Of a stretch of DNA of 64,000 bases, positions 1 through 64,000 are shown piece by piece. The notes beneath the pieces were generated by a model. That model was given only the letters and a program-made list of their open reading frames with translations, made no database searches and was not told where the DNA came from. This DNA comes from Burkholderia cepacia (GTDB lineage: Bacteria > Pseudomonadota > Gammaproteobacteria > Burkholderiales > Burkholderiaceae): positions 1,798,001-1,862,000 of the forward strand of contig NZ_CP073637.1 of assembly GCF_029962485.1 (NCBI RefSeq), read 5' to 3'. Positions within the stretch are counted from its first letter, which is position 1; every line of letters begins with the position of its first letter. A program made the position numbers and the translations under genes.

Positions 1-1
1 T

Positions 2-2638
2 TTCTGGATCGAGCGTCTTGCCCGCCTGGATGCACCGACGCTGATCGCGGAACGAACGGCCGATCGGGCGGATGCCGAGATGGTCACGTGGCGCGCGACG
101 TTCGATGCGGACACGATGACGCGTGTCGCGCAGACGGCTCGTACGCTGAAGCTGACCGTCAACACGCTGGTGCAGGGCGCATGGGCGCTCGCGCTGCAGC
201 GGATGACGCACCAGCCGGCCGTCGCGTTCGGCGCGACCGTCGCGGGCCGTCCCGACGCACTCGCGGACGTCGACTCGGTGCTCGGCCTGTTCATCAACAC
301 GCTGCCGGTCATCACCGCACCGGCGCCGCAGCAACGCGCGGCCGACTGGCTGCAGACGCTGCAGCGCGAGAACGCGGCCGCCGCCGAGCATGCCCACACG
401 CCGCTTGCCGACATCCAGCGCTGGGCGCGCGGTGCGGGCGGCGCACTATTCGATACGCTGGTCGTGTTCGAGAACTACCCGGTCGACGACACGGCGCGCG
501 ACGCCGATCCGCGTGCGCTGGCATTGAGCGGCGTACGCAGCATCGAGTCGACCGATTTCGCGCTGACGCTCGTGATCGAGAGCGGTGCGGAACTGACGAT
601 CGACTACGGTTACGACACCGCACGCGTCGATGCGCGGCAGGTCGAGACCTGGCACCGTGCATTTGCCTGTGCGCTCGATGCACTGGCCCGTACGCCGGAC
701 GCGTTGCTCGGTACGCTGTCGATTGCCGACGACGTAACCCGCGACGCGCTTGCGCTCGCCCAGGATACGGCGCACGCATGGCCGGCGTCGCAACGTCAGC
801 CGCTGCACCTGCAATTCGCCGACGCGGCACGGGAGACGCCCGACGCGATCGCACTCGAATACGCGGACGTACACGGCGGCGTGCATCGCGCGACCTATCG
901 CGAACTCGATGCAGCGACGACGCGCATCGCGGCCGCGCTGCGCCGGCGTGGCGTGCAGCCCGACACGCCTGTCGCGCTGTGCGTCGAGCGTTCGTTCGAC
1001 ATGGTGATGGCGCTCGTCGGAGTGCTGAAGGCCGGCGCCGCGTACCTGCCGGTAGATCCCGACTATCCGGCCGAGCGCATCGCCTACCTGCTGCGCGACG
1101 CGCGGCCGGCCGTCGCGATCACGCAGGCCCATCTGCGCGAGCAGGTCGAGGCCGCGCTGGGCGAGGGCGCCGACACGCAGTTGCTGACGGTGGCGGACCT
1201 GCTCGCGGATGAAGTCAACGATCTGCCCGCAGGCGAAGCCGTGACGATCGACGACGCACGGCTCGCCTACCTGATCTATACGTCCGGCTCGACCGGCAAG
1301 CCGAAGGGCGCCGGCAACACGCACGGCGCACTGGCGAACCGGATCGCGTGGATGCAGCACGCATACCGGCTGACGCGCGACGACGTCGTGCTGCACAAGA
1401 CGCCGTTCGGCTTCGACGTGTCGGTCTGGGAATTCGTGTGGCCGCTGGCGATCGGCGCGAAGCTCGCGATCGCCGCGCCCGGCGACCATCGCGACCCGGC
1501 GCGTCTCGCGGCCGCGATCCACGCGCACGGCGTGACGGTGCTGCATTTCGTGCCGTCGATGCTGGCCGCGTTCGCCGCGCATCTCGACGACTTCTCGGCC
1601 GCCGCGCAATGCGACACCGTGCGCCTGATCGTCGCGAGCGGCGAGGCGCTCGCACCCGAACTCGTCGCGAAGATGGCGCGGCTGCTGCCGAATGCAACGC
1701 TCGTGAACCTGTACGGGCCGACCGAAGCCGCGATCGACGTGTCGCACTGGACCTGCGGCCCTGACGACGCGCACGCGGTCGCGGTGCCGATCGGTCATCC
1801 GATCGCGAACCTGCAACTGCACGTGCTCGATGCGGCCTGGCAGCCGGTGCCGGCCGGCGCGACCGGCGAACTGTATCTCGCGGGCGCGGGCCTGGCGCGC
1901 GGCTATCTCGGCCGTCCGGCGCTGACCGCCGATCGTTTCGTGCCCGATCCGTTCGTGCCGGGCGCGCGCATGTACCGCACCGGCGACCTCGCGCGCCGGC
2001 GCGCCGACGGCGCGCTCGACTACCTCGGCCGCGTCGACACGCAGGTGAAGCTGCGCGGCCAGCGGATCGAGCCGGGTGAAATCGAAGCACTGCTGCGCGC
2101 GGCGCCTGGCGTGAACGATGCGGTCGTGATCGTGCGCGACGAGCAACTGATCGGCTACGTCGCCCGTGGCGACGCCGGCCCGCTCGATCGCGCGGCGCTG
2201 CTCGATGCACTGCGCGCGCAACTGCCGGCGTACATGGTGCCGTCGCAACTGATCGAGCTCGACGCGTTGCCCGTCACGCCGAACGGCAAGTGCGACCGTC
2301 ATGCGCTGCCGGCGCCGGTGCGCGCAACGGCCGAAGCCGTCGAACTCGCGACCGATACCGAGCGCGCGCTTGCGGAGATCTGGCAGCGCGTGCTGCACGT
2401 GGACGCGATCTGCCGCGACGGCGATTTCTTCCTGCTCGGCGGTCACTCGCTGCTCGCGACGCAGGCCCATGCGCAAGCCAACCTGCATTGGGGGCTCGCG
2501 CTGCCGCTGCGCACGCTGTTCGACACGCGCACGCTGGCGCGCTGCGCGGAAGCGATCGACGCGGCCTGCGCGGCACGCGGCGAGACCGATGCAGCTAGCG
2601 CGATCGATGCGCTGCTCGGCGAACTGGAAACCCAATAA
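2..2638 (+). CDS. orbI: Ornibactin NRPS OrbI, C-terminal part (5' truncated by window)
   Basis: Non-ribosomal peptide synthetase of cytoplasmic ornibactin assembly; the frame is already open at the left edge, so this is the last module only. Seen in order: end of a condensation domain (first ~230 residues), an adenylation domain (A3 motif TSGSTGKPKG near base 1287, A4 FDVSVWEF, A5 LYGPTEAAID) and a carrier domain (LLGGHSLLA near 2440) with its phosphopantetheine serine. Lining up the ten specificity positions by eye gives D-V-W-H-V-S-L-I-D-K, close to the classical serine code, which fits serine as the third residue of ornibactin. Eight bases separate the stop from orbJ, and an AAGGA for orbJ lies at the stop, so translation is probably coupled. 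No thioesterase is present. Domain order is certain; the gene name rests on context. Confidence 0.93.
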   Translation, partial: FWIERLARLDAPTLIAERTADRADAEMVTWRATFDADTMTRVAQTARTLKLTVNTLVQGAWALALQRMTHQPAVAFGATVAGRPDALADVDSVLGLFINTLPVITAPAPQQRAADWLQTLQRENAAAAEHAHTPLADIQRWARGAGGALFDTLVVFENYPVDDTARDADPRALALSGVRSIESTDFALTLVIESGAELTIDYGYDTARVDARQVETWHRAFACALDALARTPDALLGTLSIADDVTRDALALAQDTAHAWPASQRQPLHLQFADAARETPDAIALEYADVHGGVHRATYRELDAATTRIAAALRRRGVQPDTPVALCVERSFDMVMALVGVLKAGAAYLPVDPDYPAERIAYLLRDARPAVAITQAHLREQVEAALGEGADTQLLTVADLLADEVNDLPAGEAVTIDDARLAYLIYTSGSTGKPKGAGNTHGALANRIAWMQHAYRLTRDDVVLHKTPFGFDVSVWEFVWPLAIGAKLAIAAPGDHRDPARLAAAIHAHGVTVLHFVPSMLAAFAAHLDDFSAAAQCDTVRLIVASGEALAPELVAKMARLLPNATLVNLYGPTEAAIDVSHWTCGPDDAHAVAVPIGHPIANLQLHVLDAAWQPVPAGATGELYLAGAGLARGYLGRPALTADRFVPDPFVPGARMYRTGDLARRRADGALDYLGRVDTQVKLRGQRIEPGEIEALLRAAPGVNDAVVIVRDEQLIGYVARGDAGPLDRAALLDALRAQLPAYMVPSQLIELDALPVTPNGKCDRHALPAPVRATAEAVELATDTERALAEIWQRVLHVDAICRDGDFFLLGGHSLLATQAHAQANLHWGLALPLRTLFDTRTLARCAEAIDAACAARGETDAASAIDALLGELETQ

Positions 2639-2647
2639 GGACGACGG

Positions 2648-5600
2648 ATGACGAAGGTTCAACCCGACTGGCTCGCGCTCGCGACGCGTTTCGCGCAACT
2701 GCCCGACGCGCAGCGTGCGGTCTTCATCGACAAGCTCGGCGCGGCCGGCATCGACTTCCGCGTGCTGCCGATCCCGCCGCGCACGCCGCGCAGCGAACGC
2801 GTGCCGGCGTCGTTCGCGCAGACGCGGCTATGGCTGCACGCGCGGCTGATCGATGCGCCCGACGCGTATCACATCACCGAACGCCTGGCGCTGACGGGCC
2901 CGCTCGACGCGCACGCGCTGCGGCTCGCATGCGATGCGCTGATCGCCCGTCATGAAGCCCTGCGCACGACCTTCGACGAAGCGCAGGACGGTGTCGCGCA
3001 AACGATCCACGCACCGCTGCGCTGCCCGTGGCGCGAAACCGATCTCGAAGCGCTGTCGGACGCACAGCGCGTGGCGCGCGCGGAAGCCGTCGCGACGGCC
3101 GACGAAGCCGAGCCGTTCGATCTCGGCGCGGCGCCGCTCGTGCGTGCGCACCTGGTGCGCTTCGACGCGACGCATCACTGGCTCGCGTTGACCGTGCATC
3201 ACATCGTGTCGGATGGCTGGTCGTCGGGCGTGATGCTGGAAGAGCTCGCGGCGTTCTATCGTGCGTATGCGTCCGACCGGCCGGTGCCGCTCGCGCCGCT
3301 GCCGATCCAGTACGCCGACTACGCACTGTGGCAGCGCCGCTGGCTCGATGCCGGCGAGCGCGATCGCCAGCTCGCGTTCTGGCGCGAACGGCTCGATCCA
3401 CAGCGCGGCGTGCTGACGCTGCCGGGCGCGACCGCAAGGCCGGCGCGCCGCAGCGCGCGCGGTGCGCGTCATGTGTTTTCGTTCGACGCGCGCGTCGGCG
3501 CGCAACTGCGTGCCTTTGCCGCTGCATCCGGCGCGACGCCGTTCGCCGTGCTGCTCGCCGCGCTCGATGCGCTGCTGGCACGCGCGACCGGCGACGCACG
3601 GATCTGCGTCGGCGTGCCGGCCGCAAATCGCGAGCGCGCGGAAGTTGCCGGCCTGATCGGCTTCTTCGTCAATACGCTGGCGATCGACGTCGACGTGCCC
3701 GCGCACGGCGATTTCTCGTCGCTGGTCGCGCGCACGCAGCGCGCACTCGTCGACGCGCAGATGCATCAGGATGTGCCGTTCGAACAGGTGGTCGATGCGC
3801 TCGGCGTGCCGCGCAGCGCGAGCCACCATCCGCTGTTCCAGGTGATGGCCGCGTATGGCGAACGCCGTGCGCTGCCGGCGCTCGGCGCGGCGGCGGCGGC
3901 GTTGCTGCCGTCCGGCACGCCGTCCGCGAAATTCGATTTGACGCTGTCCGTCGAGGCGACGCCCGACGGCACGTTCGATGCGGCATTCATCTATGCGCTC
4001 GATTTGTTCGATGCCGACGCAATCACGCGTCTGGCCGCGCGCTTCGTCACGCTGCTCGGCGATGCGCTTGCACGCCCCGACATGCCGGTCGGCGATCTCG
4101 ACTGGCTGCCGGCCGACGAACGCGCGCAGCTCTTTGCGTGGAACGCACCGGCAGGGGCGGCCGACGCCGAACCCTTCGTCCCCGTGCATGCACGCATCGC
4201 TTCGCATGCGCAGGCGCGGCCCGACGCACGCGGCGTCGCCGATATCGACCGCGCGCTGACGCGCGGTGAGGTCGACGCGCGTGCGGCGCGCCTGGCGCGC
4301 CATCTGGTCGCGGCCGGCGTACGGCCCGAGATGCGCGTTGGCGTCGCACTTCGACGCTCGGTCGACCTGCTCGTTGCGCTGATCGCGGTGCTGAAGTCGG
4401 GCGCCGCGTTCGTGCCGCTCGATCCCGCGCATCCGCGCGAACGGCTCGCGCAGATCGTCGGCGACGCGAACATCGCGCACGTGCTGACCGACGGCAAGAG
4501 TGCCGCGTCGCTGCCCGAGCTGCCGGCGCTGCGCGTGTGGCGTGCCGATGAAGTCGATGCACTCGACGAAGCCGCGCACGTCGCGCTGCCGGACGTGCTG
4601 CCGGGCCACGCGGCCTACGCGATCTACACATCGGGCTCGACCGGCAAGCCGAAGGGCGTGATCGTCGACCATGCGTCGTTCGCGCTGCATTGCGCGGCGA
4701 TCGCCGAACGCTACGGCGCGGGCGAGGACGACGTGTTCCTGCTGTTCCAGTCGGTCAACTTCGACGGTGCGCACGAAGGCTGGTTTTCGCAGTACATGTC
4801 GGGCGCCGCCGTGTCGGTGACGGCCGACGTGCTGTGGCCGCCCGCGCAGACCTGCGCGATGATGGTCCGCGACGGCGTGACGATGACCTACGTGCCGCCC
4901 GGATGCGCCGCACAACTCGCCGAATGGGCGCTCGCGCACGGCGCACCGCCGACGCTGCGTTCGCTGACCGTCGGCGGCGAGGCGACGTCGCGCGAAGCGT
5001 TCGCGATGCTGCGCCGCGCGCTGCCGAACGTGCGCGTGGTCAACGGCTACGGCCCGACCGAGACGGTCATCACGCCGACGCTGTGGATGTTCCGGCCCGG
5101 CGACGATCTCGCGACCCTCGGCGACGCCGCGTATCTGCCGATCGGTACGCTGGTCGGCGCGCGCACCGCGCACGTACTCGACGAGCGGCTGCATCCGCTG
5201 CCGGTCGGCGTGATCGGCGAACTGTATCTGGGCGGCGAGGGCGTCGGCGTCGCGCGCGGCTATCTCGACCGTCCGGCGCTGACGGCCGAGCGCTTCGTGC
5301 CCGACCCGTACGGTGCGCCGGGCGCGCGGCTGTACCGCACCGGCGACCTTGTGCGCCGTCGCGCGGACGGCGTATTCGATTTCATCGGCCGCGTCGATCA
5401 CCAGGTGAAGCTGCGCGGGCTGCGCATCGAGCTTGGCGAGATCGAAGCGCAGCTGGCCGCGCACGACGCCGTGCGCGAAGCGTGCGCGGTCGTGCACGGG
5501 CAGGGTGCGCTCGCGCAGCTCGTCGCGTATGTCGAGCTGACCGCCGATGCACAGGCCGCCGCGCAGCCGGTCGAAGCCGCGACGCTCGACGCGCACCTGC

Positions 5601-7633
5601 GCCGCACGCTGCCCGATTACATGGTGCCGGCACAACTGATCGTGCTCGACGCGCTGCCGCGCAACGCGAACAGCAAGGTCGACCGCGCGCGGCTGCCTGC
5701 GCCGGTGCGCGTCGAACGCGCGTACGAGGCGCCGCGCGACGGCGACGAAGCCGCGCTCGCGGCGATCTGGTGCGACGTGCTGAACCTCGAGCGCGTCGGC
5801 CGCGGCGATCACTTCTTCGATCTCGGCGGACATTCGCTTGCCGCCGTACGCGTCGCGACGCGCGTGGCCGAACGACTCGGCCGCGACGTGCCGGTGCGCG
5901 CGCTGTTCGAGGCACCCGTGCTGGCACAGTACGCGCTGCAGGTGGCCGATGCGCCGCGCGCGGTGCATGCCGGCGCCGCGGCGCCGGGCGTCGCGGTGGC
6001 CAGGCCCGACGCACATGGCGTGTGGCCGCTGTCGCCCGCGCAGCTCGGGCAGTGGTTCCTGTGGCGCGCGCAGCCGGACAGCGCCGCGTACAACATTCCG
6101 GTCGCGCTGCGCGTGCGCGGCCCGCTCGACGTCGATGCACTGCGCGCGGCGTTCTCGGATGTCGCGGCCGTGCATCCGGCGCTGCGCGCGCGACTCGTTG
6201 CACGCGACGGCGCGCTGCCGGGACAGCGGATCGATGCGGACGTTTCTGTCGAACTGCCGGTGCTCGACCTGTCGGCTCAAGCCGATGCGCTTGCCCGAGC
6301 CGCCGCGCTGACCGACGAGGACGCACTGACGTCGTTCGACCTCGCGGCCGACACGCCGCTGTGGCGCGCCCGCGTGCTGCGGCTCGCGGCGGACGACCAC
6401 GTGCTGTCGGTGACGATCCATCACATCGTGTCGGATGGCGAATCGATCGATCTGTGGTTCGACGCGGTGCGCGCACGCTACGTCGCCCGCGTGCAAGGCG
6501 ACGCAATGCCGGCGCTGGAAACCATCCAACCGGCCCTGCCGCTGGTGCTGCCGGCGTCGGGCCATCCTGCCCGCGTCGCGTATTGGCAAGATGCGCTGGC
6601 CGACCTGCCGTCGCGCGTACTGCCGCAGCGTGCGGGCGCGCCGGCTAACCCGCAATGGCGAGCCGCCCGCATCGCGTTCGAATTCGACACGCACCTGATC
6701 CGCGCCGCACGCGACGCCGCATCGGCTGCGCACGCCACGTTGCCGATGCTGCTGCACGCGGCGCTCAATACCGCGCTGTTCCGCGCGACGGGCGCGGCCG
6801 ACCAGCCGGTCGGCGTGCTTGCGTCGACGCGTGAGCTTGCCGGCGACGCGGCCCGCGAAGCGCTCGGTCTCTTCATCAACTCGGTCGTCGTGCGCACGCG
6901 GATCGACCCGGCCGACCGCCGCTCGGACGTGCTCGCGCAGGTGCGCGACACGGCGCTCGCCGCGTATGCGCATGCGGACGTGCCGTTCGCCGACGTCGTC
7001 GCCGCGCTGCGCGCACCGCGTGCCGCACAGGCCAATCCGCTGTTCCAGGTGATGTTCAACTACCTGCGTCCGACCGGTGCGGCCGCGCGCGACTGGGCCG
7101 GCCTGTCGCTTGCCGAATTCGACGACGTGCGCCATCGCGTGGTGTTCACGCTCGAGCTGGACGTCGTCGAGCACCCGGACGGCCGCGTGAGCGCTGCGTT
7201 TTCGTATGCCGACGAACTGCTCGATCGCGGTTTCGTCGATGCGCTCGTCGATGTCTATCACGATGAAGTTGCCCGCTTCGCCGGCGCGTCGGAAGCGGCG
7301 CTCGGCGTGCCGGACGCACGTGCCGCCGCGCACGCCGCGTCCAGCGCACATGCAAGCACGGAACCACGGGGCCACGCACCGTCGTCGCATGCGGCGGTCG
7401 CGCTCGCGGGCTTGTGGTCCGACACGTTCGCGACGGCCGCGCCCGAGCCCGATGCGGACCTGTTCGAAGCCGGCGCGACGTCGTTCGACGTCGTGCGCTT
7501 CGTCGACGCAGCCGGTCGTGCCGGTCACGCGCTGACGGTCGCCGACGTATTCGCGTCGCCGACGCTCGCGGCGCTCGGCGCACGACTCGATGCACGAGCG
7601 GAAACAGGACAGGAGGCGCGCCATGCTGGCTGA
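2648..7633 (+). CDS. orbJ: Ornibactin NRPS OrbJ, C-A-T-C-T
   Basis: A 1661-residue synthetase that should add the last ornithine of ornibactin and release the peptide. Domains seen: condensation (HHIVSDG near residue 183), adenylation (TSGSTGKPKG near 660), carrier (DLGGHSLAA near 1055), a second condensation domain (HHIVSDG near 1258) and a terminal carrier-like domain (LFEAGATSFD near 1604, serine present). The specificity line reads D-G-E-T-T-G-G-I-T-K by eye. From memory this resembles DGE..GG..K codes of acylated or hydroxylated ornithine domains. There is no thioesterase or reductase; the extra C domain may transfer the chain to putrescine (inference). An AAGGA precedes the ATG. The last 11 bases overlap orbK. 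Confidence 0.93.
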   Translation: MTKVQPDWLALATRFAQLPDAQRAVFIDKLGAAGIDFRVLPIPPRTPRSERVPASFAQTRLWLHARLIDAPDAYHITERLALTGPLDAHALRLACDALIARHEALRTTFDEAQDGVAQTIHAPLRCPWRETDLEALSDAQRVARAEAVATADEAEPFDLGAAPLVRAHLVRFDATHHWLALTVHHIVSDGWSSGVMLEELAAFYRAYASDRPVPLAPLPIQYADYALWQRRWLDAGERDRQLAFWRERLDPQRGVLTLPGATARPARRSARGARHVFSFDARVGAQLRAFAAASGATPFAVLLAALDALLARATGDARICVGVPAANRERAEVAGLIGFFVNTLAIDVDVPAHGDFSSLVARTQRALVDAQMHQDVPFEQVVDALGVPRSASHHPLFQVMAAYGERRALPALGAAAAALLPSGTPSAKFDLTLSVEATPDGTFDAAFIYALDLFDADAITRLAARFVTLLGDALARPDMPVGDLDWLPADERAQLFAWNAPAGAADAEPFVPVHARIASHAQARPDARGVADIDRALTRGEVDARAARLARHLVAAGVRPEMRVGVALRRSVDLLVALIAVLKSGAAFVPLDPAHPRERLAQIVGDANIAHVLTDGKSAASLPELPALRVWRADEVDALDEAAHVALPDVLPGHAAYAIYTSGSTGKPKGVIVDHASFALHCAAIAERYGAGEDDVFLLFQSVNFDGAHEGWFSQYMSGAAVSVTADVLWPPAQTCAMMVRDGVTMTYVPPGCAAQLAEWALAHGAPPTLRSLTVGGEATSREAFAMLRRALPNVRVVNGYGPTETVITPTLWMFRPGDDLATLGDAAYLPIGTLVGARTAHVLDERLHPLPVGVIGELYLGGEGVGVARGYLDRPALTAERFVPDPYGAPGARLYRTGDLVRRRADGVFDFIGRVDHQVKLRGLRIELGEIEAQLAAHDAVREACAVVHGQGALAQLVAYVELTADAQAAAQPVEAATLDAHLRRTLPDYMVPAQLIVLDALPRNANSKVDRARLPAPVRVERAYEAPRDGDEAALAAIWCDVLNLERVGRGDHFFDLGGHSLAAVRVATRVAERLGRDVPVRALFEAPVLAQYALQVADAPRAVHAGAAAPGVAVARPDAHGVWPLSPAQLGQWFLWRAQPDSAAYNIPVALRVRGPLDVDALRAAFSDVAAVHPALRARLVARDGALPGQRIDADVSVELPVLDLSAQADALARAAALTDEDALTSFDLAADTPLWRARVLRLAADDHVLSVTIHHIVSDGESIDLWFDAVRARYVARVQGDAMPALETIQPALPLVLPASGHPARVAYWQDALADLPSRVLPQRAGAPANPQWRAARIAFEFDTHLIRAARDAASAAHATLPMLLHAALNTALFRATGAADQPVGVLASTRELAGDAAREALGLFINSVVVRTRIDPADRRSDVLAQVRDTALAAYAHADVPFADVVAALRAPRAAQANPLFQVMFNYLRPTGAAARDWAGLSLAEFDDVRHRVVFTLELDVVEHPDGRVSAAFSYADELLDRGFVDALVDVYHDEVARFAGASEAALGVPDARAAAHAASSAHASTEPRGHAPSSHAAVALAGLWSDTFATAAPEPDADLFEAGATSFDVVRFVDAAGRAGHALTVADVFASPTLAALGARLDARAETGQEARHAG

Positions 7634-8666
7634 AGTGCGTCCGGACGGATTCACGATGCTCGATACCTACCGCCTCGCGTTCGCGGACGGTCTGTTCGCG
7701 GTGCGCGACGGCACGGAGATCCGTGTCGCGCAGGGCGACGGCATCGGCGCGCAATTGCTGCGCGCGCAACTCGGCGACGACGGCGCACTGCGCCTCGTCG
7801 CTTACAACCATCGCGCGGCGCCGGCCGACCAGCGCCGTGCGCTGCTGGCTGCGCTGGCCGCGGCGTTTTCGGACAGCGCACGCCACGCGGCGATCCGGCT
7901 CGATCCGGCCGCGTGGCCGGCGGTCGCGCTCGATGCGCTGCGCGCGAGCGGCGTGCTCGCCGACGGCGGCCGCTGCATGCGCGACGGCTGGGCGCAACAG
8001 GCCGACCTGTGGCTTGTCGGCGCACATCTGCCGTGCGCGACGCTGCCGATGCTCACCGACGGCCGGCGTCACCCGCGCCGGCCGCCCGCACCGCGCGGCG
8101 AGGTCTACGCACGCGATCTGCCGGCGCTAGGCGTGCGCTTCACGTTGCGCGGATGGCAGCCGGCGGAGGACACCGAACGGCTCGCGCGCTGGTTCGACGA
8201 ACCGCGCGTGCACGAAGGCTGGCCGGGCGCGCAGCCTGCGCAACGCGGCACGGAAGGCGCGCCGGGTGCAGCCCCCGACGCCGATCCGCACGTGACGCCG
8301 CTCGTCGGCTGCTTCGACGGCGAACCGTTCGCGTACTTCGAGGCGGTGTGGCTGAAGGAAGACGCGCTCGCGCCGCACGTCGCGGCGCGCGACTACGACC
8401 GCGGGCTGCGGATGCTGGTCGGCGAGTCGCGCTGGCGCGGCTCGCATCGCGTGGCCGGATGGTTGCCGTCCGTCGTGCATTACCTGTTTCTCGACGACCC
8501 GCGTACCGAAGCGGTCGGCTGTGCCGTTCCGGCCGGCCACGCGCGGGTTGCCGACCATCTCGCGCGGCATGGCTTCGCGCGGCAGCGCCGTCTGGCGCTG
8601 GCCGACGCGCAGCCGCTGTGGATGCGCACGCTGCGCGAGACGTTCTTCTCCGGCCGTCACGTCTGA
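7623..8666 (+). CDS. orbK: Siderophore N-acyltransferase OrbK (GNAT, IucB/RhbD-like)
   Basis: Predicted GNAT-fold N-acyltransferase of 347 residues that modifies hydroxyornithine during ornibactin assembly. Its C-terminal half carries family blocks also found in the orbL product at the end of the operon: HPRRPPAPRGEVYAR, then YDRGLRMLVGESRWRGS, then HYLFLDDPRTE. The two are therefore paralogues. The ATG at 7623 was chosen because AGGAGG lies at 7611-7616, six bases ahead; an earlier in-frame ATG at 7590 lies deeper in orbJ with no such site. The start overlaps the orbJ stop by 11 bases, a sign of coupling. Which of OrbK or OrbL loads which acyl group cannot be read from sequence. Confidence 0.87.
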   Translation: MLAEVRPDGFTMLDTYRLAFADGLFAVRDGTEIRVAQGDGIGAQLLRAQLGDDGALRLVAYNHRAAPADQRRALLAALAAAFSDSARHAAIRLDPAAWPAVALDALRASGVLADGGRCMRDGWAQQADLWLVGAHLPCATLPMLTDGRRHPRRPPAPRGEVYARDLPALGVRFTLRGWQPAEDTERLARWFDEPRVHEGWPGAQPAQRGTEGAPGAAPDADPHVTPLVGCFDGEPFAYFEAVWLKEDALAPHVAARDYDRGLRMLVGESRWRGSHRVAGWLPSVVHYLFLDDPRTEAVGCAVPAGHARVADHLARHGFARQRRLALADAQPLWMRTLRETFFSGRHV

Positions 8667-8698
8667 CGGGCCGGATTCACCGACAAGGGAGCTGAGAC

Positions 8699-10063
8699 AT
8701 GCAGAGAGAAACCGTATTCGACCTGATCGGCGTCGGCTTCGGGCCGTCGAATCTGGCGCTGGCCGTGCGCCTCGCGGAGCGCAGCGGCGCGCGCACGTTC
8801 GCCCATTGCTTCGTCGAACGCCAGCCGGAATTCGGCTGGCATCGCGGGATGCTGCTCGACGACTGCCGGATGCAGATCTCGTTTCTGAAGGATCTCGTCA
8901 CGATGCGCGATCCGAAAAGCCGCTACACGTTCATCAACTACCTGTTCGAACGTGGCCGCCTGAACGAATTCGTCAACCTGAAGAATTTCTATCCGACCCG
9001 CGTCGAGTTCCATGACTACCTGAGCTGGGTCGCCGACGCGTTCGACGACCGCGTTCACTACAGCGAGACCGTGCTGGCGATCGAGCCGGTACGCGGCGAC
9101 GGCGCGAAGATCGACGCGCTGCGCGTGCTGTCGCGCGACGCGGCTGGCCACGAGCGCCAGCGCGTCACGCGCGCACTGTCGGTCGGCGTCGGCGGCACGC
9201 CTGCGATTCCGGACGCGTTCGCCGCGCTCGGCCGCGACCGCGTGATCCATTCGTCGTCGTACCTGACCGATATCGACCGGCTCGTCGCTTCGCCCGACGG
9301 CGAGCGCCGCCGCGTTGCGGTGATCGGCGCGGGGCAGAGCGCGGCCGAGGTGTTCATCGACCTCGCGCGCCGCTTCCCGCACGTCGACGCGAGCCTCGTG
9401 ATGCGTGCCGGCGCGCTGAAGCCGGCCGACGACAGCCCGTTCGTCAACGAGATCTTCAGCCCCGAGTTCACCGACGTCGTCTATGCCCAGCCGCACGACG
9501 CGCGCCGCGCGCTGCTCGACCGCTATCGCGACACGAACTATGCGGTGGTCGACCGGCCGCTGATCGAGCAGATCTACGAAATGCTGTACCTGCAGCGCAT
9601 CGACGGCACGCCGCGCCACGCACTGCTCGCGAACAGCGCGATCGAGGCCGCGGTGCGTACCGCCGACGGCCGCATCGAGCTGACGCTGCGAGACCGGATG
9701 AGCGGCGCCACGCGCGTCGAGCGCTTCGATGCGCTCGTGCTCGCGACGGGCTACCGCCGCGACACGCATTCGGCCTTGCTCGAAGGGATCGCGCCGCACC
9801 TGGGCGATGCGCTCACGCGCGGCGACGTCACGCGCGACTACCTGCTCGCGACGCCCGAAACCTTCGCGCCGCGCATCTACCTGCAAGGCTGCTGCGAAGA
9901 CAGCCACGGATTGTCCGACACGTTGTTGTCGGTACTGGCGCGCCGCGCGGACGAGATCTGCGCGTCGCTCGAAGACGGGATCGCGCCCGCCCATGACGAA
10001 GGCGCGGCCAAGGCAAGACAAGAAAACGGGGTGAGCGCGGGCCGGATGGCTTTCGCTCTTTGA
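8699..10063 (+). CDS. pvdA: L-ornithine N5-monooxygenase PvdA
   Basis: Flavin- and NADPH-dependent hydroxylase that makes N5-hydroxyornithine, the iron-chelating precursor of both ornithines of ornibactin. The 454 residues match the usual family length. Seen: FAD-binding GVGFGPSN near residue 11, NADPH-binding VIGAGQSAAEVF near 207 and the ATGYRRD motif near 349 typical of siderophore monooxygenases. A GGGAG lies about nine bases before the ATG. It sits between orbK and orbA with 32- and 22-base gaps, in line with one operon. The enzyme is cytoplasmic. Assignment is firm; the name follows its use in ornibactin clusters. Confidence 0.95.
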   Translation: MQRETVFDLIGVGFGPSNLALAVRLAERSGARTFAHCFVERQPEFGWHRGMLLDDCRMQISFLKDLVTMRDPKSRYTFINYLFERGRLNEFVNLKNFYPTRVEFHDYLSWVADAFDDRVHYSETVLAIEPVRGDGAKIDALRVLSRDAAGHERQRVTRALSVGVGGTPAIPDAFAALGRDRVIHSSSYLTDIDRLVASPDGERRRVAVIGAGQSAAEVFIDLARRFPHVDASLVMRAGALKPADDSPFVNEIFSPEFTDVVYAQPHDARRALLDRYRDTNYAVVDRPLIEQIYEMLYLQRIDGTPRHALLANSAIEAAVRTADGRIELTLRDRMSGATRVERFDALVLATGYRRDTHSALLEGIAPHLGDALTRGDVTRDYLLATPETFAPRIYLQGCCEDSHGLSDTLLSVLARRADEICASLEDGIAPAHDEGAAKARQENGVSAGRMAFAL

Positions 10064-10085
10064 CAAAGGCGCGGTCGGAGACCGC

Positions 10086-12355
10086 ATGAAAAAAGTGGAG
10101 CAGAGAAAGATGGAGTGGGCAACAGGCACGCGTTTGCGTGCGATCGCAGCCGCGGCAAGCGTGGCGTTCGGTACGGCGGCGGCAGGGCACGCATTCGCCC
10201 AGACGGCGCCGGCCGTGAACGCAGGCGCCGCGGCGTCGGCCAGCAGTGCACCGAACGGCGCGGCGGCCAGTACGTCGACCGGCGCGCAGAACGGCACGCT
10301 GCCGGCGATCACCGTCAACGCGGCCTCGGCCGGCGACGGCACGGTCGGGCTTGTCGCGAAGCGCAGCAGGAGCGGCACCAAGACCGACACGCCGCTCAAC
10401 GAGATCCCGCAGACGATCAACGTCGTCACCGCGCAGCAGATCGAGATGACCGGCGCCACCGACGTAAACGCGGCGCTGCGCTACGTGCCGGGCTTCTCGT
10501 CGTACGGTTCGGACAACCGCTCGGACTGGTACGCGGCGTTGCGCGGCTTCACGCCGACCGCCTACGTGAACGGGCTGCAGGTGCCGAACACGATCAACCT
10601 CGCGAGCTGGCGCGTCGATCCGTACATGATCGACAGCATCAGCGTGCTGCGCGGGCCGACCTCGGTGCTGTACGGCGCGGGCGACCCGGGCGCGATCATC
10701 GACGTGCAGACCAAGCTCGCCGACGGCGAGCGCGTGCGCGAAGCCGGAGTGCAGATCGGCAACTACGCGCGCAAGCAGTTCATGATCGACGTGGGCGACA
10801 AGCTCGACCCGGATGGCAAGTACGCGTACCGGTTCGTGGGTGTCGCACGCGACGGCAACGCGCTGACGGGCCCGAACAACGACCAGCGCGTCGCGCTCGC
10901 GCCGTCGTTCCGCTGGCGCCCGGACGCGGATACGTCGCTGACGCTGTCCGCGACGTACCTGCAGGACTGGGGCGACATCTCGTCGAACTTCCTGCCGGCG
11001 GTAGGCACCGTGCTGCCGAACCCGAACGGGCAGATCAACAAGGACGTCTACGAAGGCGACGGAAGCTTCAACTACTACCGCAAGAAGCAGTGGTCGGTCG
11101 GCTACCAGTTCGAGCGGAACCTGACGCCGGCATGGACGTTCCGCCAGAACACCCGCCTGATGCATCTGTCGCTCGACAACGGCTCGGTGTTCGGCAACGG
11201 CTTCGTCGATGGCAGCACGACCGACGTGTCGCGCTGGGCTGGCGTGTTCCAGATGAACTACAGCCGCTTCGACATCGACAACAACCTGGAAGGCCGTTTT
11301 GCAACGGGCCCGCTCCAGCACACGCTGCTGCTCGGCTTCCAGTACAACCGCCAGACCGCGACCGACAGCGAATGGCTCGCCGCCGCGCCGCCGCTGAACA
11401 TCTACAACCCGGTCTATGCGCCGGTCACGCTGTCGGTGTTCTCGAATCCGGACACCACAATCCGGACGAACACCTACACGACGATGAACACGTTCGGCCT
11501 GTACGCGCAGGACCAGATCAAGTGGAACCGCTGGACGCTGACGCTCGGCGGTCGCGAGGACTGGGTCAACATGCGGATGGACGATCGCGCGGCCGGCACG
11601 TCGACGAAGGCGGACGTCACGGCGTTCACCGGCCGCGTCGGCCTCACGTACCAGGGCGATTACGGGCTGTCGCCGTACATCAGCTACGCGACGTCGTTCA
11701 ACCCGCTGATCGGCGTGAACCTGCTCGGCGGCGGGCTGCCGCAGCCGACGCGCGGCAAGCAGATCGAGGCCGGCCTGCGCTGGCAGCCACCCGGCAAGAA
11801 CCTGATGCTGAATGCGGCGATCTACCAGATCAACCAGACCAACGTGCTCACGTCGGCGCTGCCGAGCCAGGACGATACCGGCACGAAGTCGGTCCAGACC
11901 GGCGAAGTGCGTTCGCGCGGGATCGAGCTGAGCGCGACCGGCAAGGTCACGTCGAATCTGTCGGTGATCGCGTCTTATGTCTACCAGGACGTGAAGAACG
12001 TGCAGGCCAACGACGCATCGCTGAACAACTGGCCGGTCGACATTCCGCGTCCGCGCCAGATGGCGTCGCTGTGGACCGACTGGACGTGGCATACGGGGCC
12101 GCTCGCGGGCTTCGGCCTCGGCGGCGGCATTCGCTACCAGAGCGCGTCGGCCGGGGCGGCCGACAACTCGCTGACGGTCTCGAGCGTCACGCTGTTCGAC
12201 GCGGGCCTGCATTACGACACGCGTAACTGGCGCTTCGCCGTGAACGGGACGAACCTGTTCAACCGCCACTACATCAGCGGTTGCCAGTCGTACAACGTCT
12301 GCGTGTTCGGTACCGACCGCACCGTGATCGCGACCGCGAAAAATACAACTGGTGA
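10086..12355 (+). CDS. orbA: Ferric-ornibactin TonB-dependent receptor OrbA, frame disrupted near 3' end
   Basis: Outer-membrane receptor for ferric ornibactin. A signal peptide ends at AHAFAQT (about residue 39). Next come a TonB-box-like LPAITVNA, a plug domain (NEIPQTINVV to roughly residue 215) and a beta-barrel. The reading frame does not end where it should. At 12339-12343 there is a run of five A; with one more A (or two fewer) the protein would end AKYNW-stop at 12353-12355, the aromatic ending expected of TonB-dependent receptors. As written, the frame instead runs on to 12902, through pvdF in the wrong frame. The end given here is the restored one. It may be a sequencing or assembly error, a mutation, or recoding. 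Confidence 0.85.
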
Positions 12356-12441
12356 CGTCGCACGCCGCGGCCTGCCGGCCGGCCTTCGTGGCCGGTGCGG
12401 GCCGGCCGCAGCGCCTTCGTCCTTTATTCCACGACGCATCC

Positions 12442-13281
12442 ATGCCGAAGAAAAATCTCGTCTACATCCAGTCGCTGCGCAACGGCGCGGCCGATCGCGC
12501 CGGCCAGCCGGTTGCTTACCAGGGTGGCACGCGCTACATGAAGGCGCCGCTCGAATTCCTCGTCGAGCGCCTGAACGACTCGCCGCTCGGCGAGCGCTAC
12601 ACGCTGCAGGGCGTGATCGTCGACGACGACGACGGTTCGCCGGCCGACCGCGCGAAGGTCGCCGACTACGGCTTCGCACGCACGCCGGGCCGGCCGTGGA
12701 TCCTGCCGGAAGGCCTGACGGTGCAGGGCCGGCCGGTCGACGAACTGTTCTGCTCGATTCCGTCGACGTACCGGCGGCTGCCGCGCGACGCGCGCGAGCG
12801 CGCTGCGGCCAAGCAGGCGTTCGAGCGTCGTTTGCTCGAGCGCCTGCTCGAACTCGACGCGGACATCGTCGTGCTCGACGGGCTGCTCGTGATCCTCGAT
12901 GAGCTCGTGCGGCCCGGCGCGCGCTTTCACCGGCGCATCGCGAACATCCACCCGGGCATCACGGCCGACGGTTCGCCTTACCAGCGGCGCGGCGCGTGGG
13001 CGACGCTCGACGCGCTGCACGGCGCACGCGGCGAACGGGTCGACTGGGCGAGCGGCACGACGTCGTCCGTCGCGCCCGTGACGATGACGGGCGCATCGTT
13101 TCACTACGTCGACAACGGCATCGATTCCGGCGAGGTGATCAGCGACGTGCTCGACACGCCGATCGCGCCGGACGACACGATTCTCGAACTGCGCTGGAAC
13201 AACTTCCAGCGCAGCCTGTTTCCGGCGCTCGAGCAGGGGCTGCATGTCCTCGCCGACCGCCACGACGCGGGAGCACTGTGA
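12442..13281 (+). CDS. pvdF: N5-hydroxyornithine formyltransferase PvdF
   Basis: Cytoplasmic formyltransferase that formylates N5-hydroxyornithine using formyl-tetrahydrofolate, giving the second iron-binding ornithine of ornibactin. The 279-residue protein has N-terminal KNLVYIQSLRNGAADRAG and a central IANIHPGI, which matches the Asn-Ile-His-Pro-Gly motif of formyltransferases. The ATG at 12442 (MPKKNLVY) was chosen because an earlier in-frame ATG at 12352 would overlap the end of orbA and add a low-complexity tail. There is no strong ribosome site. The stop overlaps the orbL start (TGATG). The orbA frameshift makes an out-of-frame orbA extension run over the first half of this gene. Confidence 0.9.
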   Translation: MPKKNLVYIQSLRNGAADRAGQPVAYQGGTRYMKAPLEFLVERLNDSPLGERYTLQGVIVDDDDGSPADRAKVADYGFARTPGRPWILPEGLTVQGRPVDELFCSIPSTYRRLPRDARERAAAKQAFERRLLERLLELDADIVVLDGLLVILDELVRPGARFHRRIANIHPGITADGSPYQRRGAWATLDALHGARGERVDWASGTTSSVAPVTMTGASFHYVDNGIDSGEVISDVLDTPIAPDDTILELRWNNFQRSLFPALEQGLHVLADRHDAGAL

Positions 13282-14297
13282 TGGAAGACACGCTGACGAA
13301 ACCGGCCGGCGCCGCCGACGCCGTCGAAGGTGAGGTGGCTGCGGCGCTCGACGGCGCCGCGCAGGGGCAGGCCGTGGCGGTCGTCGAGCACACGCTCGAC
13401 GCATGGCGGCACGACGATGCGCCGGACGCGCTGCTCGCGGCGTTCGTCGCGTTGTTCAACACCGACACGCGGTATGACTTCGCGACGATCTCGGTGCCGC
13501 TCGCCGGCGCGGACGCGGCAGCCGTCGAGTCGTACGTCGCGCGCGCGGTGCGCGAGGGCGTGATCGACGGCGCGCAGGTCGCGGGCGACACGCTGCGGCT
13601 CACCGTGTCGCGCACCACCTTCTGGCAGAACCCGCGACCCTGGCTGAAGGCGCCTGCGTCGGGCGGGATGCCGCTGCGCTACGCGATCACGAACGGCCAC
13701 CGGCATCCGGTGCGGCCGCCGTCGCCGGCCGGCGAGATCTATGCGCGCTACATGCCGCAGGTGGGGATGACGTTCAGCCTGCGCACCGTCGACCTCGACG
13801 CGCACGCGGACCTGTTCAGCGGCTGGATGAACCTCGATCGCGTCGCGCACTTCTGGGACCAGCGCGGCACGCGCGACGAGCATGCGGCGTACCTTGCCGA
13901 GCGGCTCGCCGATCCGCACATGCACCCGATGATCGGTTATTTCGACGACACGCCGTTCGGCTATTTCGAGTTCTACTGGGCGAAGGAGGACCGCCTCGCG
14001 CCGTTCTATGACGCGCACGACTACGATCGCGGGCTGCACCTGCTGATCGGCGACTCGCGCTTCCAGAGCGCCGGCAAGCTGCATGCGTGGTGGAGCGGGG
14101 TGCTGCACTACATGTTCGTCGACGAACCGCGCACGCAGCGGCTCGTCGGCGAGCCGCGCGTCGATCACGTGCGGCACATCGCGTACATGCACCGGCTCGG
14201 GTTCTACACGCTGAAGGAGTTCGATTTCCCGCACAAGCGCGCGGCGCTCACCGTGATCGAGCGCGATACGTTCTTTGACACTTTCCGGTTGCCGTGA
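13281..14297 (+). CDS. orbL: Siderophore N-acyltransferase OrbL (GNAT)
   Basis: Second GNAT-type acyltransferase of the operon, 338 residues, paralogous to OrbK. Shared blocks: HPVRPPSPAGEIYARYMP, YDRGLHLLIGDSRF and HYMFVDEPRTQRL, typical of the IucB/RhbD family that acylates hydroxamate siderophores. It has a ~100-residue N-terminal extension (EDTLTKPAGAAD onward) like longer family members. The ATG shares one base with the pvdF stop, so it is translationally coupled. It is the last gene of the operon here; a strong hairpin follows ten bases downstream. By family it probably transfers an acyl group to hydroxyornithine; the substrate split with OrbK is unknown. Confidence 0.87.
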   Translation: MEDTLTKPAGAADAVEGEVAAALDGAAQGQAVAVVEHTLDAWRHDDAPDALLAAFVALFNTDTRYDFATISVPLAGADAAAVESYVARAVREGVIDGAQVAGDTLRLTVSRTTFWQNPRPWLKAPASGGMPLRYAITNGHRHPVRPPSPAGEIYARYMPQVGMTFSLRTVDLDAHADLFSGWMNLDRVAHFWDQRGTRDEHAAYLAERLADPHMHPMIGYFDDTPFGYFEFYWAKEDRLAPFYDAHDYDRGLHLLIGDSRFQSAGKLHAWWSGVLHYMFVDEPRTQRLVGEPRVDHVRHIAYMHRLGFYTLKEFDFPHKRAALTVIERDTFFDTFRLP

Positions 14298-14307
14298 CGA
14301 GGCGGGG

Positions 14308-14332
14308 GCGCAGCGTCGGTGCGACGTTGCGC
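14308..14332 (+). terminator. Hairpin after orbL, possible end of ornibactin operon
   Basis: An 11-bp stem (14308-14318 with 14322-14332, one G-U pair) and a three-base loop follow the orbL stop by ten bases. No T run follows, so it may be a processed or Rho-assisted end rather than a classical terminator. Confidence 0.35.
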
Positions 14333-14490
14333 GCGGTCCGGTGCAGTATCGGCATCGGCCGTTCGGGATATGGACCGCGCGGCCTGCGTCGTGAAGAATG
14401 GATCGCTCTCTTCATCGACGACAGGCTGGCAACATGACAAAAACACCCTTGGCAGCGTGGGGCGCGACGTCCGATTTGCGCCCCTTCAAA

Positions 14491-14518
14491 TTGACATATG
14501 CCAGCATATGTCTAGAAT
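14491..14518 (+). promoter_or_regulatory. vapBC promoter with palindromic operator
   Basis: TTGACA (14491-14496), a 16-base spacer and TAGAAT (14513-14518) form a near-consensus sigma-70 promoter 30 bases before vapB. The spacer holds a perfect inverted repeat, ACATATG-CCAG-CATATGT (14494-14511). VapB antitoxins usually repress their own promoter through such palindromes, so this is the likely VapBC operator. Confidence 0.7.
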
Positions 14519-14547
14519 GGGCGCATCGTACTCCCATGGGGTGGCTC

Positions 14548-14811
14548 ATGCGCACTGTTTCCATTTTCAAGAATGCCCGTAACCAGGCAATCCGCATCCC
14601 GAAGGACATGGAGTTCGAGGGAGTGACGGAACTGGAGATCCGCCGCGAGGGCGACACGCTGCTGCTACGGCCGGTGCGGCCCACGTGGATCTCGTTCGCG
14701 AGCGAACCGCTGGCCGACGCCGACTTCCTCGCCGAACGCCCGGCCGTGATCGAGTCCGGCCGTTTCGACCTTTCCGGTGAGGATGCCGCGCCGACGGGGT
14801 CCAGCCAGTGA
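14548..14811 (+). CDS. vapB: VapB-type antitoxin (AbrB-like fold)
   Basis: An 87-residue antitoxin of a type II toxin-antitoxin pair. The N-terminus TVSIFKNARNQAIRIPKDMEF is the swapped-hairpin AbrB/MazE DNA-binding fold of VapB proteins. The C-terminal part (residues ~45-87, PTWISFASEPLADADFLAERP) should bind and block the toxin. The ATG at 14548 was preferred over upstream in-frame starts, which would lie on or before the promoter; a GGGG precedes it. The stop overlaps the vapC GTG by four bases. Expected regulation is autorepression through the 14494-14511 palindrome, strengthened by the toxin. Confidence 0.85.
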   Translation: MRTVSIFKNARNQAIRIPKDMEFEGVTELEIRREGDTLLLRPVRPTWISFASEPLADADFLAERPAVIESGRFDLSGEDAAPTGSSQ

Positions 14812-15224
14812 CCACGCTCTACATGCTCGATACGAACATCTGTTCGTTCATCATGCGCGAGCGGCCGCCGGTGGTGCTGTCGCGGCTGCAGTCGTGCGTC
14901 AATGCACAGCACCGGATCGTCGTGTCGGCCATCACCTATGCGGAAATGCGATTCGGCGCAGTCGGCAGGAAGGCGTCGCCGAAGCATGCGGAACTCGTGA
15001 TGGCTTTCGTTTCGCGGCTCGATGGCGTGCTGTCGTGGGACACGGCGGCCGTCGACGCCACGGCCGCGATTCGTGCCGATCTCGCCGCGCGCGGCACGCC
15101 GATCGGCGCGAACGATGCGTCGATCGCCGGGCATGCGATCGCGGCCGGTGCGGTGCTCGTCACGAACAACGGCCGGGAGTTCGGCCGGGTGGCCGGGTTG
15201 TCGCTCGAAGACTGGGCGGCCTGA
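14808..15224 (+). CDS. vapC: VapC-type PIN-domain ribonuclease toxin
   Basis: Toxin of the VapBC pair; PIN-domain proteins are Mg-dependent ribonucleases that halt translation by cutting RNA. At 138 residues it is of normal length. Acidic site residues are visible: D8 in MLDTNIC, E in TYAEMRFG near residue 45, and D in ANDASIAGH near 102. The TNNGREF block near 124 is typical of the VapC subfamily. It starts at GTG, overlapping the vapB stop by four bases (GTGA), which ties toxin synthesis to the antitoxin. The RNA target cannot be told from sequence. Confidence 0.87.
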   Translation: MTTLYMLDTNICSFIMRERPPVVLSRLQSCVNAQHRIVVSAITYAEMRFGAVGRKASPKHAELVMAFVSRLDGVLSWDTAAVDATAAIRADLAARGTPIGANDASIAGHAIAAGAVLVTNNGREFGRVAGLSLEDWAA

Positions 15225-15272
15225 GCGCGGCAGTGCGAAAGCGGGATGATGCTGCGGCTCCACCGCGTCGCG

Positions 15273-16178
15273 TCATGCGTGGGGCGCGGGCGGATCGACG
15301 AGAAAGACGTCACGAAATGCGTCGAGATACCGGTTGGCGTCATCGCTGAATTCACCCGGCAACAGCGCGAACGCGCGTGCCATCAGATCCTGGCCGAGCG
15401 CAGCATAGGTCGCTGCGTCGGACAACAGCACGCGGATGGCGTCGCGCGTTTGCGCCGAAGCGATCCGTTTCGCGTCTCGCGCGAGCAGCGCGGCGGCGGC
15501 AAGGCCGGGCTGGAACGCGTGCAGTTCGAGCAGGTCGGGGGCAGCATCCCAGATGCGTTCGCGATTGCCTGCATCGTGAAAATTTCGCAGCAGGAACAGC
15601 AGGTCGTACGCGTCGCTGTTCTGGCGTGCGCGCCGGTCCTTCCAGGCGAGCAGCTTCAGTAGCACGAGCGCCGGCAGGCTGGCCACCGGCACGACGGTGC
15701 GCGCGTCGATCGACACCGGCTGTGCGGTGTCCACCGCTTCCTGGAAGCCGAGCACGTTCAGCACGAATTCGCCGCCTGGCGGCCACGCGATCTCGCCCGG
15801 CGGCGTTTCGAGCGGCCCGAACGGCACGAGATCGAGCTCGGTGCGAAAACCGTGTGTGCCGCTGTCGAACAGCAGTGTCTGCTGCTGTTTCGACGCGCGC
15901 GTGAATTGCCCGGTCGCGACGAGTGCATCGACGAGCTGCGCGTGAAACGGCCAGCTCACCACGCACACCGCAACGTCGACGTCCCGGGTCGCGCGCACCG
16001 GCCGGATGCCGTGGACGTGCCACATCAGGATGTCGCGTGCGGTTGCGCCGGCGACGACGAAGGCCGTGTTGACCCGCGCACAGGCACGGCTGACCGCTTG
16101 CAGCAGCGCGACCGCCGCCGGGTCGAGCGGCCGGCGCGCGTCGACTTCAAGCGGGCGGGTGGGCGAGGTATCGGTCAT
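15273..16178 (-). CDS. AbiEii/AbiGii-like nucleotidyltransferase toxin
   Basis: Predicted toxin of a type IV toxin-antitoxin locus, 301 residues. The nucleotidyltransferase signature is visible in order: VVAGATARDIL, then TRDVDVAVCV (the paired aspartates), then ELDLVPFG (third aspartate). Further on are LLAWKDRRARQNSDAYDLL-type residues seen in AbiEii proteins, with a helical C-terminus. AbiEii proteins are reported to be nucleotidyltransferases whose activity is held off by AbiEi. The ATG at 16178 (MTDTSPTR) overlaps the antitoxin gene by 32 bases, the usual antitoxin-first order. An upstream in-frame start would overlap more. Some members of this fold are not toxins, so the role is inferred from the pair. 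Confidence 0.8.
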   Translation of the reverse strand: MTDTSPTRPLEVDARRPLDPAAVALLQAVSRACARVNTAFVVAGATARDILMWHVHGIRPVRATRDVDVAVCVVSWPFHAQLVDALVATGQFTRASKQQQTLLFDSGTHGFRTELDLVPFGPLETPPGEIAWPPGGEFVLNVLGFQEAVDTAQPVSIDARTVVPVASLPALVLLKLLAWKDRRARQNSDAYDLLFLLRNFHDAGNRERIWDAAPDLLELHAFQPGLAAAALLARDAKRIASAQTRDAIRVLLSDAATYAALGQDLMARAFALLPGEFSDDANRYLDAFRDVFLVDPPAPHA

Positions 16179-17220
16179 GGATCCGTTCGGCGGCGGCAAG
16201 GTTGCGGCTGTCCCCGGACGCGACGAGATCCGCATAGATCAGGAGCGGCGGTACGAGCGGCACGCGCTGCTCGTGCCAATCGAGCGCGGGCGAGTGCGGC
16301 CAGAATGCTTCGACGATTTCGACGTCGCCGTGGTCGTCCGGGCGCAGGCGAGCCTGGAGCAGCAGGCGGTTCGATACCGCGCCGTGCGTATAGACGGTGA
16401 TCGCGGCCGGTTTCAGATCGTGCGTCAGCAGGTCGGCTGCCGGTTCGCCGCCGAGTCGCGCATCGAACGACGCGAAATCGAAATCGCGCCACCAGTCGGG
16501 TGCGAGGCTGGCATACCGACGGCGCGGCAGTTTCGCACGCAGGCGGCTCGGGTACAGCGCAACCCATTCCTGCACGAAGCGCGGCCAGTCGGGTATCAGG
16601 CGCTCGCCATTGCGGCGCTGCGCGACGAGGCCGCGCGCGATCAGGTCGTCCATCGCGAGGTTGACCGTGCCGAGCGCGACGCCCGACGCGGCCGCAATCG
16701 CCCGATACGGCTGCGCGACGAGTCCCGGCTGTGTCGCGACCGCGAACATCACGGCCAGCCCCTTTGGCGTCGTCGCGCGCGATGCCAGCCGGCGTGGTAC
16801 GCGGGCGGGTTTCGGCCGGCCGGCAATCATCACGGTCGCCTCCGGCTGAATCAGGCACGCGTTGCCCGCGGTGTCGAGAAACGGGATGCCCTGATCGATC
16901 AGTCCGGCGGCCAGTTCGGCCGAAAGATAGGGCGCGATCAGCATCAGCGGCCGCTCGCCGTGCATCGCGGTCACGACGCCGCGGCGGTGCAGCGTCGCGA
17001 GTGCGCCCGGCAGCGATTCGACGCGCAGGCTCACGGCGGCCGGCATCTCGAATACGTGCCCTGCAACATCGAAGCGGATCATCGCGTCGGCTTGCCCGGT
17101 GTACGCGGCCGGCACGCGCACGGGCCGCGCTCTGAAGCGCCGGGTCGCGCGTTCGAACGCGGCGCAGGCCTCGTCGAGCACGTGCTGTTCCGACATGGGA
17201 AGGGGGGCATGCTTGGGCAT
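16147..17220 (-). CDS. AbiEi-family antitoxin / autoregulator (type IV)
   Basis: A 357-residue protein of the AbiEi_2-like antitoxin family, first gene of the pair. Seen: a central helix-turn-helix-like stretch (PYRAIAAASGVALGTVNLAMDDLIARGLV, residues ~165-195) and the family blocks MLIAPYLSAELAAGLIDQGIPFLDTAGNACL and VMIAGRPKP. Such proteins bind the promoter of their own operon and counter the nucleotidyltransferase. The ATG at 17220 was chosen because the predicted start site (near 17244) leaves a ~25-base leader; the ribosome site is weak, and ATG 17196 (MSEQHV) is an alternative. Its promoter carries a two-tier palindrome at 17235-17289. Confidence 0.78.
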   Translation of the reverse strand: MPKHAPLPMSEQHVLDEACAAFERATRRFRARPVRVPAAYTGQADAMIRFDVAGHVFEMPAAVSLRVESLPGALATLHRRGVVTAMHGERPLMLIAPYLSAELAAGLIDQGIPFLDTAGNACLIQPEATVMIAGRPKPARVPRRLASRATTPKGLAVMFAVATQPGLVAQPYRAIAAASGVALGTVNLAMDDLIARGLVAQRRNGERLIPDWPRFVQEWVALYPSRLRAKLPRRRYASLAPDWWRDFDFASFDARLGGEPAADLLTHDLKPAAITVYTHGAVSNRLLLQARLRPDDHGDVEIVEAFWPHSPALDWHEQRVPLVPPLLIYADLVASGDSRNLAAAERIHDRYLAHPPA

Positions 17221-17234
17221 TGGAGGTGACTGTA

Positions 17235-17289
17235 TGTTCACTTCCTCATTAGCGTACACAATAAATGTACAAGCGTCAAAAAGTGAACA
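17235..17289 (-). promoter_or_regulatory. Promoter and nested palindromic operator of the AbiE-like pair
   Basis: On the minus strand TTGACG (17279-17274), a 17-base spacer and TACGCT (17256-17251) form a sigma-70 promoter for the AbiE-like genes. Two inverted repeats share one centre at 17262: outer TGTTCACTT (17235-17243) with AAGTGAACA (17281-17289), and inner GTACA (17254-17258) with TGTAC (17266-17270). The outer arms flank the promoter and the inner pair fills the spacer. This suits autorepression by the AbiEi-like protein. Confidence 0.7.
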
Positions 17290-17558
17290 AGAACCCGCAA
17301 CACGTTGATGTATTGGCATTATTCCGGATGCTTGAACGGTCATCGTCGAATCCCGGTGATCAAGTCGATGTGGAGCCCACAGTTTCACGGGCCCGGGCCG
17401 CGTGCGGCAGTCATCCGGATGGCCGGTTTGCTCATATCGTACGCGGCGCCAGATGTGGCAACCGTCAGTTGCTACCGTGACGACTTTCCGTCTGCCCGGT
17501 TGCCGGTGAACCGACTATCCTTGCCTGCACATTCCCCGCAGAAACAGGAGACGACACC
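17290..17558. other. Intergenic stretch, no gene supported
   Basis: Between the AbiE operator and the M20 hydrolase. Short open frames exist, but none has a ribosome site together with protein-like composition. The right end holds the AGGAG (17546-17550) of the next gene. Confidence 0.5.
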
Positions 17559-18722
17559 GTGACGCACAGCGTGATTCCCGCAGGCCTCGCCGACGAAATG
17601 ATCGAGATCCGGCACCGCATCCATGCCCATCCCGAACTCGGCTTCGAGGAATTCGCGACGAGCGACCTCGTCGCAGAGCAACTGCAGTCGTGGGGCTACA
17701 CGGTGCATCGCGGGCTCGGTGGCACGGGCGTCGTCGCGCAATTGAAAGTCGGCACCGGCACGCAGCGCCTCGGCCTGCGCGCCGACATGGACGCGCTGCC
17801 GATCCACGAGGCCACGGGCCTGCCGTACGAAAGCAAGATCGCCGGCAAGATGCACGCGTGCGGTCACGACGGCCACACGGCGATGCTGCTCGCGGCCGCG
17901 AAGCATCTTGCACGCGAGCGACGCTTCTCGGGCACGCTCAACCTGATTTTCCAGCCGGCGGAAGAGGGGCTCGGCGGCGCGAAGAAGATGCTCGACGAAG
18001 GGCTGTTCGAGCTGTTCCCGTGCGATGCGATTTTCGCGATGCACAACATGCCGGGTTTCCCGACCGGCAAATTCGGCTTCCTGCCGGGGTCGTTCATGGC
18101 GTCGTCCGATACCGTCGTCATCGACGTGCAGGGCCGCGGCGGTCACGGCGCGGTGCCGCACAAGGCGATCGATCCGGTCGTCGTGTGCGCGCAGATCGTG
18201 CTGGCGCTGCAGACGATCGTGTCGCGTAACGTGTCGCCGCTCGACATGGCGATCGTCACGGTCGGCGCGATCCATGCGGGCGAGGCGCCGAACGTGATTC
18301 CCGATCGCGCGCAGATGCGCCTGTCGGTGCGCGCGCTGAAACCCGACGTGCGCGACCTGCTGGAGACGCGCATCAAGGAAGTCGTGCATGCGCAGGCTGC
18401 CGTGTACGGCGCGACCGCGACGATCGACTACCAGCGCCGCTACCCGGTGCTCGTCAACGACGCGGAAATGACCGAGTTTGCGCGCGGCATCGCACGTGAG
18501 TGGGTGGGCGAAGCGAACCTGATCGACGGGATGGTGCCGCTCACCGGCAGCGAGGATTTCGCGTTCCTGCTCGAGAAGCGGCCGGGCTGCTACCTGATCA
18601 TCGGCAACGGCGACGGGGAGGGCGGCTGCATGGTGCACAACCCCGGCTACGACTTCAACGATGCAGCGCTGCCCACCGGCGCGTCGTACTGGGTCAAGCT
18701 GACCGAGGCGTTCCTGGTCTGA
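17559..18722 (+). CDS. M20-family amidohydrolase (hippurate hydrolase-like)
   Basis: Zinc- or manganese-dependent amidohydrolase of 387 residues, cytoplasmic, cleaving N-acyl amino acids (hippurate or indoleacetyl-amino-acid type). The metal-site motifs are intact: RADMDALP, HACGHDGHTAML (Cys and His ligands), QPAEEG (catalytic and ligand Glu) and AMHNMPG. The C-terminal TGSEDFAFLLEKRPGCY motif is also present. A dimerisation lid lies between, around residues 185-300. The start is GTG at 17559 with AGGAG eight bases before it. It stands alone between the toxin-antitoxin loci and a lipoprotein gene, so the physiological substrate is not indicated by context. Confidence 0.88.
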   Translation: MTHSVIPAGLADEMIEIRHRIHAHPELGFEEFATSDLVAEQLQSWGYTVHRGLGGTGVVAQLKVGTGTQRLGLRADMDALPIHEATGLPYESKIAGKMHACGHDGHTAMLLAAAKHLARERRFSGTLNLIFQPAEEGLGGAKKMLDEGLFELFPCDAIFAMHNMPGFPTGKFGFLPGSFMASSDTVVIDVQGRGGHGAVPHKAIDPVVVCAQIVLALQTIVSRNVSPLDMAIVTVGAIHAGEAPNVIPDRAQMRLSVRALKPDVRDLLETRIKEVVHAQAAVYGATATIDYQRRYPVLVNDAEMTEFARGIAREWVGEANLIDGMVPLTGSEDFAFLLEKRPGCYLIIGNGDGEGGCMVHNPGYDFNDAALPTGASYWVKLTEAFLV

Positions 18723-18893
18723 AGCGAAGTCGCGGCGGCGTGGCCGCCGCCGTTCGACATCCGCGTGTGCGTCCGCGATACCGGACGCGACAGCACGCGC
18801 GTGAATTTGACGCTCCTTGACATCGGCGCAACAGGTCGCGTGCTACGCTGCGCGCGACGCCGGATCGGCTCGATGAATACAGGTGTGGATGAA

Positions 18894-19433
18894 ATGCGAA
18901 AACAGCTTTTGACCGTGCTGACGGCTTGTGCGGTCGGCGTTCTGGCGGCTGGGTGCGACGACCAGAAGGTGGCCGACGCAGTGAATGCGATCAAGCCCGA
19001 TCCGATGGCGTTCGGCAATCTGCAGCCGGGCGTCTCGACGACCGAGGACGTGCTCCGCCAGGCAGGCAAGCCCGAGATGGTCAGGCAGGGCGACGACGGC
19101 TCGCAGCGGTTCGAATATCCGCGCGGCCCGTACGGCACGAGCACCTACATGCTCGATTTCGGGCCCGACGGCCGGCTCGTGTCGATCACGCAGGCGCTGA
19201 CGGCGGCGAACATCGCGAAGGTCGTGCCCGGGATGTCGAAGGACGACGTGCGGCAACTGCTCGGCAAGCCGACCGAGATCGCGCAATACGCGCTGAGCCA
19301 CGAAGAGGTGTGGAGCTGGCACTGGGCCGAGGGCGGCGTCTCGGGCGACGCGATGTTCAACGCGCATTTCTCGCCCGACGGCACCGTGATCCGCACTTCG
19401 CGCTCGGAAGCGCCGGGCCGCGAAAAGCCCTGA
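18894..19433 (+). CDS. BamE/SmpA-like outer-membrane lipoprotein
   Basis: A 179-residue lipoprotein precursor. The signal ends in LAAGC, with the lipidated cysteine at residue 21. The mature part holds two copies of a short BamE/OmlA-like unit: LQPGVSTTEDVLRQAGKPEMV and VVPGMSKDDVRQLLGKPTEI. This beta-lactamase-inhibitor-like repeat is found in small outer-membrane assembly or envelope lipoproteins. The ATG at 18894 was chosen because it places a proper signal peptide at the N-terminus and has AGGTG before it. A true BamE is shorter with one such unit, so this is a relative. It converges with cobB 27 bases away. Confidence 0.8.
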   Translation: MRKQLLTVLTACAVGVLAAGCDDQKVADAVNAIKPDPMAFGNLQPGVSTTEDVLRQAGKPEMVRQGDDGSQRFEYPRGPYGTSTYMLDFGPDGRLVSITQALTAANIAKVVPGMSKDDVRQLLGKPTEIAQYALSHEEVWSWHWAEGGVSGDAMFNAHFSPDGTVIRTSRSEAPGREKP

Positions 19434-19460
19434 CATCGCGGCGCCTCGCCGGTGTTCCGG

Positions 19461-20765
19461 TCAGAACGCCGTGCCGCCGAACAGCGCCACGACCACCTCC
19501 GGATTCGACGGCCAGTACATGTGCATGTACGTCGCGACGATTGCGCCGTGGCGATAGACGGCTTCGCCGCTGCCCGGCGTGCCGTCGGGGCGCACCGCGT
19601 TCGCGACCGGTTCCAGCGGCGTCGCGAGCGTCGAATAATGAAACGTATGACCGCGCATCGGCCCGGTGTGCGTATCGAACTGCTGCATGCCGAGCGCCGC
19701 GAACCGGCGCTGCATCGTCGCATGACCCGGCAGCAGGCCGAGCATCGGCGTGGTCGCGCCATCCACGTCGGTCAGCGATTCACCGAGATACACCATCCCC
19801 CCGCATTCCGCGACGATCGGCCGGCCGGCCGCCGCGTGCGCGTGAATCGTCCTTGCGGTCGCGGCATTTGCCGCGAGCGTCGCCGCATGCAGTTCGGGAT
19901 AGCCGCCCGGCAAAAATAGCGCGTCGCAATCGTCCGGCACGGGGTCGTCGGCGAGCGGCGAGAAGAACCGCAACTGCGCACCGAGCGCGTCGAGCAGCGC
20001 CAGATTCGCCGGATAGATGAATGAGAACGCCGCATCGCGCGCGATCGCGATCCGCTTGCCGGCGAGCGCACGCGGCAACGGCACCGCGGCGTCCGGTTCC
20101 GCGAACACGACGGCCGGCGGCAATTCGGCGAGCGCCGTCTGCGCGAGCACGTCGGCCGCGCGATCGAGGCGTGCGTCGAGATCGTCGATGTCGGCCGGCT
20201 GGTGCAGGCCGAGGTGCCGCTCCGGCAGCGCGATGCCCGCGTCGGCCGGCACGTGTCCGAGCCAGCGGAGGTCGCCGGGCAGCGCCTGTTGCAATAATTC
20301 CGCATGCCGCGCCGAGCCGACGCGATTCGCCAGCACGCCGAGAAACGGCAACCCCGGCCGGAATCGCGCGAGGCCGAACGCGATCGCCGCGAACGTCTGC
20401 GCCATCGCCTTCGCGGAAATCACCGCGACGACCGGCACGCCGAACGCAGCCGCGAGGTCGGCACTGCTCGGCGTGCCGTCGAACAGCCCCATCACGCCTT
20501 CGATCAGGATCAGGTCGGCATCGCGCGCGGCATCGGCGAGCAACGCGCGGCAGCCGGCTTCGCCGACCATCCCGAGGTCGAGCGCATGCACGGGCGCGCC
20601 GCTCGCGCGTTCGAGCAGCATCGGATCGAGAAAATCGGGCCCGGTCTTGAACACCCGCACACGGCGGCCGAGCCGGCGGTGCAGCCGCGCGAGGCCGGCC
20701 GTCACCGACGTCTTGCCCTGGCCCGACGCGGGCGCGCTGACGAACAGCGCGGGGCAGGCCGGCAC
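19461..20765 (-). CDS. cobB: Cobyrinic/hydrogenobyrinic acid a,c-diamide synthase
   Basis: ATP- and glutamine-dependent amidase that converts the a and c side-chain carboxylates of the corrin ring to amides. The 434 residues match the CobB/CbiA family. The N-terminal half is a dethiobiotin-synthetase-like P-loop domain (SAPASGQGKTSVTAGL, residues ~10-25). The C-terminal half is a class I glutamine amidotransferase with the nucleophilic cysteine in VAECGGMVYLGE and the HTFHYS histidine. It is the last gene of the riboswitch-led run cobA-cobE-cobO-cobB and starts two bases after the cobO stop. Confidence 0.93.
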   Translation of the reverse strand: MPACPALFVSAPASGQGKTSVTAGLARLHRRLGRRVRVFKTGPDFLDPMLLERASGAPVHALDLGMVGEAGCRALLADAARDADLILIEGVMGLFDGTPSSADLAAAFGVPVVAVISAKAMAQTFAAIAFGLARFRPGLPFLGVLANRVGSARHAELLQQALPGDLRWLGHVPADAGIALPERHLGLHQPADIDDLDARLDRAADVLAQTALAELPPAVVFAEPDAAVPLPRALAGKRIAIARDAAFSFIYPANLALLDALGAQLRFFSPLADDPVPDDCDALFLPGGYPELHAATLAANAATARTIHAHAAAGRPIVAECGGMVYLGESLTDVDGATTPMLGLLPGHATMQRRFAALGMQQFDTHTGPMRGHTFHYSTLATPLEPVANAVRPDGTPGSGEAVYRHGAIVATYMHMYWPSNPEVVVALFGGTAF

Positions 20766-20767
20766 GC

Positions 20768-21370
20768 TCAGAACTCCACGCCGCGTTGCGCCTTCACGCC
20801 TTGCTCCTTGTACGGATGCTTGACGAGTCGCATTTCGGTGACGAGGTCGGCCGCATCGATCAGTGCATCGGGCGCGTGCCGCCCGGTCACGACGACATGC
20901 ACCGAATCGGGGCGCGCGTCGAGCGTCGCGAGCACTTCGTCGAGCGGCAGGTATTCGTACTTCAGCACCGTGTTCAGCTCGTCGAGGATCACCATCCGGT
21001 AGTCGCCGCTTTCGATCATCCGGCGCGCCTCGTCCCAGCCCTTGCGCGCGGTCGCGATGTCAGCGTCGCGGTTCTGCGTGTTCCACGTATAGCCGTCGCC
21101 CATCGTCACGAAATCGCATTCCGCAACGGCGCCGAGGAAGTCGCGCTCGGACGTGTGCAGCGCGCCCTTGATGAACTGCACGACGCCAAGCCGCATGCCG
21201 TGGCCGAGCACGCGCACGGCCATGCCGAACGCAGCCGTGCTCTTGCCCTTGCCGTTGCCGGTATTGACGATCAGCAGGCCTTTTTCATGAGTGGCCGCAG
21301 CCTGTTTCTTCTCGTGGCCGGCGCGGCGGCGTTCGGTCATCCGCTGATGGGATTCGGCATCGGTTTTCAT
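20768..21370 (-). CDS. cobO: Cob(I)yrinic acid a,c-diamide adenosyltransferase
   Basis: Transfers the 5'-deoxyadenosyl group of ATP to the reduced cobalt of the corrinoid (CobO/BtuR/CobA-type). The 200 residues match the family. The P-loop NTGNGKGKSTAAFG lies at residues ~36-49, followed by VVQFIKGA and the conserved VILDELN and VVVTGRHAP blocks. The charged N-terminal tail (residues 1-28, lysine and glutamate rich) is normal for the family. It lies in the cobA-cobE-cobO-cobB run under the riboswitch at 22719-22891. It also serves corrinoid salvage, since it acts on free corrinoids. Confidence 0.94.
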   Translation of the reverse strand: MKTDAESHQRMTERRRAGHEKKQAAATHEKGLLIVNTGNGKGKSTAAFGMAVRVLGHGMRLGVVQFIKGALHTSERDFLGAVAECDFVTMGDGYTWNTQNRDADIATARKGWDEARRMIESGDYRMVILDELNTVLKYEYLPLDEVLATLDARPDSVHVVVTGRHAPDALIDAADLVTEMRLVKHPYKEQGVKAQRGVEF

Positions 21371-21407
21371 CGGATTCGTCCTGTCGAAAGAAAGCGAAAC
21401 AAAGGGT

Positions 21408-21785
21408 TCAGAGCGGGCCGGCGAACGCGACCGTCACGCCGTCCCGGATGGATTTGGGGCCCAGCAACCGGCCGTTCGGCGCCGCGAGTTGCGCGCACGG
21501 TTCGGCCACACCGGCCACACCGAAGCGTGCAAGCGCGGCGTCCGACGGACCGCTCGCGGCCAGTTCGGGACGGCTCGCCAGGTGCGCCGCGTCGAACGCG
21601 ACGAGCGGCCAGCCGCGTCGCGCGCACAGCGTGCGTAGCGCACGGGCACGCGCCTTCTCGGCGAGCGTCGCGACGAGCGCCGGTTCGATGGCCGGATAAC
21701 ACGCCAGCGCCGCGCGGATCGCGGCATCGAGTTGCGCGGCCGTAACGTCCGCGCGAAAGCCGATGCCGAGCGCGACGCGCATCAT
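21408..21785 (-). CDS. cobE: CobE / CbiG C-terminal-domain protein
   Basis: A 125-residue protein of the CobE family, which equals the C-terminal domain of CbiG. Recognised by MRVALGIGFRADVTAAQLDAAIRAAL, a middle AFDAAHLA, and a C-terminal GVAGVAEPCAQLAA. CobE is needed for aerobic-type cobalamin synthesis but its biochemical role is unsettled. The ATG at 21785 overlaps the cobA stop (ATGATG/TGA), so the two genes are coupled; an ATG three bases on is an alternative. A second copy of the same domain is fused inside the cobJ product at 41678-43387, so the window holds two CobE-like domains. Confidence 0.85.
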   Translation of the reverse strand: MMRVALGIGFRADVTAAQLDAAIRAALACYPAIEPALVATLAEKARARALRTLCARRGWPLVAFDAAHLASRPELAASGPSDAALARFGVAGVAEPCAQLAAPNGRLLGPKSIRDGVTVAFAGPL

Positions 21786-22531
21786 GCGCGGCCACCGAGC
21801 GCTGCGCGCACCGCCGGATCGTCGGCGAGCGCCGCGACGCGGCCGATCACGACGATCGCCGGCGAACCGAGCCCGGTCGCGCCGATGCGTTCGACGAGGC
21901 TGTCGAGCGTCGCGAGTACGTGCCGCTGTTGCGGGCGGGTCGCATTCTCGATCGCCGCGCATGGCGTATCGCCCGGCAGGCCACCGTCGCGCAGCGCTGC
22001 GGTAATCGCGTCGAGCCGGCGAATGCCCATATAGATCACGATCGTCATGCGCGTGGCCGCGAGCGCGCGCCAGTCGGGCTCGTCAGCGCCTGCGCCGTGG
22101 CCGGTGACGAAGATCACGCCTTGCGCGTCACCGCGCTGTGTGACGGGAATGCCGAGCGCGGCCGGCGCGGCGATACCCGCGGTGATGCCGTTCACGACCT
22201 CGACCGGAAAGCCGGCCGCGCCGAGCGCGGCCAGCTCCTCGCCGCCGCGGCCGAACACGAACGGATCGCCGCCCTTGAGCCGCGCGACGCTCCGGCCCGC
22301 GCGCAGGTGCGCGAGCATCGCGGCGACGATCGCTTCTTGCGGCGTCGATGCATGGCCGCCGCGCTTGCCGACGTGCTCGATTTGCGCGTCGGCGCGCGCA
22401 TGGCGCAGCACGTCGGGGTTCACGAGATCGTCGACGAGCAGCACGTCGGCCATGCCGATCGCGCGCACGGCCCTGAGCGTCAGCAGGTCGGCGTCACCGG
22501 GGCCGGCGCCGATGAGCCAGGCGCGGCTCAT
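21782..22531 (-). CDS. cobA: Uroporphyrinogen-III C-methyltransferase
   Basis: SAM-dependent methyltransferase that makes precorrin-2 from uroporphyrinogen III, the branch point to cobalamin and siroheme. The 249 residues match stand-alone SUMT enzymes. Motifs: IGAGPGDADLLTLRA at the N-terminus, RLKGGDPFVFGRGGEE near residue 80, and GIPVTQRG near 125. The ATG at 22531 (MSRAWLIG) was chosen because the SUMT fold begins there; the frame is open far upstream, into the riboswitch leader, but that part is not protein-like. It heads the cobA-cobE-cobO-cobB run behind a 187-base leader after the riboswitch. Confidence 0.93.
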   Translation of the reverse strand: MSRAWLIGAGPGDADLLTLRAVRAIGMADVLLVDDLVNPDVLRHARADAQIEHVGKRGGHASTPQEAIVAAMLAHLRAGRSVARLKGGDPFVFGRGGEELAALGAAGFPVEVVNGITAGIAAPAALGIPVTQRGDAQGVIFVTGHGAGADEPDWRALAATRMTIVIYMGIRRLDAITAALRDGGLPGDTPCAAIENATRPQQRHVLATLDSLVERIGATGLGSPAIVVIGRVAALADDPAVRAALGGRA

Positions 22532-22718
22532 CGCACGCGGCACGGCACGCACCGTGTCGAAACAGTGGAAAGGAAAAGGCGGGCGGCACATCGGCGGCCG
22601 GCGGACAGGCAATGCATGACGGATCGGGCGAAGCCCGCGCGAACGCGGGCGGAATGCGCACCCCATCCGTCCCCCGCGGATCGGGCGTTCGGCGAGCATC
22701 GGGCTCGCCCCTTGCGTC

Positions 22719-22891
22719 GGCCGGTATCCGGGCTGGCCGCTTGCCAGGCCGCAGCCTTCCCGCCCCGGTGAAGGGCAGTGGCATCGCGGGCGGCCTGGGC
22801 GCGTGCGCGGGGAGCGCGTCGCGCGGGCGGCGTACCGTTGCGGGGACAGCACAGGCCGGGCGGATGTCCGCCTCCTGTTTCCCGTTTAACT
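22719..22891 (-). promoter_or_regulatory. Cobalamin riboswitch ahead of cobA
   Basis: Read on the minus strand: TTAAACGGGAAACAGGAGG at the 5' end, then GCTGTCCCCGCAACGGTA, GCCACTG, GGGAAGGC and the B12 box CAGCCCGGATACCGGCC at the 3' end. These are the conserved core elements of the adenosylcobalamin riboswitch in the right order. The leader between it and cobA holds a GC-rich hairpin with a UUCG loop (22633-22650) but no T run. The off state is therefore likely translational or Rho-dependent. Confidence 0.93.
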
Positions 22892-23027
22892 GCATGCGCG
22901 GAATGCGCATGCGAGCACCGAACGCGGCGCTACGATAGCACACGGTTCGCCCGCGCGAACCGGCCACCGACGGCCTCCGGCGCGGCGCACGGGCGGTGCG
23001 CAACGCAGTCCGGCCGCCCATGGCGCC

Positions 23028-23056
23028 TTGACGCTCCCCGCACCGCCGCCTACACT
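23028..23056 (+). promoter_or_regulatory. Sigma-70 promoter of the cobW-cobN transcript
   Basis: TTGACG (23028-23033), a 17-base spacer and TACACT (23051-23056). The expected start, about 23063, lies some 35 bases before the riboswitch on the + strand. Confidence 0.55.
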
Positions 23057-23098
23057 CGCACGCGTTTTGGTGCTCGCGCGTGCCGCTCCGGTGCGCGC

Positions 23099-23299
23099 AG
23101 TTAAACGGGAAACAGGGAGCCTGCCTGCATCGCAGTCGAGCCAACCTGTGCTGCCCCCGCAACGGTAAGCGAACGTGTCGCGCGCAACGCGATGCAGCGC
23201 CGCTTCGCCGCCTGTCTCGTGCAGGCGGACGACCGCCACTGGATGCCGCGTGCATCCGGGAAGGCGAAGCGGCGTGTTCGCCAGCCCGGATACCGGCCT
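23099..23299 (+). promoter_or_regulatory. Cobalamin riboswitch ahead of cobW
   Basis: Plus-strand copy of the same class. Elements in order: GTTAAACGGGAAACAGGGAG, GCTGCCCCCGCAACGGTAA, GCCACTGGATG, GGGAAGGC and the B12 box CCAGCCCGGATACCGGCC (23281-23298). A GCGCCGC/GCGGCGC hairpin (23315-23334) follows 16 bases after the box and could be part of the switch. The leader to cobW is about 345 bases and holds a small ORF. Confidence 0.93.
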
Positions 23300-23502
23300 A
23301 AACATTGGGGTTCAGCGCCGCGGGGAGGCGGCGCATCGTCCACGGCCGCAGCAGGCCCGACGCCCGGTGTTTCCCGCTGTCTGCGCCGATCGGCCCCCGC
23401 GCGAATGCGCCCGGGCCGGCGCGGCGAACGGCAGGCGGCGCGGGCAGGGCCGGCGGCAGCCGTGTTGGCATTCACGATGTCGACCGTTCGCAAGGAAGCA
23501 CC

Positions 23503-23619
23503 ATGTCCGATTCGTTGTTCCGCCCGTCGTGCGGCTGTCCGCGCGGATCACGCGGCGATCTTCCTGCGCTTCGCCCGCTGAATTGCCTCGCCGCCACCGA
23601 CGCGACGATCCCGTCCTGA
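23503..23619 (+). CDS. Possible 38-residue peptide between riboswitch and cobW
   Basis: I do not recognise this ORF. It starts at an ATG with AAGGAAG about seven bases before it and encodes MSDSLFRPSCGCP... for 38 residues, ending 25 bases before cobW. A CGCP motif near residues 10-13 and a second half rich in Ala and Thr are visible. It has no membrane segment or signal peptide. It could be a leader peptide coupled to cobW, a small metal-binding protein, or a chance frame; the good ribosome site and position in a regulated leader are the only support. 23300-23502 just upstream holds no other gene that I can support. Confidence 0.35.
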   Translation: MSDSLFRPSCGCPRGSRGDLPALRPLNCLAATDATIPS

Positions 23620-23644
23620 TTCCCTCTTCGACACCGGACCTACC

Positions 23645-24733
23645 ATGACCCTACGCAAGCTTCCCGTCACGATCGTCACGGGCTTTCTCGGCAGCGGCAA
23701 GACGACGCTGATGCGCCACATCCTGCAGCACGCCGAAGGCCGCCGCATCGCGGTGATCGTCAACGAATTCGGCGAACTCGGCATCGACGGCGAGATCCTC
23801 AAGGGCTGCGGCATCGGCTGTGAGGATGCCGAGGGCGCGCAGGGCGAAGCGTCGGGCCAGCTCTACGAACTCGCGAACGGCTGCCTGTGCTGCACCGTGC
23901 AGGAAGAGTTCTATCCGGTGATGGAAGCGCTCGTCGAGCGCCGTGCGGACATCGACCACGTGCTGATCGAGACGTCGGGCCTCGCGCTGCCGAAGCCGCT
24001 CGTGCAGGCGTTCAACTGGCCGACGATCCGCAACAGCTTCACGGTCGACGCGGTCGTGACCGTCGTCGACGGCCCGGCCGCCGCGAGCGGCCAGTTCGCG
24101 GAAAACCCGCAGGCCGTCGACGCACAGCGCCGCGCCGATCCGAACCTCGACCACGAATCGCCGCTGCACGAACTGTTCGCCGATCAGCTGTCGTCCGCCG
24201 ATCTCGTGATCGTCAACAAGGCCGATCTCGTCGGCGATGCGGAATTCGCGCAGATCGAAACCGCGATCCGCGACGAGATCCCGCCGCAGGTGAAGATCGT
24301 GCGCGCGACGCGCGGCGAGCTCGACCTCGCGATGCTGCTCGGTCTCGAATCGGCATCTGAAGAAACGATCCACCTGCGTCACGATCATCACGGCTCGGCC
24401 GACGACGGCGATCACGATCACCATCACGACGAATTCGACTCGGTGGTCGTGTCGGGCGACGCCGGGACGCGTGAGGCGACGATCGCCGCGCTGCAGCGGG
24501 TCGTCGAAGCGCACACGATCTACCGCGCGAAGGGTTTCGCCGCGCTGCCCGGCGCGCCGATGCGGCTCGTGATCCAGGGTGTCGGCCGCCGCTTCGACAG
24601 CTATTTCGACCGTCGCTGGCAGGACGGCGAAACGCGCGCGAGCCGCTTCGTGCTGATTGGCGAGGATCTCGACGCGGCCGCGCTGCAACGCGCGTTCGAC
24701 GCTGCGTGCGCGGCAGAGCCGCAACAGGCGTAA
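23645..24733 (+). CDS. cobW: CobW-family GTPase metallochaperone
   Basis: G3E-family P-loop GTPase thought to deliver cobalt to the CobN chelatase. The 362 residues show Walker A GFLGSGKTT (residues ~13-21), the metal-binding CxCC motif in NGCLCC near residue 80, the G4 motif VNKADL near 196, and a histidine/aspartate-rich loop (RHDHHG through DHDHHHDEFD, residues ~240-265) that fits metal capture. A C-terminal CobW_C domain follows. It lies six bases ahead of cobN in the same transcript and shares the riboswitch, so it is expected to be off when cobalamin is plentiful. Confidence 0.94.
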   Translation: MTLRKLPVTIVTGFLGSGKTTLMRHILQHAEGRRIAVIVNEFGELGIDGEILKGCGIGCEDAEGAQGEASGQLYELANGCLCCTVQEEFYPVMEALVERRADIDHVLIETSGLALPKPLVQAFNWPTIRNSFTVDAVVTVVDGPAAASGQFAENPQAVDAQRRADPNLDHESPLHELFADQLSSADLVIVNKADLVGDAEFAQIETAIRDEIPPQVKIVRATRGELDLAMLLGLESASEETIHLRHDHHGSADDGDHDHHHDEFDSVVVSGDAGTREATIAALQRVVEAHTIYRAKGFAALPGAPMRLVIQGVGRRFDSYFDRRWQDGETRASRFVLIGEDLDAAALQRAFDAACAAEPQQA

Positions 24734-24739
24734 CACACG

Positions 24740-27700
24740 ATGCATCTGTTGCGCACCACGCCGGGCGGCTTCGTCGACGATACGCAGGGTGTCGTCCGGA
24801 TCGACCAGCAGCCGGCCGACATCGTGATCCTGAGTTCGGCCGACACGACGCTGTCGCTGCTCGCGAGCGTCGTGCCGCAGTTGCCGGCCGGGTTCCCGAG
24901 CGTGCGGCTCGCGAACGTCACGTTCCTGCGCCAGCCGGCGTCGGTCGATTTCTACGTCGACGACGTGCTGCGCCACGCGAAAACGGTCGTGATCGATCAT
25001 CTCGGCGGCGAAGCGTACTGGCCGTACGGGATCGAGCAGGCCGTGTCGCTCGCGTCGAAGCGCGGGCAGCAGCTCGCGATGTTCTCTGGCGACCTGCAGG
25101 AAGATCCGAACCTCGTCGCGAAGAGCACCGTCACGCCGGATCTGTGCCGGCTGTGGTGGCGCTACCTGCGTGAAGGCGGCGTGCACAACGCCGACGCGCT
25201 GCTGCGCAGCATCGCCTTCCATACGCTCGGGTTCGGCGACGAACCCGAGTTGCCGCGCCCGCTGCCGGCCGCCGCGCTGTATCACCCGGCGCGCGACCGC
25301 GCGAGCGTCGACGACTGGCGGCCGCGCTGGACGCCCGGTGCACCCGTCGTCGCGATCCTGTTCTATCGCGCGCACTGGCAGGCCGCGAACACGGCCGTGT
25401 TCGACGCGCTGGCCGATGCGCTCGTCGACGAAGGGCTGAATCCGCTGCCGATTGCGGTGACGTCGCTGAAGGATGCGGTGAGCCGCGAGGTCATCACGCA
25501 GCTCTGCGACACGCACGACGTCGCGCTCGTACTGAACACGACCGCGTTCGCGGCCGGCGCGATCGACAGCCCCGAACACGACGTGCTCGCCGGCGACGCG
25601 CCGGTATTGCAGGTGATCCTGTCCGGCGGCAATCGCGACGCGTGGGTGGCCGACAACCAGGGCCTGCATGCGCGCGACATCGCGATGCACATCGCGTTGC
25701 CCGAGGTCGACGGCCGGATCGTCACGCGCGCAGTGAGCTTCAAGGGGCTCGCGTATCGCTGCCCGCACACCGAAGTCGATGTCGTGCGCTACCAGCCCGA
25801 CGCCGAGCGGATCGCGTTCGTCGCTGCGCTTGCGCGCGGCTGGTGCCGGCTGCGCACGCTCGACAATGCCGACAAGCGCGTCGCGCTGATTCTCGCGAAC
25901 TACCCGCAAAGCGAAGGGCGGATCGGCAACGGCGTCGGGCTCGACACGCCTGCGTCCGCGCTGCGCGTGCTCGCGGCGCTGCGCGACGCGGGCTACGCGC
26001 TGGCCGACCTGCCGCCCGACGGCGACGCGCTGATCGCCCGGCTCACCGAAGGCGTGACCAACGACGCGGCCGTGCATGCGTTGCGGCCCGCGTTCCAGAG
26101 CTTTCCGCTGGCCGACTACGTTGCGCGTTTCGCGCGGCTGCCGGCGTCCGTGCGCGACGCGCTGAACGAACGCTGGGGGCCGCCCGAAGCCGACCCGACA
26201 TTGCGGCAAGGGCGCTTCACGATCGCCGGCTGGCGCGCGGGCAACGTGTTCGTCGGCATCCAGCCGTCGCGCTCGCGCGGCGAGAACGATTACGCGAGCT
26301 ACCACGACGCGGATCTCGTGCCGCCGCACGCGTATCTCGCGTTCTATTTCTGGCTGCGCGATGCGTATCGCATCGACGCCGTCATCCATCTCGGCAAGCA
26401 CGGCAATCTCGAATGGCTGCCGGGCAAGAGCGTCGCGCTGTCCGACGCGTGCTGGCCCGACCTGACGCTCGGGCCGCTGCCGCACCTGTATCCGTTCATC
26501 GTCAACGATCCGGGCGAGGGCAGCCAGGCGAAGCGCCGCGCGCAGGCCGTGATCATCGATCACCTGATGCCGCCGCTCACGCGCGCAGAAAACTACGGCC
26601 CGCTGCAGGATCTCGAGCGGCAGGTCGACGAATACTACGAAGCGCTGATGGTCGATGCACGGCGCGCGAAGCTGCTGCGCAAGACGATCCTTGCGACGAT
26701 CGCCGAACATCGTCTGCATGACGAACTGAGCGTGTCGCCGCCGCGCGATGCGGGCGACGAGGATGCGCTCCTGACGCGCGTCGACGCATGGCTGTGCGAA
26801 CTGAAGGAAGCGCAGATTCGCGACGGGCTGCACGTATTCGGCATGTCGCCGGCCGATCGCCAGCGTCGCGACACGCTGCTCGCGCTCGCGCGCTTTCCGG
26901 TTGGCGACGGCAAGGGCGCTCGCGCGGGGTTGATCGGCGCGCTGGCGCGCGATCTCGCGCTTGGCGACGACTTCGATCCGCTCGCGGCCGACTGGGCCGC
27001 GCCGTGGGCCGGCCCGCGCCCGGCGGTCCTGCAGGCGCTCGACGCATCGCCGTGGCGCCATGCGGGCGATACGCGCGAGCGGCTCGAACGGCTTGCTCAG
27101 CAATGGCTGGACGGGCTGTGTACGGCCGATGGCGGCAACCCTGACGCCGACGCGATAGCGTCCGGCGAATGGCCGCACACGCTCGCGGTGATCGAGCGCG
27201 TCCGCGCGACGCTGCTGCCCGCGCTCGACGCGTGCGGCGGCGAGGAAATGCGCCAGCTTTTGCGCGGGCTCGACGGCCGCTTCGTGCCGCCGGGGCCGAG
27301 CGGCTCGCCGTCGCGCGGCCGCCCCGACGTGCTGCCGACCGGCCGCAATTTCTACTCGGTCGACACGCGTGCGGTGCCGACGCAGGCCGCCTGGTCGCTC
27401 GGCCTGAAATCCGCGCAGCAGCTGATCGAGCGGCATCTGCAGGATCACGGCGACTATCCCCGCGCGATCGGCCTGTCCGTCTGGGGCACGGCGACGATGC
27501 GCACGGGCGGCGACGACATCGCGCAGGCATTCGCGCTGCTCGGCGTGCGACCGAAATGGGCGCACGGCAGTCATCGTGTGACCGACTTCGAGATCCTGCC
27601 GATCGAGATCTTCGACCGGCCGCGCATCGACGTGACGCTGCGTGTGTCGGGCTTCTTCCGCGATGCGTTCCCGAACCTGATGCATCTGTTCGACGCGGCC

Positions 27701-28549
27701 GTGCAGGCGGTGGCCGCGCTCGACGAGCCCGAGGAACTGAACCCGATCCGCGCGCGCATCGAGCGCGAACGCGGGAAATGGATCGCGCAGGGCGTGGCAC
27801 CGGACGAAGCGCGGCGCCGTGCCGGCTGGCGCGTGTTCGGCGCGCGGCCGGGCAGCTACGGCGCGGGGCTGCAGGACCTGATCGACCAGCGCCGCTGGCA
27901 GACCGACGCCGATCTTGCCGATGCGTACCGCCAGTGGGGCGGCCATGCGTATGCGCAGAACAGCGCGGGCGACGCCGCGGCCGACGTGTTCGGCGAGCGG
28001 CTCGCGACGATCGACGTCGTCGTGCAGAACCAGGACAGCCGCGAGCACGACATCCTCGATTCGAACGACTACTACCAGTTCCAGGGCGGGATGACGGCGG
28101 CCGTCCGGCACCTGTCCGGGCAGCAGCCGAGCATCTACCACGGCGACCATGCGAACCCGGTCGCGCCGAAGATGCGCACGCTGCGTGAGGAAATCGCGCG
28201 CGTGATCCGCTCGCGTGTCGTCAACCCCAAATGGCTCGACGGCGTGAAGCGTCACGGTTACAAGGGCGCGGCCGAGATGGCCGCGACCGTCGACTACCTG
28301 TACGGCTACGACGCGACCGCACGCGTGCTGTCCGATCACCAGTACGCGCTCGTCGCCGACGCGTACCTGTTCGACGACGCCACCCGTGCATTCCTCGAAC
28401 GGCACAACCCGAAAGCGCTGCACGGCATCTGCGAACGCTTCGTCGAGGCGATGCAGCGCGGCCTGTGGCAGCAGCCGGGCGACTATCGCGAGCGGATCGA
28501 AGCGGTCTGGCTCGCGAGCGAACAATTCCAGGAAGGGGGACGGCGATGA
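24740..28549 (+). CDS. cobN: Cobaltochelatase large subunit CobN
   Basis: Large catalytic subunit that binds hydrogenobyrinic acid a,c-diamide and inserts cobalt, powered by the AAA+ and VWA subunits. At 1269 residues it is full length. The family core is visible at residues ~510-580: SRGENDYASYHDADLVPPHAY, then VIHLGKHGNLEWLPGKSVALS, which carries the conserved HxG.HG.xEWLPG block shared with magnesium-chelatase H subunits. Further down is GSYGAGLQDLIDQRRW. The stop overlaps the ATPase start (ATGA), so the chelatase subunits are translated together. It lies in the cobW riboswitch transcript. Confidence 0.95.
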   Translation: MHLLRTTPGGFVDDTQGVVRIDQQPADIVILSSADTTLSLLASVVPQLPAGFPSVRLANVTFLRQPASVDFYVDDVLRHAKTVVIDHLGGEAYWPYGIEQAVSLASKRGQQLAMFSGDLQEDPNLVAKSTVTPDLCRLWWRYLREGGVHNADALLRSIAFHTLGFGDEPELPRPLPAAALYHPARDRASVDDWRPRWTPGAPVVAILFYRAHWQAANTAVFDALADALVDEGLNPLPIAVTSLKDAVSREVITQLCDTHDVALVLNTTAFAAGAIDSPEHDVLAGDAPVLQVILSGGNRDAWVADNQGLHARDIAMHIALPEVDGRIVTRAVSFKGLAYRCPHTEVDVVRYQPDAERIAFVAALARGWCRLRTLDNADKRVALILANYPQSEGRIGNGVGLDTPASALRVLAALRDAGYALADLPPDGDALIARLTEGVTNDAAVHALRPAFQSFPLADYVARFARLPASVRDALNERWGPPEADPTLRQGRFTIAGWRAGNVFVGIQPSRSRGENDYASYHDADLVPPHAYLAFYFWLRDAYRIDAVIHLGKHGNLEWLPGKSVALSDACWPDLTLGPLPHLYPFIVNDPGEGSQAKRRAQAVIIDHLMPPLTRAENYGPLQDLERQVDEYYEALMVDARRAKLLRKTILATIAEHRLHDELSVSPPRDAGDEDALLTRVDAWLCELKEAQIRDGLHVFGMSPADRQRRDTLLALARFPVGDGKGARAGLIGALARDLALGDDFDPLAADWAAPWAGPRPAVLQALDASPWRHAGDTRERLERLAQQWLDGLCTADGGNPDADAIASGEWPHTLAVIERVRATLLPALDACGGEEMRQLLRGLDGRFVPPGPSGSPSRGRPDVLPTGRNFYSVDTRAVPTQAAWSLGLKSAQQLIERHLQDHGDYPRAIGLSVWGTATMRTGGDDIAQAFALLGVRPKWAHGSHRVTDFEILPIEIFDRPRIDVTLRVSGFFRDAFPNLMHLFDAAVQAVAALDEPEELNPIRARIERERGKWIAQGVAPDEARRRAGWRVFGARPGSYGAGLQDLIDQRRWQTDADLADAYRQWGGHAYAQNSAGDAAADVFGERLATIDVVVQNQDSREHDILDSNDYYQFQGGMTAAVRHLSGQQPSIYHGDHANPVAPKMRTLREEIARVIRSRVVNPKWLDGVKRHGYKGAAEMAATVDYLYGYDATARVLSDHQYALVADAYLFDDATRAFLERHNPKALHGICERFVEAMQRGLWQQPGDYRERIEAVWLASEQFQEGGRR

Positions 28550-29622
28550 CCGATCCGACGACGCACCGCACCCGCGCGGTCTTTCCGTTTGCGGCGCTGG
28601 TCGCGCAGGATGCATTGCAGCAGGCGCTGCTGCTCGCCGCGATCGACCCGTCGCTCGGCGGCGTGCTCGTGAGCGGCCCGCGCGGCACCGCGAAATCGAC
28701 CGCGGCGCGTGGCCTCGCGGAGCTGTTGCCCGAGGGGCAATTCGTGACGCTGCCGCTGTCGGCGAGCGACGAACAGGTGACGGGCACGCTCGATCTCGCG
28801 CATGCACTGGCAGAAAACGGCGTGCGCTTCCGGCCGGGCCTGCTCGCGCGTGCGCACCTCGGCGTGTTGTACGTCGACGAAGTGAACCTGCTCGCCGACG
28901 GGCTCGTCGATACGCTGCTGGACGTCGCCGCGAGCGGCGTGAATATCGTCGAGCGCGATGGCGTGTCGCACGCGCACGACGCGCGCTTCGTGCTGGTCGG
29001 TACGATGAATCCCGAGGAGGGCGAGCTGCGCCCGCAACTGCTCGATCGCTTCGGGTTGATGGTCGAACTGGAGAACTGCTTCGACGCCGCGCAGCGCGAG
29101 CGGATCGTGAAGGCGCGGCTGGCATTCGATCTCGATCCGGATGCATTTCGCGCGCGTCATGCGCCCGCCCAGCGTGAACTCGGTGACCGGATTCATGCAG
29201 CGCGCGCACGGCTGGCGACGCTCGATTTCGACGATGCGGTCCATGCGCGCGTCAGCGCGCTGTGCATCGATGCGGCCGTCGACGGGCTGCGTGCCGATCT
29301 CGTGATGCTGCGCGCCGCGCGCGCGCTGGCGGCGCTGGAACAGGCCGACGCGGTGACGGTGTCGCATGTGGAGCGCGTGGCGCAGGCCGTGCTGCGGCAC
29401 CGGCGCCATGCGGGTACGCCGCCGTCGCACGGATCGCCGCAACCAAACCGTGAACGCGACGATGGTTCGCCGCCGGATGCGCGCCAGCGGCCCGACAACC
29501 GACAGGACGAGACACAAGGCGATGCATCGGCGTCCCAGGGCGACTGGGGCTACTTGCCGCCCGAGCCGGCTGGCCTGCGCGAAGTCAAAGGCGTCGTGCC
29601 GCTGCCGCTAAAAAAACGCTGA
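28546..29622 (+). CDS. ChlI/BchI-type AAA+ ATPase, small chelatase subunit (zero-frame product)
   Basis: A 358-residue AAA+ ATPase that should drive cobalt insertion by CobN in place of CobS. Walker A GPRGTAKST (residues ~43-51), Walker B VLYVDEVNLL near 105, and the chelatase signature GTMNPEEGELRPQLLDRFG near 150 are intact. An acidic, low-complexity proline-rich linker follows (residues ~290-340, PSHGSPQPNRERDD). The ATG overlaps the cobN stop, and AGGAAGGGGG lies at 28530. It ends at TGA immediately after seven A's and just before a strong hairpin, the layout of a -1 frameshift site. The gene therefore probably makes this protein and a longer ChlD-like one. Linker plus VWA domain is the normal continuation of ChlD. 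Confidence 0.9.
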   Translation: MTDPTTHRTRAVFPFAALVAQDALQQALLLAAIDPSLGGVLVSGPRGTAKSTAARGLAELLPEGQFVTLPLSASDEQVTGTLDLAHALAENGVRFRPGLLARAHLGVLYVDEVNLLADGLVDTLLDVAASGVNIVERDGVSHAHDARFVLVGTMNPEEGELRPQLLDRFGLMVELENCFDAAQRERIVKARLAFDLDPDAFRARHAPAQRELGDRIHAARARLATLDFDDAVHARVSALCIDAAVDGLRADLVMLRAARALAALEQADAVTVSHVERVAQAVLRHRRHAGTPPSHGSPQPNRERDDGSPPDARQRPDNRQDETQGDASASQGDWGYLPPEPAGLREVKGVVPLPLKKR

Positions 29623-29670
29623 GCCATCGAGCCGGCGCCGCCGCGAACGCCGTTCGCGGTCCTCGATGGC
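29610..29670 (+). promoter_or_regulatory. Programmed -1 ribosomal frameshift signal in chlI/D
   Basis: Slippery heptamer A-AAA-AAA at 29610-29616 in phase with the ATPase frame, then a six-base spacer (29617-29622) holding the TGA stop. Then comes a two-tier hairpin: outer perfect stem GCCATCGAG (29623-29631) with CTCGATGGC (29662-29670), inner stem CCGCGAAC (29641-29648) with GTTCGCGG (29652-29659). Slipping back one base continues into the VWA frame with no stop. Frameshift signals that yield both chelatase subunits are known in chlD genes. Confidence 0.85.
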
Positions 29671-30299
29671 AGTCAGGCGCAACCGCGCGCTTACCGGGCA
29701 CGGCACGCGCGGGCAAGGCCGTTGCGTGGCCGGCGACGCTCGTCGCGAAGCGCGGTGGACCGCTGTGTCATGAGCATGTGCGCTTCCGGAAACGCGCGGG
29801 CACGCCGCAGGCGCTGCATTGCTTCGTGCTCGACTGTTCGGCGTCGATGCTGTCGCACGACCGGCTCGCGCTCGCAAAGGGGCTGATCGTCGCGTATTTC
29901 GATCAGGCTGCACGCGAGCGTGTCGAAACCGCGCTGATCTGCTTCGGCGGTCAAGGCGCCGCACGGCGGTTCGGCCCGGCCGTGCCGCGCTGGTGGAATG
30001 CGCGCTGGCTCGAACCGGTCGACGGCGGCGGCGGCACGCCGCTCGCGGACGGCATCGCGGCCGCCACGCAGTTGCTCGCGCGCGATGCGCGGCGCGAGCC
30101 CGGCAAGCAGCGCTGGCTGTGGGTGCTGTCCGACGGGCGCACGCGCGAGACGGCGGCAAAACCCGCGGCGGCCGATCACGTCGTGTTCGTCGACTTCGAC
30201 GATGCGGCCGTGCGGATCGGGCAGGGCGCGCGGCTTGCCGCCGCATGGGGCGCGCAATGGATGACGGCGGACGCGCTTCGCACGGATCTCGCGGGCTGA
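29616..30299 (+). CDS. ChlD-like VWA-domain extension, medium chelatase subunit (via -1 frameshift)
   Basis: The part translated after the -1 shift, 227 residues, giving a 584-residue fusion with the upstream ATPase. After a basic linker (WPATLVAKRGGPLCHEHVRFR) comes an integrin-I/VWA domain with an intact MIDAS: DCSAS (29832 region), threonine in GGGTPLADG, and aspartate in SDGRTRE. In magnesium and cobalt chelatases this domain docks the ATPase ring on the large subunit. No ATG or TTG lies in this frame between the shift site and the domain. The first candidate, GTG at 29778, has no ribosome site and would lose conserved linker. That argues for synthesis as a fusion. Frame, length and MIDAS are seen; the frameshift is inferred. 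Confidence 0.82.
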   Translation, partial: TLSHRAGAAANAVRGPRWQSGATARLPGTARAGKAVAWPATLVAKRGGPLCHEHVRFRKRAGTPQALHCFVLDCSASMLSHDRLALAKGLIVAYFDQAARERVETALICFGGQGAARRFGPAVPRWWNARWLEPVDGGGGTPLADGIAAATQLLARDARREPGKQRWLWVLSDGRTRETAAKPAAADHVVFVDFDDAAVRIGQGARLAAAWGAQWMTADALRTDLAG

Positions 30300-30360
30300 T
30301 GGCCGGCCGGCGGTGCGATATGATCGCCGCTTCTGCTTCTGCCCACTGGAAAAACCCGCC

Positions 30361-30813
30361 ATGCAAGTACTGGTCGATGCCGACGCGTGTCCCGCCGTCA
30401 TCAAGGACATGCTGTTTCGCGCCGCGCGTCGTGCCGAAATCTGCGTGACGCTGGTCGCGAACCAGTTCCTGCGCACGCCGCCGTCGCCGTTCATCAAGGC
30501 CGTGCAGGTGCCGGCCGGCTTCGACGTGGCTGATGCGCGCATCGTCGAACTGGTCGAGGCTGGCGATCTCGTGATCACGGCCGACATCCCGCTGGCTGCC
30601 GCCGTCCTCGACAAGGGCGCGCATGCGCTCGACCCGCGCGGCAACTGGTTCAGCCGCGAGAACATCGAGGAACGCCTGTCGACGCGCGCGATGATGGATC
30701 AGTTGCGCAGCGCGGGCATCGACACCGGCGGCCCGGCGCCGTTCAGCGCGCGTGACGGCAAGGCGTTTGCCTCGCAGCTCGACCGGTTTCTGGCGCGGCA
30801 CGGCAAGTCTTGA
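30361..30813 (+). CDS. YaiI/YqxD family protein (UPF0178, DUF188)
   Basis: A 150-residue protein of the conserved YaiI/YqxD family, function unknown. The N-terminal MQVLVDADACPAVIKDML is the family signature. A PIN-like fold with acidic residues is suggested by VDADACP, LVITADIPLA near residue 78 and ARDGKAF near 135. The ATG at 30361 is where family similarity begins. It stands 61 bases after the chelatase gene on the same strand but has no link to cobalamin that I know of, and may be transcribed by readthrough. Confidence 0.87.
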   Translation: MQVLVDADACPAVIKDMLFRAARRAEICVTLVANQFLRTPPSPFIKAVQVPAGFDVADARIVELVEAGDLVITADIPLAAAVLDKGAHALDPRGNWFSRENIEERLSTRAMMDQLRSAGIDTGGPAPFSARDGKAFASQLDRFLARHGKS

Positions 30814-30999
30814 GGTCGGGGCGCGACGGCCGCGTGTCGTGACGCGTCCAGCGTGGGGGGAGCCCCGCACGCGCTACAACGCCGGATCGCCGGACCGCCG
30901 GATCCACATCGAATCGCGCACGTCGCCCGGGCCGGGGTGCGTGATTGCGTCGACGCTGCTATCGTGGCGCAAACGACAATCCAACCCAGGAGTGCACGC

Positions 31000-31572
31000 G
31001 TGACACCGACTCAACTTCTCATCCCGACCTTCACCCACATGCTGAGCGCACAGACCGCGTGGCTCGACAAGGCTGTCGCGCACCGGCAGGCCGCGGGCGA
31101 CGCGCCCGACGCGGCGATGACGTTGAGGCTGGCGCCCGACATGTATCCGCTCGCGGCACAGGTGCGCTTCTCATGCTTCCAGGCGATGGAGCCCGTCCAC
31201 CGGCTGCGTGGCGAGCCGTTGCCGGCTGCGCTGCTGGCCTTGCGCGAAGCGGGATGGAATGCGGATGCGCAGCCCGGCACGCTCGCCGACGCGCAGGCGA
31301 TCATCGCGGGCACGCTGGCCTTTCTCGGCGAACTCGCGCCGGATGCGCTGGATGGCGGCACGGCGCTGCCGATCGCGCTCGAGCTGCCGAACGGGATCGC
31401 GTTCGACATGACGGGCGAACAATATGCGCGCGACTGGGCGCTGCCGCAGTTCAATTTCCACGCGATCGCCGCTTACGCGATCCTGCGCCACCATGGTGTC
31501 GAACTCGGCAAGGCCGACTACGTGCCGCACATGCTCGCATACGTACGACCCGGCACGATTCCGCAAGGGTGA
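31000..31572 (+). CDS. DUF1993 family protein
   Basis: A 190-residue protein of the DUF1993 family, function unknown. Members look like DinB-type four-helix bundles. Seen: N-terminal TPTQLLIPTFTHMLSAQTAWLDKA, the block MYPLAAQVRFSCFQAMEPVHRLRGE around residues 48-70, and a C-terminal NFHAIAAYAILRHHGVELGKADYV that ends most members. GTG at 31000 was chosen as start because AGGAG lies seven bases before it (30988-30992). It runs 13 bases ahead of the phosphatase-like gene and is probably co-transcribed with it. Confidence 0.85.
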   Translation: MTPTQLLIPTFTHMLSAQTAWLDKAVAHRQAAGDAPDAAMTLRLAPDMYPLAAQVRFSCFQAMEPVHRLRGEPLPAALLALREAGWNADAQPGTLADAQAIIAGTLAFLGELAPDALDGGTALPIALELPNGIAFDMTGEQYARDWALPQFNFHAIAAYAILRHHGVELGKADYVPHMLAYVRPGTIPQG

Positions 31573-31585
31573 ACATCGAAGCGAC

Positions 31586-31912
31586 ATGACACGGGCACTG
31601 TTCATCTGCAGCCGCAACCGGCTGCGCAGCCCGACGGCCGAAGCGGTATTTGCCGCGTGGCCCGGCATCGAGACCGACTCCGCGGGCCTCGCGCCCGATG
31701 CGGACGCGCGGCTATCCGCCGAGCAGCTCGACTGGGCCGATATCGTGTTCGTGATGGAGCGCGCGCACAAGGCAAGGCTGTCGACGCGCTTCGGACCGCA
31801 TCTGACGGGCAAGAAGATCGTCTGCCTCGACATTCCCGACCGCTACGCGTTCATGCAGCCGGAACTCGTCGCGCTGCTCGAGCGCAAGGCCGGCCCGTTC
31901 CTGCGCGCGTGA
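31586..31912 (+). CDS. Short low-molecular-weight tyrosine phosphatase-like protein
   Basis: A 108-residue relative of low-molecular-weight protein tyrosine phosphatases (usual length ~150). The CX5R phosphate loop is present at residues 8-14 (CSRNRLR, followed by SPTAE). The C-terminal region has LDIPDRYAFMQPEL, whose aspartates could serve as general acid, but the classic DPY block is replaced. This short subfamily is common in proteobacteria and its substrate is unknown. It converges with a Nudix gene 21 bases downstream. Confidence 0.83.
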   Translation: MTRALFICSRNRLRSPTAEAVFAAWPGIETDSAGLAPDADARLSAEQLDWADIVFVMERAHKARLSTRFGPHLTGKKIVCLDIPDRYAFMQPELVALLERKAGPFLRA

Positions 31913-31933
31913 TCGGCGCGGGCAGCGCCGCCG

Positions 31934-32356
31934 TCAACGAAGCGGGCCGTTGACGATCGCCGAAAAACAGTCGAGACGCAGCATCTCGATGATCTTGCGC
32001 GTCGGCACGCTCGCATGGAGCGTGTCGAGCCGGTCGACGGTGAACCACTTGCAGCGGGCGATCTCGTTGCTCGCGCGCGGCGTCAGGTGTGCCGGCACCT
32101 CGACCACGAACACGTGATGGAGCTTCGACAGCCCGCCGAACTGCACCGCATAGTCGAGCGCGAGCCCCTCCAGCCGCGTTTCCTCGGCCAGTTCCCGCTG
32201 CGCGGCTTCGAGCGGCGTCTCGCCGCGCCGGATCGTGCCGCCCGGCAGCGACCAGCGCGACGCCGTGCGGGCGACGAGCAGCACGCTGCTGCGCTGGCGG
32301 CACACGATCGTGGCGCGTTCCTTGGTGACGGCGAGGGTATCCGGCCCGGTGCTCAT
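31934..32356 (-). CDS. Nudix hydrolase
   Basis: A 140-residue Nudix-domain pyrophosphohydrolase, cytoplasmic. The Nudix box is seen as GGTIRRGETPLEAAQRELAEET near residues 37-60. The glycine usually found right after the EExG core is Arg here, but all acidic metal ligands are kept. The substrate cannot be inferred; this size class includes nucleotide-sugar and mutT-like enzymes. ATG at 32356 (MSTGPD) was preferred to a TTG three codons earlier. No strong ribosome site is seen. Confidence 0.85.
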   Translation of the reverse strand: MSTGPDTLAVTKERATIVCRQRSSVLLVARTASRWSLPGGTIRRGETPLEAAQRELAEETRLEGLALDYAVQFGGLSKLHHVFVVEVPAHLTPRASNEIARCKWFTVDRLDTLHASVPTRKIIEMLRLDCFSAIVNGPLR

Positions 32357-32506
32357 GTTCGGCAAAACAGGTGCTGAATCGTGGAGAAAGTGCGCGTCGG
32401 CGGCGAGTTGTCCGGCAGCGGGCCGCGACGGCGTGCAGGCAGCCGCACCGATCTTACCGGCCGTTCGTGACAGTTCCGTGCACGGCGCAGCGCGCCGGAC
32501 ACGGCG

Positions 32507-32764
32507 TCATGCGTGCGTATAGATCCCGCTGCGCACCGGCTTCGCACGGCGCGAACGGCGCTTGTGAACGGCGCGCCGATGATGCGGCGATGGCGCCGTC
32601 GCGTGCCGGCGCGCAGGCGCGGGCCGGGCAGCGGGCGCACCGGCCCGCGGTGCAGCGGCGGGCATTTGCGTCTGTCCTTCGCCGAAATGGAAAGTCTGGG
32701 TTTGCGCGTGTGCGACGCCCAGCGTCGACGCCAGTACGAAGGCCGCCAGCCACAACCGTTTCAT
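32507..32764 (-). CDS. Small exported basic protein, unknown function
   Basis: An 85-residue protein with a clear signal peptide (MKRLWLAAFVLASTLGVAHA, cleavage expected before QTQTF). The mature 65 residues are rich in Ala, Pro, Arg and His (PAARPAPARRHATAPSPHHRRA) and strongly basic at the C-terminus (HKRRSRRAKPVRSG). I do not recognise a family. Such basic exported peptides may bind nucleic acid, lipopolysaccharide or peptidoglycan, but nothing here shows which. The rest of 32357-32506 and 32765-32909 holds no other gene I can support. Confidence 0.6.
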   Translation of the reverse strand: MKRLWLAAFVLASTLGVAHAQTQTFHFGEGQTQMPAAAPRAGAPAARPAPARRHATAPSPHHRRAVHKRRSRRAKPVRSGIYTHA

Positions 32765-32909
32765 GAATATTCCGCCTTGCTTTTGTCAGGATGAAGGGAG
32801 TCCGCCAGCTTAGCGAAGGGCGGGGCGCCACCGCAACCCGCCCGCGTTCGGTGTCGTCCCCACTTGCGCTCGGCGACGTTATCCGCGCGGCAGGCGGGTG
32901 CATCCGGGC

Positions 32910-32948
32910 TTGACAACATAATTCCCGAGTGTGAATATAAATTCACAC
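32910..32948 (+). promoter_or_regulatory. Promoter and palindromic operator of the CoA-transferase operon
   Basis: TTGACA (32910-32915), 17 bases, then GAATAT (32933-32938) overlapping a perfect inverted repeat GTGTGAAT-ATAA-ATTCACAC (32929-32948, 20 bases). A repressor on the palindrome would cover the -10 element. The IclR-type regulator at 37002 is the obvious candidate to bind it (inference). The site is AT-rich against a GC-rich background. Confidence 0.65.
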
Positions 32949-33041
32949 ACAAGAATTATTCGTCGAATCCGGAGAGGCGTGGCGCAGGCGCCAGGCCACC
33001 GGAGCCGGCAGTCCGATCAACCGGAATCAGGAGCGGGACGC

Positions 33042-34205
33042 ATGGCGGAACACGAGCAGCAGGGCGCGCTGGCGGGATTGCGCATCATCGATCTGTCGCG
33101 GGTGCTGGGCGGCCCGTACGCGACGCAGATCCTCGCCGACCACGGCGCGGAGGTGATCAAGGTCGAACCGCCGTCCGGTGACGAAACGCGTACCTGGGGG
33201 CCGCCGTTCGACGGCGACACCGCGTCGTATTTCCTCGGTGTGAACCGCAACAAGCTCGGCGTCGCGCTCGACCTGACGCAACCGGCCGACCGCGAGCGGC
33301 TGCTCAGCCTGCTCGAGCACGCGGACGCCGTCGTCGAAAACTTCAAGATCGGCACGATGGAGCGCTGGGGGCTCGGCTTCGACGCGCTGCACGCGCGGTT
33401 TCCGCGCCTCGTCTATTGCCGCGTGTCGGGTTTCGGCGCGGATGGCCCGCTCGGCGGGCTGCCCGGCTACGACGCGGCCGTGCAGGCGCTCGCGGGGCTG
33501 ATGAGCGTCAACGGCGAAGCGGGCGGCGCACCGCTGCGCGTCGGCGTGCCGATCGTCGATCTCGTCACCGGGCTGAACGCGGCGCTCGGCGTACTGATGG
33601 CGCTGCGCGAGCGCGATGCGAGCGGCCTCGGCCAGTTCGTCGAGTCGACGCTGTTCGACTGCGCGCTGTCGATCCTGCATCCGCATACGCCGAACTACTT
33701 CCATTCGGGCAACGCGCCCGTGCGCACCGGCAACGCGCATCCGAACATCACGCCGTACGACAGCTTTCCGACGGCAGGCGTCGACATCTTCCTGGCGGTC
33801 GGCAACAACGGGCAGTTCGCGGCGCTGTGCGACGTGCTCGGCACGCGCGGCTGGCTCGACGATCCGCGTTTCGCCGACAACCGTGCACGCAGCGCGCACC
33901 GTGCCGCACTGCGTGCGCTGCTCGAAACCGCACTGGCCGCGCATGACGGTGCGGCGCTCGCCGAGCAGCTGATGCGCCGCGGCGTGCCGTGCGCGCCGGT
34001 GCTCGGGCTCGATGCGGCGCTCGATCATCCGCACGTTGCGCATCGGGAGATGAAGGTCGAGCTGGGCCGGCATCGCGGCATCGCGTCGCCGATCAAGCTC
34101 GGCCGCACGCCGGCGACGTACCGTCGGCCGCCGCCGGCACTGAACGAACACGTGGCGCAGGTGTTTGCGCACGACGACCACGACGACGACGATCGCCGGG
34201 ACTGA
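33042..34205 (+). CDS. CaiB/BaiF family (class III) CoA-transferase
   Basis: Predicted CoA-transferase of 387 residues that activates an organic acid by moving CoA from an acyl-CoA donor. Family hallmarks: LAGLRIIDLSRVLGGPYATQILADHGAEVIKVEPP at the N-terminus, NRNKLGVALDL, and the catalytic aspartate region after GGLPGYDAAVQALAGLMS. It ends in an unusual acidic-histidine tail (HDDHDDDDRRD). The ATG at 33042 has AGGAG eight bases before it. It begins a run with a CitMHS carrier, an acyl-CoA dehydrogenase and an IclR regulator, so the acid is probably imported, activated and then oxidised. The exact acid is not shown. Confidence 0.88.
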   Translation: MAEHEQQGALAGLRIIDLSRVLGGPYATQILADHGAEVIKVEPPSGDETRTWGPPFDGDTASYFLGVNRNKLGVALDLTQPADRERLLSLLEHADAVVENFKIGTMERWGLGFDALHARFPRLVYCRVSGFGADGPLGGLPGYDAAVQALAGLMSVNGEAGGAPLRVGVPIVDLVTGLNAALGVLMALRERDASGLGQFVESTLFDCALSILHPHTPNYFHSGNAPVRTGNAHPNITPYDSFPTAGVDIFLAVGNNGQFAALCDVLGTRGWLDDPRFADNRARSAHRAALRALLETALAAHDGAALAEQLMRRGVPCAPVLGLDAALDHPHVAHREMKVELGRHRGIASPIKLGRTPATYRRPPPALNEHVAQVFAHDDHDDDDRRD

Positions 34206-34330
34206 CCGGCATCGCGGCCGCCGGCCGCGCCGCGCTGCGGCGCAGGGCCGCGCGGTCCGGCACATCATCATTCGGACATCACGCCGGCTTGCGCACGGAA
34301 GACGCATGCCGGCTGAAGAGGAGACGCATC

Positions 34331-35632
34331 ATGCTCGCATGGATCGGCGCGATCGCCATCGTCGCGCTGTTCGGCCTGATCATCACGAAACGGCTGTCGC
34401 CGCTCGTCGCGCTGATCGTCGTGCCGGTGGCCGCGTCGCTCGCGGCGGGCTTCGGGCTGCAGACCGGCAAGTTCATCGTGCACGGCGTGCAGAACATCGG
34501 CCCGATCGCCGGCATGTTTGTTTTTGCGATTCTATTTTTCGGAATCCTCACTGATTCGGGGATGCTCGACCCGATCATCGCGGGCGTATTGCGCGTAATC
34601 GGCTGCCATCCGCCGCGCATCGTGATGGGCTCGGCACTGCTCGCGCTGCTGATTCACCTCGACGGCTCGGGCGCGGTCACGTTTCTCGTCACGTTGCCGG
34701 CGATGATGCCGCTCTACACGCGGCTCGGGATGGACCGGCGGATTCTCGCGTGCGTCGCGTCGATGGCGGCCGGCGTCAACTTCCTGCCGTGGGTCGGGCC
34801 GATGCTGCGCGCATCGGCGGCGCTGCACATTCCCGGCTCGGTGATCTTCACGCCAATGATTCCGGTACAGATCGTCGGGCTCGTGTTCGTGTTCGGCACG
34901 GCGTACGTGCTCGGCGTGCGCGAGGCGAAGCGGCTCGGGCTCGACCGTGCCGGCGCGGCGTCGCTGGCGATCGCACCACGCGAGCTGACCGACGCCGAAC
35001 GCGCGTTGCGCCGGCCGGGCCGCTTCGGGATCAACGTCGCGCTGACCCTCGTCGTGCTCGTGACTCTGGTGTCGGGCATCGTCGACCCGATGGTGATGTT
35101 CATGCTCGGCACGGTCGCCGCGCTCGTGATCAACTACCCGGATGTGCAGGCGCAGCGCGAGCGGATCGACGCGCATGCGAAGGCCGCGCTGATGATGGCG
35201 AGCGTGCTGCTCGCGGCCGGCGCGTTCACCGGCATCATGTCCGGCACCGGGATGCTGAAGGCGATGGCGGAAGTCGTCGTCGCGCACGTGCCGGTCGAGC
35301 ATGCGCGCCACATGCCGTTCGTGCTCGGGCTGCTGTCGATGCCGCTCAGCTTGCTGTTCGATCCCGATTCGTTCTACTTCGGCGTGCTGCCGGTGCTCGC
35401 GGAGAGCGGCAAGCTGCTTGGCGTGCCGCCGATCCAGATGGCGCAGGCCGCGCTGCTCGGCCAGATGACGACGGGCTTTCCGGTGAGCCCGCTGACGCCC
35501 GCGACGTTCCTGATCGTCGGCCTGACCGGCGTCGAGCTCGCCGAGCACCAGAAATTCACGATTCCGTTCCTGTTCGCCGCCACCGTGCTGATGGTGTTCG
35601 CCGCGGTGATCGTTGGCGTGTTTCCGTTGTGA
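34331..35632 (+). CDS. CitMHS-family carboxylate/proton symporter
   Basis: A 433-residue inner-membrane carrier of the CitMHS family, which in known cases imports metal-citrate complexes with protons. About twelve hydrophobic segments are visible from MLAWIGAIAIVALFGLIITK onward. Family motifs include FFGILTDSGMLDPI and HLDGSGAVTFLVTLPAMMPLY, then NFLPWVGPM, and LTPATFLIVGLTGVEL near the C-terminus. A GAGGAG site precedes the ATG at 34331. Its place between CoA-transferase and acyl-CoA dehydrogenase genes suggests a di- or tricarboxylate other than citrate as cargo (inference). Confidence 0.88.
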   Translation: MLAWIGAIAIVALFGLIITKRLSPLVALIVVPVAASLAAGFGLQTGKFIVHGVQNIGPIAGMFVFAILFFGILTDSGMLDPIIAGVLRVIGCHPPRIVMGSALLALLIHLDGSGAVTFLVTLPAMMPLYTRLGMDRRILACVASMAAGVNFLPWVGPMLRASAALHIPGSVIFTPMIPVQIVGLVFVFGTAYVLGVREAKRLGLDRAGAASLAIAPRELTDAERALRRPGRFGINVALTLVVLVTLVSGIVDPMVMFMLGTVAALVINYPDVQAQRERIDAHAKAALMMASVLLAAGAFTGIMSGTGMLKAMAEVVVAHVPVEHARHMPFVLGLLSMPLSLLFDPDSFYFGVLPVLAESGKLLGVPPIQMAQAALLGQMTTGFPVSPLTPATFLIVGLTGVELAEHQKFTIPFLFAATVLMVFAAVIVGVFPL

Positions 35633-35712
35633 GCGCGCCAGACGTGCCGCTTCGTGGCCGTGCCCCGAGGGGCCAATCCTGCGAGGGGACGTTCCGCGGC
35701 GCGGCAACCCTG

Positions 35713-35759
35713 GCGCCGCCTGGCGCTTTTTTGAGAGCGGCGCGGCCGCTCGGCTTTTT
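35713..35759 (+). terminator. Tandem intrinsic terminators inside the catabolic operon
   Basis: Two hairpins, each with a T run: GCGCC/GGCGC (35713-35726) then T6, and GAGCGGC-GCG-GCCGCTC (35735-35751) then GGC and T5 (35755-35759). They sit between the carrier and dehydrogenase genes. The second ends 15 bases before the dehydrogenase ATG, so some transcripts should stop here. Confidence 0.65.
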
Positions 35760-35774
35760 CCGGGAGTGCAATCC

Positions 35775-36941
35775 ATGCAGTTCGACCTGACCGACGACCA
35801 GCGCGCGATCGAAAGCGCGATCGAGAAAATCTGCGAGCGCTTCGGCGACGACTACTGGCTCGAACGCGATCGCGCGGGCGGCTTTCCGGCCGACTTCCAC
35901 GCGGCGCTCGCCGAAGCCGGCTGGCTCGGCATCGCGATGGATCCGGCCCATGGCGGCGCCGGTCTCGGGATGACCGAGGCCGCGCTGATGATGCGCACGA
36001 TCAGCGCATCGGGCGCCGGCCTGTCCGGCGCGTCGGCCGTGCACATGAACATCTTCGGGCTGAATCCCGTGCAGGTGTTCGGCAACGAAGCGCAAAAGGC
36101 GCGCTTTCTGCCGCCGCTGATCGCCGGGCACGACAAGGCGTGCTTCGCGGTGACGGAACCCGACGCGGGCCTCGACACCACGCACCTGACCACGCAGGCG
36201 CGTCGCGACGGCGATCACTATGTGCTGAGCGGGCGCAAGATCTGGATCTCGACCGCGCAGGTCGCGAACAAGATGCTGATCATCGCGCGCACGACGCCGC
36301 TCGACCAGGTCGCGAAGCCGACCGACGGCCTGAGCCTGTTCTACACCGACCTCGACCGCTCGCACGTCGAGGTGCGCGAAATCGAGAAGATGGGCCGCAA
36401 GGCCGTCGATTCGAACATGCTGTTCATCGACAACCTGCGCGTGTCGCGCGATGACCTGATCGGCAACGAAGGCGACGGCTTCCGCTATCTGCTGCATGGC
36501 CTGAACCCCGAGCGGATCCTGATCGCGGCGGAGGCGATCGGGCTCGGGCAGGCCGCGCTGCGCCGCGCGACGCAGTATGCGTGCGAGCGCGTCGTGTTCG
36601 GCCGGCCGATCGGGCAGAACCAGTCGATCCAGCATCCGCTCGCCCAGGTGTGGATGCAACTCGAGGCTGCGTGGCTGATGGTGATGAAGGCCGCGACGCG
36701 CTACGACGCTGGGCAGTCGTGCGGCGCGGAGGCGAACGCGGCCAAATACCTCGGCGCCGAAGCCGCGTTCCAGGCGTGCCAGACGGCCGTCGCGACGCTC
36801 GGCGGGATGGGTTACGCGAAGGAATACCATGTCGAGCGCTACCTGCGCGAGTGTATGATTCCGAGGCTCGCGCCCGTGAGTCCGCAACTGATCCTGTGCT
36901 ACATCGCGGAGAAGGTGCTCGGGCTGCCGAAGTCGTACTGA
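35775..36941 (+). CDS. Acyl-CoA dehydrogenase family protein
   Basis: FAD-dependent dehydrogenase of 388 residues that introduces an alpha,beta double bond into an acyl-CoA. Seen: CFAVTEPDAGLDTT (acyl-CoA/FAD signature), KIWISTAQ, and ERVVFGRPIGQNQ. The Glu usual in the IYEGT motif of short- and medium-chain enzymes is absent (RLAPVSPQ here). Instead a Glu sits in GLNPERILIA, the position used by isovaleryl-CoA dehydrogenase-type enzymes. That hints at a branched or substituted substrate. It starts just after tandem terminators, with GGGAG before the ATG. Confidence 0.9.
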   Translation: MQFDLTDDQRAIESAIEKICERFGDDYWLERDRAGGFPADFHAALAEAGWLGIAMDPAHGGAGLGMTEAALMMRTISASGAGLSGASAVHMNIFGLNPVQVFGNEAQKARFLPPLIAGHDKACFAVTEPDAGLDTTHLTTQARRDGDHYVLSGRKIWISTAQVANKMLIIARTTPLDQVAKPTDGLSLFYTDLDRSHVEVREIEKMGRKAVDSNMLFIDNLRVSRDDLIGNEGDGFRYLLHGLNPERILIAAEAIGLGQAALRRATQYACERVVFGRPIGQNQSIQHPLAQVWMQLEAAWLMVMKAATRYDAGQSCGAEANAAKYLGAEAAFQACQTAVATLGGMGYAKEYHVERYLRECMIPRLAPVSPQLILCYIAEKVLGLPKSY

Positions 36942-37001
36942 CCGTAGCGACCCGGCGGCCGGCGCCGCGCGCGGTTTCCCGTTTCGATTCAAGCGCTCGT
37001 C

Positions 37002-37745
37002 ATGGACGTCAAACTCGTTGCCCGCACGCTCGACCTGTTCGAGCTGTTCGCCGCCGAACGGCGGCCGCTGCCACTCACCGAACTCGCGCGCCTGCTCGAT
37101 GTGCCGCCGTCGAGCTGCCTCGCCATGGCGCGCACGCTCGTGAGCCGCGGCTATCTGTACGAAGTGCGCAAACGTGGCGGCTACTACCCGACGCGGCGCC
37201 TGCAGACGATCGCCGCCGCGATCGACGCGACCGATCCCGTCGTCGATATCGTGCATCCGCACCTCGTCGCGCTGCGCGACGCGAGCCGCGAGACGGCCGT
37301 GCTCGGCAAGATCCAGGGTGTGTCGGTCACGTACCTCGACGTCGTCGAGTCGGAGCAGGCGATCCGCTATACGCGCCAGCCCGGCGAGCTGCGTCCGCTG
37401 CATGCGAACTCGATCGGCAAGGCGATCTTCGCGGAACTCGCCGGCGATGCGCAGCAAACGCTCGGCGCACAGCTGGCGTTCGAACGCTTTACCGAGGCGA
37501 CGGTGGCCGACCTGCCGGCGCTCGTCGCGCAAACCGCACGGTTTCGTGATCTAGGCTGGGCCGAGAACTTCGGCGAGAGCGCGCCCGAGCTGTCGGCGAT
37601 CGCGGTCGCGCTGACGCTCGACGGCGACTGGTACGGGCTGTCGGTCGTCGGGCCGACCGAGCGGATCCGCCAGCATCGCGACACGCATGCGGCGCTGCTC
37701 GTCGACGCGAAGGCCAAGCTGCTGGCCGAGCACGCGCGCGGTTGA
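37002..37745 (+). CDS. IclR-family transcriptional regulator
   Basis: A 247-residue IclR-type regulator. N-terminal winged helix-turn-helix (residues ~5-65: LPLTELARLLDVPPSSCLAMARTLVSRGYL) and a C-terminal effector-binding domain (residues ~75-245, GKIQGVSVTYLDVVESEQAIRY and LHANSIGKAIFAEL). It lies 60 bases after the acyl-CoA dehydrogenase, same strand, so it is likely the operon's own regulator. A likely target is the palindrome at 32929-32948 on the operon promoter. Effector unknown; the pathway acid or its CoA ester is plausible. Confidence 0.88.
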   Translation: MDVKLVARTLDLFELFAAERRPLPLTELARLLDVPPSSCLAMARTLVSRGYLYEVRKRGGYYPTRRLQTIAAAIDATDPVVDIVHPHLVALRDASRETAVLGKIQGVSVTYLDVVESEQAIRYTRQPGELRPLHANSIGKAIFAELAGDAQQTLGAQLAFERFTEATVADLPALVAQTARFRDLGWAENFGESAPELSAIAVALTLDGDWYGLSVVGPTERIRQHRDTHAALLVDAKAKLLAEHARG

Positions 37746-37873
37746 CGGCGGGCAGGGCACGCCTGCAGCGGCCCTGCAAACGCGCCAGCCAGCAGGCCGT
37801 CCGCCGCCGATCGGGCAGCGATCGCCGCGAACGGCCCCGGATCCGCGAGCCTAACGACGGCCGATACGCGGCA

Positions 37874-39229
37874 TCACGACTTCACCCACACACCGCCCGC
37901 ACTCGGGTTGTCGCCTTGCGTCCACCATTTCGCGCAATACTTCGCGCCCTGGTACATCACGCAGGTGCCGCCTGAATACGCGGTCGTCGCCGACCACGTG
38001 GCCGTGCCGCCGCCGACCGGCTTCCATACGGCCGCCTGGCCGGGCACGTCGCCCTGCGTCCACCATTGCGCCTGGTACGTCGTCCCCTGGTAGGTGACCG
38101 TCGCGCCGGCCGTGTAGACCTGGCCGGCAGCCCACGGTGCGCCCGGCTGCGGCGTGCCGCCGTCCGAGCCGCCGCCGTAGTTCGGATCCTGCGTCACGCC
38201 CGCGCCCCATTTGCCGTCGAGCTGCTTGAAGATCGTCGCGAACGCGTATGGCTGCTGCGCGACGCCCGAGCAGGTCGGCGACGCATATGTGCCGCCGGAC
38301 GGGCACGCCTGATCGCGGCCGACCGACCAGTTGCCGAAGAAACCGTAGCCGTTGGCGATCGCCGCATTCAGCACGCTTTGCGCATTCGCGAGCGTGAAGG
38401 TTTCGCCCTGCACGTCGTTCACGCCGATCATCGGCGTAACACCGACCATCTGCCAGAGCTGCGCATTGGTCTTCGGCTGGCCGGCCGACTTGAACGCCGT
38501 GTCGAGTTGTGAGTACAGCGCCTGCGCGGCGCTGATCGCGGCGGCGCCCATGTCGATGTTCGCGGGGCCGTAATCCATCGCCATCACGTTCACCGCATCG
38601 AACGCGGCCTGGTTCGCGATTGCCGCGTTGACCACGTTCAGGCCGTCCTGCGTGAGCCCGGTCGGCATCGTCGGCAGCGTCAGCGTGACGTGCAGCGGCT
38701 TGCCCTTCGCCGCATAGTCGGACTGCAGTTGCGCGACGGCCTGGAAGTTGCGCGCGACCGCGGCCGTGTCCTGTTGAGATGCGCCTTCGATGTCGAAATC
38801 GATGTGCGTGAGGCCGTACGTGTCGATCACGGTCTGGTACGCGCTCTTCAACGCAGGGACCGTCGAGCACGCCTGCATCAGCGGCGTACCGTTCGCCCCG
38901 CCGAACGACACCGCGACTTCGCCGCCTTTCGCGCGGTAGCTCGCGATCGACGTCGACAGCGCGGTCAGGAGGCCGCCGCTCGCGCCGTTGCCGATCGGCT
39001 GCACGCCGCCCCACGACGGCACGCAGCCGTTGCCCGCGACCACGAACGCGAGCGTGAATTGCTGGATACCTTGCCGGACGCCGATCTGGTCGACGAGCGG
39101 CGTCGGATAGAGCGTCACGTCGACGAAGGGCGCATAGACGCCGGCGCCCTGGGACACACTCGCCACTGCAAGCAGACAACCCGCGGCAACTGCACGCGGG
39201 ATGAAACGCGGCAACACATTGTTGTTCAT
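37874..39229 (-). CDS. Secreted GH18 chitinase with two chitin-binding modules
   Basis: A 451-residue exported glycoside hydrolase. A signal peptide spans residues 1-29 (cleavage near SQGAG). The GH18 catalytic domain (~30-345) has the DxxDxDxE-type motif as HIDFDIEGA near residue 140, the last Glu being the proton donor, and AMDYGPANIDMG near 220. Two carbohydrate-binding modules of the CBM5/12 kind follow: WAAGQVYTAGATVTYQGTTY and WSATTAYSGGTCVMYQGAKY, each ending WWTQGD. The start at 39229 has GGAG eight bases before it. It should cleave chitin outside the cell. 39230-39468 upstream is AT-richer than its surroundings and holds only this gene's promoter region. Confidence 0.9.
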   Translation of the reverse strand: MNNNVLPRFIPRAVAAGCLLAVASVSQGAGVYAPFVDVTLYPTPLVDQIGVRQGIQQFTLAFVVAGNGCVPSWGGVQPIGNGASGGLLTALSTSIASYRAKGGEVAVSFGGANGTPLMQACSTVPALKSAYQTVIDTYGLTHIDFDIEGASQQDTAAVARNFQAVAQLQSDYAAKGKPLHVTLTLPTMPTGLTQDGLNVVNAAIANQAAFDAVNVMAMDYGPANIDMGAAAISAAQALYSQLDTAFKSAGQPKTNAQLWQMVGVTPMIGVNDVQGETFTLANAQSVLNAAIANGYGFFGNWSVGRDQACPSGGTYASPTCSGVAQQPYAFATIFKQLDGKWGAGVTQDPNYGGGSDGGTPQPGAPWAAGQVYTAGATVTYQGTTYQAQWWTQGDVPGQAAVWKPVGGGTATWSATTAYSGGTCVMYQGAKYCAKWWTQGDNPSAGGVWVKS

Positions 39230-39468
39230 TGTGTTCTCCAAGTGGAAGAGGGATACGTTGGCCTGCGTATCGCCGCCGGTCGTGCGACCGGGCATGCCCG
39301 GCCGGCGGCGTGCCCATCTTGGAGGATTCGCGCTGAATAGTGAATGGTTAGGTGTTCTTTTTGTTATTTGATTCCCGATACGTAACGATCTTGCCGATTC
39401 GACACCGTTGCGCAACGCATCGGGCGGGTGATTTTCCCGATCGGCGCCCGCCCCGCGAGACGTGCCGC

Positions 39469-40371
39469 TTACGTCGATGCAGGCTGCGCGAGCGAGCGCG
39501 CCAGCGCAACGAAACGCTCGACGCATGCCGACGAAAACGGCTCGTTCCACGACACGATCTGCTCGACTGCGCGCGTGCCGGCGAGCGGCACGTAGACGAC
39601 GCCCGGACGCTGCAGCGTCGCCGTGAAGCCCGGCACGATCGCGATGCCGCGTTCGGCGGCCACCAGCGACACGAGCGTTGTGATCTGTGCGGCGGTTGCC
39701 CCGATCCGCGGTGCGAATCCGGCCTGCGCGCACAGGTCGTCCAGCGCGGCGGTCAACGCCGAACCGTAACCGGGCGGAAAGGTGACGAAGGTTTCGCTGG
39801 CCAGTTCGGCGACGTCGAGGCTCGCACGGTTCGCGAGCGGATTACCGGCCGGCACGGCCGCGACGAGCGGTTCGCGCGACACGACGAGCGACGCGACCGG
39901 TACGCCGGGCGCGCCGTCCCACGCCCAGCCGAAGCCGACGTCCATCGCGCCGTCGGCGATCTGCTGGCGCTGGCTGGCGGTCGCCGCTTCGCGAAACGCG
40001 AGTTCGACGTCGGGCATCGTGCGGCTCGCGGCGCGGATCACGTCGGGGAACGTGTCGGACATCGGAATCGAGCTCGCATAGCCGATCACGAGGCGCCCGG
40101 CGATGCCTTGCGCGATCTTGCGCGCGCTCGCCTCGGCTTCGGCGGCCGCGCTGACGACGTGGCGCGCATGTTCAAGGAACAACTCGCCTTCCGGCGTGAG
40201 CCGCACCGCGCGCGTCGAGCGCTCGAACAGGCGCACGCCGAGATCGCTTTCCAGCGCGGCGATATGGCGTGTCAGCGGCGGCTGCGCGACGCGCAGGCGC
40301 AATGCCGCGCGGCCGAAGTGCAGTTCGTCGGCGACGACCACGAAATAACGGAGGCGGCGCAGGTCGAGCAT
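39469..40371 (-). CDS. LysR-family transcriptional regulator
   Basis: A 300-residue LysR regulator. The N-terminal winged helix (MLDLRRLRYFVVVADELHFGRAALRLRVAQPPLTRHIAALE) and the C-terminal substrate-binding domain (residues ~90-295) are intact. The ATG at 40371 was chosen because the fold starts there; the frame is open 16 codons further upstream, into the divergent promoter region. It is transcribed away from the MFS gene at 40466 with 94 bases between, the usual layout in which the LysR protein controls its neighbour and itself. Effector unknown. Confidence 0.9.
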   Translation of the reverse strand: MLDLRRLRYFVVVADELHFGRAALRLRVAQPPLTRHIAALESDLGVRLFERSTRAVRLTPEGELFLEHARHVVSAAAEAEASARKIAQGIAGRLVIGYASSIPMSDTFPDVIRAASRTMPDVELAFREAATASQRQQIADGAMDVGFGWAWDGAPGVPVASLVVSREPLVAAVPAGNPLANRASLDVAELASETFVTFPPGYGSALTAALDDLCAQAGFAPRIGATAAQITTLVSLVAAERGIAIVPGFTATLQRPGVVYVPLAGTRAVEQIVSWNEPFSSACVERFVALARSLAQPAST

Positions 40372-40465
40372 TGTTGTCGTTCCGGTATCAATTGCGCTGA
40401 AAACGGTATTGGCGTGCACGCGGCGCGCTCGTCAGACTGTCGGCATCGACGACCAGGCATTTCCG

Positions 40466-41671
40466 ATGAACGACAGGACCACGCGCATCGCGTTCTTTCT
40501 CTGCGGCTTCGCCGCGTTTCTCAATCTCTATTCGACGCAGGGCATCCTGCACGAACTCGCCGAGGCCTTCGGCGTCAGCGCGGAGCGCGCAGGGCAGGGC
40601 GTAAGCGCGACCACGATGGCTGTCGCCATTATCGCGCCGTTCGTCGGCGTGCTGGCCGCGCGCATCGAACGGCGCGTCGCGATCTCGCTGGCGGCGATGG
40701 CCGTCGCGTTGCCGGTCGTCTGGTCCGCGCACGCGGCGGGCTTTGCGTCGTTCCTCGGCGCGCGCTTCGCGGCCGGGCTGGTCATGCCGTTCATCTTTGC
40801 GCTGTCGATCGCCTATATCGGCGAACGCTTCGATCACGGCACGTCGGCCGAGATCAGCGCGCTGTTCGTCGCCGGCACGACGCTCGGCGGTTTCGCCGGC
40901 CGCTTCGTGACGAACCTGCTGACGTCGATGTGGGGCTGGCGGCATGCGCTCGATGTCGTCGCGGCGCTGTGTCTCGTCACGGGCGTCGCGATATACGCGA
41001 GCCTGCCGGCGTCCGGTGCGGTCGCGCGGCGGGTGTCGGGCCGCGATACGGATGCGGGGCCGTCGTGGCGCATCGTCACGCGCGGCCCGCTGCTCGCGTC
41101 GTTCGCGATCGGCGCATGCGTGCTCGCGTCGCAGGTGGCGACGTTCACGTTCGTCGGCCTGCGGCTCGCGCGGGCACCGTTCGGCTTCGGCACGGTCGAG
41201 ATCGGCGCAATCTATGCGGTGTTCCTCGTTGCGGTGATCGTGACGCCGCTGGCCGGGCGCCTCGCGCGGCATCGCGGCCCGCGCGCGCCGGGGCTCGCGG
41301 CAGCCGCGCTCGCGATCGGCGGGGCGTTGCTGACGTTGTCGGACAGCGTGCCGGTGATCCTGGCCGGCCTCGCGCTCAGCTCGACCGCCGTGTTCGTCGA
41401 ACAGGCGTCGGCCAACACGTTTATCTCGCAGGCGGCGTCGAGTGCGCGCTCGACGGCGATCGGTATCTACCTGTCCTGCTATTACTTCGGCGGCAGCCTC
41501 GGCTCGATCCTGCCGGTACCCGGCTGGCACCGGTGGGGATGGGCCGGCTGCGTCGCCTTCGTGGTCGTCGCGCAGGCCATCGTCGGCGTGCTCGTGTATC
41601 GGTTCTGGCGCACCGGCGGCACGGCCGGCATCGCGCATGCCGGCGCGCGCGACGGTACGCTCACGCGCTAG
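40466..41671 (+). CDS. MFS transporter, YnfM-like
   Basis: A 401-residue inner-membrane major facilitator protein with twelve hydrophobic segments. The N-terminal FFLCGFAAFLNLYSTQGILHELAEAFGVSAERAGQGVSATTMAVAI resembles the YnfM/AraJ-like efflux group. Loop 2-3 shows GVLAARIERR and a later ARHRGPRAPG. The ATG at 40466 was chosen; upstream in-frame starts lie in the divergent LysR promoter. Under likely control of the LysR protein at 39469. Substrate unknown, export more likely than import by family. Confidence 0.87.
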   Translation: MNDRTTRIAFFLCGFAAFLNLYSTQGILHELAEAFGVSAERAGQGVSATTMAVAIIAPFVGVLAARIERRVAISLAAMAVALPVVWSAHAAGFASFLGARFAAGLVMPFIFALSIAYIGERFDHGTSAEISALFVAGTTLGGFAGRFVTNLLTSMWGWRHALDVVAALCLVTGVAIYASLPASGAVARRVSGRDTDAGPSWRIVTRGPLLASFAIGACVLASQVATFTFVGLRLARAPFGFGTVEIGAIYAVFLVAVIVTPLAGRLARHRGPRAPGLAAAALAIGGALLTLSDSVPVILAGLALSSTAVFVEQASANTFISQAASSARSTAIGIYLSCYYFGGSLGSILPVPGWHRWGWAGCVAFVVVAQAIVGVLVYRFWRTGGTAGIAHAGARDGTLTR

Positions 41672-41677
41672 CCGAAA

Positions 41678-43387
41678 TCAGCGATACCAGCGCGGCGTAT
41701 AGACCCATTCGCGCGCATTGCCGATCGCGAAGCGCCGCGTCGTCGACGAGCCAACGATCACCATCGTACGCATGTCGACCTGATCGCCGCGCAGTGCGCC
41801 GAGCGTCGTCGTCGCAAGCGTCGCGCCCGGCCGGCCGATGTCGCGGCCGAGCACGACCACCGTGTCGGCCGCACGGTGCGCGCGCACGATGTCGAGCGCA
41901 CGGTCGAGCTGCCACGGCCGCGCACGCGAGATCGGGTTGTAGAACGCCATCACCAGATCGGCCTGCGCCGCATGCCTCAGGCGCGTCTCGATCACGTCCC
42001 ACGGCTTCAGGTTGTCCGACAGAGAAATCGCGCAGAAGTCGTGGCCGAGCGGCGCGCCTGCCTGCGCGGCCGTCGCGAGCGACGCCGAGATGCCGGGTTC
42101 GACGCGCAGGTCGACCGCGGCCCACTGCGGGTTGCGTGCTTCGTCGAGCGCCTCGAGCACGGCCGCGGCCATCGCGAACACGCCGGGGTCGCCGGATGAC
42201 ACGACCGCGACGCGCCGGCCTTCGGCCGCCAGTTCGAACGCATGGCGTGCGCGCTGCATTTCCTCGCGATTGTCGGTGCCGTGCACGCGCTGGTCGCCGC
42301 GGAAGGGGCCGGCCATGTTCACGTAGGTCGTGTAGCCGAGAATGTCGGTCGCTTCCGCGAGCGCGGCACGTGCGGCCGGCGTGAGCCACGCGGCGGCGCC
42401 CGGGCCGAGACCGAGCACGGTCAGGCGGCCGCGCGCACGGCCGAGCGTGGCGGGATCGACCGGATACGACGCCACCGCGCATGCGAGGCCGTTCGATGCC
42501 GGGCGCAGCGTGTGTGCGACACGCAACGTGCGGCCAAGCAGCGTGCCTGAATCGGCTTGCGCGTCGCTGTCGGTGTCGACGAAACGCAGCGGCACGCCGA
42601 GCGCTTGCGCGGCTTCCTCCAGCGTGGAGTTGCCGATCGCCGATGCCGGCGCGACGATGGCGGCGAGTGCCAGCCGCGCGAGACCTTGTGCGTCGAGCAT
42701 GGCTTCGATGCGCGCGACAAGTGCGTCTTCCGCGTGTACTGCATCCTCGGCAACACCGACCACCACGCTGCGTGGATGGATCACGAGTTCATCGCGTGTG
42801 CCGCGCCATGCATCGGGCGTCACGCGGATCGCATGCGCTGCCGCATCGTCGCGCGGCAGCGCGACATCGTCGAGCCACGCCGCCGCGCCGTCGACGCGCG
42901 TCGAGGCACCCGCGAGCAGGTCGGACACGAAGCGCTTGCCCTGTGCGAGATCGGCCAGCGCATAGCCTTCGGGCGGATTGAGCACGCATGCGCCGAAGCG
43001 CAATTCGCCACTCGTCGTGATCGCGGGCGCGACGCCGATGCATTCGGCGATTTCGCGCGCGATCACGTTGACGCCCGTCAGCCCGCCGAGCAGCGGCACG
43101 ACGGCCGAGCCGTCTTCCGCGACCGCGAGCACCGGCGGCTCGACGCCCTTGTCGGCAAGCGCGGGCGCGAGGCAGCGGATCACGATGCCGGCCGCGCACA
43201 GTGCGACGATCGGCAGGCCGCGCGCATAGAGTTCGCGCAGGTGTGCGCCGAGGTCGTCGAACGGCACGTCGGCATCGATGCGCGATGCGAGGCCATGCAC
43301 GAGGGCGCCCGGGTAGCGCGCCTGGATGCGTCGCGCGGTGTCGAGCGCGCCCGCACCGAGAACCACGATCGCGGGCGGGGTCGTCAT
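41678..43387 (-). CDS. cobJ: CbiG-CobJ fusion: cobalamin biosynthesis protein / precorrin-3B C17-methyltransferase
   Basis: A 569-residue two-part enzyme. Residues ~1-310 are CbiG-like: an N-terminal domain ([46 protein letters not shown]) and a CobE-like domain ([24 protein letters not shown]). Residues ~320-569 are the SAM-dependent ring-contracting C17-methyltransferase CobJ ([54 protein letters not shown]). CbiG opens the delta-lactone in the anaerobic pathway, so its presence beside CobG is notable. The ATG at 43387 overlaps the cobI stop (ATGA); an ATG three codons earlier is possible. Last gene of the cobG-H-I-J run. Confidence 0.92.
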
Positions 43388-44118
43388 CCTTGCCATTTTT
43401 CCCCCGGCACGACGAGCAGCGAGAAATACGGCGACGCCATCGGGTCGACCGCGTCGAGCGGCACGATGCGCTGGTTCGCCATCGTCGCGCGCTCGACGTA
43501 CAGCGCGCGTTTCGCGAGCCCGAGTTCGTCGAGCACGCGCCGCACCTTGTCGAAATTGCGGCCGAGTTTCATCACGACGGCCGCGTCGGCCCGCGCGAGC
43601 CGCTCGCGCAGCTCGTGCTCGGGCAGCACGCCGGACAGCACCGACAGGCTCTGGTTGCGATAGACGAGCGGCTGGCCGAGCACGGCCGTGCCGCCGAGCA
43701 TCGCGCATACGCCCGGGATCACCTCGGTGTCGTAGCGCGGCGCGAGGCGGTCGTGCAGGTACATGTACGAGCCGTAGAAGAACGGGTCGCCTTCGCAGAT
43801 CACCGCGACGTCGCGTCCCGCGTCGAGGTGTGCGGCGACGATCTCGGCTGCGGTGTCGTAGAAGTCGGCGATCACCGTCTCGTAGCAGAGCGGCGGCGGC
43901 AGTGCTTCGGTCGTCACCGGATAGACGAGCGGCAGTTGCGTCTGCCCGTCGAGCAGGTGCGCTTCGACGATGCCGTACGCATTGCCTTTCTTGCCCTTCG
44001 CGACGAAATAGGCGACCACGGGCGCCGCCTGCAGCACGCGCAGCGCCTTGATCGTCATCAGTTCAGGATCGCCGGGGCCGACGCCGACTCCGAACAGGCG
44101 TCCGCGCGCGGTCGTCAT
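43384..44118 (-). CDS. cobI: Precorrin-2 C20-methyltransferase
   Basis: SAM-dependent methyltransferase making precorrin-3A from precorrin-2. The 244 residues match CobI/CbiL. Motifs: [22 protein letters not shown] at the N-terminus, [19 protein letters not shown] near residue 105, and [19 protein letters not shown]. Starts overlapping the cobH stop (ATGA) and ends overlapping the cobJ start, so translation of cobH-I-J is tightly coupled. It is under the riboswitch at 46219-46382. Confidence 0.94.
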
Positions 44119-44741
44119 TCGACCTCCGTCGCGAGCGCGTTGACCGCGGCGGCAGCCATCGCGCTGCCGCCGCGCCGGCCGAGCAGCGCGACGTACGGCA
44201 CGCCGCGGCTGTCGGCATCGAGCATCGCCTTCGATTCGGCCGCGCCGATGAAGCCGACCGGAAAACCGAGGATCAGCGCGGGGCGCGGCGCGCCGGCGTC
44301 GAGCATGTCGAGCAGGTGGAACAGCGCGGTCGGCGCATTGCCGATCACGACGACGCTGCCCGCGAGATGCGGGCGCCACAATTCGAGTGCGGCGGCCGAG
44401 CGTGTGTTGCCGAGATGGCGCGCGAGATCGGGCACTTCCGGCTCGCCGAGCGTGCAGATCACGCGGTTGTCGGCCGGCAGCCGCGCGCGCGTGATGCCTT
44501 CGGCGACCATCCTCGCGTCGCACAGGATCGGCGCGCCGGCCGCGAGCGCCGTGCGGCCCGCCGAGCCGGCGCCGGCCGAGAAGCGCAGGTCGTAGACGAC
44601 GTCGACCATCCCGCACGCATGGATCACGCGCACCGCGAGTTTCTCGAGGTCGGGCGGAACCTGCGACAGGTCGGCCTCGGCGCGGATCGTCGCGAACGAC
44701 TGGCGGTATATTTCCTGCCCGTCGCGAATGTAGTCAAGCAT
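44115..44741 (-). CDS. cobH: Precorrin-8X methylmutase
   Basis: Catalyses the 1,5-methyl shift from C11 to C12 that gives hydrogenobyrinic acid. The 208 residues match CobH/CbiC. The catalytic histidine is visible in [19 protein letters not shown] near residue 42, and the C-terminal block [19 protein letters not shown] near 150 is the family's substrate-binding stretch. It starts eight bases inside the cobG end and overlaps cobI by four bases. Confidence 0.94.
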
Positions 44742-46137
44742 CGGTGGTGTCCTGGCTGTGCCGCGCGCCCGTCAAACGGGCCGCGGCCTGGTCAATCGTC
44801 AGATGGCGCGCGAGCGGGGCGCCGAGGCCCTCGGCCGCGTCGCGCCGGTAAAGGTCGTAATGCGCGGGCGCCACCGCGACGAGCGTATGCGTCGCGGGAT
44901 GCGGCAGTGCGCAATGGCGTTCACAACCGGTCAGGTGCACGTCGACCGGATGGCCGATGCGCGCGGCGAGTGCGAGTGCGTCGTGTTTCGTGTCGGCGCG
45001 TGCTTTCGCACAGCCTGCGCTGCCGGTGCAGGCGACGAGCGTGGCAAGCGGGTCCGATGGCCGGCACACGAGGCCAAGCGACGCGAGTGCGTCGAGCGTG
45101 GCCGGTGCGCGTTCGTTCGGCACGCCGTGCAGAAACACGCCTTGCCACGGTGTCATCGACAGCGTGCCGTCGCCATCGGCTTCGGCCAGCGCGGCGAGCC
45201 GTTCCAGCTGCGTCGCGTCGAGCCGCCCGAGCACGCATTGCGCGCCGACGCTGCCGCGCGCCGTATCGAGCGACGGGCGCATGCCGAAACGCAGTGCCCA
45301 ATCGGTGCTCGTGCGCCGCCAGCTGGCGAGCGCGGGATCGGCCGTGAGCGGGAAAGTCAGGTAGTGCTGCGCGCGTTCGAGTAACGCGCGTTCGCCGTAC
45401 GTTGCCAGCAACGCGCGCATCCGCGTGACATCGGCTGGCGCGAGATCGAGGAACGCGAGCAGCAGTGCGCGGACCAGCGCGACCGCCTGATCGGGCGACA
45501 CATCGACCGACGCAGGCCGGTCGCCATCCGCGACCGGCGGGCAGCCGGCCAGCCCGGCCGCGATGCGTACCGCGCCGTCGGCACGGCGCCACGCGGCCAG
45601 CCAGATGTCGTGCGGATGATCGAGCGCCGCCACCGATTCGCCGCCGTCGAGCTGGATCGAGAATTTGGGCGACAGCTCGCCGCGGCGCGGCTCGCTGGCC
45701 AGCATGTCGAGCAGCGGAATGGCGATTGCGTGGCTGTCGATGAGCGCGGCGGGATCGTGCCCGGCGAGCGGGCTGAGCATGATGTTGCGGACGTCGTCGC
45801 TCGCGGCGAGCGCGGCCGTATCGTTGGCCGAACCTGCCGCTGCCTCGGCCCGCGGGCCGAGCCCCGCATCGAGCAACGCGCGCGTCAGCGCGTCGGCGGC
45901 ACCGTCGCGAATGCCGCGCAGCTGGAGATTCGCGCGATTGGTCGCGTCGATCGCGCCGGAGCCGTACGCACGTGCGGCGGCGGCAATCGCGCGCGCCTGG
46001 CGCGCATCGAGCCGGCCGCCCGGCAGCTTGATCCGGCACAGCCCGCCGTCGGCGGCCGCGACCACGCGCACGAGCCCCGGGCAAGCCGACGGGCGCACGA
46101 CGGGCGACGCAGGAATCGAATCGGGGGCGGAACTCAA
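44734..46137 (-). CDS. cobG: Precorrin-3B synthase CobG
   Basis: Oxygen-dependent monooxygenase of the aerobic pathway that makes the lactone precorrin-3B. It resembles sulfite/nitrite reductases. The N-terminal half has LCRIKLPGGRLDARQARAIAAAA and NRANLQLRGI. The 4Fe-4S ligands are seen near the C-terminus as CTGSAGC, then TGCERHC. No ATG is available near the fold start; TTG at 46137 (LSSAPDSIP) gives 467 residues and lies 81 bases after the riboswitch. Another TTG 16 codons upstream is possible. It is the first gene of the riboswitch-led cobG-H-I-J run. Confidence 0.88.
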   Translation of the reverse strand: MSSAPDSIPASPVVRPSACPGLVRVVAAADGGLCRIKLPGGRLDARQARAIAAAARAYGSGAIDATNRANLQLRGIRDGAADALTRALLDAGLGPRAEAAAGSANDTAALAASDDVRNIMLSPLAGHDPAALIDSHAIAIPLLDMLASEPRRGELSPKFSIQLDGGESVAALDHPHDIWLAAWRRADGAVRIAAGLAGCPPVADGDRPASVDVSPDQAVALVRALLLAFLDLAPADVTRMRALLATYGERALLERAQHYLTFPLTADPALASWRRTSTDWALRFGMRPSLDTARGSVGAQCVLGRLDATQLERLAALAEADGDGTLSMTPWQGVFLHGVPNERAPATLDALASLGLVCRPSDPLATLVACTGSAGCAKARADTKHDALALAARIGHPVDVHLTGCERHCALPHPATHTLVAVAPAHYDLYRRDAAEGLGAPLARHLTIDQAAARLTGARHSQDTTDA

Positions 46138-46218
46138 CGGGATACCGGGACAGTGTCGCGCCGCGGCCAACGCATCGGTACACCCCGCCCGACGCCGACT
46201 GGCACGCACGCACTTTCT

Positions 46219-46382
46219 GGCCGGCAGGTCTCCTGGCTGACAGGTCGGCGCCGGCTCCCGGCCTTCCCGGTGAAACCAGTGGCATGAAGGGGAGATCGGC
46301 TCGCTGTCTACAGTTGCGGGGGCAGCCACAGCGGCGCGTGGCGCGCCCTGTGTTCCCTCTTCGGCCCCGAAGGGCACCGGCG
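46219..46382 (-). promoter_or_regulatory. Cobalamin riboswitch ahead of cobG
   Basis: Third switch of the window, minus strand. Elements in order: GAGGGAACACAGGG, GGCTGCCCCCGCAACTGTAG, GCCACTGG, GGGAAGGC and a near-consensus B12 box CAGCCAGGAGACCTGCC. An extra TTCGGGGCCGAA hairpin lies at the 5' end. A TATCCT (46401-46396) just upstream may be the -10 element. No T-run terminator follows, so control is probably at the TTG start region. Confidence 0.93.
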
Positions 46383-46540
46383 AACGAACGGCCGTAGGAT
46401 ACCCGATTTTCACGACGCTCCGGCATCGGCGGGTTTGCCCTGCAGCCGCGTCGCAGCACGGCTGTGGCGGATTGCGCGAGCGCGCGCGGATGGTACGATT
46501 GGCGGCTCGACATCCGACCGGCGATCCGCCGGGATCCGCA

Positions 46541-46840
46541 ATGATGAAACTCGGCAGGACGGAGCTGTTCGGCATGGGGATTGCGCTGGCCTTGCTGGGC
46601 ATCCCCGCATGGATGCTGCTCGCATTCACGCTGATTCCGTTTGCGCCGTCCGCGCAGTGGCCGAAGAATGTCGGGCTCGCCGGCCTCGTCGTGCCGATCG
46701 TGGCCGGCGGAACCTGGCTGTTCAGGCGAGGCGGTGTGCGGCCACTCGTGTGGCTGCTGCTCGGCTGGCTGCTGGTCGCATCGATCGCCGGCATGTATCT
46801 GACCTTGCTGAACTACCTCGGCGGCGCGCCGCACGGCTGA
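46541..46840 (+). CDS. Small three-segment membrane protein, unknown function
   Basis: A 99-residue hydrophobic protein with three predicted membrane segments (roughly residues 9-30, 43-60 and 67-90: GIALALLGIPAWMLLAF, VGLAGLVVPIVAGGTWLF, WLLLGWLLVASIAGMYLTLL). I do not recognise a family. It starts at ATG 46541; the next codon is also ATG. It sits divergent from the cobG riboswitch and 123 bases ahead of cobL on the same strand. Co-transcription with cobL-cbiD-cobK-cobM is possible, and a link to corrinoid or cobalt transport is only a guess. Confidence 0.65.
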   Translation: MMKLGRTELFGMGIALALLGIPAWMLLAFTLIPFAPSAQWPKNVGLAGLVVPIVAGGTWLFRRGGVRPLVWLLLGWLLVASIAGMYLTLLNYLGGAPHG

Positions 46841-46963
46841 CATCGCGGCCGCATCGCGCGTCCGGGCAGGCGGTGGCGACGGGCGTCAACGAGTCAACGC
46901 GCGGCAGCACGACGGCCGCGCATCGCAACAAATTGCAGGGAATCGAACGATGGGGAAGGGTGC

Positions 46964-48235
46964 ATGACGGCGTGGCTGACGGTAGTGGGCATCGGCGACG
47001 ACGGTTACGCGGGGCTTGGGCGCAGCGCACGACGCGCGCTGCTCGACGCGACGCTCGTCGTCGGTGCGAAACGGCATCTCGACATGCTGCCCGCACGGCT
47101 GCGTGCCGAACGCGAAGCGTGGCCGTCGCCGTTCGATCTCGCGAGCGTGCTCGCGCGGCGCGGCTCGCCCGTTTGCGTGCTCGCGAGCGGCGACCCGATG
47201 CTGTTCGGCGTCGGCGCGACGCTCGCGCGCCAACTTTCCTCCGATGACTGGCGTGTGCTGCCCGCACCGTCGTCGCTGTCGCTCGCGGCTGCGCGCCTCG
47301 GCTGGGCATTGCAGGACGTCGGCGCGGTCTCGCTCGTCGGCCGTCCGCTCGCGACGCTTGCGCGGCATCTGCTGCCGGGCCGGCGCCTGTTCGTGCTGAG
47401 CGCCGACGGCCGCACGCCGGCCGCCGTCGCGGCCGAACTTGCCGCGCGCGGCTTCGGGCCGACGCGCATCAGCGTGTTCGAACATCTGGGCGGTCCGCTC
47501 GAGCGGCGTCTCGACGGCCTCGCGCAGGACTGGGCCGTTGCGGAAACGGCCGCGCTCAATCTCGTCGCGCTCGACTGCCAGGCCGGCCCCGACGCGCCAC
47601 GTCGCGCGCTCACGCCCGGCCTGCCCGACGATGCCTACCGCCACGACGGCCAGCTCACCAAGCGCGACCTGCGCGCGATGACGCTCGGGCGCCTCGCGCC
47701 CGCACCCGGCGAACTGCTATGGGACGTCGGCGCGGGCAGCGGTTCGATCGGCATCGAATGGATGCGTGCGCATCCGTCCTGCCAGGCGATCGCGATCGAA
47801 GCGCATGCGGAACGGCAGCGCTTCATCGAACACAACCGCGACGCGCTCGGCGTCCCGGGCCTGCAGCTCGTCGCGGGCCGCGCGCCCGACGCGCTTGCAG
47901 GGCTCGCGACGCCCGACGCGATCTTCATCGGCGGCGGTGCGACGGCGCCCGGCGTGCTCGACGCGTGCTGGGCATCGCTGAAACCCGGCGGCCGGCTGGT
48001 CGCGAACGCGGTCACGCTGCAAGGCGAGATGGCGCTCGCCGCGTGGCGCGACGCGCACGGCGGCACGCTCACGCGCGTGTCGCTCGCGCATGCGGAACCG
48101 CTCGGCCGCTTCGACACGTGGCGCCAACCGCTGCCGGTCACGCTGTATGACGTGCGCAAGCCCGACACGGCCGAGGTGGCCGATGCGATCGACCCGGCCG
48201 GTGCGTCGAACCCGCCGAACGCAGTGGACGCGTGA
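46964..48235 (+). CDS. cobL: Precorrin-6Y C5,15-methyltransferase (decarboxylating) CobL
   Basis: Bifunctional enzyme that methylates C5 and C15 and removes the acetate carboxyl from C12. The 423 residues comprise a CbiE-like tetrapyrrole methylase (1-200, [16 protein letters not shown] and [17 protein letters not shown]) and a CbiT-like class I methyltransferase (215-400, [23 protein letters not shown]). A GGGAAGGG site precedes the ATG. It starts the rightward run cobL-cbiD-cobK-cobM. No riboswitch was found in front of this run, unlike the other three cobalamin transcripts. Confidence 0.94.
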
Positions 48236-49323
48236 TGCGCGACGAAACCCCCGAACAACCCGCGCCGCTGCGTTTCGGCTATACGACCGGCAGCTGCGCG
48301 ACCGCGACGTCGCTCGCGGCCGCGCGGCTGCTGCTCGCGGGCGAGGCGCACGATGCGGTCGAGATCGTGCTGCCGAAAGGGCAGCGCGTGATGATGCGGC
48401 TCGCGTTCTGCCGGGTCACGGCCGACGGCGCCGAAGCCGGCACGATCAAGGATGCCGGCGACGATCCGGACGTCACGCACGGTGCGCTGATCTTCGCGCG
48501 CGTCGCGCTCGCGGCGGCGCCCGGCGTGCGTTTTCACGCGGGGCCCGGCGTCGGCACGGTCACGCGCGCGGGGCTGACGCTGCCGGTCGGCGAACCGGCG
48601 ATCAATCCGGTGCCGCGCCAGATGATGACGACCCACCTCGAAGCACTCGCAGCCGAGCAGGGCTATGCGGGCGGCTTCGACGTGACGATCGGCGTCGAAG
48701 GCGGCGAGGCGCTCGCGCTGAAGACGATGAACCCGCGCCTGGGCATCGTCGGTGGGCTGTCGATCCTCGGCACGACCGGCATCGTGCGGCCGTTCTCGTG
48801 TTCGGCCTATATCGCGTCGATCCACCAGGGGATCGATGTCGCACGCGCGAACGGCATCGCGCATATCGCCGCGTGCACGGGCAACGCGAGCGAGGACGCG
48901 ATGCGCGCGCATTACCACCTGCCCGACATGGCGCTGATCGAGATGGGCGATTTCGCGGGCGCGGTGCTCAAGCACCTGCGGCGCGCCCCGGTCGCGCGCC
49001 TGTCGATGTGCGGCGGGTTCGGCAAGCTCAGCAAGCTCGCGGCCGGTCACCTCGACCTGCACAGTCGTCATTCGAGCATCGACCTGCCGCTGCTCGCGCA
49101 ATGGGCGGCCGAAGCCGGCGCGAGCGATGCGCTGCAGGCCGCGATGCGCGCCGCGAACACGAGCCAGGAAGCGTTGAAGCTTGCGCAGGCCGACGGCGTG
49201 CCGCTCGGCGATCTCGTCTGCGCGCATGCGCTGCGCGTCGCACGCGATATCGTGCCGCCGTCGGTCGACGTCGAGATGTTCGCGATCGACCGCCAGGGCC
49301 GCTTCGTCGGGCAAGCGCGATGA
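48235..49323 (+). CDS. cbiD: Cobalt-precorrin-5B C1-methyltransferase CbiD
   Basis: C1-methyltransferase typical of the anaerobic cobalamin pathway; it stands in for CobF. The 362 residues start with [22 protein letters not shown], the CbiD signature, followed by NPVPRQMM and the block GILGTTGI-like [17 protein letters not shown] near residue 175. ATG 48235 overlaps the cobL stop (TGATG); GTG 48232 is an alternative. It overlaps cobK by four bases. The mix with CobG is discussed in the findings. Confidence 0.92.
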
Positions 49324-50051
49324 GCGTACGCATCCTGCTGCTCGGCGGCACCGGCGACGCGCTGAAGATCGCACGCGCGCTCGGCCCGCATCACGTCTAT
49401 AGCCTGGCCGGCCTCGGCAAGGTGCCCGACGACCTGCGCTGCGACGTGCGCGTCGGCGGCTTCGGCGGGGCCGCCGGGCTGGCCGCGTATCTGCGCGACG
49501 CAGGCATCGGCCTCGTGATCGACGCAACGCATCCGTATGCCGCACAAATCAGCGCGAACGCCGCTGTCGCGACGCGCGACACGGGTGTGCCGCTGTGGGC
49601 GCTGCGCCGCGCGCCCTGGACGCCGCAACCGGGCGACGACTGGCGAATGGTCGACGACTGGGCCGGCATCGAGGCCGCGCTCGCCCCGTTCAGGCGGCCG
49701 CTGTTCACGCTCGGCCGCGAACCGCTCGCGCACCTCGACACGATCCCGCCACACCAGTTCTGGCTCGTGCGCTGTCTCGACGCGCATCCCGGCAACGCGC
49801 ATGCGCAGATCGTCGCCACGCGCGGGCCGTTCACGCTCGACGGCGAACGTGCGCTGTTCGCGCTGACGGGCATCGACGTCGTCGTCAGCAAGAACAGCGG
49901 CGGTGCGGCCACCGAGGCCAAGCTCGATGTCGCGCGCGAGCGCAGGCTGCCGGTCGTGATGCTGCGCCGGCCGCCGCTGCCCGATGCCGATCGCGCGTTC
50001 GACTCGGTCGCGGCACTGCTGGACGCACTCGATCCGGCCGCGCGCGCATGA
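49320..50051 (+). CDS. cobK: Precorrin-6A reductase
   Basis: NADPH-dependent reductase of the corrin macrocycle (CobK/CbiJ), 243 residues. Seen: [18 protein letters not shown] at the N-terminus, [17 protein letters not shown] near residue 65, TLGREPL near 135, and [20 protein letters not shown] near 190. The ATG overlaps the cbiD stop (ATGA). The gap to cobM is 43 bases. Cofactor and stage follow from the family. Confidence 0.93.
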
Positions 50052-50094
50052 CGCGGCACGGCGGATCATCCAACGAATTGACGGAGAATTTTCG

Positions 50095-50826
50095 ATGACG
50101 GTGTATTTCATCGGCGCGGGTCCCGGCGACCCGGAGCTGATCACGGTGAAGGGCCAGCGCCTCGTGCGCACCTGCCCGGTGATCCTGTATGCGGGCTCGC
50201 TCGTGCCGGCGGCCGTGCTCGACGGTCATCGCGCGGAGCAAGTCGTCAATACGGCCGAACTCGACCTCGACGCGATCGTCGCGCTGCTCGCGGCCGCGCA
50301 TGCGAAAGGGCAGGACGTCGCACGCGTGCATTCGGGCGACCCGTCGCTGTACGGTGCGATCGGCGAGCAGATCCGCCGGCTGAAGGCGCTCGGGATTCCG
50401 TACGAAATCGTGCCGGGCGTGACGGCCACGGCCGCTTGCGCGGCGACGCTCGGCGTCGAGCTGACGCTGCCCGGTGTCGCGCAGACGGTGATCCTCACGC
50501 GCTTCGCGGGCAAGACGACGATGCCGGAAGGCGAAGCGCTCGGCGCGCTCGCCGCGCACCGCGCGACGCTCGCGATCCATCTCGGCGTGCGCCATCTCGC
50601 GCGTATCGTCGACGAAGTGCTGCCGCATTACGGCGCCGCTTGCCCGGTCGCGGTGATCTATCGCGCGAGCTGGCCCGACGAGGAACGCGTGACCGGCACG
50701 CTGGCGGACATCGTCTCCAAAGTGCAGGGTACGCAGATCGAGCGCACCGCGCTGATCCTGATCGGGCGCGTGCTCGACGCCGAAGGGTTCGCGGATTCGA
50801 CGCTGTACGCGAGCGCGGGCAGCTGA
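50095..50826 (+). CDS. cobM: Precorrin-4 C11-methyltransferase
   Basis: SAM-dependent methyltransferase that makes precorrin-5 (CobM/CbiF), 243 residues. Motifs: VYFIGAGPGDPELITVKGQRLV, the substrate loop VHSGDPSLYGAIGEQIRRL near residue 78, and PYEIVPGVTATAACAATLGVELTLP. A GGAG site precedes the ATG. It ends the cobL-cbiD-cobK-cobM run and converges with the MFS gene 15 bases further on. Confidence 0.94.
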   Translation: MTVYFIGAGPGDPELITVKGQRLVRTCPVILYAGSLVPAAVLDGHRAEQVVNTAELDLDAIVALLAAAHAKGQDVARVHSGDPSLYGAIGEQIRRLKALGIPYEIVPGVTATAACAATLGVELTLPGVAQTVILTRFAGKTTMPEGEALGALAAHRATLAIHLGVRHLARIVDEVLPHYGAACPVAVIYRASWPDEERVTGTLADIVSKVQGTQIERTALILIGRVLDAEGFADSTLYASAGS

Positions 50827-50841
50827 CGCGAGGCCGATTGC

Positions 50842-52020
50842 CTAGGCGCGTGCGACCTGCCGCGCCAGCCGCGGTGCAAACCCGGCCGCCAGCGCGAACA
50901 ACACGACACACAGGCACGCCATCGCGATCCACGCGGGCGTCAAATCCGCGAGATGCTGGCGCACGAGGCCGGCCGCGAACGGAAACAACCCGGCGATCAA
51001 ATAACCGACACCCTGCACGAACCCCGTCAGCGACGCGGCATCGGCCGGCGTCGCCGCATGGTCGACCGTGACGATCAGCGACAGCGGAAACAGCGCGCCG
51101 ATCCCCGCGCCCATCAGCAGCGCGGCCGGCAGCGCAAGCGGTTCGGGTGCGGCCAGCATCACCAGCAAGCCGACGAACAACGACGCGATCGCCGCATGCA
51201 GCGCGGGCCGGCGATCGGGCAGGCGGTCGATTGCCGCCGAGATCGTCAGCCCCGCGACGACTTCCGCGAGCGTCACGCCGCCGAGCAGGCTGCCGGCTGC
51301 CGTCGGCGACCAGCCGAGCCGCATGTAGTACGGCGGCAGCCACGCGAGCACGAGCGTGTACGCGCCGGTCGCCACTCCGAAGAACAGCGCGAGCCGCCAC
51401 GCGCGCGGCGAGCGCGACGGCTGCGCATGCGTTGCCGACGCCGGCCCGGCGGCGAGCGCATTGCCGCCGCGGCTCGCCAGCGGCCAGGCCAGTGCGGCGA
51501 GCGCCGCCGGCAACGCCCAGCCCGCGAGTGCGGCAAGCCAGCCCCAGCGCGCTGCCGCTAACGGCGCGACGACACTCGCCAGCACCGCGCCGCCCATGAT
51601 CGACGTCGAATAGACGCCCATCGCGCCGCCGATGCGTGTCGCGAAATGCGCCTTCACGAAACCGGGCAGCAGCGCCTGCACCATCGCGATCCCGATGCCC
51701 GCACAGCAGGCGCTCGCGAGCAGCAGCCACGCGTGCTGCGCGCCGATGCGCGACACGCAGGCCAGCCCGATCAGCGCGACGCCGAGCCACACGCCGCCCG
51801 CGATGCCGGTCACACGCTGCAGGCGCCGCGCGCTCAGTGCGCCGAGCCCCATCAGCAGGATCGGGATCGTCGTCAGCAGGCTGGCCGCGCTGTCGCCGAG
51901 GCCGGTCGCGCGCTGGATCATGTCGAGCAGCGGGCCGACCGCGGCCAGCGCCGGCCGCAGGTTCAGCCCGACGAGCACGATGGCGGCAAGCCGCCATCCG
52001 GGGGAAGTAAAGCGATTCAT
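50842..52020 (-). CDS. CynX/NimT-family MFS transporter
   Basis: A 392-residue inner-membrane protein with about twelve membrane segments, of the CynX/NimT (cyanate-permease-like) MFS group. Recognised by the N-terminal LAAIVLVGLNLRPALAAVGPLLDMIQ and the loop LARRLGRR-like ARRLQRVTGIAGG. The group includes cyanate and 2-nitroimidazole carriers and many of unknown cargo. It is divergent from a MarR regulator, and two near-identical 18-base operators lie between. It is therefore probably repressed by MarR and induced by a small toxic compound (inference). Confidence 0.87.
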   Translation of the reverse strand: MNRFTSPGWRLAAIVLVGLNLRPALAAVGPLLDMIQRATGLGDSAASLLTTIPILLMGLGALSARRLQRVTGIAGGVWLGVALIGLACVSRIGAQHAWLLLASACCAGIGIAMVQALLPGFVKAHFATRIGGAMGVYSTSIMGGAVLASVVAPLAAARWGWLAALAGWALPAALAALAWPLASRGGNALAAGPASATHAQPSRSPRAWRLALFFGVATGAYTLVLAWLPPYYMRLGWSPTAAGSLLGGVTLAEVVAGLTISAAIDRLPDRRPALHAAIASLFVGLLVMLAAPEPLALPAALLMGAGIGALFPLSLIVTVDHAATPADAASLTGFVQGVGYLIAGLFPFAAGLVRQHLADLTPAWIAMACLCVVLFALAAGFAPRLARQVARA

Positions 52021-52082
52021 CGCAAGGCCCTCGATATCGGTGCGCGGCTGCCCGCGAGGCGCCGCGCGTTTTTCAGGTAAAG

Positions 52083-52128
52083 TATCTCGACATCAAGATA
52101 AATGCTGATTTATCTCGACGTCAAGATA
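52083..52128. promoter_or_regulatory. Two MarR-type operators between divergent genes
   Basis: TATCTCGACATCAAGATA (52083-52100) and TATCTCGACGTCAAGATA (52111-52128) differ at one base. Each is an imperfect palindrome (TATCTcGA/TCaAGATA) and they start 28 bases apart. They lie 63 bases before the MFS start and 23 before marR, so one regulator could shut both genes. Confidence 0.75.
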
Positions 52129-52150
52129 ACTGGTGAGCCGAGGAGGGTTA

Positions 52151-52654
52151 ATGGATCGAGCCGCGCATGCGCTCGCACAATGGCGCGCCGAGCGTCCGGA
52201 TCTGGACGCGTCGTCGATGGTCGTGATGGGGCGGCTGCAGGAAGCCGCGCTCGTGATCGCGCGAGACCGCCTCAATCCGCTGTTTGCGCGCTACGGGATG
52301 CAGCCGGGCGAATTCGACGTGCTCGCGACGCTACGGCGCGGCGGGGCGCCGTTCGCGCTGACGCCGACCGCGCTGTACGACGCGTTGATGATGTCGTCGG
52401 GCGGAATGACCGCGCGTATCGACCGGCTGCAGAAAGCTGGCTGGGTCGAGCGCCGGCCGAACCCGGCCGACGGGCGCGGCACGCTCGTTGCGCTGACGGA
52501 CACCGGTCGCGCGCTGATCGATGATGCGGTCGTCGCGCACATCGACAACCAGCGCGCGCTACTGGCCGCGCTGTCGGAGGCGGAACAGGCGCAGTTGTCG
52601 CAATTGCTGGGCAAGCTGCTGGCCGGGCTGGAAGGCGAGGCGCAGGACGCATGA
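52151..52654 (+). CDS. MarR-family transcriptional regulator
   Basis: A 167-residue MarR regulator. A winged helix-turn-helix core is seen at residues ~55-115 (FDVLATLRRGGAPFALTPTALYDALMMSSGGMTARIDRLQKAGWVERRPNPADGR), with the DxRxx wing (PADGRGT). Dimerisation helices flank it. ATG 52151 was chosen because AGGAGG lies at 52141-52146. Expected to bind the two operators just upstream and repress itself and the CynX-like carrier; a small ligand would release it. No cysteine pair suggests a redox sensor. Confidence 0.9.
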   Translation: MDRAAHALAQWRAERPDLDASSMVVMGRLQEAALVIARDRLNPLFARYGMQPGEFDVLATLRRGGAPFALTPTALYDALMMSSGGMTARIDRLQKAGWVERRPNPADGRGTLVALTDTGRALIDDAVVAHIDNQRALLAALSEAEQAQLSQLLGKLLAGLEGEAQDA

Positions 52655-52674
52655 GGCGTGCGCCCCGCGCGGGC

Positions 52675-52706
52675 AAAAAAAATGCCCGCCGCGCAATGCG
52701 GCGGGC
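52675..52706 (-). terminator. Intrinsic terminator of the GST gene
   Basis: On the minus strand a perfect 9-bp stem (GCCCGCCGC, 52684-52692, with GCGGCGGGC, 52698-52706) and five-base loop is followed, after two bases, by eight T's (52682-52675). It lies 52 bases past the GST stop and may also serve the converging marR transcript. Confidence 0.8.
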
Positions 52707-52758
52707 GTGAGCAGACACGCGTGCCGCACCGCGCGAGCACGCGCTGCGGCGTGGCCGC

Positions 52759-53463
52759 TCAGCCGCGTGCCGGGATGTTGAGCCCGCGTGCGACGGCCGG
52801 ACGTGCGACGAACGCGTCGAGCGCGCGCTTGACGTTCCGGAATTCGCTGAAACCGACCAGATCGCCCGCTTCGTAGAATCCGACGAGGTTGCGCACCCAC
52901 GGGAAGATCGCGATGTCGGCGATCGTATAGGTATCGCCCATCACCCACTGGCGGTTAGCGAGATGGGTGTCGAGCACGGCGAGCAGGCGCTTGGACTCGT
53001 CGACGTAGCGGTCGCGCGGGCGCTTGTCCTCGTAGTCGCGACCGGCGAACTTGTGGAAGAACCCGACCTGGCCGAACATCGGCCCGATGCCGCCCATCTG
53101 GAACATCACCCACTGGATCGTCTCGTAGCGGCCGGCGAGATCCTTCGGGATCAGCTGGCCGGTCTTGTCCGCGAGATAGAGCAGGATCGCGCCCGATTCG
53201 AACAGCGGCAGCGGCTTGCCGTCGGGGCCGTTCGGATCGATGATCGCCGGGATCTTGTTGTTCGGGTTCAGCGACAGGAATTCGGGCGACAACTGGTCGT
53301 TCGTGTCGAAGCGCACGAGATGCGGCTCGTACGGCAGGCCGGTTTCCTCGAGCATGATCGACACCTTGACGCCGTTCGGCGTCGGCAGCGAGTAGAGCTG
53401 GAGACGGTCGGGATGCTGGGCCGGCCACTTGTGCGTGATCGGGAAGGCGGACAGGTCGGGCAT
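52759..53463 (-). CDS. Glutathione S-transferase family protein (YfcG/YghU-like)
   Basis: A 234-residue GST-fold protein. The N-terminal thioredoxin-like domain starts at LQLYSLPTPNGVKVSIMLEETGLPYE. The TPNG motif marks the YfcG/YghU (nu-class) group, which act as glutathione-dependent disulfide reductases rather than classical transferases. NPNNKIPAIID and PLFESGAILLYLADKTG give the glutathione site. The all-helical C-terminal domain spans residues ~115-230. The ATG at 53463 (MPDLSAFP) was chosen since upstream codons are not protein-like. Monocistronic, with its own terminator. Confidence 0.88.
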   Translation of the reverse strand: MPDLSAFPITHKWPAQHPDRLQLYSLPTPNGVKVSIMLEETGLPYEPHLVRFDTNDQLSPEFLSLNPNNKIPAIIDPNGPDGKPLPLFESGAILLYLADKTGQLIPKDLAGRYETIQWVMFQMGGIGPMFGQVGFFHKFAGRDYEDKRPRDRYVDESKRLLAVLDTHLANRQWVMGDTYTIADIAIFPWVRNLVGFYEAGDLVGFSEFRNVKRALDAFVARPAVARGLNIPARG

Positions 53464-53620
53464 GAAGGTTCGCTCGTCGAAGTGAAGGATCCGCGCTCCG
53501 CCGCGCTGCCACACGGATGGACCGCGGCGCGGCGGCGGGCCGGAGCGCGCCGAAAACGCCCACTGTAGCCGATCCCCGGAATCGATGCAGGCGTCGGCCC
53601 GCTCGTGCCGCGCCATCCCG

Positions 53621-53670
53621 CCTGAAGCCGCCCGAAGCCGCCCGAAGCCGCCCGAAGCCGCCCGAAGCCG
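53621..53670. repeat. Five tandem 10-bp repeats after the porin gene
   Basis: Five copies of a 10-base unit (CCCGAAGCCG, the first copy CCTGAAGCCG), directly abutting the porin stop codon on its 3' side. Copy number of such runs often varies between strains. On the porin transcript it reads as GGCTTCGGGC-type units able to form small stem-loops. No CRISPR-like spacers are present. Confidence 0.85.
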
Positions 53671-54795
53671 TCAGAAGTTGTGCCGCAGCCCGATCATCGC
53701 GGCCGTCGTGCCGACGCCGGGCGCGACCGGCTGCCCGTACACGAGCATCTGGTCCATCGTGCCGCGGTTGTTCACGCGGCCGACCTGCGCATAGACCATC
53801 GTCCGCTTCGACAGGCTGTAGTCGGCTGCAAGCACGACCGCCGTCGAGCGGTTTTCCGAGCGGTTGCGGTCCTTCAGGTAGTACACGGCGGACGTGACCT
53901 GCAACGCGGGCGTGAAGCGATAGCCGACGCCGGCCGACAGCATGTCGAGGTTCACCTTGTCCGCGTGCGACGGATTCCTGCCGTTGCCGTACGACGCCGA
54001 CACCGAAAAGTCGTGGATCGTGTACTTCGCGCCGACGTAAAAGAAGCGGTTGTTGTCGACGCCGGTCGGCGCGACGCCCGGCGCCGGATTCGTGTCGTGC
54101 CCGTTGTAGTAGACGGCCGACGCGTTCAACCCGTAGTTCGCATACCTGAGCACGACGGATTCGCGCGTGCCGCCCTGGAACTGCCCGGCGACGCCGCCCG
54201 GCGCGTATTCGAGCGCGATCGACGCGCCCGCGAACGTCGGCGACTGGTAGACGAGCGCGTTGCTGTCGTACAGCGCGCCGATCGCGCCGTTGGTGCTCGT
54301 GCCCGGCCAGCCGGCTGCGGTGTTCAGGCCGAGCCAGGCGGTCAGCACGCTGCCGAAGAACTGCGCGTTGCGCACGTCGGTGTCGGCCATCGCGTAGATC
54401 ATCGGCACGATCTGGCGGCCGGCCGTGAACGAACCGAACGGGCCCGACACGCCAAGCGACGCGACCTGGTTGAAGATCGCGACGGCGCCCGGCGTGTCGC
54501 TCAGTTGCAATTTGCCGGTGCCGCTGTCGAACGAACCCTGCAGCTTGAAATTGACCTTGTAGCCGCCGCCGATGTCCTCGCTGCCGCGAATGCCCCAGAA
54601 GCTCGAATAGATGCCGCCGTCCTTCATGCGGAACACCTTGCCGGTATTCGGCGCGCTCGGGCTGAACGACGCGGCCGACGTGCTCTGGTACAGCAGGCCC
54701 GAGTCGATCACGCCGTAGAGCGTGACGGAGGATTGCGCGTGCGCGAGGGCCGAACAGCCGGCAAGCGCCGCGAGCGCGGCCAGTTTCGTCTTCAT
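53671..54795 (-). CDS. Outer-membrane porin (Gram-negative porin, OmpC-like)
   Basis: A 374-residue trimeric beta-barrel porin of the Burkholderiales type. Signal peptide MKTKLAALAALAGCSALAHA, cleavage before QSSVTLYG, the standard mature N-terminus. Further blocks are WGIRGSEDIGGGYKVNFKLQ and GPFGSFTAGRQ, and a terminal MIGLRHNF ending in Phe for outer-membrane insertion. It allows passive uptake of small solutes; selectivity cannot be read. A 10-bp tandem repeat abuts its stop. 54796-55020 upstream holds a CCCCCC/GGGGGG hairpin and no gene. Confidence 0.92.
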   Translation of the reverse strand: MKTKLAALAALAGCSALAHAQSSVTLYGVIDSGLLYQSTSAASFSPSAPNTGKVFRMKDGGIYSSFWGIRGSEDIGGGYKVNFKLQGSFDSGTGKLQLSDTPGAVAIFNQVASLGVSGPFGSFTAGRQIVPMIYAMADTDVRNAQFFGSVLTAWLGLNTAAGWPGTSTNGAIGALYDSNALVYQSPTFAGASIALEYAPGGVAGQFQGGTRESVVLRYANYGLNASAVYYNGHDTNPAPGVAPTGVDNNRFFYVGAKYTIHDFSVSASYGNGRNPSHADKVNLDMLSAGVGYRFTPALQVTSAVYYLKDRNRSENRSTAVVLAADYSLSKRTMVYAQVGRVNNRGTMDQMLVYGQPVAPGVGTTAAMIGLRHNF

Positions 54796-55021
54796 GGAGT
54801 CTCCGGGGTTGTCGTGGCCGGAACGGGTTCGAGCCCGTCCCGGTAAAGCGGGGAAACATCAAGGCAGGCGGGCAGGCGCGACATGGGGCGCCGGTGCGAG
54901 CCGTGCGGAAAGACTACGCAACGGCGCGTGGCCGCTCCCCCCCATGCGCGGGGGGCAGGGTTGCGGAGAATCGAAGGGGGAGGGCAGCTACGCTGCCGCG
55001 GGAGGCCGGCTCAAACGCGCG

Positions 55022-57715
55022 TCAAGGCGCGCTTTCGAGCAGCCCGAGCACCAGCGCACGGCGCACCGCATGCTTGCGCGAGCTGGCGTCGAGCTTGCCG
55101 AACAGGTTCTTCAGGTGCCATTTCACGGTTTCCTCGCCAACAGCGAGCGCGACCGCGATCTCCTTGTTCGAGAGGTTGCGCGCGAGCAGCTCGAGGATCG
55201 CGCGCTCCTTCGGCGTCAGCACGACGCTCGGCACCGCGCGCGGGCTCGCCACGCCGCGCGGCGCGGGCGGCACGATGCGCGGCTGCGGCAGCGCGTGCCG
55301 CGCGGGGCCGTCGCCGGCGGCCGCCTCGTCGCCGACGCGACGCGCCCAGTCGGCGACGGCCGGATGCGCGTCGGCGAGCGTGCGCGTGAGCCCGAACATG
55401 TCGGCGAGATTCATCGCCTCGTCGAGGAGCGCGCGGCCGCCGCGCCCCGACTGTTCGAGCGCGAACGCGCTGAGCGCCATGATCTCGATGCGCTCGCGCC
55501 CCATGCTCATTTCACGCGCCAGCACGGCCGCTTCGTCGAGCGCCGCGCTCGCATCGTCCCAACGGCGCGCGGCGAGCGCCGCGCCCGCGTGCGCGGTCGC
55601 CTGCAGCAGCACGACGGGGCGACGCCACAGCGGCCCGTGCGACGGAAACTCGGCCGCGGCGATCGCGTCGATCCGCTCGACGAGCGCATGGCAGGTCGCC
55701 TCGCGATAGCGCGCCGCGTGGATGCGCACCTGTTCGGCGAGGCTCGCGACCGACAGGCGCGGGAGCCGGCGCGCGACACCCATCGCATCGAGCGCTTCGA
55801 GCAGGTCGATCGCGCGGTGTTCGACACCGCGCAGCAACGCGATGCGCGCGGCTGTGCGATAGCCGAGCAGCACGGTGTCGGGCGTGCCGGCGTGTTCGAG
55901 CACGTCGAGCCGGTTCGCGAGCAACGCGGCGGCCTGGTCGACGCGGTCGGCCTCGTACGCGATCGCCGCGCACATCGCCGCGAGCATGCAGGTCAGCGGA
56001 TGGCGACGCCCGAGATCAGCTTCCGCGCGCGCCAGCGCCGGCGCCAGCACGTCGTCCGCGAGCCGGATCTGGCCTTCGCGCAAGTAGCTCAGGCCCGTGA
56101 TCAGCTCGCCCCAGCGCGCGACGTAGCCGAACCCGGCCGCCGTTTCACCGCGCGGCGCGGCCTGCTGGAACCGGCGTGCCTGCGCCGGTTCGCCGACGAT
56201 GATCGCGCGCGCCGACAGCCGGTTCGCGTGCATCTGCGCGAGCCACGTCGCCGGCGGCGGCGTGAAGTCGGCCCACGGTTCGAACAGCTCGACGAAGCGG
56301 TCGATTTCGTCGGCGTAATACGCGGCCGCGCTCAGGATCAGCGCGCATTCGTAGCGCATCGCGGCCGGTGTGCCGTTATCCGCGAGGATGCCCGCGATCT
56401 GGCGCCGCGCTTCGACATGACGCTCGCCGAGCGCCAACGCCCACGCAACCGCAATCCGCAGCGTCGGGCGCTTGTCGAGCTCCGCGTCGGGCAGCAGGGC
56501 CAGCCAGTCGAGCACGTCGTTGATGCGGCCCTGCTTGATCGCATCCTCGAGGCAGCGCTGCGCGAGCGCGTATGCGGTCTCGAACTGGCCGGCCGCGTAC
56601 GCGTGGCGCGCGGCTTCCTCGGTCATCCCGTGTGCGTCGAGCCATGTCGCAGCGCGTGCATGCAGCGTGCTGCGCTCGGCGTCGGCGCGGGTGGCCAGGC
56701 GGTCGCGCAGCGTGTCGCGCACGAGCGGATGCAGCCGGCACCAGTCCGAATCGTCCGAGGCAATGAACAGCGGCGTATCGCGTGCGAGCCGCGCGAGCCG
56801 GTCGGGCGCGTGCGCATCGTCGAGCAGCGCCGCGCACAGCGACGGATGCAGGCGATCGGCGACGCTCGTGCGCGTCAGGAACGCGGTGTCTTCCGCCGAC
56901 TGGTTCGCGAGCAGCAGCTCGACGAGCCGGTCGCGCGTGCCGTCCATGCGTGCGGCGAGCGCATCGACCGCCTGGCGCGGATCGGCCGAGCGCGCCATCG
57001 CGGCCATCGCGAGCTGCAGCCCGAGCGGCCAGCCGTCGACGCGCTCGAACAGCCGCGCGCACGCGTCGGCGTCCACCCGTTGCGCAAAACGCGCGCCGAC
57101 CAGCGCGATCGTCTCGTCGAGCGTGAAGCGCAGCCAGTCGGGGCCCGCGAGCGTGCATTGCCCGCCGGCGAGCAGGTCGCCGGCCGCGTGATCGAGCCCG
57201 CGCCGCGCCGCGACGACGACATGCAGGTTCTGCGGCGCGTTGTGCAGCACGTAGGTCAGCGCTTCGAGGCCGGCGGCCGGCAGCCGCTCGGCGTCGTCGA
57301 CGATCAGCAGCGCGTCGATCGACAGTTGGGCGACTTCGGCGAGCCACGCGGTCAGGCCGTCCAGCGCGCGCGCCGCACCGCCCGGGACCAGTCGCCCGAA
57401 GCCCGGTCGCGCGCAACCGGTGCGCACCGCCTGGACGAGCCCCTGCAGCAGCCGCGGTGCGTCGTCGCGCTCGTCGGCCGACAGCCACACGACCGCGCGG
57501 CCGAGCGCGAGGGCCTCGCGGCGCCACTGCGCGAGCAGCGACGTCTTGCCGTACCCGGCCGGCGCCTGCACGAGCGTGACCGGCCGGCCGTCGAATGCTG
57601 GCGCGGCGAGGCTCAGCCGCGCGCGGGCGAGCAACTGCGCCGGCACACGCGGCGCGGTCGTCTTCAGGACCAGTTCGGTGGGGGGCGCGTCGGCGCGATC
57701 GGGTGGGTGGGCCAT
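55022..57715 (-). CDS. MalT-like ATP-dependent LuxR-family regulator
   Basis: An 897-residue STAND-type activator. N-terminal P-loop ATPase (VTLVQAPAGYGKTSLLAQWRR near residue 48, LLIVDDAERLP near 145), then a long helical-repeat sensor region (~400-800), then a C-terminal LuxR helix-turn-helix (LTPKERAILELLARNLSNKEIAVALAVGEETVKWHLKNLFGKL, last ~65 residues). ATG 57715 (MAHPPDRAD) was chosen; the frame is open ~100 codons upstream, but that part overlaps the divergent promoter region. It is divergent from the stress/hemerythrin and catabolic genes at 57959-63416 and is the likely activator of that cluster. Inducer unknown. Confidence 0.88.
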   Translation of the reverse strand: MAHPPDRADAPPTELVLKTTAPRVPAQLLARARLSLAAPAFDGRPVTLVQAPAGYGKTSLLAQWRREALALGRAVVWLSADERDDAPRLLQGLVQAVRTGCARPGFGRLVPGGAARALDGLTAWLAEVAQLSIDALLIVDDAERLPAAGLEALTYVLHNAPQNLHVVVAARRGLDHAAGDLLAGGQCTLAGPDWLRFTLDETIALVGARFAQRVDADACARLFERVDGWPLGLQLAMAAMARSADPRQAVDALAARMDGTRDRLVELLLANQSAEDTAFLTRTSVADRLHPSLCAALLDDAHAPDRLARLARDTPLFIASDDSDWCRLHPLVRDTLRDRLATRADAERSTLHARAATWLDAHGMTEEAARHAYAAGQFETAYALAQRCLEDAIKQGRINDVLDWLALLPDAELDKRPTLRIAVAWALALGERHVEARRQIAGILADNGTPAAMRYECALILSAAAYYADEIDRFVELFEPWADFTPPPATWLAQMHANRLSARAIIVGEPAQARRFQQAAPRGETAAGFGYVARWGELITGLSYLREGQIRLADDVLAPALARAEADLGRRHPLTCMLAAMCAAIAYEADRVDQAAALLANRLDVLEHAGTPDTVLLGYRTAARIALLRGVEHRAIDLLEALDAMGVARRLPRLSVASLAEQVRIHAARYREATCHALVERIDAIAAAEFPSHGPLWRRPVVLLQATAHAGAALAARRWDDASAALDEAAVLAREMSMGRERIEIMALSAFALEQSGRGGRALLDEAMNLADMFGLTRTLADAHPAVADWARRVGDEAAAGDGPARHALPQPRIVPPAPRGVASPRAVPSVVLTPKERAILELLARNLSNKEIAVALAVGEETVKWHLKNLFGKLDASSRKHAVRRALVLGLLESAP

Positions 57716-57894
57716 CGGGCTGCTGTCGGAGTCCGGCGCCGGCCGTGCAGGCCGGCGTCCGGGGTGGGCGTGGGGGGAAGGATCGGTCGAACCGCGCTCG
57801 CCCGTCAATCCCCCCCGAGACGAGTGGGGCCGCCCCCGCGCCGCGTCGATAGCATGGGTTCCGATGCATGACGAACACCACGAGGAGCCCACCC

Positions 57895-57945
57895 ATGAAG
57901 ATCGTATCGACCGGCACGCGGCGCAACGCGCCGACCGCCGGATAA
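57895..57945 (+). CDS. Possible 16-residue leader peptide
   Basis: A short frame, MKIVSTGTRRNAPTAG, starts at an ATG with AGGAG eight bases before it (57882-57886) and stops 13 bases before the next gene. A leader peptide coupled to the stress-protein gene is possible; chance is not excluded. Confidence 0.3.
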   Translation: MKIVSTGTRRNAPTAG

Positions 57946-57958
57946 GCGGAGCGGCACG

Positions 57959-58891
57959 ATGTACCGCCATCTGCTCGTGATGGTCGACGGCGTGCCCGGC
58001 GGCATCGACGCGATCGGCCATGCGCTCGAACTGGCGCGCGCGGTCGGCGCACGCGTCACGTTCGTGCTGCCCGGCACCGCGCCGGACTCGCGTTTATCCG
58101 GAGCGCGGCTGCCGGAACACGGTGCGAAAGTGGAAGCCGCCGCCCGGGCGCAGGGCCTGTCCCATGCGATCGCGGGGGCCGGCCATCCGGGGGCCGGCCA
58201 CCCGGCAAGCGGCGACGCATCGCCCGGCGCGCTTGCCGGCACGCTCGGCTGCGACCTGATCGGCGTCGCGGCGCTGCCGCCCGATGCCGATGCGGTGGCC
58301 TGCGCGCAGCGGCAGCAGTTGCTCGCGACGAGCGGCGTGCCGGTGCTCGTCTGCACGTCGCACCGGACGCCCGCCGAGGCGCGCGTGATGGCGCGTTGCC
58401 TCGACGCGCATCGCATGGTCGGCGTGCTGCTGCAGGCGCTGATGGCGTCCGGCGCAGCCACGAGCGGGCCGCAGCGGCAAGCAGTCGACGCGCAGCGTGC
58501 GCTGGCCTCGCTCGCCGCGCTGCAGAACGCGCGTTTCGGAACGGACGCCGAAGCGCGGCTCTTCGCGGTATTACGTGTCCGCGCGGAGTGCGTCGCGGCC
58601 GAACTGGACGAACTCGACCGCCAGCGGCAACGTGATGCGCAGGCGCTCGACGCGCTCGGCCGGATCGCCGCGGACGGGCTGCCGTCGGCCGCATTCGATG
58701 CGGCGCTCGCGCGCTATGCGCACGGCGCGTTCGAGCAGATGGGGCGGATGGAAGGCGTGATTTTTCCCGCCGCGCGGCGCTACCTGGGCGACGCCGACTG
58801 GAGCGAACTGGACGAACCGCCGGTGGACCGCGCAACCGCGACGCCGCCCGGCATGAATGAACCCGACGATGCGCGACGCGCATCGGACTGA
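57959..58891 (+). CDS. Universal-stress-like / hemerythrin-like fusion protein
   Basis: A 310-residue two-part protein. Residues 1-130 look like a UspA-type fold (MYRHLLVMVDGVPGGIDAIGHALELARAVGARVTFVLPG, then CDLIGVAALPPD and SGVPVLVCTSH). Residues ~140-290 look like a hemerythrin-type helical bundle: LDAHRMVGVLLQAL and, near 245, YAHGAFEQMGRMEGVIFPAARRYLGDADW, with histidine and glutamate candidates for a di-iron site. The usual ATP loop of UspA is not obvious. The family pairing suggests oxidative, nitrosative or oxygen sensing. A GGAG site precedes the ATG. First substantial gene divergent from the LuxR regulator. Confidence 0.7.
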   Translation: MYRHLLVMVDGVPGGIDAIGHALELARAVGARVTFVLPGTAPDSRLSGARLPEHGAKVEAAARAQGLSHAIAGAGHPGAGHPASGDASPGALAGTLGCDLIGVAALPPDADAVACAQRQQLLATSGVPVLVCTSHRTPAEARVMARCLDAHRMVGVLLQALMASGAATSGPQRQAVDAQRALASLAALQNARFGTDAEARLFAVLRVRAECVAAELDELDRQRQRDAQALDALGRIAADGLPSAAFDAALARYAHGAFEQMGRMEGVIFPAARRYLGDADWSELDEPPVDRATATPPGMNEPDDARRASD

Positions 58892-58909
58892 CAACATACG
58901 GAGAACACG

Positions 58910-59890
58910 ATGGCACATGCAGTGCGATTCCACGAAACCGGCGGCCCCGACGTGCTGCGCTGGGAAGCAGTCGACGTCGGCGATCCGGGCGCCGGCCAGG
59001 TGCGCCTGCGGCACGAGGCCGTCGGACTGAATTTCGCCGACACGTATTTCCGCAGCGGCCTGTATCCGGTGCCGCTGCCGGCCGGCATCGGCGTCGAGGC
59101 GGCCGGCGTGGTCGACGCAGTCGGCCCCGGCGTGACGAACGTCGCCGTCGGCGATCGCGTGACCTACACGGGCTTCCTGAACACGCTCGGCGCGTACAGC
59201 ACCGAGCGGCTGATCCCGGCCGCGCCGCTCGTCCGGCTGCCGGCCGGCATCTCGTGCGAAACGGCCGCCGCGATGACGATGCGCGGACTCACGTCGGCCT
59301 ACCTGCTGCGCCGCATCCACGCGTTCGCGCCGGGCGACACGATCCTGCTGCATGCGGCCGCCGGCGGCGTCGGGCTGATCGTGTCGCAATGGGCGAAGCT
59401 GCTCGGGCTCACGGTGATCGGCACCGTGTCGAGCGAGCACAAGGCCGCGATCGCCCGTGCCCACGGCTGCGACCATACGATCGACTACAGCCGCGAGGAC
59501 GTCGCGAAGCGCGTGCGCGAACTGACGGACGGCGCGGGCGTCGACGTCGTGTTCGACAGCGTCGGCAAGGACACGTTCGAAGGCTCGCTCGATTCGCTGA
59601 AGCGGCGCGGGCTGATGGTGTGCGTCGGCACCGCGTCGGGCCCGATCCCGCCGTTCGATCCGCAGCGCCTCGCGATGAAGGGCTCGCTGTACCTGACGCG
59701 CCCGGCGCTGGCCGACTACATCGCCGATCCGGCCGAAAAGAACGACCTGGCCGGCGAACTGTTCGCGCACGTCGCGGCCGGCCGCATCAGGATCGAGATC
59801 AACCAGCGCTATGCGCTGCAGGATGCCGCGCAGGCTCACCGCGATCTTGAATCGCGCAAGACGACCGGTTCGTCGGTGTTCATCGTCTGA
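58910..59890 (+). CDS. qor: NADPH:quinone oxidoreductase (zinc-independent MDR family)
   Basis: A 326-residue quinone oxidoreductase of the medium-chain reductase superfamily. Seen: AVRFHETGGPDVLRWEAVDV, NFADTYFRSGLYPVPLP, the nucleotide-binding HAAAGGVGLIVSQWAKLLG near residue 146, and the terminal DLESRKTTGSSV. Zinc ligands of alcohol dehydrogenases are absent, as usual for this group. It reduces quinones or enones using NADPH. It lies 18 bases after the stress-fusion gene and ten before the dioxygenase. Confidence 0.9.
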   Translation: MAHAVRFHETGGPDVLRWEAVDVGDPGAGQVRLRHEAVGLNFADTYFRSGLYPVPLPAGIGVEAAGVVDAVGPGVTNVAVGDRVTYTGFLNTLGAYSTERLIPAAPLVRLPAGISCETAAAMTMRGLTSAYLLRRIHAFAPGDTILLHAAAGGVGLIVSQWAKLLGLTVIGTVSSEHKAAIARAHGCDHTIDYSREDVAKRVRELTDGAGVDVVFDSVGKDTFEGSLDSLKRRGLMVCVGTASGPIPPFDPQRLAMKGSLYLTRPALADYIADPAEKNDLAGELFAHVAAGRIRIEINQRYALQDAAQAHRDLESRKTTGSSVFIV

Positions 59891-59900
59891 GGAGACGCGC

Positions 59901-60749
59901 ATGCGAGTCGAACCCCTGACCTGCGCGATCGGCGCGGAACTGCTGGATGTGAGCCTCGCCGACGCCGTGCACGACGACGGCCTGTTCGCCGAGATCCGCG
60001 CGCAGTTGCTGCGGCATCGCGTGCTGTTCCTGCGTGACCAGGACTTCACGCGCGCCGAGCACGTTGCGTTCGCGCGGCGCTTCGGCGAGCTCGAGGATCA
60101 TCCGGTCGCCGGCAGCGATCCCGAGCACCCGGGGCTCGTGCGGATCTACAAGTCGCCCGACCAGCCGAACGACCGCTACGAGAATGCGTGGCACAGCGAT
60201 GCGAGCTGGCGCGTGGCGCCGCCGTTCGGCTGCGTGCTGCGCTGCATCGAGGGTCCGCCGGTTGGCGGCGACACGATGTGGGCGAACATGGTGCTCGCAT
60301 ACGAGAACCTGCCTGACCACGTGAAGCAGCAGATCGCCGACTTGCGCGCGCGCCACAGCATCGAGGCGAGCTTCGGCGCGGCGATGCCGATCGACCGCCG
60401 CCTCGCGTTGAGGGCGCAGTACCCGGACGCCGAGCATCCGGTCGTGCGCACGCATCCGGAAACCGGCGAGAAGGTGCTGTACGTGAACGCGTTCGCGACG
60501 CATTTCACGAACTTCCACACGCCCGGCCGCGTGCGCTTCGGCCAGGATGCGAACCCCGGCGCCGGCCAGTTGCTGCAGTACCTGATCAGCCAGGCCTATA
60601 TCCCCGAATACCAGGTGCGCTGGCGCTGGAAGAAGAACAGCGTCGCGATCTGGGACAACCGCAGCACGCAGCATTACGCGGTGATGGACTACCCGCCGTG
60701 CGTGCGCAGGATGGAGCGCGCGGGCATCGTCGGCGACGTGCCGTTCTGA
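59901..60749 (+). CDS. TauD/TfdA-family Fe(II)/2-oxoglutarate dioxygenase
   Basis: A 282-residue dioxygenase that couples 2-oxoglutarate decarboxylation to hydroxylation or cleavage of an organic substrate. The iron triad is seen as H-x-D in WHSDASW (residue ~96) and the distal His in RSTQHYAVMDY (~257), with the 2-oxoglutarate Arg in CVRRMERAG. The ATG at 59901 has GGAG before it. Family members attack taurine, 2,4-D or related acids; the neighbouring BKACE enzyme hints at a beta-keto or betaine-type compound here (inference). Confidence 0.88.
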   Translation: MRVEPLTCAIGAELLDVSLADAVHDDGLFAEIRAQLLRHRVLFLRDQDFTRAEHVAFARRFGELEDHPVAGSDPEHPGLVRIYKSPDQPNDRYENAWHSDASWRVAPPFGCVLRCIEGPPVGGDTMWANMVLAYENLPDHVKQQIADLRARHSIEASFGAAMPIDRRLALRAQYPDAEHPVVRTHPETGEKVLYVNAFATHFTNFHTPGRVRFGQDANPGAGQLLQYLISQAYIPEYQVRWRWKKNSVAIWDNRSTQHYAVMDYPPCVRRMERAGIVGDVPF

Positions 60750-60869
60750 GCGCGCCCGCACCTTAACCGACTCGCAACCCTACACACGACGCGCCGGGCT
60801 CGCCGCCTGGCACGGCGGGATACGCACGCCCGTACGCCTGCACTAAAACGATTTCCACTGGAGGACGAC

Positions 60870-61925
60870 ATGCAATTTCTCGACGATTCGCTGCACCCGG
60901 AAAACCAGGACAAGGTGGTCATCACGGTCGCGCCGTATGGCCCGGAATGGATGCCCGCCGATTTTCCGGAGGACATTCCGGTGACGATGGACGAGCACGT
61001 GCAGAAGGCCGTCGACTGCTACAACGCAGGCGCGACGGTGCTGCACCTGCATGTGCGCGAACTCGACGGCAAGGGCAGCAAGCGGCTGTCCAAATTCAAC
61101 GAGCTGCTCGGCCGGCTGCGCGAAGCGGTGCCCGACATGATCCTGCAGGTTGGCGGGTCGATCTCGTTCGCGCCGGAAGGGGACGGCGCGGAAGCGAAAT
61201 GGCTGTCCGACGACACGCGCCACATGCTCGCCGAGCTGACGCCGAAGCCCGACCAGGTGACGGTCGCGATCAACACCGTGCAGATGAACATCACCGAGCT
61301 GATGAACCGCAAGGACATCGCCGGCACGTCGCTGAACGAAGCCGCGCTGTGGGACGCGTACCGCGAGATGACGGTGCCGGCCGGCCCCGGCTGGGTCGAC
61401 GAACACCTGCGTCGGCTGCAGGCGGCCGGCATCCAGCCGCATTTCCAGCTGACCGGCATGCATGCGCTCGAAACGCTCGAGCGGATCATCCGGCGCGGCG
61501 TCTATCGCGGCCCGCTGAACGTCACGTGGGTCGGCATCGGCGGCGGGTTCGACGGTCCCAATCCGTACAACTTCATGGAATTCGTGCGGCGCTGTCCGGA
61601 CGGTGCGTGCATCACGCTCGAATCGCTGATGAAGAACGTGCTGCCAATCAACACGGTCGCGATGGCGCTGGGCCTGCATCCGCGCTGCGGGATCGAGGAC
61701 ACGATCATCGACCAGAAGGGCAACCGGATGACGTCGGTGCAGCAGGTCGAGCAGTGCGCGCGGATCGCACGCGAACTCGGCCGCGACATCGCGACCGGCA
61801 AGGAAGCCAAGGCGATCTACCGGATCGGCGTGCAGTACGACGGCATCGACGAGACGCTCGCGCAGCTCGGGATGGCGCCGAACCGCCGGCCGGGCCAGGT
61901 GAGCGTGCCGCTGCGCGCGGCCTGA
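60870..61925 (+). CDS. BKACE-family beta-keto acid cleavage enzyme (DUF849)
   Basis: A 351-residue zinc enzyme of the BKACE family, which condenses a beta-keto acid with acetyl-CoA and splits it into acetoacetate and a new acyl-CoA. The metal motif is seen as HxH in VLHLHVRELDG near residue 62, and a family Glu in ITLESLMKN near 250. The C-terminus has the block GRDIATGKEAKAIYRIG. It follows a 120-base gap after the dioxygenase, with GGAGG before its ATG. The family is large and substrates differ (3-keto-5-aminohexanoate, dehydrocarnitine and others), so the true one is open. Confidence 0.87.
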   Translation: MQFLDDSLHPENQDKVVITVAPYGPEWMPADFPEDIPVTMDEHVQKAVDCYNAGATVLHLHVRELDGKGSKRLSKFNELLGRLREAVPDMILQVGGSISFAPEGDGAEAKWLSDDTRHMLAELTPKPDQVTVAINTVQMNITELMNRKDIAGTSLNEAALWDAYREMTVPAGPGWVDEHLRRLQAAGIQPHFQLTGMHALETLERIIRRGVYRGPLNVTWVGIGGGFDGPNPYNFMEFVRRCPDGACITLESLMKNVLPINTVAMALGLHPRCGIEDTIIDQKGNRMTSVQQVEQCARIARELGRDIATGKEAKAIYRIGVQYDGIDETLAQLGMAPNRRPGQVSVPLRAA

Positions 61926-62087
61926 CGCGCTGCGCATCCGGGCGGCCCGCCAGCGCGGCAGCCGCCTGCCGATCGTTGTGGCGCGGCACCCACCCCTGCG
62001 CATGATGCAGGGCGGACTCCGGTCGACGGAGCGGGGCCGCGCAAGCCGCGCCGGCGCATTGCCGCCCCGGTGCCGGAGGAGACACGC

Positions 62088-63416
62088 ATGTTGATTCATC
62101 ATGTCGAGCCGTCGCTGCAGGACCTGACGGCCACCGAGCGGCGCGCGCCTGCGTATGCGTGGCTCGTGTTCGGACTGACCGTCGGGCTGCTGCTGTCGGA
62201 CTACATGTCGAGGCAGGTGCTCAACGCGGTGTTTCCGCTGCTCAAGCACGCGTGGGCGCTGTCGGACACGCAGCTCGGTTCGCTCTCCGGCGTCGTCGCG
62301 CTGCTGGTCGGATTGCTGACGTTTCCGCTGTCGGTCCTCGCCGACCGCTTCGGGCGCGTGCGCAGCATCGTACTGATGGCCGCGTTGTGGAGCGTCGCGA
62401 CACTCGGTTGCGCGCTGTCGACCAACTACGCGGAAATGCTGGTCGCGCGCGGCCTCGTCGGGCTCGGTGAAGCCGCGTACGGCAGCGTCGGCGTCGCGCT
62501 GATCCTCAGCATCTTTCCGGCCCGGCTGCGCGCGACGCTGACCGGCGCATTCATGGCAGGCGGCGCGTTCGGCTCGGTGTTCGGGATGGCGCTCGGCGGG
62601 CTCGTCGGTGCACATCTCGGCTGGCGCTGGTCGTTCGGCGTGATGGCCGCGCTCGGCATCGTGCTGCTCGTCGCGTATCGCAGCGTGGTGACCGAGCGGC
62701 GGCTCGCCGCGTGCCGCATCGAACCGTGCCGGCGCGACGCCGACGCGCCGCGCGACCTGCGCGGCAGCGTGCGTGCGCTGATGTCGGGGCTGTTCGCATC
62801 GCGCTCGGTGATCTGCGCGTATCTCGGCAGCGGCCTGCACCTGTTCGTGCCGGGCGCGCTGTTCGCGTGGCTGCCGAGCTACCTGAACCGCTACTACGCG
62901 ATGGCGCCCGACCGCGCGGCCGTGCTCGCGGCCGGCTTCGTGCTGATCGCGGGTGTCGGGATGGTCGGCTGCGGGATCGTCACCGACCGCGTCGGGCGCG
63001 CCGACGGCTCGCGCAAATGGCTGACCGCGATCGCCTATTGCGTATTGACGGGCATCTGCCTCGCGATCGCGTTCCGGCTGCCGCCGGGGCCGCTGCAGCT
63101 CGCGCTGATTTGCGCGGGCATGCTGGTCGGCGCGGGCGCGTCCGGCGCATCGGGTGCGATGGTCGCGAACCTGACGCCGGCCGCGATCCACGCGTCGGCC
63201 TTCGCGACACTCACGCTCGCGAACAACCTGCTCGGCATGGCGCCGGGCCCGCTGCTGACGGGGTGGGTCGCCGATCGCGCCGGTCTCGTCGGCGCACTTC
63301 AATGGATTGCCGTCGTGCCGCTCGCGGCCGCCGTGCTGTTCGCAATCGGACGCGCAAGTTACGCGGCCGATCTCACGCGCGTCGAACGTGAACGGCGCGC
63401 GTCTCAACTTTCCTGA
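62088..63416 (+). CDS. MFS transporter of the BKACE cluster
   Basis: A 442-residue inner-membrane major facilitator, probably importer of the cluster's substrate. Twelve hydrophobic segments; signature LADRFGRVRSIVLMAALWSVAT in loop 2-3 and VTDRVGRADGSRKW in loop 8-9. A cytoplasmic loop around residues 205-240 is rich in Arg and Asp. The ATG at 62088 has GGAGGAG (62074-62080) before it; an upstream in-frame GTG at 62070 would sit at the ribosome site itself and was rejected. 162 bases separate it from the BKACE gene, with nothing recognisable between. Confidence 0.88.
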   Translation: MLIHHVEPSLQDLTATERRAPAYAWLVFGLTVGLLLSDYMSRQVLNAVFPLLKHAWALSDTQLGSLSGVVALLVGLLTFPLSVLADRFGRVRSIVLMAALWSVATLGCALSTNYAEMLVARGLVGLGEAAYGSVGVALILSIFPARLRATLTGAFMAGGAFGSVFGMALGGLVGAHLGWRWSFGVMAALGIVLLVAYRSVVTERRLAACRIEPCRRDADAPRDLRGSVRALMSGLFASRSVICAYLGSGLHLFVPGALFAWLPSYLNRYYAMAPDRAAVLAAGFVLIAGVGMVGCGIVTDRVGRADGSRKWLTAIAYCVLTGICLAIAFRLPPGPLQLALICAGMLVGAGASGASGAMVANLTPAAIHASAFATLTLANNLLGMAPGPLLTGWVADRAGLVGALQWIAVVPLAAAVLFAIGRASYAADLTRVERERRASQLS

Positions 63417-63433
63417 ACCACCCCGGAGGCAGC

Positions 63434-64000
63434 ATGACCCTGGCGACCGCGCCCACCATCCTGATCGTGCCCGGCTTGCGCGATCACGTCGAAGACCACT
63501 GGCAGACGCATCTTGAACGGCGCTTGCCGAACGCGCGCTCCGTCGCGCCGCTCGAAGCCGACAAGCTGAGCCGCGCCGCACGCGTCGCGGCACTCGATGC
63601 GGCGCTCGCCGAGATCGACGGCCCGGTGATCCTGGTCGCGCACAGCGCGGGCGTGATGATTACCGTGCACTGGGCGCGTCAGGCCACGCGCGCGATTCAC
63701 GGCGCGCTGCTCGCGGCGCCGGCCGATCTCGATAGCCCGATGCCCGCCGGCTATCCGTCGCCCGACGCGATCGACGCACATGGCTGGACGCCCGTGCCGA
63801 TGCAGCGGCTGCCGTTCCCGAGCATCGTCGCCGCGAGCCGGAACGATCCGCTCGCGCGCTTCGAGCGCGCCGAGGCGTTCGCGGCCGGGTGGGGCAGCCA
63901 GCTTGTCGATCTCGGCGAAGTGGGGCACTTGAACCCGGCGTCCGGCTACGGCGAGTGGCGTGATGCGGAACGGTTGATCGAAGAGGTGAGGACGCTGGGT
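63434..64000 (+). CDS. RBBP9/YdeN-type serine hydrolase, 3' end cut by window
   Basis: An alpha/beta hydrolase still open at the right edge (189 codons seen). N-terminal APTILIVPGLRDHVEDHWQTHLE is the RBBP9/YdeN start. The nucleophile lies in VAHSAGVMI (Ser in HSAG, residue ~76), the acid in SRNDPLARFE (~137) and the base in GEVGHLNPASGYG (~167), so the catalytic triad is complete. GGAGG stands six bases before the ATG. It is 17 bases after the MFS gene and likely in its operon. Substrate unknown. Confidence 0.88.
   Translation, partial: MTLATAPTILIVPGLRDHVEDHWQTHLERRLPNARSVAPLEADKLSRAARVAALDAALAEIDGPVILVAHSAGVMITVHWARQATRAIHGALLAAPADLDSPMPAGYPSPDAIDAHGWTPVPMQRLPFPSIVAASRNDPLARFERAEAFAAGWGSQLVDLGEVGHLNPASGYGEWRDAERLIEEVRTLG

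Follow-up and report, generated by a model that had tools for sequence, protein, structure and literature searches.

A conserved slippery heptamer and hairpin in Burkholderia cepacia fs-chlD predict a -1 frameshift giving ChlI-like and ChlD-like subunits for CobN

The third gene of a riboswitch-led cobW-cobN-chlD unit in Burkholderia cepacia, referred to here as fs-chlD (28546-30299), is predicted to encode both a ChlI-like and a ChlD-like motor subunit for the cobaltochelatase CobN by means of a programmed -1 frameshift, a reading to which we give a probability of about 93%. It is the reading favored by the comparative data, for which the signal, its phase, the two frames, their conservation, the covariation of the downstream stem and the co-occurrence with cobN are all directly observed. 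The window, i.e., the whole stretch of 64,000 nucleotides that was analyzed, belongs to a 7.7 Mb genome of three contigs. The riboswitch, cobW, cobN and fs-chlD are all on the same strand (Table 1), and the end of cobN and the start of the AAA+ frame overlap in ATGA. This cobN is the sole match to PF02514 in the whole genome. The Rfam scan of the window assigned no family to the shift site and matched only three cobalamin riboswitches, while a plasmid search at near-identity with the fs-chlD gene as the query returned no match.

Table 1. Locations of the features discussed, in window positions unless a contig is named.
Feature	Location	Strand	Basis
Cobalamin riboswitch, upstream of cobW-cobN-chlD	23051..23315	+	Rfam RF00174, 63.4 bits vs gathering threshold 31.5
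cobW	23645..24733	+	TIGR02475, over cut-off
cobN, large cobaltochelatase subunit	24740..28549	+	TIGR02257, 1590 bits, over cut-off
Zero frame of fs-chlD: ChlI-like AAA+ product, 358 residues, with linker tail	28546..29622	+	Reading frame and profile matches
Slippery heptamer A_AAA_AAA	29610..29616	+	Direct reading; kept in relatives
Zero-frame stop TGA	29620..29622	+	One codon past the heptamer
-1 frame of fs-chlD: linker and VWA/MIDAS domain, C-terminal portion of the ChlD-like product (584 residues, predicted)	29616..30299	+	Open frame and profile matches
Two-tier hairpin, inferred shift stimulator	29623..29670	+	Folding and covariation
CobS-like and CobT-like genes	This genome (G000), contig 2, 1195885-1198514		Profile matches

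The AAA+ and VWA parts of fs-chlD are found in overlapping frames, with the VWA part at -1. In the frame of ATG 28546, where 358 codons precede the stop, positions 29608-29622 read CTA AAA AAA CGC TGA, and the -1 frame has 227 open codons from 29616 to a stop at 30297-30299; a shift at the second AAA would therefore give a product of 357 + 227 = 584 residues. When the two parts were searched apart with TIGR02442, the AAA+ part matched at 6.8e-114 (381.6 bits) and the VWA part at 1.3e-18 (66.8 bits), each piece scored separately and below the cut-off of 779.45 bits. The VWA part also matched VWA_2 (PF13519). The TIGR02442 model, which describes a fused putative cobaltochelatase subunit, has both domains in the same order as fs-chlD but in one chain, whereas in the window gene they are split by -1. 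The first-pass annotation had placed an in-phase A7 run at the end of the zero frame and a -1 frame with a VWA/MIDAS domain open to 30299, with products of 358 and 584 residues, and all of this was borne out when the frames were read directly and by script and the domains were matched to profiles.

Following the stop codon is a hairpin of two tiers, separated from the heptamer by a spacer of 6 bases. Its outer stem (29623-29631/29662-29670) is paired at 9/9 positions and its inner stem (29641-29648/29652-29659), which closes a 3-base loop, at 8/8, with an internal loop of 9 + 2 bases between them; rechecking of coordinates and pairing upheld the earlier description of a 6-base spacer and perfect stems of 9 and 8 bp. 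The predicted fold has an energy of -30.7 kcal/mol vs -22.9 +/- 3.2 in 200 dinucleotide shuffles (z -2.4), of which 2 are equally stable. Both the structure and its covariation are those expected of a stimulator, the role predicted for this hairpin. A7 itself is scarce in the window, with 3 matches at two places (both strands) vs 0.25 expected. In E. coli dnaX, an A_AAA_AAR heptamer followed by a hairpin causes a shift that yields the shorter product. The window gene and dnaX are alike in heptamer and hairpin, whereas the shift in the window gene would yield the longer product, and inspection by eye revealed no SD-like stimulator close upstream of the heptamer.

Based on this arrangement, we propose that most ribosomes would terminate at TGA 29620 and release the ChlI-like AAA+ ATPase, while a minority, delayed by the hairpin, may slip one base back on A_AAA_AAA. 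The slipped ribosomes would then translate through the VWA domain to give the ChlD-like subunit, and the ChlI-like and ChlD-like products together may form the AAA+ motor for CobN, the role played by CobS/CobT elsewhere. It is the slippage, its frequency and the joining of both products to CobN that we infer here.

Conservation of the A run and the stem in relatives had been put forward as a check on the prediction, and it is found throughout the genus. When the VWA part was used as the query, it was identified in 63/65 Burkholderia genomes, and a script read all 63 junctions. The VWA frame is at -1 relative to the AAA+ frame in 63/63, with AAAAAAA as the heptamer in 61 and AAAAAAG in 2; the codon after it is CGC in 59, CAC in 3 and GCC in 1, and the stop is TGA in 63/63. 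The stem was aligned for 52/63 sequences (44 distinct), from which a more distant group of 11 (L070-L080, of which L079 has Ns) was omitted because the inner part differs. In this 44-row alignment all cells of the outer helix (100%) and 95.7% of those of the inner helix are paired, with the closing pair of the inner loop unpaired in 13/44 rows, and pairing falls to 24-43% when the partners are displaced by 1 to 3 columns. Pairs changed on both sides number 4 vs 1.0 in shuffles, and 0/500 shuffles reach 4. The other covariation measures are weaker, with 3 to 13 of 500 shuffles equaling them, including cells paired (98.0 vs 97.5 in shuffles; 7/500 reach it) and the covariation score (0.038 vs 0.032; 13/500). 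The VWA part also co-occurs with cobN, as both are present in the identical 63/65 genomes and neither was found in G016 and G057 (99% and only 82% complete, respectively), so that all 65/65 are concordant; in three of the 63, cobN is split into two pieces.

The same signal is found in other genera of the family. The AAA+ part was detected in 155/299 family genomes, of which 40 belong to the genus; among the remaining 115, 5 were listed without a place and 110 sequences were fetched, comprising 104 strong matches (L118-L221) and 6 weak ones. The -1 relation and A_AAA_AA(A/G)-NNN-stop are seen in 103/104 strong matches, the exception (L202 of G297) being arranged differently, with a stop that comes early and an A6 further on. 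Among the weak matches, L225 encodes both domains in a single frame, L222, L226 and L227 have long open frames in which the query found no VWA match, and L223 and L224 are short ChlI-like genes. Taking genus and family together, A_AAA_AA(A/G) is at the homologous place in 166/168 sequences having a VWA match, and A_AAA_AAR is conserved in the phase of the zero frame. The zero-frame stop is one codon past the heptamer in 166/166 (TGA in 163, TAG in 2 and TAA in 1). Heptamer and stop persist jointly even though a minor change would fuse the gene and some relatives are indeed fused, a picture that fits a signal for making two products.

It could be argued that fs-chlD is a disabled gene, a formerly fused chlD broken in two by an ordinary frameshift mutation, and relatives fused in frame do exist. 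Nevertheless, the split, the heptamer and the stop are the same in 166 sequences, the MIDAS motif is kept in 165/166 (the remaining one has Ns), and the pattern of loss tracks cobN; on these grounds the pseudogene reading, whose probability we consider negligible, was rejected.

The A run also bears on a second alternative, in which RNA polymerase slips on it and part of the mRNA is altered in frame. The run is indeed homopolymeric and is A8 in 2/166 sequences, but it is otherwise constant, with 7 As in 160/166 and 6 followed by G in 4/166. Among the best 80 of the named loci listed, 69 have the signal, as A7 in 36 and A6G in 33, the latter largely from Pseudomonas; 9 are fused, and two, an odd fragment (L266) and one at a contig end (L268), could not be judged. 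B. arboris LMG 24066, whose AAA+ part is 95% alike, is among these best 80 listed. The named set overlaps with the family set, as 17/69 of its junctions recur unchanged among the 166. An A6G run is probably too short for efficient polymerase slippage, and a conserved stem after the stop would have no evident role in it. The A6G forms and the stem favor ribosomal over transcript slippage, which we regard as extremely unlikely. At the class level, 22 loci (our own included; 21/369 genomes) comprise 6 with the signal, 10 fused and 6 of other arrangement.

For the family-wide stem, pairing was counted in 164 distinct sequences (one was skipped for Ns and one is a duplicate), choosing the best stem partner in real and shuffled DNA alike; these are tallies of sequences rather than of independent events, and in a few of the sequences the chosen partner implies an odd loop and may be wrong. 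The nine bases right after the stop pair at 9/9 in 117, 8 in 41 and 7 in 6, while shuffled downstream DNA gives 0.9, 14.4 and 65.4 of 164, respectively. At least 8 of 9 are therefore paired in 158/164, compared with 15.3/164 in the shuffles. Pair types of the outer stem switch jointly, from AT to GC at position 4 (147 and 15 sequences) and from TA to CG at position 5 (143 and 18), while position 1 is unpaired in 27/164. The fold z is below -1 in 36/41 sampled sequences, with a mean z of -2.0 against simple shuffles. The first-pass annotation had proposed one gene for both chelatase subunits by a -1 shift, and this proposal is supported by heptamer, phase, stop distance and stem that are kept across the family, as well as by A_AAA_AAG in Pseudomonas.

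The VWA protein might instead be made separately from an internal start, e.g., the in-frame GTG 29778, if translation is coupled or re-initiates once ribosomes have terminated at TGA 29620. A potential start (ATG, GTG or TTG) occurs in the -1 frame downstream of the slip site and ahead of the VWA core in 153/165 sequences, and passages of Antonov et al. (2013; PMC3711429) mention evidence of downstream initiation in some experiments for a gene that they do not name. With some start codon present in 153/165, the start-codon argument is not decisive by itself. It is nonetheless notable that 12/165 have no usual start codon between slip site and VWA core, that in 6/165 such a codon is lacking also in the stretch of open -1 frame that precedes the slip site, and that the position of GTG 29778 is common to only 4/63 genus sequences, the window gene included. 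No SD-like motif precedes such a start in the window gene, and only 8/165 sequences have one. The earlier statement that the VWA frame has no credible start of its own agrees with the lack of an SD-like motif and the rarity of the 29778 start. Given that SD-like motifs are rare and start codons are absent from some sequences, initiation at an internal start was judged very unlikely and rejected.

The fused relatives speak against a simple reading in which both products are needed. The comparison covered 34 genomes. In 21 of these the gene is fused or has a long open frame (19 of the 20 confirmed fused genes, and two in which the VWA part is unconfirmed), and the other 13 carry the signal. All 34/34 have a cobN-family match, and at 1e-40 33/34 yield just one BchI/ChlI match; the remaining genome, G644, carries the signal and has an additional gene of BchI type. 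In the 19 genomes with a confirmed fused gene, cobN is present and only one ChlI-like gene was found, which suggests that some lineages get by with the fused polypeptide. A separate short product accordingly seems not to be needed everywhere, which weakens a strict two-product requirement. With one ChlI-like gene apparently enough in the fused relatives, the shift may be kept to set the subunit ratio rather than to supply a missing part. A dnaX-like signal within the fused chlD was also sought, and 14/19 fused frames have no A6(A/G) or T6(T/C). Some are present in the fused L281, L297, L308, L318 and L323. In the A/T-rich L323 several are in slip phase and a few, at residues 349-378, meet a stop in the -1 frame within 1 to 9 codons; these runs are probably an effect of base composition.

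CobS and CobT had been described as missing, which holds for the neighborhood of fs-chlD but not for the genome, where a CobS/CobT-like pair is found on contig 2 and weaker CobS/CobT-like genes on contig 3. In this genome, cobN is adjacent to fs-chlD and unique, there is one BchI-ChlI match at 1e-40, and the CobS/CobT-like pair is elsewhere. The contig 2 CobS-like protein scores 537.4 vs a TIGR01650 cut-off of 558.55, a near miss, and the CobT-like protein scores 281.4, below the TIGR01651 cut-off of 759.05. At 1e-60, 19/65 genus genomes (this one included) have a CobS-like gene, none over the family cut-off, and such a match was not found in 45/63 cobN genomes of the genus. In 19/19 carriers the pair adjoins counterparts of the IclR-type regulator and the TauE-type gene seen in this genome, and in 18/19 it also adjoins a counterpart of the three-gene molybdoenzyme operon, the contig of the nineteenth ending first. 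The molybdoenzyme matches models of the DMSO reductase family at large, under their cut-offs, and may be a sulfite dehydrogenase (SoeABC). One carrier, G016, has the pair, while neither cobN nor the VWA part was found there, which shows that the pair does not track cobN, as fs-chlD does. Given this carrier and the constant IclR-/TauE-type neighbors, the contig 2 pair is probably not the partner of CobN. In the portion of the literature available, no paper was found on CobS/CobT with MoxR and a molybdoenzyme or on molybdopterin with VWA, and for cobaltochelatase with sulfite dehydrogenase and TauE the passages of PMC2864759 have no bearing on such a link. We tentatively suggest, at somewhat less than even odds, that across the genus the frameshifted gene is the sole source of the CobN motor, its shift setting the ratio of motor subunits rather than providing a missing part, and that the CobS/CobT-like pair is an AAA+/VWA machine for the adjacent DMSO-reductase-family molybdoenzyme, with its TauE-type exporter and perhaps a role in sulfite oxidation, and not a cobaltochelatase.

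The kind of gene and its presence in Burkholderia are already known, as passages on published fs-genes name both. Those of Antonov et al. (2013; PMC3711429) report 23 -1 fs-genes of the chlD family in six genera including Burkholderia, in line with the earlier remark that chlD frameshifting had been described, and cassettes with 11, 9 and 7 As that gave 63, 40 and 10% shifting in E. coli. As described in passages there and in Kuznetsov et al. (2022; PMC9227772), fs-chlD genes share with the window gene a -1 shift at A_AAA_AAR, a downstream structure, a short ChlI-like and a long ChlD-like product and a cobN context, with no essential difference. Passages of Atkins et al. (2016; PMC5009743) place A_AAA_AAR under purifying selection, with the sequence of the structure not strongly conserved; the Pseudomonas chelatase signal described there, for which the portions of the literature available give aeruginosa as an example, shares with the window gene the heptamer, the stop and a stem right after the stop. 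The Pseudomonas loci have A_AAA_AAG and mostly TAG, whereas the window gene has A7 and TGA, and the stem sequence differs. Passages of PMC7242693 do not mention a shift of this type. Beyond the passages cited, this analysis documents for the family a heptamer-to-stop distance fixed at one codon and a stem maintained by compensatory changes, features that may already have been published.

The window gene is a clean, strongly conserved case of a published recoding family, and it is well suited for study because the heptamer and stop distance hardly vary over the family, while the stem varies by compensation. For annotation, the VWA half should not be taken for a separate gene, and the CobS/CobT names at a distant locus in some members of the genus may mislead as to which proteins load cobalt.

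Among the 104 strong family relatives of the frameshifted chlD gene, only L202, a locus of genome G297, lacks the usual A_AAA_AA(A/G)-NNN-stop signal; at its junction the zero-frame stop comes early and an A6 run lies further downstream. Unlike the Variovorax, Hydrogenophaga and other betaproteobacterial loci among the best 80 named loci, which are frameshifted, L262 of Acidovorax sp. SUPP3334 carries its AAA+ and VWA domains in one frame. Despite this fused arrangement, the AAA+ part of L262 shares 63% identity with the window gene.

Stops are found inside the cobN match of the L262 genome. G704, the genome of Cupriavidus basilensis OR16 that holds locus L258, has six separate CobN-family matches, several of which are pieces. 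Two-piece cobN matches are found in the genus relatives G026, G063 and G025, where the splits reflect either gene damage or assembly.

Of the window's three cobalamin riboswitches, two lie ahead of cobW, one on each strand. The minus-strand member of these two overlaps the presumed 5' end of a uroporphyrinogen-III methyltransferase-like ORF.

Two further AAA+/VWA loci are found in the genome holding the window (G000), with an MHYT histidine kinase near that on contig 3. On contig 2 the CobS/CobT-like pair has an IclR-type regulator and a TauE-type gene as neighbours, along with a MoCo/Fe-S/DmsC operon. No cobN was seen in one of the 19 genus genomes bearing this pair. The regulator and the TauE-type gene stay next to the pair in all 19, and the molybdoenzyme operon does so in 18, the contig of the remaining one ending before the operon.

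Cobalamin riboswitches of the window and further AAA+/VWA loci of G000
Feature	Location	Strand	Context
Cobalamin riboswitch	22702-22937	-	upstream of cobW
Cobalamin riboswitch	23051-23315	+	upstream of cobW
Cobalamin riboswitch	46206-46396	-	
CobS/CobT-like AAA+/VWA pair and neighbours	L046:5956-16302		G000 contig 2, about 1193955-1204301
AAA_5/CbbQ_C ATPase, then CobT_C-type VWA protein	L047:4849-7759		G000 contig 3
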